NCBI RefSeq assembly: GCF_026210795.1
Contig: NC_089443.1
Coordinates: 1,550,001 to 1,614,000, forward strand
Source of the DNA: Rhizophagus irregularis
Taxonomy: Eukaryota; Glomeromycota; Glomeromycetes; Glomerales; Glomeraceae
DNA: 64,000 nt
Direction of reading: 5' to 3'
Positions 1 through 64,000 of the stretch are shown piece by piece; the first letter of the stretch is position 1, and every line of letters begins with the position of its first letter. The translations under genes were made by a program, and so were the position numbers. Under the pieces are notes generated by a model. It had not been told where the DNA came from and made no database searches. It was given only the letters and a program-made list of their open reading frames with translations.

Positions 1-655
1 TTATTTAGGGATTGAAACAGTCGAAGATGATAAGAAAGCATTTGATTTATTTATTGATGCATCAGAACAAGGTCATATATTAGCACAATTTTATGTTGGA
101 TTATGTTATGAAACTGGCCGTGGAACTGTAAAAGATGAAAAATTAGCTTTTAAATATATTGAAAAAATAGCCAATATGGGTTATGCATCAGGATTATCAA
201 AAATTGGTTATTTCTATAATAAAGGTATTGGGACTATAATTAATAAGCAAAAAGCAGCTAAATTTTATCAACAATCAGCGAATTTAGGAAATAGTATAGC
301 TAAATATAACCTTGCCATTTCTTATGTAAATGGAAATGGTGTTGATATCGATTATGGTAAAGCTCTTGAATTATATCAACAAGCGGCAAATTTAGGATAT
401 AGTTTAGCTCAAAATAATCTTGGCAATATGTATTATAATGGAAAAGGTGTTGATATAAATTATGAAAAAGCTTTTGAATTATATTACAAGGCAGCAAATT
501 CAGGATATAATAGTGCTCAATATAATCTTGCTAATATGTATTATGAAGGAAAGGGAATCGAAAAGGATGTAGATCTAGCAATTTATTGGTATGAGAAATC
601 TGCTAAACAAGGACATCAACGTGCTCAAAATAGATTAGAAATTTTAAAATTTTAA
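1..655 (+). CDS. Sel1-repeat protein, 3' part of a kinase-Sel1 gene (5' end outside window)
   Basis: The frame starting at base 2 is open from the window edge to the stop at 653-655, so this is the C-terminal part of a gene that begins upstream. It encodes six tandem Sel1-like repeats of 36 residues. Each follows the pattern LGxxYxxGxG, a short charged stretch, A(F/L)xLYxxAAxxGxxxAQ. Sel1 repeats form alpha-helical solenoids used for protein-protein contacts. The sequence is closest to copy B further right (shared residues include the IEKIANMGYASGL block) and is a third member of the same tandem family. By comparison with copy A an N-terminal protein kinase domain is expected upstream, but it is not visible here. 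No frameshift is seen in the visible part. The partner or pathway of the protein is unknown. Confidence 0.85.
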   Translation, partial: YLGIETVEDDKKAFDLFIDASEQGHILAQFYVGLCYETGRGTVKDEKLAFKYIEKIANMGYASGLSKIGYFYNKGIGTIINKQKAAKFYQQSANLGNSIAKYNLAISYVNGNGVDIDYGKALELYQQAANLGYSLAQNNLGNMYYNGKGVDINYEKAFELYYKAANSGYNSAQYNLANMYYEGKGIEKDVDLAIYWYEKSAKQGHQRAQNRLEILKF

Positions 656-2340
656 GAATTGGTGTAAAAATCACTTGATTAGAAAATCAGATGATTAAGT
701 GGCAAAGTAAATATTGAACGTACCCGTCACGTCGTCACGAATATCATTACGTGATCAATACAGATCTTAAATCCCGCAGCATTTTCTTTATTTAATCGTC
801 ATTTTTTTTTAAATAAAAATGTTTTGTTTTTAGGATGTGCATTAGAATATTTTTGAATGTATTGCTATATAAATTTTAACAATTTAACGGTATGTATTAT
901 ATAACATCATATTCCACGTTACTCGAAAAGTTCTTTTATTTTGATAATTTTCTACTTCTTCAACCATTATTGAAATTAATTCACACTTTATCTCTAAATA
1001 TTCTTCTTTTTTCAATATCATTTATTCTCAAATTAATATTTTTGTTATTTATTTCTTCAAATTCATATTGTATATTTTGCTCAACTGGTTCAAAAAGTCT
1101 TGTTCAAATTAAATGGATTAATATCATCATTTGATATCTTGTATTTCTTTTTACCTAATATTTTATTATAATAAAAATGATGTTGTTTAGCGACCGAACC
1201 ACGTGCCAATTTCATTAGATATTCTAATCATTTTGGAACCTTTTATTAAAATTACCGTTGGCCACTGCATATAGTATCCCCCGAAAATAGTACCTCCCAT
1301 GATTAAGATTCGGGTATTATTCACCACCCATGCTACCTGGTTCTTAAATAATACCCGGGGTATACCCTCTAATAATTTATCACTTTTCATATAATTTATA
1401 TCCAAATATAGTACCCGGTTCCTCACGAAGTACCCGCGGGTACTATTCAATTTAAAATATCGAGTTCTTGAATAAGACCTTTGGTACTATATTGTTGGTA
1501 GTTTTATATCATTGATGATAATTAATACATTGTTTAATGAGATTTTCAGCGTTAAAGAACAAGTTATCATTAAGATTTTGTTGTGGCAGCCTTGACAAAT
1601 CATTATGTAAAAAAAAATACTAATAAAAATATTATAAAAGAAGAAAAATAATAAAAATAAATAAAGAAAAAGGAGAAGAAAGGAAAAAAATAAACTATAA
1701 TACAATAAATAAACTACTGTATAAAATTATTACGTGACCACTTTTATGTAATAAAAATTTATCCATTGCAGGGCTACAATCTGATAATTTCCGGATGTGT
1801 TTGTTATATATGTGTTGTCTTATATCAGTTATATATCTATCTATTTTCGCATTTATCGAATATCGAATCTCTCTCATGAAATATTTTTCTATTTAAACGG
1901 TAAAGACGTTAAATTGACAATAGTTGTTTTTTATATTATTTAATATTTAAAATGATCTTTTTTATCTTTAGTATAATTGTACATTTGTAAAAACAGTAAC
2001 TGGTAATATCATATAGATACGTGATAACTCGTGATTATTTCTGTGTGACCACTAGCTGTTATTTCAATTCGATATTTTTCTTTTTTGAACTTTATACTTG
2101 CTTGCAAAAATATCTTCCCAGTTTGTATTTCATTACTTTTTTTTAGGTGTGTCATTTTTTCCAAGGTTCTGAAAATATATATAAAATGCTTCTCGAATCT
2201 AATTTAAAAGAATATAACTAAAAATAGTAAATTGCTATTTTAATTACCTATAAATATATGAATCACGTAAAATTTTTTTTCTATTTTTATTATATTTTAA
2301 ATAAAATAAAAGATATAAAATTAAATTATTTCATTTTTTT
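656..2340. other. AT-rich intergenic region, no gene supported
   Basis: Only short, low-complexity open frames are present on either strand. The block 1190-1450 contains repeated tacccggg-type motifs and a perfect 14 bp palindrome, GTACCCGCGGGTAC, at 1430-1443. A degenerate repeat element may sit there, but no ends could be defined. Confidence 0.5.
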
Positions 2341-2818
2341 TTTTATTGCCGTTTTCAGAAATGTTGGCACTCAGTGTGTCGATCATTTCTCAAATCGAAC
2401 ACACCGAACACACACTGAACACAAACAAAACACAGCAATTAAAATTGCGAAAAAAAAATTTTTCCTTTATAAAACAAAAAATTAGACTTCGATAATATAT
2501 TTTTAGGTAGTGTGCATAAAAAAATGTATAAAAATTATATTATTTATATATATGTATTCACTTGTATTTGCTTGTATTCGCTTATATTCAGTGTGTTCGG
2601 TTGTGTTCGGTGTGTGTTCGGTATAAATTTTAACATTTTCAATTTTTTTCATAACTAAAAATTGATAAAAATAGTTTTTATGTAAAACTATATACACACA
2701 ATTCAAGTTCTCATAATTTTTTATATGTGTTCACGGTGTGTTCGGTGTGTTCGGTGTGTTCGTTTTGTAAAAATGATTGACACATTGAGTGCCAACATTT
2801 CTGAAAACGGCAATAAAA
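2341..2818. mobile_element. MITE-like element with about 47 bp terminal inverted repeats
   Basis: The left end TTTTATTGCCGTTTTCAGAA and its continuation to about 2388 are repeated in inverted orientation at the right end (2772-2818) with two mismatches. Just inside both ends lie runs of the motif GTGTGTTCG or its complement, several tandem copies on each side. The core is AT-rich and carries no transposase. A target duplication cannot be defined because the left flank is a T-run, so the superfamily is open. The element is 478 bp long. Confidence 0.75.
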
Positions 2819-4220
2819 CAAATCCGTTCATTGATTTTCAAATTCTTTTTTCATTTTTATTTCTCTTTTTCGTGAGCCTTTTTCATTGAATATCATTCAC
2901 TATTATCCTCTTTTCTTTGTTAAAATATTTGATGATTTCGAAAATTGAATTCTCTAATTCTTTTTTTTTTTGTTATACTATCCTTTTCAACTTTTTTCAT
3001 ATTTCCAATTTAGATGGAATTTTTCATTCTTTGGTCGATCACTTGTGTTTTGCGTGAAATCAAAATTTTATTTTATTAAATGTTTTTAATAAAAAGACGT
3101 TTCTTAATGGTAACCTGTGTTTTCGTGTAAAAAAGATTTCATGTTTAACTTTTTTATCAGGTTTTTTTGTTAATTATTTCATATTTTAACTATATTTTTT
3201 CTCTTTAATAAAAAAAAAAGCCAACCCGAAAATGATGAGGTGAAAAAAAAAATCGGAAAAAAGGAAAGTTTGAAAAAAAAAGAAATTTCGGTTTTAAACA
3301 AACCAAATCGAAAAAAGGAAAGTTGAAAAAAATTTTTTTTGAAAGGGCTAAAAAAACCCGAAAAAATAATTAAAAAAAAACTTAAAAAATCAATTCCGAA
3401 TGGCCGAAAAGGATAATAAAAAAATCCGTAATTTCATTAACCGGAATTGAAACGTACACATGATCCCAATAGTATATCACGCGTTTCACGTTACAAAAAT
3501 CGATTTATTTATACAGGAGGGTAATCTAAACGTCAAAGAATTTTTTTAGTTACACTATATAGATTTATAGATAATAGCTTCATGATTAGGTAAATCAACT
3601 GACAAATTTTATCTAATAAGAATCCATTATCAAGTTGACGCTTAATCAAATTGTCCATTGGAGTGTTTTTTATGAATATCCCTCAAAATTAAGGAGGGTG
3701 AGAGATAAAGTTTTTATTTTGAGAAAATTGAAAGTTTTCGATTGTGAATTGCGTTAGGTAATATTGGATTTCACTAAAGAGTGTCGAGTAAATTGTATTG
3801 AGCACCTGTAATAAAATTAGTCATCATTTTGGAAACCCTAACTTGATACACTTAAGTTTCTACTTGTTAATAAACGATAGAAAATCAATGATTCGCTAAT
3901 TTTTAAGTAAAACTCTAATTTAACAATTTTATTAAAGTTAATTCCTACACTATAATATATCACTTTCATTAATTTAGAATAAAATAATTTTCAACCGAGA
4001 CTTTCGTGCTAGTTGATGCGAGGATTAATTTACTAATTATGAAATATTATTAAATCTTGATAAAAAAAAAATTGATCTCTAATTTAAATTTATTTTGTAC
4101 TACTTAATATGTCGAAATTTTATATTGTAGGCCAAAATTAGAAATTTTGGCAAAAATTATAAATTGATCATATGATATGCACAGTGACCTGTTTGTTTGT
4201 ATTACATTTGTCAAAAATTT
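2819..4220. other. Intergenic region upstream of kinase copy A
   Basis: No coding signal is seen. An A/G-rich tract lies at about 3210-3430. Bases 3866-4050 are related to 8640-8815, a remnant of the duplication that made the kinase-Sel1 cluster. Confidence 0.5.
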
Positions 4221-4230
4221 GTATATATTT
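4221..4230 (+). promoter_or_regulatory. TATA-like element upstream of kinase copy A
   Basis: GTATATATTT followed by AGTAAAGT lies about 80 bases before the start codon. The same TATA-AGTAAAGT arrangement is kept in front of copy B at 12833, while the surrounding sequence has drifted. This conservation is the main support. Confidence 0.4.
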
Positions 4231-4304
4231 AGTAAAGTCCATAATAGAATCATTTTTTCTCTTATTTCTTTTCTTGTAAATTTACGATTATCAATAATAT
4301 CAAA

Positions 4305-6651
4305 ATGCAAAACACGAAAAATACAAATAAATGGGTGAATTTGATTGAAGAAACTATTTCTAAAGAAAATTATAGATTTTATGAACAAAAACATTTTAGT
4401 AATATTCAAAAAGTTGGAACTGGAGGATTCGGAAAAGTTTATCGTGCGAGTTGGAAAAATTCTCAATATTTTGCGTTGAAATCTTTTTTCAATCTTGATG
4501 ACGTCATTGCAAAAGAAATTGTTCATGAGGTAATAAATTATAAGATATAAATCATAATATAACATTTTAAATATTCATAATATAAAATTTGCTCATTTAA
4601 AATTTATGTTTATAATATTTGATTGATATTTTAGCTTAAACTTCAACGTGATATACAATTTCAAAATAACATCATTAAATTCTATGGGATTGCAAAATTT
4701 GATCCAGGTATAGTAAAATATAATATTCTATATGTTAATATGTAATTTATAAAAATATATTTTAATAAAAAATGATTATTTTTTTATTTATAATTAGAAA
4801 ATCAAAATTCTCAGTCAAATAATTTTCTGCTAGTGATGGAGTATGCTGATTCTGGTCCTCTTAAAGATTATTTAAAGGAAAACTTCAATAATCTTACATG
4901 GAATGATAAATATAACTTTGTATACCAACTAGCCTTTGCCGTGTCATGCTTACATAATGAAGGAATAGTGCATTGTGATTTGGTAATCTACTTTATTAAT
5001 TATAAAAGTATTATTGTAAAATTTTTCCATATTTTTTAATATCATAACGTACTTACAGCACTCGGGCAATGTATTGGTCCATCGAAACATTATCAAGTTA
5101 TCTGACTTTGGGTTATCAAAGAGAATTGAATCATCATCTAACATACAATCAAAACTTTTTGGAATAATTCCTTACGTTGATCCAAAAAGATTTAGTGGAC
5201 AAAGTAAAAATAAAAACTCAACCCAAGTATTTTCGTTAAATGAAAAAAGTGATATCTATAGTATTGGTGTATTATTCTGGGAGATATCTAGTGGTCAACC
5301 TCCCTTTTATTCTAAAGGCGAACAATATCATGATATTGATTTGGCTTTAGAAATTTCACAGGGTCTTAGAGAAGAACCCGTTCCCGATACACCTGAAGAT
5401 TTGGTTGAAATTTATACCGGTATGTAATATTTATTTATTTGAAAAAAAAATTTTCAACGAACTAAAATTTTCAACGAACTCATTATTTACAATATACTAT
5501 TATAACTTTTTTTAGAATGTTGGAATGGCGAACCAGATAAACGTCCAAATATAAATCAAGTGGTAGAAAGATTAAAAGAAATTATGACAAAAACAAACAT
5601 AATAACAGAAAATTATCAAACAGAATTAAGTCTTTATACAACAACAACAGAAGTACAAAATCTTAATCCAACTAATATTGATATTTTGTCGAATATTGAT
5701 AATTCATTACATGGGGAAGTATCTCAAATTATACAAAATTTTGATAAAATGAACACAAGAGAAATAGTGCCTACATCATTAACAAAAGAAAATTTTAATA
5801 GAATAGTTAATGATACAGTAAATTACATTTTCAGAATAATTAATGAAGGAAGAGAATCAACGCTTACCAAAAATAATAAATATATTCTTGATTATTTTGA
5901 TAATAATATAAATTCGCAAGAAATTTATTATTTACTATTAACCAATCAAGATAATTTAGATTCTAAATTCTTACTTGGATATTTTAATTATTTAGGGATT
6001 GAAACTATTGAAGATAATAAGAAAGCATTTGATTTATTTATTGATGCATCAGAGCAAGGTCATATATTAGCACAATTTTACGTTGGATTATGTTATCAAT
6101 TAGGATATGGAACTGTAAAAGATGAAAAATTAGCTTTTAAATATTACGAAAAAATAGCTAATATGAATTATGCACCAGGATTATTGAAAATTGGTTATTT
6201 CTATTGTAAAGGTATTGGGACTAGTATTAATTATCAAAAAGCACTTGAGTTATATCAACAGGCGGCAAATCTAGGAAATATGATGGCTCAAAACAATCTT
6301 GGCAATATGTATTATAATGGTGCAAGTGTTGAAAAAGATTATTATAAAGCTATTGAATTATATCAACAATCGGCAAAATTAGGTAATAGTGTGGCTCAAT
6401 ATAATCTTGCTAATATGTATTATTATGGAGAAGGTGTTGATAAAAATTATGTCAAAGCTTTTGAATTATATCATAATGCTGCAAATTCAGGATATAATGA
6501 TGCTCAATATAATCTTGCTAATATGTATTATGAAGGAAAGGGAATCGAAAAGGATGTAGATCTAGCAATTTATTGGTACGAGAAATCTGCTAATCAAGGA
6601 GATCAAGATGCTCAATACATATTAAAAGAATTAAAAAAGTGTATCATATAA
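4305..6651 (+). CDS. Protein kinase with C-terminal Sel1 repeats, copy A (intact, HCD variant)
   Basis: Five exons: 4305-4529, 4635-4707, 4798-4982, 5059-5419, 5516-6651. They join in frame across GT-AG introns to give 659 residues. The kinase domain shows the glycine loop GTGGFGKV, the lysine in FALKSF, an EYADSGPLKDYL hinge region, DFG in LSDFGLSKR and the C-lobe motif CWNGEPDKRP. The catalytic loop reads HCDLHSGN where HRD is expected: the aspartate is kept, the arginine is cysteine. Copy B has CGT (Arg) at this codon, so a single C-to-T change explains it. A linker of about 120 residues leads to six complete Sel1 repeats. In this family the kinase is thought to signal and the solenoid to bind partners; the target here is unknown. 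The start ATG follows the TATA-like site by about 80 bases and matches the start of copy B. The gene is probably functional as a reading frame, but catalytic activity is uncertain. Confidence 0.9.
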
Positions 6652-7723
6652 ATAATCAAGCTTTTTTTATTATTTACAAATATTAAGTATATGCGAATTA
6701 TTTTTTATTAATAGTATTTTATTTAAAAGGTGCCGCAACAAGGATATCAACATTATTAATAAATGTAAGATTTTAGAAGAAAGTTATATAATGAAGGATT
6801 TCAGAAGGGAATGAATTATATTAGTTAAATAGAGTAGTAATATTTTCATTTATTAAATTCGTGATTACATTTATTTTCTACAATTGTTTATCATTTCTTA
6901 AATTTGATTCTTTGTTATAATGTCAATTTATTTGTGGTGAAAACTTAATTAAAAATAAACATTGCATGCATGTTTCTTTATTATTGATGAAATTATTTAT
7001 AAAAAATTATGAAGTGAGGTTAATATTAAAATCTAAATTTATCGACTGGAGATTTCTTTATAGTTAAATTCGAAAAATTAAAAGATTTTTTGCTTTAGTT
7101 TACCAAACTCATTTAGTTTGATTATGTTTATACTTTCGAACTTGACGTTTTTTAGTTTATATTTAACTTACAATATAATAAAGTTTTTCATTATACATAA
7201 AGTACAAAAATAAAATTTTCAACATAATCTTTTTTTGAGACAAGATTATTTTTAAAGCTTCAATAGAATTTTCCATACCAGGATTTAATAATTTTAAATT
7301 TTCATTTAAATTATAAGTGAACAAAAATTTGATCATAATTATCATTATTATAATTACTATTACAAATATTAATTATTATAATTGTTATATAGTTATTATC
7401 ATTATTACTATAAAATTTTGTAATTTTTTAATCTTTTCGATACATTAAGAAATATTAAGTAACGTGATTCGTTAATTAGTAAAAAAAAAAGGATGAGTAA
7501 GGATTAAAGAACACTAAGAATATTCTAATATAAAGAAGGAGTCTTGTCAAAAATTTGAATGAATAATTTGTTATTCATATGACGAATAATAAAAGTCTAA
7601 TTTTATATTCCAAATTTTTATCCAGAAAATGAAATTTACTAATTATTCTAAATCTAATATCATTCGATTTTTATAAATCCTCATCAATCAATTGAATTTT
7701 TTCGAAATATTTTCTATTAGGGC
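6652..7723. other. 3' flank of copy A, AT-rich
   Basis: The first 450 or so bases align in patches with the 3' flank of copy B (15422-16090), showing that the duplicated unit included downstream sequence. No additional gene is supported. Confidence 0.5.
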
Positions 7724-7890
7724 TAAGGGTGCAGACTTTTTCTTTTTTTAGCTACGTCACTCTTAAGTTGTAACTCGTGACGTAGCTCGATATTATGTAA
7801 ATTATTATAAAATTTCTATGTGAGCATCTGCAATGACGTTATTGACGTAACTTTGTTACGGCAGTTACGTCGGTAAAGTTTGCACCTCTA
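7724..7890. mobile_element. Small inverted-repeat MITE, 167 bp
   Basis: Ends TAAGGGTGCAGACTTT and, inverted, TAGAGGTGCAAACTTT form short TIRs. The flanks share ATTAG, perhaps a decayed 8 bp target duplication. The core carries inverted TGACGTA/TACGTCA-type motifs. There is no coding capacity. An hAT-like assignment is only a guess from the size and the TA-rich ends. Confidence 0.5.
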
Positions 7891-8639
7891 ATTAGTAGGA
7901 CGTGGTCCAACGGCCAAGGCATCAAATCAATATTATTTACATTATTTAAATTTCAAATTGGTAAATAAAGTATCCACATATTTATAATTAAATTTGAGTG
8001 TTTCAATTAACGTTATATTATCTTAAAATATATGATGTCGAATACAGTTTTTATTACGCGTATCGGTTTCGCAAATGTCCCGTTGTCCGCCGCTTTCGAT
8101 ACATGATTGCACCACTTTCCTGATAGTAATTGATATACTGTATCATCACGTGGTCGGTGAATAATTTAATAGATTTTCGCTCCGGACTTAACAGCGAACG
8201 GTCTACATTTATTGTTATCAGGAAGAAAGGTAAACTTTTCTCTAGAGAAAAGTTGGGTTTGAGTTTTTGACTAAGAATTTTATAGAAAACGTTTGATAAT
8301 AATGGGATTTATTTTAAATAAATAACTATTATTAAATAATTTTTTAAGTAATAAATATTATATAAATATGTAATAATAATGTATGTAATAATAAGTAACT
8401 TACGAACTATATGATAATATTGCTCATTACATTCTTACTCGATCGATATTCGATATAAAGACTCTTTACCGCCAATTTACGTTAAATTATTGTAATAACA
8501 GAAAATAAGAGAATAAATTTGCGATCAAAGATAACAGTTTAAGTGTATCAAGCTAAGGTTTCTGAAATATGTAAGGCAAATTAGCTATTATATTTATATT
8601 GGCAAAAATTATATAATTCTGGATCACGGTTATTCATAG

Positions 8640-8815
8640 TTTATTTGTTAATAAACGATAGAAATTTATGATTCGCTAATCTTTGTAATTCCAGTTTCAA
8701 GACAAGTAAAACTTTTAATTTAATATTTATTTTTTTTAAAGTTAATTTTCCAATTTTATGTACAGTGTATATAGTCGATGCGGATATTAATTTATTAATT
8801 ATGAAATATTATTAG
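8640..8815. repeat. Duplicated upstream segment of the kinase-Sel1 unit
   Basis: This block resembles 3866-4050 in the 5' region of copy A: both contain TTAATAAACGATAGAAA, GATTCGCTAAT, GTCGATGCGG/GTTGATGCGAGG and AATTATGAAATATTATTA. It marks the 5' side of the duplicated unit before copy B, from which it is now separated by repeats and the gene at 10029-11037. Confidence 0.6.
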
Positions 8816-9369
8816 TGAGCGGTAAATAATAAAATATGGAAAATTCTAAAGTGAAATTAAGTATTATGGAAAAAGAGTTGTTAAAGATCGAACAAGAAGT
8901 AGAGTTAAAAACATCAAGTCAAAAAGAGAGATCGATCTTAAAAAAAAAAAATTTCTATTTAATCTGATTAAGTTAATCATAGAAACAAATCATGTTCATT
9001 TACAATGTTTATAACTAGAACTGTACCACTATGGCCGCCTGGCGGCGGCCTTCAAAATAAAATTAGGTGTAACATGAGTATAAATGCATAGTCAAATAAA
9101 CACTTTTTTTAAAGAACCCCTAATTGCTTTATTATACTTATATGATAACTGATAACATGATAATCTAGGTTTGTTTATGAAATAGGAAGCGGTTGTGATG
9201 CTACTTGTTCCAAGCGAGAATATTCTTTAATCACATTTGGATCTACTTTGAATGCATCTCTATTTAAATTCATTGTTTGAATTTGATCCCATTTAGGACA
9301 TCTGATTCAGTTTTATTGATTTAATGTTAGTAATAAATTATTAAAAAAATTATTAGTAATCAAATTATT

Positions 9370-9995
9370 ATGAAAGTTTTAATAGTTCGTATATATATAT
9401 ATGATCAGTGATCTATAACATATATTTGTAATATTATTATTAAGGATTAACAATTAAACTTTACAATAACTTCAATTTTTTTTTTAATAAAAAATAAATA
9501 AATATAATGTTTATTACATATAAGATATAAAAAATACCAGATAATAAAAATGAATTTTAAAAACAGTTCGTATTTGTCAGGTGATCTATGACATGCATAA
9601 TAGTACGATCAGCAATTAAATTTTACGTTGACTTCGTTGACTTCAAATTTTTTTTTTTTTTGAACTAATTATACTTTGATATAAAAATAAAATAAATGCA
9701 ACTTCTTTTATTTCATTTATTTCATTGAAAAATAAATAAAGTACTTATTACATATAAAATATAAAAAACAATAGATAATAAAAAAAGAATTTTAAAAACA
9801 GTTCGTATTTGTCAGGTGATCTATGACATGTGTAACATGATCAGCAATTAAATTTTACGTAGACTTCAAATTTTTTTTAAACCACTTTTCTTTGACATAA
9901 AAAATAAAATACGTTTTTTATTTCATTAAAAAAAATAAATATAGCATTTATTACATATAAAATATAAAGAACAGATAATAAAAAAATCAAAGAAA
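9370..9995. repeat. Three imperfect tandem repeats of about 180-235 bp
   Basis: The phrase AGTTCGTAT-(T/A)-GTCAG/ATCAGTGATCTAT recurs at about 9385, 9565 and 9800. It is followed each time by a CAATTAAA(C/T)TTTAC motif, a T-run, and ATTACATATAA(A/G)ATATAA. The copies differ mainly in T-run length. The array ends just 3' of the minus-strand gene at 10029-11037. Confidence 0.7.
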
Positions 9996-10028
9996 AGATT
10001 ATTACTGGGTTACGTTAGTTCATAAACA

Positions 10029-11037
10029 TTATTTAGTTTTTTGTTTTTTTCTACCTCTTGTTGAATTTGAAATTTTTGGTGTATTATTTTTTTTTTTAAT
10101 ATTTTCGTTTCTCTCTTCATTTTCTTCAATATTTTCATTTCTTTCTTCATTTTCTTCAATCTTTTCATTAATTCTTTCTTCATTTTCTTCATTTGTAATA
10201 GAAGTTTCAATATCATGAATTTCATCACTTTGTTGATTTTGTAATAGCAAAGATCTTCAAAATCTGTTATAGAACAAAGAATTTCTCTCATACAACAGAA
10301 TTCAACAACACAACCATCATTGTCAATGACACCAACTAAAAATAAACGTAAAACAAATATGACTAAAATAGCAGATATTTCAAGATCCTTCATTACGTGA
10401 ATCAGATTTTGATTTCCATGGAACTACAATACTGTTATCTGATTCTATTTTTGCCGATACAAACTGAAATTCCAAAATTTCACAGTATAATTGATCTTTT
10501 GCAAAAAAAAATACTCCTGTTGTATGAACTGTTGAATTTTTTCTGGCTTTTGTTAACGCGTTCTTAAATCGCCCATTTGGTGGGTGAGTTAAATTTACAG
10601 TAAATGGAGTAAATTGATCCTTAGATATATAAATATGGCTTTACTTGTATTTGTAAAGTATATCCACTTTCTGTTAATTCTGCATACCCCAAAGTCAGAT
10701 GTACAGTTGGTTTTATTATAGGAATATCTTCCTTATCGATAAGGAGTTGTACATTAGTTGTAATAGAGACGTTTATTGAACCATCTTGAGTTGTTGAAAA
10801 TTTTCCTGTAATTAAGTATACATTTTCTGCCTTAAGTGGCGAAGTTACTTCAGATCCATCATCTGAATCAAGGTCTGTGTTATTTATTAAGGTCATATAA
10901 TTGTAAAATTTATATATTTGAAATGCATCTTCATTATCAATTCGGGAAATAGCCATGCCTTTCTGCAAGACACTATTATTAATAGTTTCATCAGTCACAG
11001 AAAGTATATACACGATGGTTGTAATGTTTGCAATCAT
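10029..11037 (-). pseudogene. Hypothetical protein gene of the family also seen at 26553-27509, frameshifted
   Basis: Read on the minus strand, a 138-codon frame starts at 11037 and stops at 10621. Directly past the stop, another frame continues with clearly protein-like sequence (KDQFTPFTVNLTHPPNGRFKN and onward) as far as 10380. The frame change is about 4 nt at about 10624-10636; a 25 nt intron there would be implausibly short. A GTAATG donor near 10395 and a TTTTTAG acceptor near 10333 suggest one intron. A last block (10250-10029) encodes Glu/Asn-rich repeats of EENEERNEN type and ends in basic RGRKKQKTK, which resembles a nuclear or DNA-binding tail. The N-terminal part shares layout with the gene at 27509: an initial beta-rich block, the motif L-x-GKF, then a second beta-rich block starting near IP/MP-x-x-x-P. 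Function is unknown. It may be a decayed copy, or a live gene with an assembly or sequencing indel. Confidence 0.55.
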
Positions 11038-11229
11038 ATTTCGAAATTTTTTTTGAATCTGATTATTATTAAAATGAAAAATGAATAAAAGTAAAAAAAA
11101 GTAAATGAATTACTTATATTTATAAAAAAAATTATGACTTTAATATATTTATAATATATTTTATTTTTTAAAAAAAAGTAATAATATTACAATTATTTAT
11201 TATTATTTATGATTTATGATTATTAAAAA

Positions 11230-11560
11230 AATGTGATTTTATTACAATTTATTACAAAATTATGATACATTTTATTTAAAACTTAAAAAAGTGGTTCATT
11301 GAAAAAATTACGATTTTATTATTTATTAATATATGAAAAATTTTGATTTTTATCAAATTTATTAAAAAAAATGCAATTTTATTGAAAAAATTACGATTTT
11401 ATTACAATTTATTGCAAAATTATGATGATTTTATTACATTTATTTAAATTTAAAAAAAAGTAGTTTTCATTGAAAAATTGCGATTTTATTATTTATTTAC
11501 ATTGAAAAAAAATTGATTTTATCAAAAATTTATTACAATTTATATAATAAAATTAATTTA
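11230..11560. repeat. Two to three imperfect tandem repeats, about 170 bp period
   Basis: The phrases GATTTTATTACAATTTATT, AAAATTATGAT, a short A-run, then TTCATTGAAAAA(A)TTRCGATTTTATTATTTATT occur at about 11234 and again at about 11395. A partial third copy follows. Confidence 0.5.
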
Positions 11561-11639
11561 TTAATTTATATAATAGTTTATGATTGAAATAACATAATCT
11601 CATTAACTGTTAAATATTACTTTATTAATTAAATAAATG

Positions 11640-12470
11640 ATAAAAAAAAGGGTAATTTTATTAGAACTAATTTGTTTATAGTTACTATATGCGGCTTTAA
11701 ATTTTCTAACCTGTGAATTCAATTTTAGTTTATTTTCATTGTAACGTAAATGATGATCATCTTTCAATTTTTCAATTTGTAAATTTATTTATTTTTTTAT
11801 TATTAAAAAAGTGTAATAATCTGTTGAAAAAAACCACACTTTTATAATTATAGCTATAAAAAAAGGGTAACTAATTTATTTATAGTTATTAATTGCGGCT
11901 TTAGTTCTTTTAACTAATATTAACATGTGAATTTAATTGTAGATTATTTTCATTGTAACGTAAATGATGATCATCTTTCAATTTTCAATTTGTAAATTTA
12001 TTTTTTTTATTATTAATTAAAAAAACAAATAAAAAAATACAATTTTATTAATAAAAAAAGGTAGCTTCATTATAACTAATTTATTTATAGTCATTAATTG
12101 CGGGCTTTAGTTCTTTTAACTAATATTAACATGTGAATTTAATTGTAGATTATTTTCATTGTGACGTAAATGATGATCATCTTTCGATTTTCAATTTGTA
12201 AATTTATTTATTTTTTTTTATTATTAATTAAAAAAATGTGTAATTTATGGGAAAAATCACAATTTTTAATTTAATTAACAAACAAATAAAAAAATACAAT
12301 TTTATTAATAAAAAAAAGTACCTTCATTATAACTAATTTATTTATAGTTACTATATACAAGTTTCAATTTTTATAACATGTGAATCCAATTTTAGATTAT
12401 TTTTACTTACTGTGACGTAAATGATGATCAACTTCAATTCACGAAATTTATTTAAACAACTGCTGTCCAA
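11640..12470. repeat. Four imperfect tandem repeats of about 200-245 bp
   Basis: Each unit contains AACTAATTTATTTATAGTTA, then a TTTTAACTAATATTAACATG-like stretch, then GTAACGTAAATGATGATCAT and CAATTTGTAAATTTATT. Units start near 11665, 11870, 12075 and 12325. The last is the most diverged. No coding potential is seen. Confidence 0.75.
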
Positions 12471-12832
12471 AAAACAATCAATTGATATATTGAAATTGAA
12501 ATTGAAATTGAAATTCATTGCAATGAAACGAAATTTCAATTATGTTTATATATATTTTATATAAAAACGGACCCTGTTTTGCCATATTTGCTAACCAAAT
12601 TAGGACCTACTTCCTTCTTTTTTTGGAATACAACTTATTATTACAACGGCCAATCACAATAAACAACACTATGAAATTTAGATCATCTGATTGCTAACAA
12701 CTTTGTATCGTGATCTGTATATATTGATAATTTACTATGCTAAAATTGGAAATTTTGGCAAAAATCATTAAAATTACGAATCATATTATATGCACAATGG
12801 CTTATTTGTTTGTATGACATTTGAAAAAAATT

Positions 12833-12840
12833 TATATATA
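12833..12840 (+). promoter_or_regulatory. TATA-like element upstream of kinase copy B
   Basis: TATATATA followed by TTTAGTAAAG sits about 90 bases before the copy B start codon and matches the element in front of copy A in position and sequence. Confidence 0.4.
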
Positions 12841-12923
12841 TTTAGTAAAGTTCATAATATTATCCATAATAATAATATTTTTTCTCCTTATACTTAACGA
12901 TTACTAATACTACTAGTATTAAA

Positions 12924-14709
12924 ATGCAAAAAACAAAAAATACAAATGAATGGATTAATTGGATTGAAGAATGTGTTTCTAAAGAGTATTATAGACTTTA
13001 TGAACAAAAGCATTTTAGTAATATTCAAAATGTTGGAACTGGAGGATTCGGAAAAGTTTATCGTGCGAGTTGGAAAAATTCTCAATATTTTGCGTTGAAA
13101 TCTTTTTTTAATTTTGATGGCGTTACTGCAAAAGAAATCGTTCATGAGGTATAAATTAAGAAACAATCATAATATTTGAATATCTTAAATTTATATTTAT
13201 AATTTCAATATTCTAGCTTAAGCTTCAACGTGATATACAATTCCATAATAATATTATTAAATTTTATGGAATTGCAAAATTTGATCCAGGTATAATAAAA
13301 TTAATATGATACTATATGTTTAAAACATGATTTTATAAAATGTTTTAATAAAAAATGTTTATTTCTTTTATTTTATTATTTATTATTTATAATTAGAAAA
13401 CCAAAATTCTCAATCAAATAATTATTTGCTAGTGATGGAGTATGCTGAATCTGGTCCTCTTAAAAATTATTTAAAGGAAAACTTCAATAATCTTACATGG
13501 AACGATAAATATAACTTTGCATACCAATTAGCCTGTGCCGTGTCATGCTTACATAATGAAGGAATAGTGCATCGTGATTTGGTAATTTACTTTATTAAAT
13601 ATAAAAGTATTATTGTAAATTTTTTTCCATATTTTTAATATCATAACGTACTTACAGCACTCGGGAAATGTATTGGTCCATCGAAATATTATCAAATTAT
13701 CTGACTTTGGGTTATCAAAGAGAATTGAATCATCATCCAACACACAGTCAAAACTTTTTGGAATAATTCCTTACGTTGATCCAAACTCAACACAAATATT
13801 TTCGTTAAATGAAAAAAGTGACATCTATAGTGTTGGTGTATTATTCTGGGAGATATCTAGTGGTCAACTTCCCTATTATTCTAAAAGTGAACAATATGAT
13901 ATTGATTTGGCTTTAGAAATTTCACAGGGTCTTAGAGAAGAACCCGCTCCCAATACGCCTAAAGATTATGTTGAAATTTATACTGGTATGTAATATATTT
14001 ATTTATTGTTTTGAAGTAAAATTTTTCAACAAACTCTCATTATTACAATATACTATTTTTTTTTTTCTTAGAATGTTGGAATGGCGAACCAGATAAACGC
14101 CCAACCATAAATCAAATAGTAGAAAGATTAAAGACAATTATGACAAAAACAAACATATCAATGGAAAATGATCAAACAATATTAAGTTTTCATTCAACAT
14201 TAACAGAGGAACTAAATTTTAATCCAACTAATACTGATACTTTATTGAATGTTGATAATTCATTACATGGGGAAATGTCTCAAATTATACAAAATTTTGA
14301 TAAAATGAACACAAGAGAAATAGTACCTACATCATTAACAAATGAAAATGAAAAAAAATTAAATAAAATAGTTAATGATACAGTAAATTACACTTTCAAA
14401 ATAATTAATGAAGGAAAAGAATCAACGCATATCAAAAATAATAAAGATATTCTTGATTATTTTGATAATAATATAAATTCACAAGAAATTTATTATTTAC
14501 TATTAACTAATCAAAATAATTTAGATTCTATATTCTTACTTGGATATTTTAATTATTTAGGAATTGAAACAGTCGAAGATGATAAGAAAGCATTTGATTT
14601 ATTTATTGACGCATCAGAACAAGGTCATATATTAGCACAATTTTATGTTGGATTATGTTATGAAATTGGCCGTGGAACTGTAAAAGATGAAAAATTAGCT
14701 TTTAAATAA
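12924..14709 (+). CDS. Protein kinase-Sel1 copy B, truncated by an insertion
   Basis: Exons 12924-13148, 13217-13289, 13397-13581, 13658-13985 and 14072-14709 join in frame to give 482 residues. Intron positions and phases are identical to copy A. The kinase domain has GTGGFGKV, ALKSF, a normal HRDLHSGN catalytic loop, and LSDFGLSKR. Compared with copy A, 10 residues are missing right after IIPYVDP, in the activation segment, plus one residue near EQYDID. Both losses are whole codons. The frame stops after about two Sel1 repeats because an inverted-repeat element inserted there supplies the last base of a TAA stop. Copy A has six repeats. The kinase part could still be made, as a protein with a shortened solenoid. 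The interrupted remainder is at 14914-15421. Confidence 0.8.
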
Positions 14710-14905
14710 GGTAAATAGATAAACTGTACTGTACGGTCAGCTAAACTGTACTGTACGAAAATATTTTAGCCAATCATAACTCATTGTATACTTTTCAAAT
14801 TTTTTAAATTTTTTTTATTTATCGTACAGTAAAATCTGATTGGTGAGTTCTCACTTCGTACAGTACAGTTTAGCTAACCGTACAGTACAGTTTATATGTA
14901 TACTC
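14709..14905. mobile_element. hAT-like MITE, 197 bp, inserted in kinase-Sel1 copy B
   Basis: The element is flanked by the exact 8 bp duplication TTTAAATA (14701-14708 and 14906-14913). Removing the element and one copy restores the uninterrupted sequence seen in the paralogues at 1-655 and 4305-6651. Long inverted repeats contain AAACTGTACTGTACGG and a second AAACTGTACTGTACGAA copy at each end. The interior is AT-rich and non-coding. The 8 bp TSD suggests the hAT group, but the family was not identified. Confidence 0.9.
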
Positions 14906-14913
14906 TTTAAATA

Positions 14914-15421
14914 TATTGAAAAAATAGCCAATATGGGTTATGCATCAGGATTATCAAAAATTGGTTATTTCTATAATAATGGTATTGGAACTATAATTAA
15001 TGAACAAAAAGCAACTGAATTATATCAACAAGCAGCGAAATTAGGAAATAGTATAGCTCAATATAATCTTGCTAATAAATATTATAATGGAAATGGTATT
15101 GATAAAGATTATAGTAAGGCTTTTGACTTATATTACAAGTTGGCAAGCTCAGGAGATCGTGGTGCTCAAAATAATCTTGGAAATATGTATTATAATGGAA
15201 AAGGTGTTGAAAAAAATTATAACAAAGCTTTTGAATTATATTATAAGTCAGCAAATGCGGGAGATAGGTATGCTCAACATAATCTTGCTCTTATGTATGA
15301 ATACGGAAGAGGAAATGAAAAGGATATAAATCAAGCGATTTATTGGTATGAGAAATCTGCTAAACAAGGATTTGAATGCGCTCAAATTAAATTAGAAAAA
15401 TTAAAAAAATTGATCATATAA
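14914..15421 (+). pseudogene. Separated Sel1-repeat C-terminus of copy B
   Basis: The frame continues that of 14072-14709 once the MITE is removed. It encodes about four Sel1 repeats and ends at the same position as in the paralogues, after a LEKLKKLII tail. There are no internal stops. An ATG at 14840 inside the MITE opens a frame that runs into this part, so a short Sel1-only product of 193 residues is conceivable. It would begin with element-derived sequence and no promoter is evident. Confidence 0.75.
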
Positions 15422-15756
15422 ATAATCAAGTTTTTTTTATTCGAATGTAACTAAAAGTACATGATAATTATTTTTTTATTAATAGTATTTTATTTATACT
15501 GTGCCTAAAAGGGGGGAAATAGTGAATTATATTAGCAATTGTATGTAATATTTTCACTTATTAGATTCGTTATACCTTTAATAAAAACATTATTTTACAA
15601 TTATTTATCGCTCCTTAAATTTAGTTCCTTGTATAGTGGCAATTTATTTATGCAACACAGGTGATATGAGTTTAATTAAAATAAACATTTTTGCGTGCAT
15701 GTTTCTTTATCGTTGTTGAAATTATTATAAAAAATTAAGGAGAGGTCAATGATATA

Positions 15757-15957
15757 ATTGTATGTTATTGAACGGGGCGTCAAAATATCGGCCGAAGGCC
15801 GATATAGCCCCGTTCAATAACAATATTATTATACGTGATATTAGGATTAGTGCGTGTGCTAATATAATTATATTGTCGATCATCATTAAAAATATCGGGC
15901 ATGATAACAAAAATATCGGTACAATGAATTCCGCACAATCCTAATGAGCGTGTAATA
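15757..15957. mobile_element. Structured non-coding insertion of about 200 bp with a GC-rich hairpin
   Basis: Compared with the 3' flank of copy A (about 7030), this block is extra. It contains a 15 bp perfect inverted repeat, GTTATTGAACGGGGC, around an inner ATATCGGCC-GAA-GGCCGATAT stem (about 15764-15821). A second inverted pair, ATTAGGATT/AATCCTAAT, lies at 15838-15946. No clear terminal repeats or TSD were found, so the type of element is open. Confidence 0.55.
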
Positions 15958-16639
15958 ATCTAATTTATCAACTGAAGAGATTCTTTATAGTAAATTCGTA
16001 AAATTAAAATATTTTTTGCTCTTATTTACCGCCTAATATTAAACTCATCTAATTTGTTAATTTTAATGCTGGTCAAACTATGTTTATAATTACTGGCGAA
16101 GATTATGTGAACATCTGAATCGACCTACGTATTTACAAAATATTTTTAGATAATAAAAAAATTCCAAAATTACAACATTGCTGAAAGAACATATGTAATG
16201 TATATGGTATGATTATCAATCACGTAATATTTTACCTTCCTTATAAAGATTTGTTAATTCTGATGATTTGAGGCTTTTAAAAATCTTTTCGATAAATAAT
16301 GTGTCCACCAAATTGTAAAAAAAAATGTTAAGATTTAGTAAAGAACGAGGATATTCTATGTAGATTAATGAAGAAATTTTTAAGATGAAAGTTTGAAAGT
16401 TTGATTCATTTGCCGAAAAGAGGACTTAATCAAATTTTTTTTTTTGCATTTCAATTTGGAGATGACGTACTAAATTATTTCGAGACCATACTACTGTATG
16501 TCCTAAAATTCAATCTTCATATATAAAACTGATTCAATATTAACTTATTTTTGATAAATTAAAAAAATGAATTTAGACTATTTAATGAAAATCCTGTAAA
16601 CCACTTATAAATTATAATGATTAAATTGTTACTATTCTT

Positions 16640-17345
16640 TCTTCACTATTCAATCTTTTGTCCTGAATTTGCTTCCCTAGTATGATATAATGCATAAGCT
16701 TTATTATACGTTTTTATTAACACCTCCATTTTCATGCTGGCAAGATTAGTTATACTCTTTACAAATTTACCGCCTGTTTGATAGATCCAATCACTTTTTT
16801 ACTTATTAACACTAAATTCCATTACAAAATATCCAAGTTAAAGCCAGATTTTCATCTTTTACAGAAAACTCAACATAACATTGTGAAATCAAATGCCTTT
16901 TTCTTAAAAAAGAAATATCCAAGTAAAAAATATAATATGAATCACTATTGTTACATCAATAATATGTTTGTTTAATGTCGAATCTTTTCCTTCATGAGAT
17001 ATTTTGAAAATATAATTTGTCATATCTTTTTTCAGTTCATTTTTTATATACATAATTATCAAATTTTTGAATAACTTGAAGTAGTTCCTCATTCAATGAA
17101 TTATTATTAGTTGAATTAATATTTTTGCTTATCTGATAATTTAAATCCGTTTAACAATTTCGTTATAATTGCTTTAATTTTTCTAAAAATCACAATACAT
17201 CATGTAAACATAATACGACATAAGCTAACTGAAACTTATTTTCCAAAGTAAGATTATTATTGAAGACTTCTTTAAAATTCAATTAATAAGAAGATCAGAA
17301 TTAGCATAATCTATAACAAATAGTAATCATTTTGATTTTCTAAGC
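16640..17345 (-). pseudogene. Degenerate kinase-Sel1 relic in arm 1
   Basis: Read on the minus strand, pieces of the kinase-Sel1 family appear in the right order. First comes the exon 3 region (EN at an intron border, then FNNNLT, LCLH), then the linker (NSxxEELLQVIQ, MTNYIFKISHEGKDSTL), then KKAFDF and VKDENLA, and last a Sel1 repeat reading NLASMKMEV-x-YNKAYALYHTREANSGQ. Stops and indels break the frame throughout, and the glycine loop, catalytic loop and DFG are missing. It shows that the duplicated chromosome arm carries an old member of the cluster at 1-15421, in opposite orientation. Confidence 0.75.
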
Positions 17346-17871
17346 GAATAAAGAAATAATCATATTTTATTTTTGTAAAGTCAAATTAACTTACAACATA
17401 ATATTGTTATGAAATTGTATTATGGACTAAATTATTAATATTATAAATATAGATTTAGAGAATCTATATAACTAAAAAAAAAGGCTTCAGACATTCTATT
17501 TTGTGTAACATAGACTCGATGCGCCTGATCTAATTATAAATTATAATTTGATTGGCCACATGTATATTTTGATATCCGACTTCAAAATCCCCGATAAATG
17601 CAAACTCGATCGAATCAATCCTTGATGGCCAAAATTCTGACTAAGATTCAATCGGATGAATTTTTTTAATGCAATTGTTTCTTATTTGAAATAGATTAGT
17701 AATTTAGTAATATAATGTACTGTATATAGTCCTTTTAATTAAAAAAAAATTTCAAATAATATTCAATAAAATTTGAACAATTTGTTTTAGTATTAAATAA
17801 AATTTAACAATATTTTGCGTTAATATTAATCAAATAATTCATTTTATATTTAATTATATAATTAAGACCCG

Positions 17872-18037
17872 GATTTCCACAGCGTACCCTTCAAAAATGT
17901 CACAATATAAAAACACGTGACCGCTTTTGCCACATCTGTCACACCCTTATTCGTCACTTTTTGTTTTCACGTGTTAGTGCATAACGCCGTAATGCCGGCC
18001 GTTTCGTAACATTTTTGAAGGGTACGCTGGGGTAATC
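17872..18037. mobile_element. MULE-like MITE, 166 bp, in arm 1 only
   Basis: Ends GATTTCCACAGCGTACCC and (inverted) GATTACCCCAGCGTACCC continue into an almost perfect TIR of about 29 bp. A 9 bp duplication, TAAGACCCG, flanks the element (17863-17871, 18038-18046). Arm 2 has the empty site with a single AAGACC at about 51869-51876 (opposite strand), which proves insertion after the duplication or loss of one copy. A 9 bp TSD is typical of Mutator-like elements. It carries no coding sequence. Confidence 0.88.
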
Positions 18038-18879
18038 TAAGACCCGTTACTGCGCCACAGCATTTTTTATAATTTTTTTTTAGTTTCTGTCAGGGATTTG
18101 GGATCTTGGTGTCAGGATTGTAGAATGTCGATATTATGTTATTGGTAACCCGTTCTGAGAGATTTTCTAATGAAATTTTAATCGGATACTTTTTTTTGCT
18201 AATAGATAATGCTAACGAAAAAAAAGTTTAATTTGACTTTTAATCATATTTCATTTTCGGCCATTCCCATCCCCTTGGGACGGCAGCAGCAGATTCTGTT
18301 TTTAGTTCAATACCGAAAAAATAAAATTATTTATTTTTTTTTTAATTTTTACCGAAATTGAAATTTTTTGTCATTTTTTTTTTTAATTTGGTTTTTAGCT
18401 CAAAAATTTTTTTAATCTTTTTTATTTATTATTTTTTGGTTCAACTCAAAAATAAATCCTTTTTAATTAGTTTTTTTTGGTTATTTTTTTATTATTACAG
18501 TATACATTTTGTTGAATTGTTGTTGTTTATTAATTAAATAGTAATTGATTACGCAAATAAAAAAGTTTTTTTTTGCTATTGTTTTTTTATTGTTCATCTT
18601 TTATTGTAATTTTTTTTTTAGTTGTCTCCATCACCAACATAAGTTGTAGTAAATTTTTAATGATATAAAATAAAATATTTAATTATATTGATTATAAATT
18701 ATGAATAAGATATATTTCGCCATACTTCTTTCGTATACTATGCATCAATTTTTCATTAAATATAATGTGAAGTATCGTTAAAGTTTTCAGGAAATACAGT
18801 ATTTGAAGTTGAGGTGCTTGAACAACGTAAAAAAAGATTAGCAGAAAAAGAAAAAAGGCCATGAGTACAAATTTTAGGT

Positions 18880-19420
18880 TACGGTACGTTTCGTCGAAGT
18901 TCATTTCGCCGAAAACAATTTCGCCGAATCCTCCCGAATCGTCCATTTCGTCGAAGGACATTTCTCCGAAAATGTTAGTGATTAACATATTTCCTTTGTC
19001 ATTAACAATTCATACTCAAAGTACAAATTCTCTTTAAACTATTTCATTTTCGTTTATGATGATTTTTTTTAAACAAACGTGACTTACTGTAATATAGTGT
19101 ATTAAATAATTCGTTTGTCTTCTCAAAAAAAAAGAAAATTAAAAAATTTGCGAAATGTCCCGGTGAAATGGTTTCAGTGAAATGGGTTTCGGCAAAATGT
19201 CCATTCGGCGAAAAGTCCGGATACCCTGTGCCTGTTGCGTCGCAACAAGGTTAATTTATGTACTGCTCGATCTGCTCGTCTATAAAATTTAGGTATCTGG
19301 ACTTTTCGCCGAAGTCCTTTTCACCGAAACCCATTTCACCGAAGCCATTTCGCTGAAGGGATATTTACCGAAGGGATATTTCACCAAAAGAACGTCTCGC
19401 CGAAAAATATTTATTCCATT
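18880..19420. repeat. Cluster of TTCGCCGAA-type short repeats (arm 1)
   Basis: Phrases of the form (A/T)TTTCGCCGAA-n-CCATTTC(A/G)CCGAA recur about every 15-25 bases at 18885-18975 and 19150-19415. The orientation switches around GGATACC...GGTATC (about 19215-19300), making a larger inverted repeat. Corresponding blocks lie in arm 2 at 47020-47640. Confidence 0.7.
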
Positions 19421-19754
19421 TGGTTATTTTTTTGTTTCTATTAAAGAAATGTTTTCTAGAAAATTTTTGAATTAGCTGATTTTTATTAAATTTATCTCGT
19501 TGTTTATAATACATTAATTATTCTTTTTTTTACTTACTTTTTCGTGAATAAATGTTTTCAGGAAAATATAGTTATTTATTTATTCCTTCAGGTTACCTGA
19601 ATGTCAAAGTGATAATATCCTGGAAAAAAATTCTCTAAAATAATTAATTTTTATTTTTATTGCGTGATGAATATTTTTTATTAAATGTTAATCGCTACCA
19701 TTTCTGCAAACATGGGCATAGTGCTTTTATCTTTATTAATAATAATTTCAATTA

Positions 19755-20135
19755 CAATCAACCCCCTTTATAGACACCTCCTATATAAGAACTCCCCTTC
19801 TTAAGGCACACATTTTTTGGTCCCGATTTTTTAAATATAAAATACCCTTCTATAATCACTTTATAGTTATAAGTACAATCACACCAATTGTCAGTCCCAT
19901 ATTATAATAAATATATATAAAATTCCCCCTGCATAAGCACATGGATCACGTGATTTACGAAATAACCAATAAGGTATGTGTTATGTAGTCTGCACTCTGA
20001 ACTCGATGTTAGGAAAAGTTGCAAATATTTTACATATATAAACATATTTATTTATATATGGGAATGCCCTCACCAATAGATTATAATCACACCATTGGGT
20101 GGTCCCGAGGGGTGTAATTATAAAGGGGTTGACTG
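19755..20135. mobile_element. TA-flanked inverted-repeat element, 381 bp (Tc1/pogo-like MITE)
   Basis: Left end CAATCAACCCCCTTTATA and right end (inverted) CAGTCAACCCCTTTATA are bounded on both sides by TA. The interior carries further matched blocks, such as the ACTCCCC and CACACC motifs, but no open frame. In arm 2 only the left 140 bases or so survive (46570-46660): the segment equivalent to 19892-20738 is absent there, so arm 2 has a deletion of about 850 bp. Assignment to the pogo/mariner group rests on the TA target and CAGT-type end only. Confidence 0.6.
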
Positions 20136-20329
20136 TATTTCAGTTACAATTTAAAAGAATACAATTAAAGAAATAAAATAAAATAAAACTAACTACACAT
20201 AAAGCTAAATAGTCTCCTAAAATGATATTAAAGTAAAATTAATAATCAAAATGATATTATTAGTACACTAACACTTCCTAGATCATCCCCCGTGATATAT
20301 TCCAACCATGGTAGCTAGATGCAACTATG

Positions 20330-20425
20330 AATCGCTACCATTTCGGCGAAACGTCCCTTTGGTGAAATATCCCATGGCTTCGGCGAAATGAGTTTCGGTG
20401 AAATGGATTTCGGCGCAATGTACTG
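20330..20425. repeat. TTCGCCGAA-type repeat block, isolated
   Basis: Alternating CGGCGAAA, TTTCGGTGAAATG and related motifs, like 18880-19420, lie here upstream of the P450 gene. It falls within the segment missing from arm 2. Confidence 0.6.
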
Positions 20426-20953
20426 TGACCATTTTTTATAAAGGTTCGGTCTTCAATCCAAACATACTTTTTTGTCTTAACTTGATTCTCGTTGTTTTCA
20501 AAACAATTGAAATTATCATAGAAAGAGGAAAAGAGTGATTTGGGGACTTGGATGTTTTCTAGGCAATTTCAGGAACACAAAATACTTTCCGGAAACACTT
20601 TTCCACCTTTTTTAATCATTCAAGTTTCAACTACGACAGATTTACCATCCCACTTATTTATTATGATTGCTTATCCTTAACAAATATGGAAAATACTATA
20701 ATATAACGAAATCCCGATTTAAATTAATTAGAATTCTATATTTGGAATTTAAAAATCAAAAAATTGTAGATGATCTTGACTTTCCTGATCGGCAATTTTA
20801 AGTTGGGTAAATAGTGATTGACAAATGATATTTCGCTATTAATCCCATTTAAATAATTTAAAATGAAAGAAGATCTGCTGCTGCGACAAAATAAATTAAA
20901 TTTATAAGACTTTAAAAAAATTTTTTTAAATCCTTAACAATTTGTCAACAAAA

Positions 20954-23329
20954 ATGAGTGTCCTTACAGCCATTTTATTAGTGGTATCTTTTATAACCTT
21001 TAAATTTTATCAATTAACAAAAGTACCTAAAAGACTTAAAAATGTACCGACATTAAGTTTTTTAGATTTTCTTATTACAATATATATTAATGCTGGACCA
21101 GATAAGCGTTGGGAATACACACGTGAGACTTTAGAGAAAGAAGGAATCGCAAAGGTTAGTAATATGGTTATTCATTCTATCGTTAAATCATAATCTGAAA
21201 AGAATTCAATAGGCTTGGTCCAATGGGAATTGGGTTCTCGTGGTAACCGATTTGGAATTAGCAAAAGATATACTTACGAAAACAGGTTGGAAATATTTAA
21301 AACTTTATTTAGTTAATTTTATCATGATTTTAACATAAAATATTTTATGAATTAGATTTGTATCCTAAAGCTTTACTCAAAGAATCGTTTCCAAAATCTT
21401 TATTAACTCAATATTATGGTGTAAATTTAGTATTTTCTAATGGAGACGTGAGTAGAATATAGTTCAAGTATTTTAACCTTTTAATCTAAGTGTACTAAAG
21501 CTAATCATTGATATTAAATTTTATATAGGAATGGAAACGTCATCGGTACGTACACTATCTTAATATTTACGTGTAGTATTACACAAATAATTGATTTCCC
21601 TTTATAATTTTAGTCGTATTGCAAATCCTTCTTTTCGAAATTTGCCGGTACATGTATTTGTTGAATCTGCCACGAAATTGTTAAATATCGTAGAAAAGAT
21701 TGACAATGAACCAATAGAAGTCAATAATCTTATGCATAGGTAAGGAAAGATATAATGTAAACTTTTTATTTACTAAGTAAGTTGCTAACTAAGAGTAAAA
21801 TTTGATAGATTGACCTTAGATGTTCTTGGAAAAGCTGCTTTTGGCTTTGATTTTAACGTAAGAAAAAATATATATTTATTTAAGGATATGTTTTTGTTAT
21901 CAATTTAAGGGATTAATTTATATTTATAACTAGAATCTCGAAGATCCAAATAACGTATATGTCACTGCCTATAATGAAGTGATGGCAGAATTGAGCAAAC
22001 CATTATATTTTGTTTTTTCATTCCTCGATAATCTTCCACGTTCTGAAGCAACTAAGAAGATAGCAAAACTTAATAATTTATATGATGGAATTGTTGAAAG
22101 CAAACGTAAATCAATGAAAATGGATGAGTTAGAAAAGAAAATAAATAATAATTCTGCTGACCTGTTAGAACGTATGATATATGCTTGCAAAGATCCGGAA
22201 AATCCAACTTTGACAAATGAAGAATTACGAGTAAGAATTATGACTTAAAACATGATTTTTCTAACTTTGAAATTTTATTAAATATCAATATTCTTTTTTA
22301 TTTGTAGCATGATCTTGCAATTTTTATGTTAGCTGGTCATGATACTAGTAAGAACTTTAATTATACGTTGTTTTATTTATTTTTATTACATTGATTAACA
22401 TAAAAATCTTTATTCTCCCAACAATGTAATTAGCCGCGAATGCTTTAGCAACTATTTTATATCTTTTAGCCGTTCACAAGGTATTAATTTAAGAATTTTA
22501 TGCAAATATTCTTCCTTTCTACTATACAATTAATTATATTTTTTTTAATCAAAATAAGGACGCGCAAAAAAAAGTTCGGGATGAATTATTACGTGTTCTT
22601 GGTGATGATTTAACACCAAGCGCAGAGCAACAAAAAGAATTAAAATATATGAACATGGTTATAAATGAAAACTTGAGATTATATCCTCCAGTATGTGTTA
22701 AATGACTTTTTAACATTTAATTTAATTTCATTTATAAATGATCTTTTAAAAATTTAAATATAGGTCGCACAATTACCTCGAAGGTTTAGTGCACAAGATA
22801 TTAAATTCCGCAATCATGTAATTCCAGCAAAAACGCCCATTATATTATCCATCTATGGAATTCATCATTCATCAAGAAATTGGAAGGATCCTGAAATTTT
22901 TATTCCCGAAAGATTTGAGGATGAAAAACATGACCATTATGCTTTGTTAGGTTTTGGTGGCGGTAATAGAATGTAAGTTGAATATGATGATCATGCATAA
23001 CACATGAAATTTCGAAATTTATCTACAAACTAAAAATAAAATTTTTTATTCTTTTATAAAATAGATGTTTAGGAATTAATTTCTCACTTATTGAACAAAG
23101 AATAATGTTATGTGCTTTATGTAAGTTATTTTTTTTTTGATTTAATAATTTTATTATTTTATTAAAAATTTTACTAAAACTAATTTCTATATACCATGCA
23201 GTAAGAAAATATGAAATATCTTTACCGGAAGATAGTATTCATAAAGATAAATTACAAATTGGACCTGATTTTGGTGGAACTTCGAGTCCACATCCACTAC
23301 CTTTAATCTTCAAAAGAAGAACAGAATAA
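20954..23329 (+). CDS. Cytochrome P450, copy 1 (13 exons, 488 residues)
   Basis: Exons: 20954-21154, 21213-21285, 21356-21447, 21529-21545, 21614-21739, 21809-21857, 21934-22230, 22308-22347, 22434-22480, 22559-22690, 22764-22972, 23065-23120, 23202-23329. All have GT-AG borders and the sum is exactly 489 codons with stop. One exon is only 17 nt. Residues 3-21 are a hydrophobic ER anchor. EWKRHRR is the C-helix motif, AGHDTT lies in the I helix (about 294-299), ENLR at about 351-354 is the ExxR motif, PERF follows, and FGGGNRICLG holds the heme cysteine at about 429. The enzyme should be a membrane-bound monooxygenase fed by a P450 reductase. The substrate cannot be told from sequence. The ATG at 20954 puts the anchor at the very N-terminus. 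The paralogue in arm 2 is nearly identical. Confidence 0.95.
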
Positions 23330-23662
23330 AATATTCATAATTTTAGAAATAATAATTAAATTTATTTTATTTATTTTATAATATTTATAATTGTATTTTG
23401 ATTATTTCTTTATTATTTTATATTCTTTAGTACTATATATATATTTGAAATAATTATAATAATTATATAAATAAAGACAAATCTATTATTTTATATTATT
23501 AACTCATATACTACCAAGTACAACCTTTGACCTCTTTGTTTATTTTTTTTACCAAGAAAAATTTAACGTATATAAATATTAAAAATACTGATTGTATTAT
23601 TTATCCAATAAATATTAGGTAGTGTCAAAAATTGGTGCGATCACATTGAATTACTTTGCTGA

Positions 23663-25039
23663 AACCCATGAAATCGTGGCTATGTAGTAACCATGCTGCA
23701 TCCACTTAACATAGTAGGCGTACGGCTACTCTATGTTAATTCTAACACAATTAATTGTATGTATTTAATATAGAAAATATGTAGTAAACTATAGTCATAA
23801 TATAGAAATTGTATTGCCAATATAAAAAAACTATATAAATGTTAGCAAGCAACTGTATAAACAATTTAAAGTAATGATATATATGTGACGTAGTAAATTC
23901 ATAATAAATATATAATAAATTGTAGTAAATATATAATAAATATATCATAAATTCATAGTAAATATATAATAAATACATAGTAAATTGATAGCAAATATAT
24001 ATGTATTCTTGTATATATGCAAATCTGTGAGTTCCGATCACATTCTAAAGGAAGGAACTTTTCTCTACCGATCCTCAACCCATAATTTTTACGAAGTAAA
24101 AAGGTGATAGTTGACGCACTTTTTGGTGGTACTGTGATGTGGAGTTGATTAATGAGATGATGTTTGCATTTTTTTAGTGAAAAGTCAGAAGTTTTCCTTA
24201 CCAAAAAACTGGACAAAAAGATAGTCCTTTTGGTAGGTTAACTCATATTCAGTTTTTGTAAAGTTTTAGAGAAGTAGCTACTTTATTACGCCTTTCTCTT
24301 TAAATTTTCTTTGGGCTTCTTTGTAAGTATGGTGCAGCAAATCACACTAACCTAAATAGAGTTTCATGAACAAGACCTGGCACTAAAATACGGTGATGGT
24401 ATACCTAGCTGGCTGACTATCTTTTCACCCTGTAAAAAATCTGATCCGTGTTTTATCTTTCCATGTTTTTTCCGTGAATGTATCATTTTCATGGAAATTT
24501 TCATCTTGCTAACACGGATATCCGTGAATGTATCATTTTCACGGAATTTTTACGGAAGACGCAGAGAAATAATGGAAATATTTGGATAAAAATTTTTTAT
24601 AGGGTCATCAACGTACTATTCTTCGCAAGAAGGTCTGGTGCACTGGTTATTAAAGTTAATAGTGATAAAATGAAATGGGATTAGTAATGATAATGGCAAG
24701 CATAAGTTTAGTGGTTTTCTTAGAAATGTTTTTGTCTTCGTATACGAAGCTTCATACAACTTTTACAAATAATGAGGTACAGCAACAAGAAAATGAGAAT
24801 TCCGCAGTCAGAAATAATAAACCACTCATCCAGATACCAGAAATATAGAAAGATAATGATGTTATAGAAGCTTTGCATACTTTGGAAATATTAAAGAATA
24901 GAAATATGAAATTTTGAATACATCAATATGCACGGAAGGAATGAAAGATTAATCAACAAAAAATAAGATTATTTAATCGCAAAACATGATCCCTTCATCA
25001 AAATAAGGTGTGGTAAAGATGGAGGTTCTTAGTGGTCTA
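23663..25039. other. Intergenic region with an AT-rich short tandem repeat
   Basis: No gene is supported. 23708-23736 holds an AACATAGTAG/CTACTCTATGTT hairpin. 23880-24000 is a degenerate tandem repeat built from AATATATAATAAAT and CATAGTAAAT. At 24465-24560 the phrase TCCGTGAATGTATCATTTTC occurs twice. Short frames around 24478-24960 are broken and not convincing. Confidence 0.5.
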
Positions 25040-25640
25040 AAGATTCGAACTCAAGGTTTGCTTTATTTATTATATATAAAAAATACACGAAAAAGCCAAA
25101 GTTATTTCATTTATCCAAAAAAAGTAAAATAAAAATCCAGAACAAGAAATCTACAAAAAAAAGAAGAAACTGTTAGTATGCGTCTTTTCAACTAAAATTT
25201 TAAGTTCAAAATATTTCAAAACTTACCAGCCCATCCAACATTTGAAAGGAAACCCTATAAAAAAGAGACAATTAATTAATCGTTTCTTTAATTTAATACC
25301 TGAGTCTAAAAGTCTAGAATTTTGACAATGAGAAACCTATAAAAGAAAAAAAAATGAAACGTTTCGTTCATTTTGTTAAAACAAGTAACAAAGAAGTAGC
25401 CTACCTATTACAACACATCCAGATTCATAGAGCAAGCAACCTAAAAAAAAAACAAAATGTTATAAAACGTCTCATTTTAAAGGATAAATTCAAGAAGAAA
25501 AAAAAATGATAAAAATTGATCTTTTACTGAAATTCTATACGTTCAAAGACAAGAAGAACGGATGCCTTAAAAAAAAAAGAAATAAACGAAATGTTAGTGA
25601 TTGTTCTTTACAAAAATCTCGAATTTTGGTATTAGCATTA
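25040..25640 (-). repeat. Minus-strand cluster of exon-like cassettes
   Basis: On the minus strand the pattern T-run, YAG, block of about 27-37 nt, GTAGGC/GTATTA/GTAAGT recurs about five times. One block reads GTTGCTTGCTC...GTTGTAATAG before GTAGGC; another reads GTTTCTCATTG...AGACTCAG before GTATTA; a third reads GGTTTCC...GGGCTG before GTAAGTTTTG. Spacing is about 100-130 bp. The arrangement is like the plus-strand arrays at 28795-31930 and 61640-64000. No continuous reading frame could be assigned. Confidence 0.5.
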
Positions 25641-26552
25641 TAATATGCTAAATCTATTAACAATTAGCCATATTGTGGGCTATTAAAAGCATATTAAACA
25701 AATTTTTTACATAAAATTGAAAATATAGGCCTACACTAGGCCATATTAAAGGCTTATAATACACTAACAATAGAGTTTCAATATTTCTGACAGTTTTGCA
25801 TATTCACTAAAAAATTCATATAGCTATTATATTACTATTACAGTGCTATTACAGAGGAAAATAATAAAATTAATTTAATGAATTTTATATTTTTGGTATT
25901 GTGCTAATATTTATTTTTATCAACAATATTTATTATACGATTTTTTTCTATTTAGTTAGTAATTTTATAAATAAGTCTAAGTCTAATTGATCTCCAATAT
26001 GAAATACTGTATATAAAAAATTAAGCTATTTTTTTAACTTCTTTTAGTTAAACTTTTTATTATTATCTCTTTAAACTTATTATTAAACTAGCCAGTATTT
26101 TTTTTTTTTCAGTACCCACCACAGAACACGGGACTGACGGGGACAAATTCGAGCGTATTAATTAATAGCATCACGGGATCAATGATCAGGGATCGGAGCA
26201 TATTATTTTTTAATATTAAAATAATTAAAGATCGTAAATTTTAGAAATGTAAGAATGCATTTGTTTATACGAGATTATCATAAATGTTGTAAATCATCAT
26301 TAGAATAATGAAGAAAAATAAATTGTTTCATTTGATGTATTGTTTTAATTTTATTTATTATTTAAAAAAAAATACAATAAATTAAAAATTAATGTGAAAA
26401 ATTTTATATATTTAATAAAGGAAAATAAGTTTAATGCAATCTCCGATACCTTTTTTGTTTATTATTAACTTTTTTATGCTCAGCAATTATATGGTTAAAA
26501 ATATATATATATATATATTTTTAAAAAAGAATAAGAAAATAAATTTTATTAT

Positions 26553-27509
26553 TTAAGTTTCACTAGAGGTTTCGTTTTGGGTCATGGTTGGAAGGGGGTT
26601 TTCTTGTAATGCGGATGCTAGTGATTGGCTTCGAGTCTTCCTGGTGGAAGATAGTTGTGAAAGTGTAACACGACCTCTTTTTAAACATGGTGTAGATCCT
26701 CTTGGTGTACGAGGTGTGTTCCTTGAACTTGTTGACTCTTGGTTCAACCATGGTAGATTAATGGATTGAGCAGACGTATTAGGTCGGTTGCTAGAAATTA
26801 GTGATATATCATCTAATTTCAAGATATGTTTCCCAGGTATAGACTCTTCAGTTGTGCTGGTATCTATGATGGATTCTTGATAATAGAGTAGGCCTGATAA
26901 AATTGCCATCGTAGATCTCATGGTTTGATTGATAGAATTAGTTTTATTGGCCAAATAATTAATATTTGAATTATGTCTCATCTCTAACCAAAAATCCTTT
27001 GGTTCTCTATTTCCAAGATTTTCTTCCACGTGAAAGTCAAGAACAGATTCGTCACCTACATTTTTAACAGTTTGAGTGGTCAAACCTGTCACCATTATGT
27101 TTATGCCTACAGCTGGCATCATATCAAAATCAAGACTTGGCATAGGTTTAATTGATGTAGCGTTGACCTATTATTTCAATTTTTTCAAAATTAATAATTT
27201 GATACTAATTTTTATTTTATTTTAATTTTTGTTTTTTGAACTAAAAATAAGTAACATTACCGTGTACCATCCATTGCAGGCAATAAATTTACCTCTCAAG
27301 TAAATTACCTGGCCATTTTCAAATTCTTCAATTTGTGTATCAATTTCTTTATCCAATGGAACAAACGCTTTAATTTTTAGATATATGATTTTGGTTGGGT
27401 CTTCATCACTCAGTCTGGATATTCCAGTTATTTCTTTTATGCTATATTCCTTTGTCGACCTCTGGGTTGAATCGTGAATGTAGCATATCGTACTCAACTT
27501 TGCTGGCAT
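26553..27509 (-). CDS. Hypothetical protein, two exons, 287 residues, Ser/Thr-rich tail
   Basis: Exon 1 is 27509-27261 (83 codons) and exon 2 is 27167-26553. The intron has GTAATG at its 5' end and AATAG at its 3' end, phase 0. The first half is beta-rich, with the landmarks ISRLSDEDP, YLRGKF and MPAVGINIMV. The same layout is present in the frameshifted gene at 10029-11037 (ISRIDNEDA, LITGKF, IIKPTVHLTL). The C-terminal 100 residues are low-complexity, rich in Ser, Thr, Pro and Arg, with TPRTPRGSTP and KRGRV, which are basic motifs reminiscent of DNA contact or nuclear import. Exon 1 alone would read into the intron and stop, so splicing is needed for the full protein. I do not recognise the family. 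An OB-fold is a possible reading of the GKF-containing sheet but is not demonstrated. Confidence 0.75.
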
Positions 27510-28790
27510 TAGAGATATAGGAGGTAGAAAAGATATTGTAATTTTTTTTTTTTTAAGAATAAAACTGTATATTTGAAAAATATAAATATACGTTTTTTTT
27601 TAAGTAAAAAAAAATATCAGAGTATTTATATACGAATATTCAATAGATGAAATGATAATCGGGTTTTAATTTGAAGAAAAAAAAATGCAAAATGTATGAA
27701 TTTACGACATGAAATTTTTTTATTTTTATTTTAATTACATGAAATTTTTTTTTATTTAAAAAAATTAAAAAAAAAGACTTAAAAAAAATGTTTCAATTAA
27801 AATATAAGGAATTCTTTTATTAAAGTTTTTAAAAAAAATATGATAAAGAGTGGATTCTTTTTAATAATCATTCTTGCACTCCAGAATAAAGATTCATTTT
27901 TTTAAAAAAAAATTTTTATTTGATTTGATTAACTAAAGATCTATTTTTTTTTTTTTTGATAATAAAATAAAGGAGTCTGATCGCCGCAAAAAAACCTATT
28001 TTAGGATTTTTTTTTTTTAGAAGCACGAGTAATTTATGTAATATTGTAATTATTTAAGCCACATCATCCGAATCTTTCCTTTTTAGCGATAGTATGCTTT
28101 TGGATGATAAATTTCTGACGATCATCTTCCATATTTATTCACTTTTTCGCTCAATATGGAATTTGTTATGCGATCTTCATACATTTTTTCATAGTTTCGG
28201 AAATGCACAACGTGAACTTTAATTGTTCAATTTTATATAGCTATGTTTTATAGCTATATAGCAATAGCAATTGCTATTGCTATTGCTATTGCTATTGCTA
28301 TATAGCTATAGCTATAGACGCTAAATAGCAAAAAATATTGCTTTTACCAAATTGCTTCTTTTGATATCATTAGAATAAAATTACAAATTAAGCATTCCTG
28401 TGCCACTTTCATTGCATGTTTAATTTAGTCATCAAATAATAGGATTTCACATCAAATTTGATTTAGATGATCTTCAAAGAAATAAAGCTACGAATAATTT
28501 TTTTTTCTAAGCTAAAAAAAAACCCCAAAATATTGTGTTACATCTTTTTTTTTTTGCAGGAAAAAAAAATTGGTTGGATAAAAAAAATATTGCGTCATAA
28601 ATAGATCTTGGATTTTTTTTAAAAAAAATCATTTTTCTTTCTTTTTTTAGAAAGAAACATCATTTTTTTTGATTATCATTATCCAATTACAATACTTATC
28701 ATTATTTAATTCCCTTTTTTTTCGTTTTACTAAAAAAAAAAAAAAATTTTTTCTTGGAAGGAAACATTTTTATTAATATTTCCTTTTATT
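27510..28790. other. AT-rich region with homopolymer runs, no gene
   Basis: Long A and T runs dominate. No coding frame or element ends are supported except the hexanucleotide repeat at 28255-28310. Confidence 0.5.
28255..28310. repeat. TTGCTA hexanucleotide microsatellite inside a palindrome
   Basis: Five to six TTGCTA units sit between inverted AGCTATATAGC/TATAGCTATAG arms. The left arm also contains the complementary TAGCAA units, so the strand can fold back on itself. Confidence 0.8.
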
Positions 28791-28794
28791 TTGT

Positions 28795-31700
28795 TATGTT
28801 CAGACAAGTTTGGATAGGTGGAAAGGTGAGTTTTGTAATAGTTTACTTTGTTACGAAACTTAGTATTTTTTATTAGAGAAATTTCTAGAAAAAATTAATT
28901 TTTTTAATTTTTTTATTTTTTTGTAGGGTATTTGACTCTAATAAAAATTATATAAACTTTTTAAAAATAAAAACATTAACGTTTTTTTCTTTTTTTGTAA
29001 AGAAATCAACTGGATATTGGAATCTCAATAAGTTTCAAAATTTGAAACTTTTAAAAAAAAATGATGTTTTTCTTTATTTTTGTAGAGAAATTGGTTCCGA
29101 TTTGGATACCAGATCTCCAATAGGTAAGTTTCGATTTGAAACTTTTAAAAAAAAATATTTTTTTTTTAATTTTTTTTTCTTCTATTTTGTAGATTTTGGC
29201 TCCGCGTTGGATATATGGGTGAGTTTTGAGGTGAAAGCTTCAAAAAAAAATTATTTTTAATTGTTTTGGCTTCCGGTTCCTAAGCATTGAATATAATCAA
29301 TATATAGATGATAACTATGAAATTTTTTTAAAAAATTATTTAATTTTTTTTTCTTCTACTTTGTAGGTTTCGGCTTCTAGTTCTTGGACGTTAGATGGGT
29401 AAGTTTTGACTTCAGAACTTAAAAAAATTTTTTTTAATTTACTTATATTTTTTATTTATTTTGTAGGTTCAGCTTTTAGTTTTTGAACTTTGAGTATATA
29501 GGTGAGTTTCAGAACGAAAGAATTGAACCTTTTTTTAAAAAAAAAAATTTTTTTTTAATTTTTTTTTCCCTCTATTTTCTCTATTTTGTAGATCTTGGCT
29601 TTTGGTTCTTAGGTGTTGAATATATAGGTGAGTTTCGGAGTGAAAGAGACGAAACTTTTTTAAAATAAATTATTTATTTTGATTTTTTTTTTCTTCTATT
29701 TTGTAGGTTTGACTTTCGATTCTTGAGTGTTGAATATATAGGTGAGTTTCAGAGTGAAAGAGACGAAACTTTTTTAAAATAAATTATTTATTTTGATTGT
29801 TTTTTTCTTCTATTTTGTAGGTTCGGCTTTCGGTTCTTGGGTGTTGAATATATAGGTGAGTTTCGAAGCAAAAGAGCCAAAACTTTTTTAAAATAAATTA
29901 TTTATTTTGATTTTTTTTTTCTTCTATTTTGTAGGTTCGGCTTTCAGTTCCTGGTATTGAATATATAGGTGAGTTTCAGAGTGAAAGAGCCAAAACTATT
30001 TTAAAATAAATTATTTATTTTGATTTTTTTTTTCTTCTATTTTGTAGATTTCGGCTATCAGTTCTTGGGCGTTTGATATTGGTGAGTTTTGAAGCGAAAC
30101 CTTCAAAACTTTTTAAAAATAAATTATTTATTTTGATTTTTTTTTTCTTCTATTTTGTAGATTTCAGCTTTTGGTTCCTGGTGTTAAATATATAGGTGAG
30201 TTTCAGAACGAAAGAGCCAAAACTTTTTTTAAAATAAATTATTTATTTTGATTTTTTTTTCTTCTATTTTGTAGATTTTGGCTATCAGTTATTGGGTGTT
30301 TGATATAGGTGAGTTTTGAAGCGAAACCTTTGAAATTTTTTAAAAAAAAAATTTTTTAATTTACTTATTTTTTTTTTATTTTGTAGGTTTCGACTTTCGG
30401 TTCTTGGACGTTTGTTATTGGTGAGTTTCGAAGCGAAAAAGCCAAAACTTTTTTTAAAATAAATTAATTTATTTTAATTTTTTTTTCTTCTATTTTGTAG
30501 ATTTCAGCTTTCGGTTCTTGGATGTTTGATATATAGGTGAGTTTCGAAGCGAAAGAGCCAAAATTTTTATTAAAATAAATTAATTTTAATTTTTTTTTTC
30601 TTCTATTTTGTAGGTTTTGGCTTTCGGTTCTTGGAAGTTTGATATATAAGTAAGTTTCAAAGCGAACGAGCTGAAACTTTTTTTAAAATAAATTATTTTA
30701 ATTTTTTTTCTTCTATTTTGTAGATTTCGGCTTTCAGTGAGTTTCAAAGCAAAAACTTCGAAAGTTTTTTTAAAATAAATTAATTTTGATTTTTTTTTCT
30801 TCTATTTTGTAGATTTCGGCTTTCAGTTCTTGGGCATTTGATATTGGTGAGTTTCGAAGTGAAAACTTTGAAACTTTTTTAAAAAATATTTTTTTTAATT
30901 TACTTGTTTTTTTTTTATTTTGTAGGTTTCAGCTTTCAGTTCTTGGACGTTTGATATATAGGTGAGTTTTGGAGTGAAAGAACCAAAACTTTTTTTAAAA
31001 TAAATTATTTATTTAATTTTTTTTTTCTTCTATTTTGTAGGTTTTGGCTTTTTGTTTCTGGGTGTTTGATATATAGGTGAGTTTCAGAGCGAAAGAGCTG
31101 AAACTTTTTTTAAGATAAATTAATTTATTTTAATTTTTTTTTTCTTCTATTTTTGTAGATTTCGGCTTTCAGTTCTTATGCGTTTGATTTAAAGGTAAAT
31201 TTCAAAGTTTTGTTTTCTTTTCAAAACTTTAAAAATTTTTTTTAATTTTATTTATTTGTTTTTTTATTTTGTAGTTATCGGTTGTAATATCCTTGGGCTT
31301 TGGATAGGTGAGTATTGAAGTTTTGCTTTCTTTTTGAAACTTTAAAAAAGATTTTTAATTTTATTTTATTTTATTTTATTTTATAGGTAATGGCTGCGAC
31401 ATCTCATTGGGCTTTGGATCGGTAAGTTTCATTTTCTTTTCAAAACTTTTTTAATAAAAATTATTTTTTAAAATTTTCTTTTATTCTGTAGGTTTCGACT
31501 GCAATATCTCCTTAAACTTTGGGTCAGTGAGTTTCAAAGTTTCGTTTTTTTCAAACTTTCAGAAAAATTTATAATTTTATTTATTTTTTTTATTTTGTAG
31601 GTATCGGCTGTGATATCTTTGGGCATTGAAATGGTAAGTTTTGAAGCAAATACTTCAAAACTTCTTAATAAAAATTGTTTTTTAATTTGACTCTTTCTTT

Positions 31701-31930
31701 ATTTTGTAGGTTTCAGCTGCGATATCTTTGGATCTGTGAGATTCAAAGAATGCTCCAGAATTTTCTTTTTAAGGAAATTGACTCCGATTTGGATACCATA
31801 AGTAAGTTTTGATTCAAAACTTTAAAAAAAACTTTATTTTTATTATTTTTAATGTTACTTTTTCTTTTTGTAGGGAAATCGGCACCTGAATCCCAATAGT
31901 AGATCTTTTATAAATAATGCACGATTTTTA
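28795..31930 (+). repeat. Tandem array of about 25 exon-like cassettes with splice-site borders
   Basis: Units of about 113 bp repeat along 3.1 kb. Each consists of a pyrimidine tract ending TTCTATTTTGTAG, a block of about 34-36 nt of the type TTTCGGCTTTCGGTTCTTGG followed by a TTTGATATAT-like end, and then GTGAGTTT or GTAAGTTT. The intron-like part starts with a potential hairpin and continues with TTTTAAAATAAATTATTTATTTTGATT and a T-run. The block lengths counted (34, 35, 36, 35, 34) are mostly not multiples of three, so chaining blocks changes frame. No initiating exon, signal peptide or terminal exon could be identified. It may be a repeat-protein gene with tandem mini-exons, a decayed one, or a non-coding minisatellite that keeps splice signals. 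Later units (after 31270) diverge towards GGCTGNRATATC blocks but keep the borders. Confidence 0.8.
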
Positions 31931-32260
31931 TAGGACTTTAGCTTCTATGGAATTTCTTATCTTTATTTGTTGTCTGTTGGAATCGAACCAACTGGAACCA
32001 ATATCCAAACCATTAACAACATGTAAATTTTTAGTAAAGGTGGAATTTTAATTATTAGCATACAGTAAATTTGTTTTTTTTTTTGTAAATACTTTTAATA
32101 AATGCTTTTAATAAATATGATAATGTTAGTTGTCACTTATCATTAAATAATTTGAATCAAAAAAAAAAAAATTAAATTTTTTCTGTTAGAGCATTTTATA
32201 AACGCCAGTAAAATGCAACTTGATTTGATATCGACATTTCAATACACAAAATTAAACAAT

Positions 32261-32295
32261 GGGGGACGAAGTCCCCCGCAAAACGCAATTTCTAG
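32261..32295 (+). mobile_element. Helitron-like 3' terminus
   Basis: A hairpin GGGGGAC-GAA-GTCCCCC is followed after 14 bases by CTAG and then T. This is the canonical Helitron 3' end arrangement (hairpin, short spacer, CTRR, T of the target). The 5' TC end was not located, so the length of the element is unknown. It could include part of the preceding cassette array. Confidence 0.55.
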
Positions 32296-33639
32296 TTTTA
32301 TATAGATAATATATAAAAATTTATATTATATCGTAAACAACTTATATATTTGGAAATAATTTATATTTTGATTAATGTAATATTTGTATTATAGCCACAT
32401 CATCTGCCTTTTTGTAATTAATTAATTATTTATTTATACCTTTATGGAAATTAGAAGTCAAATAAAAGTCACGAAAAAAAAATTTGTTTTTATACCAGTT
32501 TTTTTACATGAATTTATTCGATTTATTTATTTATGTAAATGTAAAAATTATGAAATTATGAAATTTGATTGAGTAAATGAGTAAAAAAAAAGAGATAGGA
32601 AACAAATAAAGATCAGTTTTTTTTCTTTGATTTAAATTATTTTTTTTATGAATAAATAAATTTTATACTGTAAAATATATTGATTGATTGAGTAATGTGT
32701 AAAATTTTTATGAAGAAAAAATAATTTTTATATTGCAGTAATATATGGGTTTATTTATTTTTACATAAATTGACAAATTTTATATTATATAATACAGTAT
32801 ATATTGAGTAATACGTAAAATTTTCTTTATTTTATTTTTTGTAAATATTGCATAATACATTGAGTAATTTTTTATATATGAAGATAATGAAGAAAATTTT
32901 TTTGATTTGTTGAATAAATTGATAAATTATATTGGGTATAAAATAAAATTTTTTTTTTTTTGCGTAAGTAAATATTGCGTAATACAGAGAGTAACCCGAA
33001 ATTTATTTTTTTTTTTAAAATGAAAAAAAATGAAGGAAAAAAAATATATATAGCCCATCGGTTCATAAGGAGGGAGGGTGGGCGTTATACTCTTAGATTT
33101 AGGATTCATTATTCTTATTATTAAATCTATAATCTAAAATCTAAGATATTAAATTCGCAGGCAAACTTTTCGTGTTGATCACAACAAAAAAAGAGTATAC
33201 TTTGCAAGTGTTTTGATGATCGTTTGACCGGGAGTCTATGGGGCACATTATTTTAAAAAATATAAAAAAAAATTGTACCACTATATTTCAGAGAGTACGA
33301 CAGATTACCGAATAGGAAAAGGCTATTGTCTGTTTTTTACTCTACGATAACTTTGTAATTATTTATAATTTATTCATTGTATTTATTTATATGGCACAAT
33401 ATTTTAAGCTTTTTTTATATTTTCAATTTGCAAGAGTAACGTAAGCAAATCACATGACTTTATATTACATTATAAGAACGATAATCATCAAAGTCGCACA
33501 ATCAAAGAACTCTTATTTTTTTCCATCTCCTTTCCTTCGTCCTTTCCCTTTCCCTCTTTTCTTTAACTTTCCATTAAAAAAATTATTAGTCTGGAGTGCA
33601 ACGAAGGATTATTTATTTAAATAAACATTTTTAGTTTTG
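32296..33639. other. AT-rich region without supported genes
   Basis: Open frames on the minus strand near 32870-33110 are low-complexity Phe/Lys/Ile-rich translations of T-runs and are not supported. TCTTAGATTTAGGATT and TAAATCTATAATCTAAAATC at 33090-33145 form a short imperfect inverted repeat. Confidence 0.5.
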
Positions 33640-34690
33640 ATTTTTTTCTTTTAGACTGTTTTTTGGACATGACATTCCTGTAAATTTTATCTTGATAAAT
33701 GATTTTTAACATTCTTTGTTTCTTTTTTATTAGGCAGCTCTTTAGATACAGAATCTTGTTAAGAAAACCTGGAAATATATGATTTATTTATTCTAACGAA
33801 TTGTTGTAAGGTTTTTAAACGCATAGAATTCTGGTAAAATCTTGCCTTTTTTAAAAAATTTTTTTTAATGAACTGTTTATAATGGTTCTTTTTTTTAGTT
33901 GGGTCTTTCAGTTCATTTTAGACATGTGGAATTTCAATGGCTAACAATATAGTGTAATATTATAAGTTTTGTTTTTTTAATTTTTTATTTTGACGAACCT
34001 TACTAACAGTTCTTTTTTTTTATTTTGTAGGCAGTCAGTTCTTCACATCTCAAGAAATAGATATCAAGGTTTTCATTTTTTTATACGCAGTCAGTTCTTC
34101 TAGATCTTGAGAAATGGATATTAGGATTTTTTTAAAAAAAAATTTGACGAAATAATCATTAACACTTCATTATTTTTATTTATTTTTTTTTTTTAGGTAA
34201 CTGGTTCCTCAATACTAAGGATAGAGGAAATTTAATGAATTGTTCCATTAATAAATAAAACATTTTTAATGTTTCATTTTCTTCTTTTATAGGTTTCGGA
34301 CTCTTGTATATAAATGAGTAAACCACTGGGAATGAAAATGGTAAGTCTTGCAACACCTACGAAACTTGGGTTTTCCTTATTTTTTAATAACTAATGTTTT
34401 CTTATTTTTATAGGTTCTGGCTTTGAATTTGGACGTTAATTAGGAATCCTTGGTTAGTTTCGAAGTTGGACTTAAAGCTCTTCGTGATGTCAAAATGGTG
34501 AGTTTCAAAGTTACATACTTCAAATTTTTTTTTATTTAATTTTCTTTTTTAAAGAAACAATTATTAACATTTCCTGCTTCTTTTGTAGATTTTGGACTTG
34601 GATGGTAAGTTTTGAAGTTAACTAACTTTGGAAACTTTTCTTTTCATTTTTTTTTATTAAAAACACTAACGTATTTTGTAGGTAATATTT
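33640..34690 (+). repeat. Second plus-strand cluster of exon-like cassettes
   Basis: Acceptor-like borders (TTTTTTTAG, TTTTGTAG, TTTTATAG) and donor-like GTAAGT/GTGAGT recur about seven times with larger and more variable spacing than in 28795-31930. Blocks include GCAGTCAGTTCTTC (twice), GTTTCGGACTC, GTTCTGGCTTTGAATTTGG and ATTTTGGACTTGGATG. Introns begin GTAAGTCTTGCAACACC, GTGAGTTTCAAAG or GTAAGTTTTGAAG. It is probably an outlying or older part of the same array. Confidence 0.55.
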
Positions 34691-36949
34691 AAACAAAAAT
34701 TTTTTAATTGAATGAAGTCATATCATTTGTTATGTATTATTGTTTCAAAATAGATTCTTATTTTTGGCGATGTAATTTGGGTGAAAATTAACAATATGAC
34801 ACTTTATAGCAATTAGATATAATATTTTTAGCGAATATTAAATAAATATTTAATAATATTATTTTTATTATAACTTTATTTTAAATGTGATATTGCATAG
34901 TGTTGTTATTAAACTTATATTGTATTAAAATTATTTTACTATTATACTAAAATGCTTAAAGTCTTATTATTTAGTCCTAAAATATTCGTTTACAATTTTC
35001 TTACTAGTACTATTAACGAGCTTGGTGATAGGTCTAATTTATTCCTATTACCAGCCTATTAAAATAATTTTATTAGCCTTATGTCGAATTTGGGTTTTTT
35101 TGTAAAGTTTTGTTAAAAGGATTAATTCAAAGCAAACTTTACTATCAGAATAGATTTTTATAACAGTAATTTACAATCCTTATAACATGTATTTTAATAG
35201 GGTATTAATATAATTAATTATACATGTTACCATGGATGCCAACATAAATATTAAAAGGGTTTGTGATAAATCTAACTTATAATATTAATATTATAAGTCC
35301 TTACAAAAGGATAATTATTAGGCCTTATGTAATCATTTTTTTTTATTAAGTAAATAATCATTTTATTATGTATGTTAGTATAACTATTTAAAGGATGACT
35401 TTCATACTTCGGCATTTGTTGTGATGTTAGTACTCAGTAGTGGGTTTGAGAAGATTAATATGGGAAAAAATTAATTAGCTCTATATGTATTTTTACAGGT
35501 TCAAGAATTCTTAGTTATGTATATTTATTTGTATTATTATTAGCATAGAACTTAGTAATTTATTTTTTTGCAAAAATATATATATAGCTATAAAATCCCA
35601 ATGATTTTTTTTTTCATTGCTTTTAAAAACTCGTTTTTATTGCATGGCAATACAAACTTTCCAATGCAAATATCAGATTTCTTAACTGGTGATTATATAA
35701 TTGAAACTAAAGAACAACTCAATCAGAGTAACCTTAAGACGTACGGAAATAAATAATAGAAAAATAAATATTTATGGTATTTTATTAATATTTTTATTTG
35801 AATGTCAGTATGACACGTTACAATTATTTCAAAAATTCTAAAAAGAAAAAAAAATGTTTTAGAATATCCTTGACCCAAATTGATGAATTATTGTATGATG
35901 AGTTCCGATTAAGAAGTAATTGAAATATTAAAGTGATTTATAACATGAGAAGAATGACAACAAAAATTTTAAAAATTTAGAGTATAATTTTTTGGGTAAT
36001 CTTAAGCAAGAAATATTTTCAATGATATAAATTTTTTTGTTTCTAAATTCTAACCATTCTATTTGAAAAAAAAAAAATAAAGGGAGAAAAGATTACAAAG
36101 GAATATTATTGAATTTTGTAATCACTTCTTTTGCATTTCAGCACTTGAAATAATTAGCGCAGTAAGGAGTGAGGCGCAGCTAATGAATTTTCGGTGAATG
36201 TCTAAATTTACTAACAAATCTGGTTAATCAAAAAAAAAAGCACAAGAAAAATTAATTTTCATAAAAGTCAGGGCACTAATTCTGGAATGCATCCGCATAA
36301 CAATTTTTTTAGCTTAACAAGAAATTTACTAGGGAGTAAAGATAATATTCGTTATTAAAAAATTCCATAAAATTTACAGTCGTATGTTTTAAAATTGGAA
36401 ATTAAGTAAACTATTCAAAAGTATTTATAATACATAATAAAGTTGAAAATATTTACCCTTTAAGATTATCCATTGTTTTTAGAAAACATCATATTCCTTT
36501 CTTTTTTTTTTTGAAAAATACAATAAAACTTCAAGGCTGTAAAAAGAGAAAATATAATTCGCCGTTTATATCGTCAATGTAATCATCTAGATAATTAACG
36601 CCATAGTTTCACGTTATTTGTGGGCGAATTCTTCAACAAACTCTTAAATAATTTGATTTTTTTTTATTGTAGCAATAATTCTAACAAATAAAAATTTGGA
36701 ATTCAAAAAAAAATTATTAATTAGTAACTTCTCAATAAAGTTTTAGCTATAAAAATTTTTTATTTATTGATTCATATAAAGAATTTTATTTTTTTTCTAT
36801 TTCAAAAAACAATATAATTGTAATTATACACAGGTTTAACTTAAATAGAGAGACATATCAAATTTCCGAGCGTGATATGCTATTAATAGTAGAAAAATAA
36901 ATGGGACCAAGACACCAGGAAGATGAGATGAAACTGCAAAACTAATGGC
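34691..36949. other. AT-rich region without supported genes
   Basis: Nothing convincing was found. A frame at 35568-35756 (62 codons) has no recognisable motif. Homopolymer runs are common. Confidence 0.45.
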
Positions 36950-37404
36950 TTACCCCAGCGTAGAATCCATTTCTGTCAAGTGCATTAACGTCATAATCTT
37001 TCTCTGTGATTATCTTTCGGAGGACGTGGACCAACAAGAATTTGGACGCCCACCAAGAACTATGTCGAGTAGTTTGCCGTGGTCTATACAGAATTCATCT
37101 AACTTAAATAACCGTTCTTTTATTCCAACTGCATAATTTCCTTGGATAAATAAATTAGAATCATCAATGAAAACGTAAACAGAATCGTTGGGGTTCGTTT
37201 ATGCTCAAACTAAATGGTGTATAGCCTCCAACAGGCCCTGCTTTCTTTCAATATTCTTTTTTTGGAAGATTTATTCTCCATAATGTGTACTCATCGTGTT
37301 TATCAAACACGTAATTGTCGTTTGCCTTAATTTTTTTTAACTTTGTCGATAGTATCTCTTTCTTCTACTTCGATAGAAAATGTAGCGGTATGTGATGTTG
37401 CCAT
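36950..37404 (-). pseudogene. Crinkler-type N-terminus with NYN-like nuclease relic, frameshifted
   Basis: From an ATG at 37404 on the minus strand, the frame reads a ubiquitin-like Crinkler N-terminal pattern: a beta strand FSIEVEERDTIDKVKK, then (after a frame change at an A-run) IKAND, then DKHDEYTLWRINLP. The TLWR/TLWK plus hydrophobic pattern is typical of Crinkler-like proteins. After another shift comes VYVFIDDSNLFIQGNYAVG, the hallmark start of an NYN/PIN-like ribonuclease domain with its acidic residues, ending in LLDIVLGGRPNS. At least three frame changes and stops separate these pieces, and the rest of the NYN domain is missing or scrambled. In Crinkler-like proteins an N-terminal module is joined to diverse enzymatic C-terminal domains. 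Here the joined NYN domain is inferred from the motif. Not functional as it stands. Confidence 0.65.
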
Positions 37405-37571
37405 AATGAAACATTGAAACAATGCAATAAATGGTATAATTTAATTAAGGGGGTTAAAAATAATGATTCTGCAATGCGATGATCAGTTTTGACATCTTTT
37501 ATTGGTGTTTACCAACAAAATAAGATCAACATTCTAGCGATCATTGCGGCGATCATTTATGACGATAATTG

Positions 37572-37686
37572 TTTATGCCAAAAAATAACTCGTATATTTC
37601 TAAGCTCTCTGAGCGTCTTGCCACTCAACCATTAGGACATGGTTCCTAAAACCTCCATTTTCCATAACAAATTTATGCCAAAAAAT
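37572..37686 (-). mobile_element. Short insertion with 15 bp direct repeats, tRNA-like sequence (SINE-like)
   Basis: TTTATGCCAAAAAAT occurs exactly at 37572-37586 and 37672-37686, flanking 85 bp. On the minus strand the insert contains CCTAATGGTTGAGTGG, which resembles an A-box region of a tRNA-type promoter. The long exact target repeat is like that of retroposed short elements. A complete tRNA fold was not found. Confidence 0.45.
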
Positions 37687-37848
37687 GTAATGAGCATTAA
37701 AAGTCTATTCATTACTACTTTTTTATTAATACAGTAATACTTTTGCAATACTATAAGCAATTTTATTTGGAACATGAATGAGCAATTTTTCTGATAGCTG
37801 AATTTACCAATTATATATACAAAAAGTAATAATTATATTTATGAAAAT

Positions 37849-39480
37849 TTAATTATTTATAGCATGAGGAATTTTAAGAGATTGTAAAGATTGTACATTT
37901 CTAGATGAGAGTTTGCACTTGATTATACAATAACCTATTATAAAAGAAATAAAAGCTGTACCAATAATCGATCCAGCAATTATGACTATAAGTCCAAGTT
38001 CTGAGATCGTCGTAGGTGAACCAGAAGATATTATCGTCGGTAATGAAGTTTTAGGCATATCAGGAGATATTCTGTTATAATGCAATAATATTTCAATTTT
38101 CAAGAGAAATAACATCAAACCAAAAATTTACTTAATTTACCCATAAAGATCCCATTTTGAAGCATTTAAACAATCAACTTGAGTCACAAAATTATCTTGA
38201 AGATCTTTACCATCCGCACAAAAACCAGATGCTAAGTTCTATTTTGAGGATAAAGTAATTTTATTTACTACTAAAATAATTAATATTATTGAGGATTGAA
38301 TTCTTCACCTTTATTAAACATGAAGAGTGATATTTTATCCAATACTCTGGCCCATTTGCATTGAGATTACAGGCATCACATTCGATAGTGAATCTTTCGT
38401 TTTCGCTATTATTGCTTTTAAGATTGAAAAATATATGATTTATAATTAAGTATAAATATGAATATATTAAAGAATTAAGTGTTACTTCGTTGATAATATG
38501 TAGAAAAATGAAGCCCAACGCAGCATAACAACATTATAGACGGAGTATTTTTTTTTTTTTACGATATTGATTAGGAATTAGTTGAACCAACTAAAACCAT
38601 CTTATTTTTGTATACATTTTGTTTACTGCTTATACACTTCGTAATTTCTCTATTTCGTTCAAAATTCATCATGAATTTTTCGTGTGTTTTGTGTATTAAT
38701 CATTTTCTAAGAATGCAGTTTCCATAATTTCTGGTTCTACTTCATACCCTACGGGTAGATGAATCTAGGCAGCAAGACACTCAGTTTAAAGGTTGCATAT
38801 AGAACGTATAATATAACAAACTAGTCTATACATGTAAGTTCGTTCCCTTCAGATGAGCGAAGGCGAATCCTTGGATTAGATTTTTCTACACACATTTAGC
38901 GAATTTCCTCTCAAATACCAACCTCATACTAACAATGAAATGATCACCGATGTTATTGATACTTGCAGCCGGTATTTCAACGACTATAACACCGGTTAAG
39001 AAAAAAAAGTTAATTAAGATGCAAAACAATATATTCATCATAATTAATTTTTATTATTTACTCATATTTTGATAAAAACTAATGAATGGCCGAAACTCAT
39101 AAACACGAATTATTGATTGCTTCAATACGAAAATTTCATTATCTGAAGGTTGGGAACCAGAGTTCCAAGTTCCAATCGCCGGGGAAGAATTGTTCGGGTA
39201 TCTTTACAATTTAAGGCCATTATTAAAATCAAGTTAAATAAAATATAATAAATAAATTCTTTTATGTATCATACAGATTGAAACCAAGTATATTGAATCG
39301 ATAAGTTGGAGAGGTTGATAAACTTATAGAAATAAAATTCCCGTCCTTGATTTCTGGTGAACATGATGAAACTAACACAACAAGAAAGCTAAAAGCTTGG
39401 TAGAATAAAAAAAAAGAAAATAAACGCATAGTGTGTGCAAAAAAGAAGTGTATCAGAAGTAAATAGAAATGCAAATTCAA
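37849..39480 (-). CDS. Predicted secreted/single-pass membrane protein, multi-exon
   Basis: Minus-strand exons are supported by in-frame joins. Exon 1 is 39480-39275: a hydrophobic leader, then VSSCSPEIKDGNFISISLS. Exon 2 is 39201-39062 (YPNNSSPAIGTWNSGSQPSDN and on). Exon 3 is about 38983-38923 (VEIPAASINNIGDHFIVSM). Further coding blocks lie near 38880-38820 (NPRIRLRSSEGNELTCID), 38430-38320 (CDACNLNANGPEYWIKYHSSCLIK), 38235-38145 (GFCADGKDLQDNFVTQVDCLNASKW) and about 38080-37849. The last holds one transmembrane helix (GLIVIIAGSIIGTAFISFII) and a basic cytoplasmic tail. The paired cysteines suit an extracellular domain. The join after exon 3 is unclear (a short GTTGGT intron or a defect), so a broken gene cannot be excluded. 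The family is not recognised; it is probably displayed on the cell surface. Confidence 0.55.
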
Positions 39481-40879
39481 ATGATCTATTTATATTTGTT
39501 TCAGAGAGATAAATGGATAAGATGTACAAGTTATACACATTTATTTGATAAGAAGACCAGACTTAATATAGTAAAATAAGTTTTTATAAAAAGAGTGACG
39601 AGTATATATGGTAATATAATGAGTAATATATTTTGCGCGCATTACTCCGTGTGTTGATCTAAAATTATCACATGCATTCTGCAGATTGGCGGACATGATT
39701 CGCACGTGTGAATATTCTCGAATTATCAAATACCATTTTCAAATTTAATAAATTTAATGAATAGCCCGTTCAATTCTGGTCGGTTGCATTTTTCAGTGGA
39801 CTTTATTTTACTGTGCCACACATCATGTGATCTCACTAACCTGAAAAGGTACAAGATTTCTTTCCGACTACGAGGCTGTGACCTAGGGTCATGGTTGCCA
39901 TGATGAATACTGTGGCGTAACTCACCATGCAAACTGAAGAATTTATTAGTTCGCCTTGTTGTTTGATGGATCCTTACGACTGCAAGAAAAAAAGTAATAG
40001 AGACATACTAGCTAAGGCATTATATTAATAAGCGGAATCATTTTCAAGCGATGATCTCGTTATTTCATCATTAATACAATAAAGGTGTAATTTTTAGTTC
40101 ATAATTTATAAGTAATAGTTATTCACGAATATCAATGATTTTCACGGCGCAGCAGCGACATGAAATAACTCTTTTATCTTATGGAGACTAACGTCCAGTG
40201 ATGGGAAAAAGTGGGAAAAGTATAAATAGACTATAAAACACGTAAGCATGAAAAACAAATTACAGGCATGAATATATCATCAAAAAAATCAGACGACAGT
40301 CTGGCGACCAATTAGTAAACATGGGATAAAATATATTCTTATATAACAAATCAATCCCAAAAGATCGTGTAATAGATACTACTGTAAAACTGTTTATATT
40401 TCAACATCAAATAAAAAATAAACTCATCCAGGATCATCTGAATCTTTATTGATTGGTTACGTAAGCAACAATACAGTCTCAAAAGTTTGCATAGTCCAAA
40501 CATGATGAAGATGCACAATATGATGGCTTTCCCTCCTCTCTTAATACTTTTCAAGGCATTTTATCATTTTATCAGTCTAGAAGATACATCCTACTTCAGA
40601 TTTTTTTTCTTTATCAAGATTATATCGAAAGGGTTAATTCGTAGTTAAGTTAGTTTGTCAAAATTCGAAGAAATCGATTACTACGAATTTTTTGTCATAT
40701 TTGTTACTATTCTGCGTACATGTTTTCTTCCTATTTTGACTTTAGTCGAACAATTTTAATTTACACCCAATCTCCGACACCTGCATTTAACCTATGGGAT
40801 TTCATACAAGTATTACAAGAGAAATTTACCTCTCCAGACGTAACCACGCTAATAACAACTATTATGATAAGTTAAAGTA
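39481..40879. other. Region without confidently supported genes
   Basis: Minus-strand frames at 39541-39932 and 40351-40554 are short and show no recognisable motif. No repeat ends were found. Confidence 0.4.
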
Positions 40880-40888
40880 ACGCATGTA

Positions 40889-41182
40889 TAAGGATGGTCA
40901 TCGGTCCTACCGGTTCTCGGTCCTGGACGGGTCAGTCCCAGGACTTGTAGGACCGGACCGTGGTCTTACATTTTTTTGTGAGGACTGACCAATCCTCATA
41001 CCAGTCTTCATATAATAAATGATTTTATATTAAATTTAAAGCTAAAAAAACTTTTTTATTTGCAAAAAAAAAAGAAAAAAGACCGACGGTCTTATTGTGA
41101 TACAGGACAGTCCTACACCAAGACGGACCGGTCCGTCTTTTTAAGATGTAAGAACGGTCTTTTAGGACCGATGCCCACCTTT
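40889..41182. mobile_element. MITE, 294 bp, 9 bp target duplication
   Basis: ACGCATGTA flanks both ends (40880-40888, 41183-41191). The TIRs read TAAGGATGGTCATCGGTCC and, inverted, AAAGGTGGGCATCGGTCC. The interior is full of GGACCG/CGGTCC and GACGGTC/GACCG inverted motifs, so most of it can fold. There is no coding sequence. The 9 bp TSD fits Mutator-like elements. Confidence 0.8.
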
Positions 41183-41319
41183 ACGCATGTACCTCTGTAT
41201 TCGAATTATATTTGTCAACTGTTCTCTTCCGTTATCGAACACAGTTATTAGAGAACACAAAAAAAATAATTTAGAGTACTATTCTCTTTATAGAGTGGAT
41301 TTAGCCAGTTTCACTAAAT

Positions 41320-41533
41320 TAGTGTTTCGATCCGGATAAAACCTCAAATATTTTAACGTGGGATTATGATTAAAAGAGGTTACAAATTTCGGCTTTGAGT
41401 GGACTATAATTTCGGCCAGAATTAAAATAATATTATTCCATAAATTTTTATTAATTTTGGTGGTCCCAGCCCAAATTAACCGAGTCGGTATCCGGATAAA
41501 AACCGGATAAAACCGCTACGGATCGAAACTCTA
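41320..41533. mobile_element. hAT-like MITE, 214 bp, 8 bp target duplication
   Basis: CACTAAAT flanks both ends (41312-41319, 41534-41541). The TIRs are TAGTGTTTCGATCCG and, inverted, TAGAGTTTCGATCCG. Further inside, GGATAAAACC is present near both ends. The short TA(G/A)-starting TIRs and 8 bp TSD fit the hAT group. Non-coding. Confidence 0.85.
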
Positions 41534-41541
41534 CACTAAAT

Positions 41542-43607
41542 ATTGATGAAAGTAATAATGGTTCAAATGGCAAATGACCCCGAATGAAATAATAATATGA
41601 ATGTCAATTTAATACTTACCTTTGTGACTTAGTCATTTGAGGTCATTTGTCATTTGAGTCATTTAAATATAATGTTGTAATTTAGGCCAGACTTATGAAG
41701 CCAGCCGGAATTACAAATTTATAATGTCACTTGATACGATATATTCATCTAACGAAAATTGAATTAATTTTCAAATGACTGTCATTTGTCATTTAACCTC
41801 GAAATGACCCAAATGACACATGACTAATGATCTAGGTTATTTGATGTTATTTGGATCACTGAATTTCCATTTGCACATAGCTTTGGCCGCTTTGGCAATG
41901 TATACCGCACAATTAATCCACGACTTATCATATTTGTGTCTGAAACTCAGGAAGTATTATCCTGTGCCCTTTAAAAAATTTTATCCGTTATTTCTGTAAA
42001 AACTCCGTAAATAACGAGCCTTTCACGGATCCATTCACGGAAAATGTAAATAAATCGATAAATTACGTGATATAAGGTTATTAATTCCGGAAATATGAGC
42101 CTTTTACGGAAAAAATGGAATATAAAAAACGGATCGACTTTAGGGGTGACCACTACATATAGCCATTTAGCAAATTTCCTATGGAAATCTCGTAATTTTC
42201 CAAACAATTTACTTAATAAGCTTCGCCTATATAGAAATCGTTTATATCCCATGAAAAATGTCTACTTTGTAGTTTGTCATAAGAACAGCATAGGCGATGA
42301 TACCCCGGGTTTTCAGATGATTACATCACCTTGTTTACATTCTAGTTGAATGATAACTGTTCGTTCTGCGTCTCTACTGTGAATGCATTTTGCATAAACT
42401 TTAATAAAGTTATTATAATTATTGATTAACAAAATTTAAAAACAGCAATTTATGCAAATTCAGAAAAATGACCCATTCAGGATATTAGGATTCAGGATAT
42501 TGGGGAATAGGGATTCGAGAAATTGGATTATTCAGGAAAATGTCCAGTTCGGGTAATTGGCATTCAGGAAAATGTACATTCGGGAAAATGCCATTCAGAA
42601 ATCGTATTGTAACCCATAGTCAAATAATATTTTATATTTTTTTCAGTTAATTTTCGATAACATTTACCACTTATTTGCTACCTATTTAAGATCATTCTTT
42701 TAATATATTATGACTTCGAAAAAGGGTGTTTTCACAAGAACATCTGATATCATGTCGGTCACATGTTAAAATCGCTGGCGATCACTTTTTGTAGACTATA
42801 ATAAAGATATAAGGAAATTCATTTGGTCAAATAAGAGTCAAATCGATTTTATGTTGATAAATTTCGGCCCGAGCCCCGTAAAAGCAAATGTCAATCCTAC
42901 ACAATAAGGAGTTCTATAAAAAAAAATTCGATAAAATGAGTCAATGATGCAGATCATGGCTAGATCAAAGAACATGGATTTGCAATTACTTTATTATCGA
43001 AATTCTATTTAGAATCTTTCGCTTAGCCTTCGGTTAAAATAAGGCACTATCATAGAATTTTATGCACGTACAAAAATACAAACTCTTTTATAATAATGAA
43101 TAATTTTTTAGATTTTCTACTTTCGAGTTTTTCCGCGTATATTATGGTATGATTTTCACAACAAATCCATGCAAAAAAATGTGAAATCTGACGCGCGTGC
43201 AATGTAAACTCCTTTTTTGAAATAAAATTTTTTCTTTTTAGCTTATTCTATTTTCGTGAGTTCTTTTGTGTATGAGATATAATGTTACAAGGCATCATTG
43301 AGTTTTCGCAATAGTGTATTTATTGCCAATTTACGTGTAAATGTCAAATTTAGCCCCGATTTTTAATATCTTAGACGAACCGGCAATTAATCTTACAACT
43401 TTTTAAAGTTTGATTCTCTAACACCATATTTTTAGTTTATTAGCGCAGAGAAAAAAGGCTAGAAAGGCATGACGTAAACACGCAGTGGATAAATTCAACA
43501 TTTAAATGCAGATTTACCACTAGGATGGCAAAAGCGTTATTTATCATCCATTCTATAAACGAAGTTGAAAAAAGACCTTTGAGCTGACCTCAAATGAACC
43601 CGCTTTC
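41542..43607. other. Spacer region with short dispersed motifs, no gene
   Basis: 41570-41860 has repeated (inverted) CAAATGAC/GTCATTTG motifs. 41980-42115 has CCGTAAA/TTCACGGA motifs. 42465-42605 repeats ATTCAGGA(T/A)AAT-like phrases with GGAAAATG, resembling in style the TTCGCCGAA blocks of the arms. No open frame is convincing. Confidence 0.45.
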
Positions 43608-43937
43608 TAATTCAATGTGATCGCACCAAAATTTTGACACTACCTAATATTTATTGAATAAGTAATACAATCAGTATTTTTGATATTTATACGTTAAATT
43701 TTTCTTGGTAAAAAAAATAAATGAAGAGCGTCGAAGGTAACTTGGTAGTTTATGAGTTAATATTATAAAATAATAGATTTGTCTTTATTTAAATAATTAT
43801 TATAATTATTTCAAATATACAGTCAGTATATATAGTACTAAAGAATATAAAATAATAAAGAAATAATCAACTACAATTATAAATATTATAAAATAAATAA
43901 AATAAATTTAATTATTATTTATAAAATTATGAATATC

Positions 43938-46325
43938 TTATTCTGTTCTTCTTTTGAAGATTAAAGGTACTGGATGTGGACCTGAAGTTCCACTAACATC
44001 AGGTTCAATTTGTAATTTATCTTTATGAATACTATCTTCCGGTAAAGATATTTCATATTTTCTTACTGTTTGGTATATAGAAATTAGTTTTAGTAAAATT
44101 TTTAATAAAATAATAAAATTATTAAATCAAAAAAAAAATAACTTACATAAAGCACATAACATTATTCTTTGTTCAATAAGTGAGAAATTAATTCCTAAAC
44201 ATCTATTTATAAAAGAATAAAAAATTTTTTTTTTAGTTTGTAGATAAATTTCGAAATTTCATGTGTTATGCATGATTATCATATTCAACTTACATTCTAT
44301 TACCGCCACCAAAACCTAACCAAGCATAATGGTCATGTTTTTCATCCTCAAATCTTTCGGGAATAAAAATTTCAGGATCCTTCCAATTTCTTGATGAATG
44401 ATGAATTCCATAGATAGATAATACAATGGGCGTTTTTGCTGGAATTACATGATTGCGGAATTTAATATCTTGTGCACTAAACCTTCGAGGTAATTGTGCG
44501 ACCTATATTTAAATTTTTAAAAGATCATTAATAAATAAAATTAAATTAAATGTTAAAAATCATTTAACACATACTGGAGGATATAATCTCAAGTTTTCAT
44601 TTATAACCATGTTCATATATTTTAACTCTTTCTGTTGCTCTGCGCTTGGTGTTAAATCATCACCAAGAACACGTAATAATTCATCACGAACTTTTTTTTG
44701 CGCGTCCTTATTTTGATTAAAAAAAATATAATTAATTGTATAGTAGAAAGGAAGAATATTTGCATAAAATTCTTAAATTAATACCTTGTGAACGGCTAAA
44801 AGATATAAAATAGTTGTTAAAGCATTCGCGGCTAATTACATTGTTGGGGGGATAAAGATTTTTATGTTAATCAATGTAATAAAAATAAGTAAAACAACGT
44901 ATAATTAAAGTTCTTACTAGTATCATGACCAGCTAACATAAAAATTGCAAGATCATGCTACAAATAAAAAAGAATATTGATATTTAATAAAATTTCAAAG
45001 TTAGAAAAATCGTGTTTTAAATCATAATTCTTACTCGTAATTCTTCATTTGTCAAAGTTGGATTTTCCGGATCTTTGCAAGCATATATCATACGTTCTAA
45101 CAGGTCAGCAGAATTATTATTTATTTTCTTTTCTAACTCATCCATTTTCATTGATTTACGTTTGCTTTCAACAATTTCATCATATAATTTATTAAGTTTT
45201 GCTATCTTCTTAGTTGCTTCAGAACGTGGAAGATTATCGAGGAATGAAAAAACAAAATATAATGGGTTTCTAAATTCTTCCATCACTTCTTTATAGGCAG
45301 TGACATATACGTTATTTGGATCTTCGAGATTCTAATTATTGATTACCAATAAATATAAATTAATCCCTTAAATTGATAACAAAAACATATCCTTAAATAA
45401 ATATATATATATATTCTTACGTTAAAATCAAAGCCAAAAGCAGCTTTTCCAAGAACATCTAAGGTCAATCTATCAAATTTTACTCTTAGTTAGCAACTTA
45501 CTTAGCAAATAAAGTTTACATTATATCTTTCCTTACCTATGCATAAGATTTTTAACTTCTATTGGTTCATTGTCAATCTTTTCTACGATATTTAACAATT
45601 TCGTGGCAGATTCAACAAATACATGTACCGGCAAATTTCGAAAAGAAGGATTTGCAATACGACTAAAATTATAAAGGGAAATCAATTATTTGTGTAATAC
45701 TACACGTAAATATTAAGATAGTGTACGTACCGATGACGTTTCCATTCCTATATAAAATTTAATATCAATGATTAGCTTTAGTACACTTCGATTAAAAGTT
45801 TAAAATACTTGAACTATATTCTACTCACGTCTCCATTAGAAAATACTAAATTTACACCATAATATTGAGTTAATAAAGATTTTGGAAACGATTCTTTGAG
45901 TAAAGCTTTAGGATACAAATCTAATTCATAAAATATTTTATGTTAAAATCATGATAAAATTAACTAAATAAAGTTTTAAATATTTCCAACCTGTTTTCGT
46001 AAGTATATCTTTTACTAATTCCAAATCGGTTACCACGAGATCCCATTTCCCATCGAACCAAGCCTATTGAATTCTTTTCAGATTATGATTTAACGATAGA
46101 ATGAATAACCATAATATTACTAACCTTTGCGATTCCTTCTTTCTCTAAAGTCTCACGTGCGTATTCCCAACGCTTATCTGGTCCAGCATTAATATATATT
46201 GTAATAAGAAAATCTAAAAAACTTAATGTCGGTACATTTTTAAGTCCTTTAGGTACTTTTGTTGATTGATAAAATTTAAAGGTTATAAAAGATACCACTA
46301 ATAAAATGGCTGTAAGGACATTCAT
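43938..46325 (-). CDS. Cytochrome P450, copy 2 (13 exons)
   Basis: The gene is built exactly like copy 1 in arm 1: the same 13-exon layout, including the 17 nt exon (about 45733-45749), and the same donors and acceptors on the minus strand. ATG is at 46325-46323 and stop at 43940-43938. The ER anchor, EWKRHRR, AGHDT with the following Thr, ENLR, PERF and FGGGNR-ICLG are all kept. Seen differences are mostly single residues: Trp for Leu two residues before the heme-binding loop (AWLGFGGG), FDGKWD for SNGNWV in exon 2, Lys-Glu-Val-Met-Glu-Glu-Phe-Arg-Asn for the homologous stretch of exon 7, and Val-Ser-Gly near the C-terminus. No stop or frameshift was seen. Both copies could be active membrane-bound monooxygenases with slightly different pockets. 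Confidence 0.93.
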
Positions 46326-47019
46326 TTTTGTTAACAAATTGTTAAGGATTTAAAAAAAAATTCAAGTCTTATAAATTTAATTTATTTTGTCGCAGCAGCA
46401 GATCTTCTTTCATTTTAAATTATTAAATGGGATTAATAGCGGAAATATCATTTGTCAATCACTATTAAAAAAAAAAAAAAATCACGTCAATCACTATTTA
46501 CCCAACTTAAAATTGCCGATCAGGAAAGTCAAGATCATCCATCACGTTTACAATTTTTTGATTTTAAATTCCACTTATAACTATAAAGTGATTATAGAAG
46601 GGGTATTTTACATATAAAAAAATCGGGACCAGAAATTGTGTGCCTTAAGAAGGGAAATAAAGGGGGTTGACACTAATTGAAATTATTATTAATAAAGATA
46701 AAAGCACTATGCCCATGTTTGCAGAAATGGTAGCGATTAACATTTTAATAAAAAATATTCGTCACGCAATAAAAATAAAAATTAAATTATTTTTAGAGAT
46801 TTTTTTTTCAGGATATTATCACTTTAACATTCAGGTAACTAAATAAATAACTATATTTTCCTGGAAACATTTATTCACGAAAAAGTAAGAATATTAATAT
46901 ATTATAAACAACGAGATAAATTTAATAAAAATCAGCTAATTCAAAAATTTTCTAGAAAACATTTCTTTATGTATTTAGTATAAAAACAATAAAATAACCA
47001 AATGGAATAAATAATTTTT
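46326..47019. other. P450 copy 2 upstream region
   Basis: It matches arm 1 sequence upstream of copy 1, but lacks the segment equivalent to 19892-20738. The remaining part of the TA-flanked element of arm 1 is at about 46570-46660. No gene. Confidence 0.6.
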
Positions 47020-47640
47020 TGGCGAGACGTCCTTTTGGTGAAATATCCCTTCGGTAAATATCCCTTCGGCGAAATGGCTTCGGTGAAATGGGTTTCGGTG
47101 AAAAGGACTTCGGCGAAAAGTCCGGATACCTAAATTTTATAGACGAGCAGTATATAAATTAATCTTGTTGCGCTACAGGGTATCTGGACTTTTCGCCGAA
47201 GTCCTTTTCACCAAACCAATTTCACCAAAGGGATATTTCACCAAAGTGTCATTTTGCCGAAATGTCATTTCCCTAAGTGGACATTTCGCCGAATGGACAT
47301 TTTGCCGAAACCCATTTCACTGAAACCATTTTACCGGAACATTTCGTAAATTTTTAATTTTCTTTTTTTTGAGTAGACAAACGAATTATTTAATACATTA
47401 TATTACAGTAAGTCATGTTTATTTAAAAAAAATCATCATAAAATGAAAATGAGATAGTTTAAAGAGAATTTGTACTTTGAGTATGAATTGTTAATGACAA
47501 AGGAAATATGTTAATCACTAACATTTTCGGAGAATGTCCTTCGACAAAATGGACGATTTGGGGAAGAGGATTTGGCAAAATGGTTTTCGGCGAAATGAAC
47601 TTTGGCAAAATGAACTTTGGCGAAACGTACCATAACCTAA
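47020..47640. repeat. Cluster of TTCGCCGAA-type short repeats (arm 2)
   Basis: At 47025-47345 and 47520-47640 the motifs TTCGGCGAAA, TTTCACC(G/A)AA and TTTCGCCGAA alternate. Around GGATACC (47125) and GGTATC (47179) the two halves are inverted copies of each other (AAGGACTTCGGCGAAAAGTC and its complement), with a core of about 50 bp also present in arm 1. Confidence 0.7.
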
Positions 47641-49235
47641 AATTTGTACTCATGGCCTTTTTTCTTTCTCTACTAATCTTTTTTTACGTTGTTCAAGCAC
47701 CTCAACTTCAAATACTGTATTTCCTGAAAAGAAGCCATTTTGATAAAGCTTTAACGATACTTCACATTATATTTATTGAAAATTGATGCATAGTATACGA
47801 AAGAAGTATATCTTATTTATAATTTATAATCAATATAATTAAATATTTTATGTATTAAAAATTTACTACAACTTATGTTAGAAATGGAGACAACTAAAAA
47901 AAAAATTACAATAAAAATGAACAATCAAAAAAACAATCTTTTTTTATTTGCGTAATTAATTATTAATTAATTAACAAGAAATTGACTTATTAGCAGGGGA
48001 GCAGGGGAGCTGCCATTCGATTCATTCATTGTGTTATAAGATAATAAGAACCATCTAAAAGCGGAAACCAAATAGTAAAGCTTTATTCACTAGTAAATTA
48101 TTATTTTAAAAAAAAATTATTATTAAAAAAAAATCTATATAACTAAAAAAATTTGTCTGACGTTTGGATTTATAGTCTCCGTGTAAATAATTTGAATTGT
48201 GCAATTTGAAATCCCATGCCATATACTTTGCTATCAGTGGTGATTTTTTTGGTAGTATTTTATAATGCTTTTTAAATAATATTAATAGGAATTTTTGACA
48301 TGTCATATAAATATCATATTTAATAACATATATATTAATAAGTCTATTAACAAGTATGATATTTAATATTAATATTGTAACTAATATAAAAGGATAATTG
48401 TTATATATTACAAAATTATTATTTTTTTACATTTCATTGTAATATGGTATTTTAATATATATTAAATTATAATAGCAATTATATTGTCAATTATTACAAA
48501 ATATACATTACAAGATTATTATATGGTAATTAAAAAAATAGGCACTGATAGCTAAGTAATTAAAACCCGTGACAAGCCTCCGCCTGATCTATTTATGGTC
48601 AAAAACTATTCGATCCGTGTGCATTCCAATCAACTAATCCAATTTCAGTTAATAAAATTTTCCTTTTTTTCGGAAATTTCCCTTTTTTTTAAACTGATTT
48701 CCTTTCTTTATTCTTTTTCTTCCCCAAATTTTTTTATTATATTAAATATATTTACAAAATTATTATTTTTTTAAAAAAAATCAATATAACAAACATATCA
48801 GATATAGGAAAATTGACCAACACGAGTAAGATTTTTTCAATTAAATTAAACGCAGTTTGATTTTCAAATTCATAAAAATCAATTAATTATAAAATATGTA
48901 AAAATGTCAATTTTTTTTGAAGAAATTGTTGATTTAATAATAGATTATTATAACCAAATCCATATCCAAAATTGTCTAAATAACTATAAGATTTTTGAAT
49001 AAAGATTTTAATTCAAATGGTTTAGTTAAATTAAGTACCAAAAGAATAATAATAAATGAAATGAATAGATTCTAATACATTTAATTATTCAAATATTTTT
49101 TTTAAGTTGGTTATAAGTTTAAGATTGACATAATATAAAATAAGAAATAATTGTAAAATTTATAATTAATTAAAAAAAAAATATTTGTAGTATTTTCATA
49201 ATATTAAAGTTTTTCGAAAATATTTCTAAAAAATT

Positions 49236-49710
49236 AATCAAAAAAATGAGGGTGAATGAAAAAATAGGGAGATAAAAGGATAAAAGAAACGAAGGAGAGT
49301 GAGGGAGAAACGAAATGGAGAAAAGGGTGAGTGAAAGAAATAAAAGGAACGAAAAAGATCAAGTGGGAATGAAAAAAAATGAAAAAAATGGAGGGACGAA
49401 ATGGAGCAAAGGGGAATAAAAAAAAATGAAAGGAACAAAGGGTAATGTAAAAAGAAGTGGAAATGGGAAAAAAATGAAAATGACAGAGGATAGTGTAAAG
49501 GAACAAAAAAGATGAAACGGGAATGGAATAAAAATGAAAGGAACGAAGGGTAGGGTAAAGGAATGAAAAGACGGAGAAACAAAGAGGAAATAAAAACAAC
49601 AGAAAAAACGAAGGAAGGGAAGAATAAAAAGAGCAAAAAAAATGAAGAAACAAAAAGAAAACAAAAAATGGAGAAGGGACGGAAATGAGATAAACAGTAA
49701 AAACCAAACC
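49236..49710. repeat. Purine-rich tract, about 475 bp
   Basis: The plus strand is almost wholly A and G, built from degenerate GAATGAAAAAAAATGAAAGG and GGAACGAAGGG phrases. The long minus-strand open frames here are Ser/Phe-rich translations of this low-complexity sequence, not genes. Confidence 0.8.
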
Positions 49711-50539
49711 CATAAATTAAAAGAAGAAATAAAGTTAGTAGGAAACGGAAATTACATGTAATAAATAAACAAAAACAAAAAAATAAAAAACATACCTTAG
49801 TAGTTATAAAGAAGAATCGAAAGACCTAGAAAGAATGAATTCAAAATGTAAAATGATCAGCACATTAATTTAGCCAATAAAATTTAATGTGAAAAATTAT
49901 TAAATCGCCCAGGGTGAAAATACACTCAAACGTCAAATCATTAATATAAACTATATTATTCTAAATATAATTTATATCATTCTAATATTATAAATATAAT
50001 TTAATACATGTTATTTATTATTTTTTGTTAACTAATTATTACCATATTAAATTCCTAATTATAAACAAAAAACTACTGTAACCATCTTTAATTTACTTAG
50101 TATTGCATTACATTATAATACTAAATTTTTCTATTTAATAAACAAACTCATTTGTCCTGGTGTATGACTGATAGTAATAAACTAATACTAAATTTTACTA
50201 TAATCTAGATTCACTTTTTTAAGAACGATAAATCAGCTGTAAAATAGTGATATAGTGATCTGCAAATTTGTATACATCATAAAAAAAAAAATTATTAAAA
50301 AAAAAATTATTATTACGATAAATCAGCTGTAAATAGTGATATAGTGATCTGTTAAAAAAATAATAATAATAAACTAATGCTAAATTGTACTATAATCTAA
50401 ATTTTTGAAGATATAATAATATTTATTTTTAATTTTAATAAATATTTAAAAGTTACTGTAAATTTTATTAGTAAAATATTTTTAGTGGAGTAAAATTAAA
50501 ATTATTATTAAAAAAAAAATCAAAAATTTATTAATTAAG

Positions 50540-51060
50540 AAAACATTCATTTTGAAAATTTTGAAAGTATTTTTCCTTTTTTAAATTTTATGAATTCTTT
50601 GATAAAAATTTTTTTTGGAATAAATATAAATTTTTTACGAAAAGAGAAAAAAATAGATCAAAATGGAAAACCATTTCCTTTATATTTTTTATGATTTTTT
50701 TTAATTTTTTTTTCAACGAAAAAAAATTTTTTACAAGAGAAAAAAAATAAATTAAAAAGGAAACCCATTTCCTTTTTCATCTTATAAATTTTTTTGATTT
50801 TTTATGAAAAAAAATTTTTACAAAAGGAGAAAAAAAAAATTAAAAAGGAAACCCATAATTTTTTTTTGATTTTTTTTTTCATGAAAAAAAAAATTTTAAC
50901 AAAAAAGAGAAAAAAGTAAATCAAAAATGGTAGGGTATTTTCTTTTTTATTTTTATAAATTTTTTTGATTTTTTTTTTTTAACAAAAAAAAAGTTTTTTA
51001 CGAAAAGAGAAAAAATTAAAGCAAAAATGGAAAGTTATTTCCTTTTTCAATCAAAAAAAA
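50540..51060. repeat. Minisatellite with a period of about 85 bp
   Basis: About six units, each with AAAAATTTTTTACNA, GAGAAAAAA(A)TAAATYAAAA, GGAAACCCATTTCC-like and a TTTTTTTGATTTTTT tail. The units differ by short indels. Confidence 0.7.
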
Positions 51061-52446
51061 TCTAAAAAACATTAGCTTCGCTATACTAACATATATATAA
51101 AATTATCTGAGACTTTTTCATCCAAATTTGGACTTATGGTTAGATTAAATGCAAAATCTAATCCATAAAAATGCACTAACTAATCCATAAAAACACACAA
51201 TTTTTCACAATTTTTCATAATTTTTCATTTTAAGATATGATTGTCAATGATCTAATGCATTCCAGGATATGATCATCATTTTGGCACAAAAAAATCTATC
51301 GAATTATTTGATATGAGGGTTAATTATTATTTAATTAATAAACAACAACAATTCAACACAATGTATAATAATAAAAAAAAATAACCAAAAAAACTAATTA
51401 AAAAAGATTTGTTTTTTGAGTTGAACCAAAAAATAATAAATAAAAAAGACAAAAAATTTTTGAGTTAAAAACCAAATTAAAAAAAAAAATGATAAAATTA
51501 AAAAAAAATAAAAAAATTTTATTTTTTCGGTATTGAACTAAAAACTGAAGGATAGCTTCAAGTGATGCGATCTGTTGCTGCCATCCCAAGGGGATGGGAA
51601 TGGCCGAAATATGATTAAAAGTCAAATTAAACTTTTCCGTAGCATTATCTATTAGCAAAAAAAAGTATCCGATTAAATTTCATTAAACAATCTCTCCAGA
51701 GCGGGTTTACCAATAACATAATATCGACATTCTATAATCCTGACACCAAGATCCTGATAAATCCAAATCCCTGACTGAAAAATCTTGACAGCCAAAATCC
51801 TAAAAAAAAAATTTTCCAATTAAGCAGATAGTAATTTAAAAATGCTGTGGTGCAGTAACAGGTCTTAATTATGATTAAATATAAATTGAAGTATTTGATT
51901 AATATTAACGCAAAATATTGTAAATTTTGTTAATACGAATACAAATTGTTCAAATTTTATTAATATTATTTGAAAAAAAATTTTTAATTAAAGGACTATG
52001 TACATTATATTACTAAATTAATAATCTATTTCTTGAGGACCCTGCTTACTTCTAATAGAGGTCTCCGAAAATATATAAGGTAAAATTTATATTAAAAAAA
52101 AAATTTTAGGTCTCTTAATAGATATTAGGCGTAGCAAATAAAAAAAATGGTTCTCGTAATCGCCGATCTTAATTTCGGCTCAAATCATAAATTTTATTTT
52201 ATATGTTAATTTTAATCACGTGACTGTAAATCCTATACCAGCACGTTTTGTATTGCTCAATACATTATAGCATTTACATAAAGGTACCAGTAAGATACAC
52301 GCATACACGCATGTAATTAACCAAATTCATGATGCAAAACGGAAAACGCGTTCTCTCCTTTTCACTTGATAACTCAAAGAATACCTTCTCAATATCTAAA
52401 ATACTCGCCTTGCATATTATTAAATACACTGATAGACAACTATACT

Positions 52447-55400
52447 TTAATTTCCTATTTTACGCTTTTTCCTACTATTTTTATTACCACCGTCAAAGTA
52501 CTTCCTTTTTCCTATTTTTCTTTTTTCTCCAGCCGAGACATGACATTCTTTGCAATATGGTAACTCATTTTCTACCTGTATTAAATCCTCTGATATACCA
52601 CATATGTTACAAATTTGAGGAAAAATTCCGGCTACAAAGTATGGTTTCTCAATAGCTGAAGTACAAGTATGTTTTTTGTTGATTTGTACTATTTTGAATA
52701 ATTCAGCTATAGGATCATCTCCATTATTATTTTCTTTTTCACTATCTTCATTAACATCTATATCTCCATTATTATTTTCTTTTTCATCATCATCATTAAC
52801 GTCTATATCACTTTCTTTCCTACTTTTAGAAGAACTCAACTCAGAAAGGCCTTTAAATGTAACACCACAGGTATATTCTATTGATTCCAGGAAAGATTGA
52901 AGTAGGCGAAATTCTTCCTCTGATATTTTATGACGAGCATATAATACACGAGGTTTGTTACACTCTACACATTTTACAATTGTTCTTACATTTTTTCCAT
53001 ATTGAGCAGTTGGACTAAAGTCCATGCCATTTCCTCCTTTTTTTCTACATCTTTTGATTTATTTCTAGGTTTCCTATTTCGTAAAGAAGGACAATATTCC
53101 TCTGTTGTTTCCTTTTCATACGCCTCTAAAAATGAAATATAGTGATCATCGGGTCCAGGAATGGGATCAGGTAGACCTTTTAGTTCCTTAAAAACATTTA
53201 TATCACTTCTAATTGGCCTACATATGTCACATTCACTACTTCCGCACTTTTTTATTTCAAAAAAATACAGACGTTTTCGACAGCAATGTTCCATAAATTC
53301 CTGCAACTTTGGCTAAAAGAAGGTACACTGGCGTTAATTATTAGTATATGAATATGAGATACTGTCATTAATCAATGCACTAACCTTATCGGCAACTTTT
53401 TTTTGTGATGTATCATCCATTGTAATTGAATCATCTACCAAATGTACGGATTCCCAGAATGTTTCCATCTCAGTTTTAGTTGCAGGTTTGAACATTTTAA
53501 AGGGTTCATCTTTAAGATTTTGGCGAGTAAATATACTACTTAACAAGTCTCGAGTAGGTTCCATACTTTGTAATAATTCTTCTTCTAATTTATTATTAAT
53601 TTTTGCTTTTTCCCGAATGTCTTCTAAACTATTACACCCATTAATTAATTTCTCCATTTCCTCACTCATTTTTTGACGCATCAATCCAACACATTGCATA
53701 CCAAGATTTAATATTGACATTATTCGTTCTACGGGATTCTTCCATGAGTGTCCAGGTGGTGTTCTTACGGCAACTAAATAATCCAAATCTAAAGCAATAA
53801 ACATTGCTATTAATGAAAGTTGAACACGAAGAAAAGTAATTTTGTGATCGGGACCACCATCTGTATATAGCATTAAAAAGGGATGATGTTTTTCGGTATG
53901 TAATAATATATCATACAATTCTGTCATATGCCGCAATGAACTTGATGTTTGAAATGTTGCATCTTTTAAGCCAATATTTACATGTCCTCGGTAAAATGAT
54001 CCTTCTATATTGTCCGGTATATTACAGATCATCGTTACACTAGGAATTAGGCTACATTTTGTGAAATCATGATCTGAAACAGCAAAAGTTTCATGTGTAG
54101 TAACAACTACTTGTTTTCCACGTTCTATTGCAGCTACTGGATGTCCTGGTTCTCCAATTTTGCAGCGATGTTTATCATCCAAAAAGACCAACCATGTATT
54201 GTCCTTAAATTTTATGGCCAATTCCTTAAGATAACGAAAAATTGCTGATGCATAATGACTATCAATATGATCCATATGTAATTGCCGAATTTGTATCATA
54301 AATTTTAATGGTAAGATTCCGGTAAATTGCAAACTTGATAGATTCCATGGGTTTTTTGGCCAGAACTGAAGTCTTAGCCATTGTACTGATGGGATTGGAG
54401 TATCTTTTGGACATAATTTTGCTATCTGATTTTTTAAATCTTCTACAGATATAGCACGAGCTAAATGCACAATAGGATCATGGCGTCTTTCATCAACTGC
54501 AACAACTGAATCTTGGGCAGTACCTTCTAAGAATTTTTTGCTATATTCCCAAAAGGTATCATAAATAGATATCCTTCCTTCATTAAAGTGTCGAAGATCA
54601 GTAATAATGTCTGGATCTCTTAGATCAAAGGCAAGTTTTACTCTGATGTCTATCTCCATTTCATCTGCAGTTGAGTCTCCTACAAACTCTTTATATATTC
54701 TACGAACTCTTGACTTTTCAACATTACCAAGAAACATATCACAAGTATCTACAAATTCTCTTCTCATTGCTCGTGTTGCATATACTGGCATAGAATTTTT
54801 CAATTCACTTCGGATTTTATAATTTTTTTCAAAAGCTATAGATTCATCAACGCTTGGATCTATTTTCCAAATAAAAGTGGTGTTCATTATATTTCCATGA
54901 TGGTAAGTATACATTCCCATTTTAAACGTAAATGCCTCTTCTAATTTCTGTAAATATGTACTTTTTGCTCTAAAAAATTAGTCATATTTTAATTTTTTTC
55001 ATATAAAAAATCCTGATATCAGCTATTTTACTTACGTTCTATTATCAGGACAATATGGATCTACATTTATTGTTTCCCAATAATCTGCAAATTCAACAGC
55101 CTTGATTAATTCTTTATATTTGGTTATGATAGCCGGATTTCTAAACATAACAGGTAAGATGATTTTCAATTTACCCGCATCACCTTCATTTACTATAGGT
55201 ATCATTGAATCATGATTTTTTTTTGTTTGTACAGTTTTTTTTAACAAATATTCTGCATATTTTTGAAGATCACTTGCAAATTTGACTAAAGGTGGTTTCA
55301 AAAAATCAAAGCATGGATGATTGATCCAGGACATCTCAAGATAGGCCGTCATATTTTGACTATGAAAGTTCAATTCATCATAGGTAAATAAAAGGTAACT

Positions 55401-55997
55401 CTTTTTTTCCCTTACTGGATCAAACCGACCAACAAATTGAAAGAATTTTACTGGAATTGTGTATCTATCATTAAATGTTTTATATCCACATTTATCAACA
55501 TACCATAACGCGTCTGATAATTCTTTAATAAATTTTTTTCCTATAGGTATAACATCAAATGTCCATCCACCTTTATGGGAAGATATGTAAGAAAGAATAT
55601 CTAGTTTTAATTTGTCATTTAATTTAGGATTTTGGGAAAATGAAAATGTAGGTAGATGAAGCTCTTTTGCAGCATTTCTTAAAATATCAAACGCGTTAAC
55701 TAGTTGGGAATTATTTTCATTTGAGATTTTTTTTATATTAAATGTGAAAAGGTTACCAAAATTACTAACTACATCACTAATTATACATCCTAACTCAATC
55801 TCATCTCCAGCTTGTTCTTTTACTTTTGAGCAACGTGCTTCTATCTTTTCTAATACCTCTTCTTTTAGCCGTGGAATATATTGATCAACTATATACTCAA
55901 ATAAGCCTTGAATAGTTAATTTTTCTTCAATACTAATTATTCTCCAAGGAAATAAAGTGGTATTACCACATAATATTCTTGCTTTTGCGGCAGGCAT
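52447..55997 (-). CDS. DDE-type transposase gene of the 5.49 kb element, three exons plus a frame change
   Basis: Exons are 55997-55036, 54969-53385 and 53312 onward, with good GT-AG borders and matching phases. The first about 320 residues (start MPAAKARIL) are of unknown fold. The second exon carries the likely catalytic core: VFLDDKHRCKIGEPGHP (first Asp, about 54175), LYTDGGPDHK (second Asp, about 53860), and SWKNPVERIMSILNLG (Glu, about 53730). The third part is Cys-rich: HCCRKRLYFFEIKKCGSSEC, CVEC, CNICG and YCKECH, likely zinc-binding. In exon 3 the frame changes at a run of seven A (53044-53038): one frame stops at 52986, while the conserved-looking continuation (GMDFSPTAQYGK and on) runs to 52447. 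With that change the product would be about 1,130 residues. The frame change may be an inactivating indel or a sequencing artefact. A Lys/Arg-rich C-terminus (KRKYFDGG, RKKRKIG) looks like a nuclear signal. Confidence 0.8.
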
Positions 55998-56614
55998 TAT
56001 TTTTTATTTAATTTGTTTTACGTTTAAAAGATTTTTTAAAAAAGATCAATGTGTGAGAAATAATTGCAACGTGAATAACGTGATATTTGATGTCTTGATG
56101 ATTGTCAAAAAAAATTTCCTTTACTATATACATCCAATCAAATTCGTATTTTTTCATATAAAATTTTTGAACTAATAAAAAAAAAAGTCCGACCGCCGAC
56201 CTTAAAATTTTAAAAAATCAGGATGAGAACCATTTTTTTTTATTTGTATCGCCTTAAAAGGTAAAATTATATATATGACAAATAAAGGTCTCCGGATATG
56301 TAAGGTAAAGTTAAAATAGGTTTCCAGTTTTATAAGGTAAAATCAAATATAAGTTTACAAATGTTTCGGTAAATAATAAGGTAAAATTGTATATAAAATT
56401 TAATATTTACCTTATATCGATATATACTAATTTGTTGGTAATATACGTTTTATAATTTTTTCTCAAAATAAAAAATTTATTCTCTTCTTTATACTTGTAA
56501 AAACCATTTTATATTTTTAATTTTATTTGCATTAGCACTATCTTTTTGAAAATTATTACAAAAATTAGCTATTAAAATATAAAAATTCGTACAGCAATTA
56601 GCAACTTCAGAATT

Positions 56615-57105
56615 TAATTTCAGTACTTTGGTTAAATCAAATCATATTTTACTATCTAAGAAAGTTGTTTAGTAAGGTCGAACTACTTATATTTGAATTT
56701 TTATAGCAGTTGGAGTAATATTTATTGAATACGAGCATTTTTTTATTTTAATATTAACTTAAAATTTACGTGTTTTGTTTATTAAATTCGGAGCGTAATT
56801 TGGGCATTTTAGTCAAATGAAATCACCTTTTTAAGCTTAAGTAATATTGTTCGGCGAGATCGAAACTACCTGAATATTAATTTTCATAAGAATAAGTTTA
56901 ATATTTACGGAATACGAGCAATTTTCGCACTTTTAATTTTTTTTTATTTTCCCGATCAGTGATTATAGGGCGTAATTTGGGCACTTTGGTCAAATGAAAT
57001 CACTTTTTCATGCTTAAGTAAAGTTGTTCGGCAAGGTCGAAAATATTTAGATAAATATTTTCATAGCAGTTGGATTAATACTTATGGGGTACGAGCATTT
57101 TTTCA
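56615..57105. repeat. Three tandem repeats of about 175 bp inside the transposon
   Basis: Units at about 56620, 56795 and 56965 share GGCGTAATTTGGGCA-like, CTTTGGTCAAATGAAATCA, AAGTTGTTCGGCAAGGTCGA and (A/G)TACGAGCATTTTTT. They lie between the transposase start and the right TIR, where a promoter would be expected. Confidence 0.75.
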
Positions 57106-58075
57106 TAATAATACCAATTACGAATTTATTTTTTTTAAAAAAAAATTAATTAGATTTTTTTAAAGAAAGTAAGTGAATAATAGTTTCGAAGTAAAGTTAA
57201 AGATGTGTGTCTTTAAGATTTTTTATAGTATTTTTGTAATTCAAAGTACTTTTTTTACTAATAAAAGTTATTTATCTTTAAAGAATAAGAATTAAACTTA
57301 GTAAAAATAAAAAATTTTTAAAATTTATTGTAATGATTATAAAATATTTTGTTTATTTAATATTTAAAAAAATTTAGGTCTCTGAAAATCTAAGGTAAAA
57401 TTTAATATAATTTTAAAAGGTCACTATATATATATAGTAAAATTATGAGATAAGAAAGGTTGGTAAAATTACTAGTAAATCTGAAATTTTGCCCGGAGAC
57501 CTTTATTAGAAGTAAGCGGGGTCCTATTTCTTGCCTTCTAAAATTAGAAACAATTGCATTAAAAAAATTCATCTGATTGAATCTTAATCAGGATTTTGGC
57601 CGTCAAGGATTGATTCAATCGAAGTCGAGATCCCATTAGAATATACATGTGACCAATCAAATTATAATTTATAATTAGATCAGGCGCAGATTTTTCACGA
57701 GTTTATGTTACACAAAATAGAATGTCAGAAGCTTTTTTTATTAGTTATATAGATTAATAAAATATGATTATTATCTTTATTCGCTTAGAAAATCAAAATG
57801 ATTATTTGTTATAGATTATACTAATTCTGGTCTTCTTAATATTAATTGAATCTTAAAGAAGTCTTCAATAATAATCTTACTTTGGAAAATAAGTTTCAGT
57901 TAGCTTATATTGTATTATGTTTACATGATGTATTGTGATTTTTAGAAAAATTAAAGCAATTATAAAGAAATTGTTAAACAGAATTAAATTATCAGATAAG
58001 CAAAAATATTAATTCAACTAATAATAATTCATTGCATGAGGAATTACTTCAAGTTATTCAAAATTTTGATAATTA

Positions 58076-58737
58076 TCTTCTATATATTAAAAAACACTGC
58101 AATCACGTGGGCGTTATGTTTAGATTAACCATATAAATAAGTCATTTGAATTGTGTAACCCTACTCCTATTCATCGCCAATGTTATACAATACCAAAAAA
58201 GAAAATTTTATTTCTGGCAAAAAACTGAAATTTTGGATTACACAGAATTCCATAAAAGGAAATTTACAGTTACGCGAATTTCCAAAAAAAGGAAATTTTA
58301 TTTTCTGTTACTTTTCAGAGAAATTAAAAAAATTGTGTTGCTCAAATTTCCAAAAAGGGGTAGGCCAGAGCGGGGGTGAAGTCTAGTGGCGCCACTAAAA
58401 AATTTTCAGATTTCCAGGATTCTCTGAGTGGCTTCGCGGAAAATCTATGAGCTGTGGCTAAGTTTATGGGGTCCTTTGTGGGAGTGGCGAGTGCTGGCAC
58501 GAGCCACTATGCCACAAAGGACCACGTGGCTCTATGCCACCGGCACTATAGATTTTCTGCTTCGGCTCAGGAAATCTTGGAATCTCCAGAAATTTTTTGA
58601 GGCGCCACATCACACCCCCCTCCCCCACTATAGCCTACCCCAAAAAAGGAAATTCTTTGCAGATCTTTTAATTCTGGCCAGAATTATGCCATTTTAATAC
58701 ATATTAACCATTGTCGTAGACAACAGGTGAACACTAG
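58076..58737. mobile_element. Non-autonomous Helitron, 662 bp
   Basis: The insertion begins TCTTCTATATATTAAAA and ends ACACTAG. It lies exactly between A and T of a sequence that is continuous in arm 1 (GATAATTA/TGTATATAAAA), with no target duplication. A TTGTC-GTA-GACAA hairpin ends about 10 bases before the terminal CTAG. All hallmarks of Helitrons are present: 5' TC, 3' hairpin, CTRR, A-T target, no TIR and no TSD. There is no Rep/helicase gene. A foldback element sits inside at 58357-58641. Confidence 0.88.
58357..58641. mobile_element. GC-rich foldback element nested in the Helitron
   Basis: GGGGTAGGCCAGAG and, inverted, GGGGTAGGCTATAG start long imperfect inverted repeats of more than 100 bp on each side. 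These include GTGGCGCC near both ends and GGTCCTTTGTGG near the centre. Nearly the whole element can form one hairpin. Its base composition is far richer in GC than the surroundings. The flanks are A-runs, so a TSD cannot be judged. A short open frame across it is not considered a gene. Confidence 0.7.
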
Positions 58738-59030
58738 TGTATATAAAAAATGAACTGAAAAAAAATGACAAATTATATTTTCAAAATATCTCATGAAGAA
58801 AAAGATTCGACATTAAACAAACATATTATGATAGTATTATTAGTTAATAAAATTTCTATAAAATTGACTATTATATAATCTTTTACATACTGCGTTTTTA
58901 AAATTCTTCTAGACTTTTTGATATCCAATTTTTTATTAATGGATCTTGAATCAACTTTTTATTTTTTTAATGGAGAAAATTAATTCAGGTTAGCAATCAT
59001 ACTTATAAAATATAAAATTATAAACCTTAC

Positions 59031-60579
59031 CTTTATATTTATTGTCATTATTATTTGAATTAGTATTTTTATTATCGCTTACACTATTTGCATCTTCATA
59101 ATTAGTAGTATTAGTATCTTTATCATTACCAGAATCTTCACCATTGTTAGTATTGGCATTTTCATCATTGTTAGTATCAGAATCTTCATCATTATTAGTA
59201 TCAGCATCTTCATCATTGTTAGTAAAGCTCCGAACGGGTCGGTTTGGTCCGGATTATAGACGGTTCGGATTAGAGCCAAAATCCGTAAGAACCGAATCAA
59301 AAAACCGGCGGTTCGATTCGATTTAATCTGATTTTTATAAAAATGTGAAAAATCGACTAACCGGCCATCTAGTGATCATACAAAGTCGAGCCATATATCA
59401 TTGGATTCGTCTCGACAAGACGCGTCGAATGGTAGTAAGATCATGTCTCTAGCATCGATAGATCATAAGTTAACCTGCGCTAAATGATTTATCAATAATT
59501 GGAATTATCAAACTATCTATCGATACTAGGCATGATCTTAGCGTCATTTGACGTGTCTCAGTGAGACGAATCTAATGAATATAAATTCGTCCATATACGA
59601 CCTCTGGATGGCACATAATGTCAAGTTTCGCATTTTTTTAAAATTTTTGAGCGTTAAAAATTAAAAATTCCGATACATGAATTTATTCGTCGTCCAATGG
59701 TCGTACAAATATGAATTAGGACTCATTGGATTCGTCTCGATGAGACGAGTCGAATGGTGGTGAGATAATGTCTCTAGCATCAATAGATCGTAAGTTAATT
59801 CACGCTAAATGATTTATAAAAAATTGGCATTAGCAAGCTATCTATGAATGCTAGAGACGTGATCTTACCACCATTCGACTCGTCTCATCGAGACGAATCC
59901 AATAAGTCTTAATTCATATTTGTACGACCATTGGACGACGAATAAATTCATGTATCGGAATTTTTAATTTTTAACACTCGAAAATTTTAAAAAAATGCGA
60001 AACTTGATATTATTCGCCATCCAGTGGTCATACATGAACGAATTTATATTCATTGGATTCGTCTTACTGAGACGCGTCAAATGGTGCTAAGATCATGTCT
60101 CTAGCACCGATAGATAGCTTGCTAATTCCAATTATTTATAAATCATTTAGCGTGGGTTAATGCGTGATCTATTGATGCTAGAGACATGATCATACTAGCA
60201 TTCGACGCGTCTCGTCGAGACGAATACAATGATATATGGCTCGACTTTGTACGATCACTAGATGGCCGGCTATTTGATTTTTCGCATTTTTATAAAAAAT
60301 CAGATTAAACTGCCAGTTTTTCGGTTCTAATACCCGAACTGAACTGAACCGAATTTTGAGCCAGTTTCGGATCGGTTCCCCGGTTTAGCCCGAACCATTC
60401 GGAGCTTTAATTGTTAGTATCAGCATCTTCATCATTGTTAGTATCAACAACAACATTATCATCATTAGTATCATTACTGTTAGTATTGGCATCTTCATTA
60501 CTGTTAATATCAGCATCTTTGCCATTATTAGTATTGGCATCTTCATCATTGGTAGCATTGGTATCTTCTGATATTGAAT
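59031..60579 (-). CDS. Asp/Asn-rich repeat-encoding exon, interrupted by a palindromic element
   Basis: On the minus strand a frame from about 60579 to 60418 and again from 59222 to 59031 encodes repeats of the 8-residue type DTNNDEDA (24 nt units), strongly acidic and Asn-rich. An acceptor-like TTAAG precedes it, and a perfect donor, AAAG/GTAAGG, ends it at 59031. Removing the 1187 bp element and one copy of its 8 bp duplication joins the two halves in frame and in repeat register. A possible next exon (VDSRSINKKLDIKK and on) lies near 58960-58890. The start of the gene was not found. Function is unknown. With the element present the protein would be truncated, unless the element is spliced out. 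Confidence 0.5.
59223..60409. mobile_element. Palindromic hAT-like element, 1187 bp
   Basis: ATTGTTAG is duplicated exactly at 59215-59222 and 60410-60417. The ends read TAAAGCTCCGAACGGGTCGG and, inverted, TAAAGCTCCGAATGGTTCGG. Most of the interior is symmetrical about 59818. Four copies of a module with GGATTCGTCTCGA, GAGACG(A/C)GTCGAATGG, ATGTCTCTAGCATC and ATAGATC alternate in orientation. There is no open reading frame. TA-starting TIRs and the 8 bp TSD suggest a non-autonomous hAT relative. Confidence 0.88.
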
Positions 60580-60603
60580 CTTAATTAATAATCAAATAAT
60601 ATA

Positions 60604-61132
60604 CACAGTGAAATTCAATAAACCAGATCTATTAGTTCCACTAAAAATATCTGATTTATCGGGATATCTGGTATAGCGAATAAATTTTGATATATTTAAA
60701 ATCTATTATACTGAATTTTTTTAAAAAAAATTCATGCTAATAAAATTAATCTACACTATATTTTAATTTTTCATCTTAGTTTTAAGTCATAGAGGTTATG
60801 AAAATAAATATAAAATATTTTTAACTATTAAATATATAAGTAGCATATAACTTTGGCCAGAATTAAGATTTTTATAATTCTGGCCAAAATTAAGATTTAC
60901 CACATCATGTTACTTAAATTTTATTGGTTAATGATCACATGATCTGGTTTATCAAATCATTTTTACTATAGCTGGTTAGAAAATAGATCCTTTATATCGA
61001 ATATCGATTTTTTACTAGTAAACTCCAGTATATAAAAACTATTTTAATATATATGATTTAGTTCCAGCAAAAAAGTTCAGTTTAGGTCTAAATCCAGTTT
61101 ATCAAAGATCCGGTTTATTGAATTTCACTGTG
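60604..61132. mobile_element. TA-flanked MITE, 529 bp (Tc1/pogo-like)
   Basis: The ends CACAGTGAAATTCAATAAAC are perfect inverted repeats extending to about 26 bp with one difference, bordered by TA on both sides. The inner part has further GGTTTATC/CCAGTTTATC-like inverted motifs and a duplicated TTCTGGCCA(A/G)AATTAAGATTT. Non-coding. Confidence 0.75.
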
Positions 61133-61639
61133 TATATATATTATATACATACCATGAATTTTATTAGATTTATTCATCGGTAAATTTTTTATGGCATAGA
61201 ATTGCAGCAATCTGCAATTTTTGCAGATTACCGCATTTTTTTTACAATTTTTAGTAAAAATCTGCATAGTACTGCAGATTTAAGTTTTCACATTTTTTTA
61301 ACAATTTTTTATATAAATATCTGCGATAATCTTCAAAATTGCAAAAATTTGAATAAAAATCTTTGGAGATTTTCACATTTTCTTTTTTTATTTGATAAAC
61401 TTTACAAACTTTCTTTCAGTTTTTATTTTGATAAACTTTGCATTTGTTTTTTAACACAAACTTTTTAAAGAACTTTTTTTTGCAACACTAAAAAAAAAAA
61501 TAATTTTTCTTACAACACTTTGAAAAAATATTTTTTTTTCACCATCTTTTAAAAAAAAATAAACTACTATAAAGATACCAAAAAATTAGTCAATATTTTT
61601 TAGTGTTTTTATTTAAGCTTTGAGTTTCTTCGAAGTTAA

Positions 61640-64000
61640 TGAAGTTTGTACCTTCTTTTAGACATTTTGAAGGTAGACTTCAAGAAAGTATGTTCTGGAC
61701 TCTTTATTTCAAAGGTAAAACTTCAAATATTTATTTTTTTCTTAAGTCCTAGATGCTAAAAACAGCTTCAAACCTTTATTTTTATATTTTTATTTAATGA
61801 ACAGTATTATCATTTGTTTTACTTTTTTTCTGAAATCCTGGATGCTGAAAACAGCTCCAGACTTTACTTTGAAGGTAAAACTTTCAAAAAATTGTTTTTT
61901 TAATTATTTTATTGATGAATGTTAGTAACATTCATATTTTCTTTTTTTTAGATAAAAAAAGCCAAAAACGAGTTCTGGACTTCTATATCAAAGGTAAAAC
62001 CTTTGAAAAAAAAAATTTAATAATTTTATTTAATGAAATATTTTCTAACATTTCATTTTTGTATTTTGTAGAATAAAATGCTCTTGGACAGAATTTCAAA
62101 GATAAACTTCAAAATTCTGTTTTTTTTTGTTTTTATTTAAATGAAACATTAGCTAATATTTTGTTTTTCTTTTTTTTTGTAGGTTTTAGTACTCCAAAGG
62201 TTTCCAAAATGAGTAAAGGGTAAGTTTTGCAACATCTCCTTGAGAAACTTTATACAAACATTTCTCTTATTTATTTTTGTAGGTCTGTTTCAGTTTGAAA
62301 CCTTTGAAATGGGAATTTCCAAATAGTAAGTTTCACAACAGTTTGTTGTGAAACAATTTTTTTGATTTTTTTCATTAAGAATATTTACTAGTGATACCTG
62401 GCTAAACTCTTTTTACCAAAAATTTCAGTTTCGTCACCAACCAGTTTTGGTTTCGTCATTGACTAAACTATATAGTAATAATTTTTAAGTTTAAATTTTA
62501 AAATTATAGTTTTATTATAAAAATATATGAATTTATATTATATATATAATAGATTTATATATTCCTTTAAAAAATATTATATTTTAATATAAATTTATTA
62601 TTATTTTTTTTATAAGTAATTATTAATAATTAAAAATCCATGGAAATCTATAAAAAATCCATGGAAATACTATGGAATATTGAATTTTGGCATTTCGTCT
62701 TTTAATTTTAAATGTCTAAACTATTTCAGTTTAGTTAAATGACTAAATATTTTGGTTTCGCCTGGGATCTCTAATATTTACTAATGTTCTTTTTTGATTT
62801 TTTTTATAAAGAATGGCTTCCTGGACCATTCAAAGATGAAATGGACGTAAAATAAGCTAGGAGAAGAAATTTATTGTTTTTTTTTAATTTTTTCATTAAA
62901 ATCGTTTTACTAACGTTCTTTTTTGATTTTTTCTTATAGAGAATGGCTTCCTGAATGAAATGGATACAAGGTAAGCCAGGGATAAAAAATGTTTTTTTTT
63001 AATATTTTTCGTTAAGAATGTTTACTAATGTTCTTTTTTGATTTTTTTATAGAAAACGGCTCCCTAAACCATGCATTCAAAGATGAAATGGATGCGAGGT
63101 AAGCCAGTGAAGTATTTTTTGTTGTTTTTTTTTAATTTTTTTGTTAAGAACATTATACTAACATTTTTTAAAAAATTTTTTTTATAGGTTTCAGTACTCC
63201 AAGCTTCCCAAAATAAGTAAACAGTAAGTTTTGCAACATTTGTTGCAAAACTTTAAATTTTTTTTATTTTTATAAAAGAACGTTTCTAATGTCCTTTTAT
63301 TCTTATTTTTTTAGATTTTTAGTTCTCCAGTTTTATGGTAATGGTAAGTTTTGTATTATAAAACTTATACTTTTTTTTCATTTTTATAAAGTTAAAAAAC
63401 ATTTCTAATGTTCTTTATATTTTTATTTTATAGGTTTTGGTACTCAAGTTCAAAATAGGTATTAAAAGGGTAAATTTTGCAACATCTAAACTTTACCATT
63501 TTTTTTATTTTCTTTAAAAAACTTTATACTAACGTTTCTCTTTTATTTTTTTTGTAAGTTTTGATACTCAAGGATCTGAAACTGATAAATGGTAAATTTT
63601 GCAACATCTTATTGCGAAACTTATAATTTTTTTTTATCTTTTATAAAAGAACGTTTTTAACATTCTTTCTTCTTTATTATAGGGACTCCAGTTTTCTTTG
63701 AATGAACCAGACTGGAAAATGTAAGAAATGGAGGGTGAAGGGGATATGTTTTAATATTAAAGAAATGTATTAACATTTTTTTCTTATTTTTTATAGGGAC
63801 ACCAAGCTTCTTTGAACAAACCGGATTTGTAATGTATATAAGGAATAGAAGGGAGATTTTTTCAGAATTTTAAAGGTATTTACCTTTGAAATTATATTTT
63901 ATTTATTTTTTTATTAATGAAACATCTACTAATATTTTGTTTGTCTTTTCTTTTATAGTTTTAGGTTTTTCCAGTCAACTTTTGGACAGAAGAATTTCGA
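61640..64000 (+). repeat. Third array of exon-like cassettes, continuing past the window end
   Basis: About 17 cassettes have acceptor-like ends (TTTTTTTAG, TTTTGTAG, TTTTTATAG), blocks of about 29-46 nt and donors GTAAGT, GTAAAA or GTAAGCC. Several block families alternate: a TTCTGGACT...TTTCAAAG type, a TTTTAGTACTCCAA type ending in AAAATGAGTAAA or a variant, an AATGGCTTCCTG...GATGAAATGGA type, and a GGGACNCCAG...CTTTGAAC type near the end. Introns often start GTAAGTTTTGCAACA followed by its complement. Block lengths are again often not multiples of three. No start exon was found. Confidence 0.7.

Follow-up and report, generated by a model that had tools for sequence, protein, structure and literature searches.

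A tandem array of mini-exon-like cassettes in Rhizophagus irregularis as probable cargo of a non-autonomous Helitron-like transposon, with related arrays on CACTA-type elements

Non-autonomous Helitrons and Helentrons possess a 3' hairpin, a CTRR end (CTAG), no inverted repeats and an internal tandem array, and Helitron-like elements can carry tandem repeats; the classical Helitron inserts between A and T. The locus described here resembles them in hairpin, end, missing inverted repeats and array, but differs in that its cargo consists of exon-intron-like cassettes, that its insertion context is T/T and that a PF14214 search found no autonomous partner. Introners and stwintrons are likewise repeated DNA carrying splice sites, but those are introns put into host genes, whereas here exon-plus-intron units appear to multiply inside a transposon. 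The small exons of aphid bicycle genes are reportedly microexons. Bicycle genes share with our array a gene structure with many small exons (PMC9168663), but they are host genes with salivary-gland expression, and the abstract of that study contains neither a transposon nor identical tandem units. Within R. irregularis, two studies report CMC, Plavaka and Helitron families together with TE expression in colonised roots (PMC11075540), CpG methylation and expression of TEs (PMC8647823), and, in both, CACTA/EnSpm/CMC transposons (PMC11075540, PMC8647823). Relatives of our array resemble the CACTA/EnSpm/CMC group in their CACTR ends, a 3-bp duplication and Transposase_21 in larger copies, and differ from it in that mini-exon blocks replace the transposase region, which is true of those relatives and not of the element studied here. 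The SP7-like effectors of the same fungus, as described, combine a signal peptide and a family motif with hydrophilic repeats, which a single conserved intron precedes (PMC11333574); the common ground is repeat proteins with "repeats plus an intron", and by that description they do not have one mini-exon per repeat. Among the papers listed in literature searches, no title or abstract opening describes this array.

The window is a 64,000-nucleotide stretch of R. irregularis DNA. On its + strand, positions 28795-31930 hold 26 acceptor-like sites at a median spacing of 113 bp (range 89-174), along with 24 GTRAGT motifs (shuffle mean 1.12, maximum 7), 23 occurrences of TTTTGTAG (mean 0.42, maximum 3) and 18 strict cassettes, that is, TTTTGTAG, 20 to 45 nt and GTRAGT (mean 0.00, maximum 1), the null being 500 dinucleotide shuffles of the same interval. 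The - strand of the interval has no GTRAGT, no TTTTGTAG and no strict cassette. TRF gives the array core a period of 114 with 10.3 copies, and more TRF rows lie around that core. The first-pass annotation had described a unit of about 113 bp over 3.1 kb, with correct coordinates, and about 25 cassettes made of a T-rich TTTTGTAG acceptor, a block of about 35 nt and a GTGAGT or GTAAGT donor, all of which we recovered; its block lengths of 34, 35 and 36 nt were too narrow, for many blocks do measure 33-36 nt but others measure 13, 26, 32 or 38 nt, and close copies of the array have lengths of 22, 23, 27 and 37 nt as well. The units follow one another from an ATG exon at 28796 through E-type units and the F block to a divergent 3' type:

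28796..28825, + strand: candidate for the first exon (ATG, MFRQVWIGGK), with donor GTGAGT directly after it at 28826; from the sequence and from public models P0078 and P0082, which begin here
29086..29123, + strand: E-type mini-exon-like block, followed by GTAAGT; from the block listing and site scan
29193..31194, + strand: array of about 18-19 F-type mini-exon units, each ~113 bp; from the block listing and splice chains
31275..31735, + strand: five units of a divergent 3' mini-exon type (GCTGCGATATC); the type follows the F block also in L022, L024 and L025

Elsewhere in the window, TRF reports 108-bp tandem repeats at 261-552, 6229-6531 and 15016-15298, which look to us like Sel1-type repeat genes; a 327-bp tandem repeat of 2.2 copies at 59393-60115; and 15-32-bp repeats with TTCGGCGAAATG-like motifs at 47041-47625, 19304-19351 and 20379-20420, which may be subterminal repeats belonging to a different transposon.

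Comparison with 20 other loci of the genome revealed that the array sits inside a larger repeated unit: six of these loci align with the window from 28079-28083 to about 32286-32312 and none beyond, at 88-93% identity in the best piece, and the flanks differ among the seven copies.

28083..32295, + strand: non-autonomous Helitron-like element of 4213 bp, whose seven copies have shared ends and different flanks
28083..28112, + strand: 5' terminus TTAGCGATAGTATGCTTTTGGATGATAAAT, at 29 genome places with at most 3 mismatches
32261..32277, + strand: 3' hairpin GGGGGACGAAGTCCCCC, 0 expected in shuffles
32278..32295, + strand: 3' terminus GCAAAACGCAATTTCTAG, then TT, the TT being present in 6 of the 6 copies that have this end

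The left end of the element is TTAGCGATAGTATGC; a T^T target would make 28084 the first base of the element proper. Eight of the 29 places of the 5' 30-mer belong to the seven array copies, and in L013 the first bases of the element are present twice. The 35-nt 3' end, hairpin plus terminus, occurs at 6 genome places (at most 3 mismatches), and six of the seven copies have the hairpin GGGGGACGAAGTCCCCC followed by ...TTTCTAG, a CTRR end, L010 being without the last bases. In the window element we found neither terminal inverted repeats nor a target duplication, the flanks sharing only a T (by eye). The A/T insertion site of the classical Helitron is not matched, with T on the 5' side and TT on the 3' side; because of this T/T context, which is that of Helentrons, the element is named Helitron-like, and Helentrons are what it comes closest to. 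A similar stretch (..taatattgta..agccacatcatc..) occurs in both flanks, at 28031-28070 and at 32371-32405, the latter ~75 bp past the right end, and is a local repeat and no target duplication. For a Rep/helicase partner, the genome has 90 PF14214 matches, the nearest lying 18.9 kb from any of the 29 5' ends.

Twenty-one 5' ends lie outside the array copies, and the two examined, L029 and L030, have a different tandem array behind the same 5' end, with a 172-bp unit and ~94% alike (L030, 1025-3906; L029, 4640-5501). The 3' end of L030 is a related hairpin, GGGGGACAAAGTCCCCC...TTCTAG, and its 172-bp array has no cassettes and no GTRAGT on either strand, so the same chassis holds a cassette-free array there and the splice-like borders belong to the cargo, not to the chassis. 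Two nested insertions were also seen: L013 (~5029-7475) and L014 (~3805-6248) share, inside the array, a 2.4-kb insert that has inverted ends (GGATTAATTTTA / TAAAATGATCC) and is flanked on both sides by TTTATTTTA (by eye), a pair that to our eyes resembles the 9-bp target duplication of a MULE, and L029 has at ~1550-2260 (- strand), nested, open frames that resemble a Tc1/mariner-type (DDE) transposase in translation.

Extending the search to the 146.7-Mb assembly (32 contigs), a 901-bp piece of the array gave 85 matches, which we grouped by eye into at least 38 loci including the window's own, a minimum in that 40 of 142 candidates were scored. The 20 loci examined by sequence besides the window comprise 6 Helitron-like copies and 14 outside that set; the other 17 were judged by position, making 31 array loci outside the Helitron-like set. 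At the 14 sequenced ones the left end reads CACTGGTCGAAATCATTTC and the right end GGACTATTCTGACCAGTG; the two are inverted and begin with CACTR (CACTGGTC...GACCAGTG). A CACTA end is present in all 14 sequenced loci and in 14 of the 17 judged by position, where the right end lies in the same orientation at most 5 kb downstream; for the other 3, no right end is among those listed in that range. Both ends were found in 7 of the 14 sequenced loci, 3581-5342 bp apart, and one recognisable end in the other seven, among them L019, which was dropped as an eighth two-ended case owing to a weak left match and no duplication. Six of the seven two-ended copies show a 3-bp target duplication (L015 CAT, L016 TTA, L017 ATA, L018 CTC, L025 TAT, L026 ACA), and the seventh, L023, an imperfect one, TAG/TAA. 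Several of the CACTA copies have three mini-exon types in succession, from E through F' to F:

E type: GAAATCGGTTCCGGCGTGGATACCGATATTCCAG-like, with acceptor and donor
F' type: ..GGTGGGCTTCCGAAG..CCAAAGATTC, with acceptor and donor
F type: GTTTCGGCTTTCGGTTCTTGGGCTTTGGATATATGG-like, with acceptor and donor

The CACTA right end occurs at 99 genome places (at most 1 mismatch), and within 12 kb of these, among the 150 matches listed, PF02992 (Transposase_21) lies on the element side in 7 cases and on the outer side in 3; of the 7, four are 5.1-6.3 kb inside and antisense. One larger element, L032, is 7397 bp long with both CACTA ends, the duplication AAT and a PF02992 match at about 4584-5066 (- strand) containing one in-frame stop; L033 is like it but rearranged, with its left part inverted and three stops in the PF02992 region. 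Given the shared CACTA ends, the 3-bp duplications and PF02992 in these larger partners, we infer that the arrays ride on non-autonomous CACTA elements. These features, namely element ends, copy numbers, 3-bp duplications, a transposase domain in same-ended larger elements and the cassette anatomy, are established at the level of sequence, as is the smaller change at splice than at control dinucleotides treated below, and we regard the assignment of the arrays to transposons as strong. A Plavaka transposase (PF18759) was considered as partner and rejected, with 2 matches on the element side versus 3 on the outer side over all 123 places. The same CACTA right end was also seen at L031:5173-5340, where other repeat-rich frames are encoded and the 5.4 kb examined contain no mini-exon array.

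These counts do not fit the proposal of the first-pass annotation that the interval is, or recently was, one gene with many tiny exons, as the window copy is one of seven Helitron-like copies and nearly all of the at least 38 array loci are transposon-borne. What stands of that interpretation is that the exon-intron-like cassettes are real, that their splice dinucleotides have changed less than controls and that public models join them; what falls is the single gene, the window copy being transposon cargo in which no frame has fewer than 9 stops.

To the change at splice borders we applied a substitution test on aligned copy pairs with CpG positions excluded (three Helitron-like and five CACTA pairs), in which some repeat units may be wrongly paired (L009-L011 align at 91%) and the sites lack independence. 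Pooled over donor GT and acceptor AG, 4/257 dinucleotides changed in Helitron-like pairs versus 97/1462 controls (p=0.0005), and 23/178 versus 150/770 in CACTA pairs (p=0.04). Taken singly, donor GT (1/129 versus 42/726 other GT, p=0.014) and acceptor AG (3/128 versus 55/736 other AG, p=0.034) changed less in Helitron-like pairs; in CACTA pairs neither was significant (9/84 versus 69/410, p=0.19; 14/94 versus 81/360, p=0.12). Donor positions +4 to +6 in CACTA pairs changed at 6/131 sites versus 146/1191 in exons (p=0.006), and position +3 at 13/43; real donors accept A or G at +3. Without CpG exclusion the direction was the same; a fourth pair, WIN-L012, was excluded from that sum for lack of independence. 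The CpG decay of the arrays fits the CpG methylation of TEs reported for the species (PMC8647823).

In the column profile, high conservation extends over the T and A columns of the whole unit, and GTTT at the start of the hairpin is no less conserved than any border. In the CACTA family 12.8% of units (n=226) have A instead of G at donor +1, and in the Helitron-like set 9.3% (n=193), frequencies that fall in or close to the 9-46% of exon G positions outside CpG; a direct donor count gave GT 127 and AT 17 for CACTA and GT 106 and AT 11 for Helitron-like copies, about one in ten being AT. Exons changed faster than introns (p=3e-6 in Helitron-like and 0.001 in CACTA pairs), partly because the introns are A/T tracts, and at G/C positions only the exon versus intron rates were 0.109 versus 0.082 (Helitron-like) and 0.272 versus 0.320 (CACTA). 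Judged by these rates, exon bodies are under no evident constraint. The view that the borders are the best conserved positions is therefore only partly right: pairwise, donor GT, donor +4 to +6 and acceptor AG do change less than their controls, but T/A columns are highly conserved too, GTTT matches any border, and donor +1 reads A in place of G in 9-13% of units. The comparison of border, block and intron rates that the annotation had proposed divides likewise, with splice dinucleotides changed less but exons faster than introns. Overall, the cassettes may be splice-competent, which we hold with moderate confidence.

We next turn to reading frame. Joined frame-blind, the window's 18 best cassettes run into 9 or more stops whichever frame is read, so their regular inclusion cannot yield a protein here. 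Frame-blind chains of 3-18 cassettes each had no stop in the best frame in 7 of the 14 CACTA loci (L015, L016, L020, L021, L022, L026 and L028), 1-3 stops in the other 7, and 1-9 in the seven Helitron-like copies, with 9 in the window copy; phase coherence of exon order beat permutation at no locus (lowest fraction 0.216). Public R. irregularis gene models join such cassettes: the translation of the L020 chain (8 exons) is letter-identical to stretches of P0007 (OCT59_021451) and that of the L016 chain (9 exons) to stretches of P0005 (OCT59_002092), with frame shifts between exons in these matches to predicted models. Among the database proteins listed as matching at E<=1, 87 of 88 are named Rhizophagus irregularis, and the six predicted proteins searched (6/88) had no Pfam family at E<=0.1. 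Mapping gene models back to the loci by tblastn gave patchy coverage, owing to the shortness of the exons. A search for spliced retrocopies with one junction pattern gave 0 matches in the genome, a single pattern that says little.

Exons open in all three frames were in excess in the CACTA family, with 31 of 105 for the F type versus 11.7 in letter shuffles, 13 of 30 for E versus 4.0 and 9 of 24 for F' versus 0.8 (the E and F' lists being regex-made and partly mixed), and no such excess was seen in the Helitron-like set (7/60 versus 5.8). Shared descent could be the source of this openness in the CACTA family; the F consensus alone has a probability of 0.28 of being open in all frames given its letters. 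In principle, many combinations of 34-, 35- and 36-nt exons could be joined and still give protein, but that the module works as a frame-agnostic exon kit, with unrelated mini-exon types tending to be open in all frames and two transposon classes seeding isoform generators across the genome, seems to us improbable. Stop-codon depletion as proof of coding was tried and withdrawn, as a shared first-base G/A polymorphism inflates the null of its first simulation (96 versus 117.3 +- 5.9). Compared position by position with the first base left out, stop-creating G>A averaged 0.135 over six sites, which is not distinctly below the mean of 0.188 for the remaining non-CpG G>A changes (three sites).

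Our best reading is that a mini-exon module, composed of many short exons, mostly 26-47 nt, with ~80-nt introns between them, was spread by two transposon classes and has decayed in the window copy: the interval is probably cargo of a non-autonomous Helitron-like transposon, and the module's larger and more diverse family is on non-autonomous CACTA (EnSpm/CMC) elements. The competitor that deserves most attention, although we consider it rather unlikely, is a plain minisatellite cargo whose borders persist from a founding unit with nothing spliced today. The unrelated 172-bp array of the sister element speaks for it, as do unconstrained exon bodies with lengths covering all residues mod 3, the one donor in ten that is AT and a window chain full of stops; it accounts poorly for splice dinucleotides that change less than control GT/AG, for a donor in CACTA pairs that is free at +3 (13/43) but not at +4 to +6 (6/131), and for two further block types in CACTA copies that have both borders.

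That the window copy is itself an active gene, its numerous tiny exons being variably included to give different isoforms, we judge very unlikely: an ATG exon with a donor does open the array, and the close-copy models P0078 and P0082 begin there, but the 18 best cassettes carry those stops in every frame and the Helitron-like set has no excess of all-frame-open exons. Least probable of all, to a degree that makes us nearly discount it, is that function resides in the palindrome repeated after each donor (GTTTCGAAG...CTTCGAAAC), either as an RNA hairpin or as a site bound by a transposase. The outer GTTT/AAAC Watson-Crick pairs of the palindrome are kept in 95-99.6% of CACTA-family units, but the decaying CpG pairs 75/90 and 76/89 show no covariation in either family, on which ground we rejected the donor-side hairpin as a conserved RNA structure, and only pairs 79/86 (CACTA) and 77/88 (Helitron-like) exceed within-locus shuffles, which subtypes can explain.

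Under the preferred two-transposon reading, cassettes would be recognisable as exons once transcribed, and arrays would have lengthened by duplication of exon-plus-intron units. A CACTA copy, or a source common to both classes, may then have supplied the module to the Helitron-like element, which would have spread it, the reading frame presumably being lost in the Helitron-like copies. If the cassettes are not spliced, they would be a case of splice-like border strings arising in repetitive DNA and feeding doubtful gene models. If they are spliced, transposons would carry and multiply ready-made exon-intron units, which would give a plant symbiont a way to gain variable proteins and repeat genes rich in introns.
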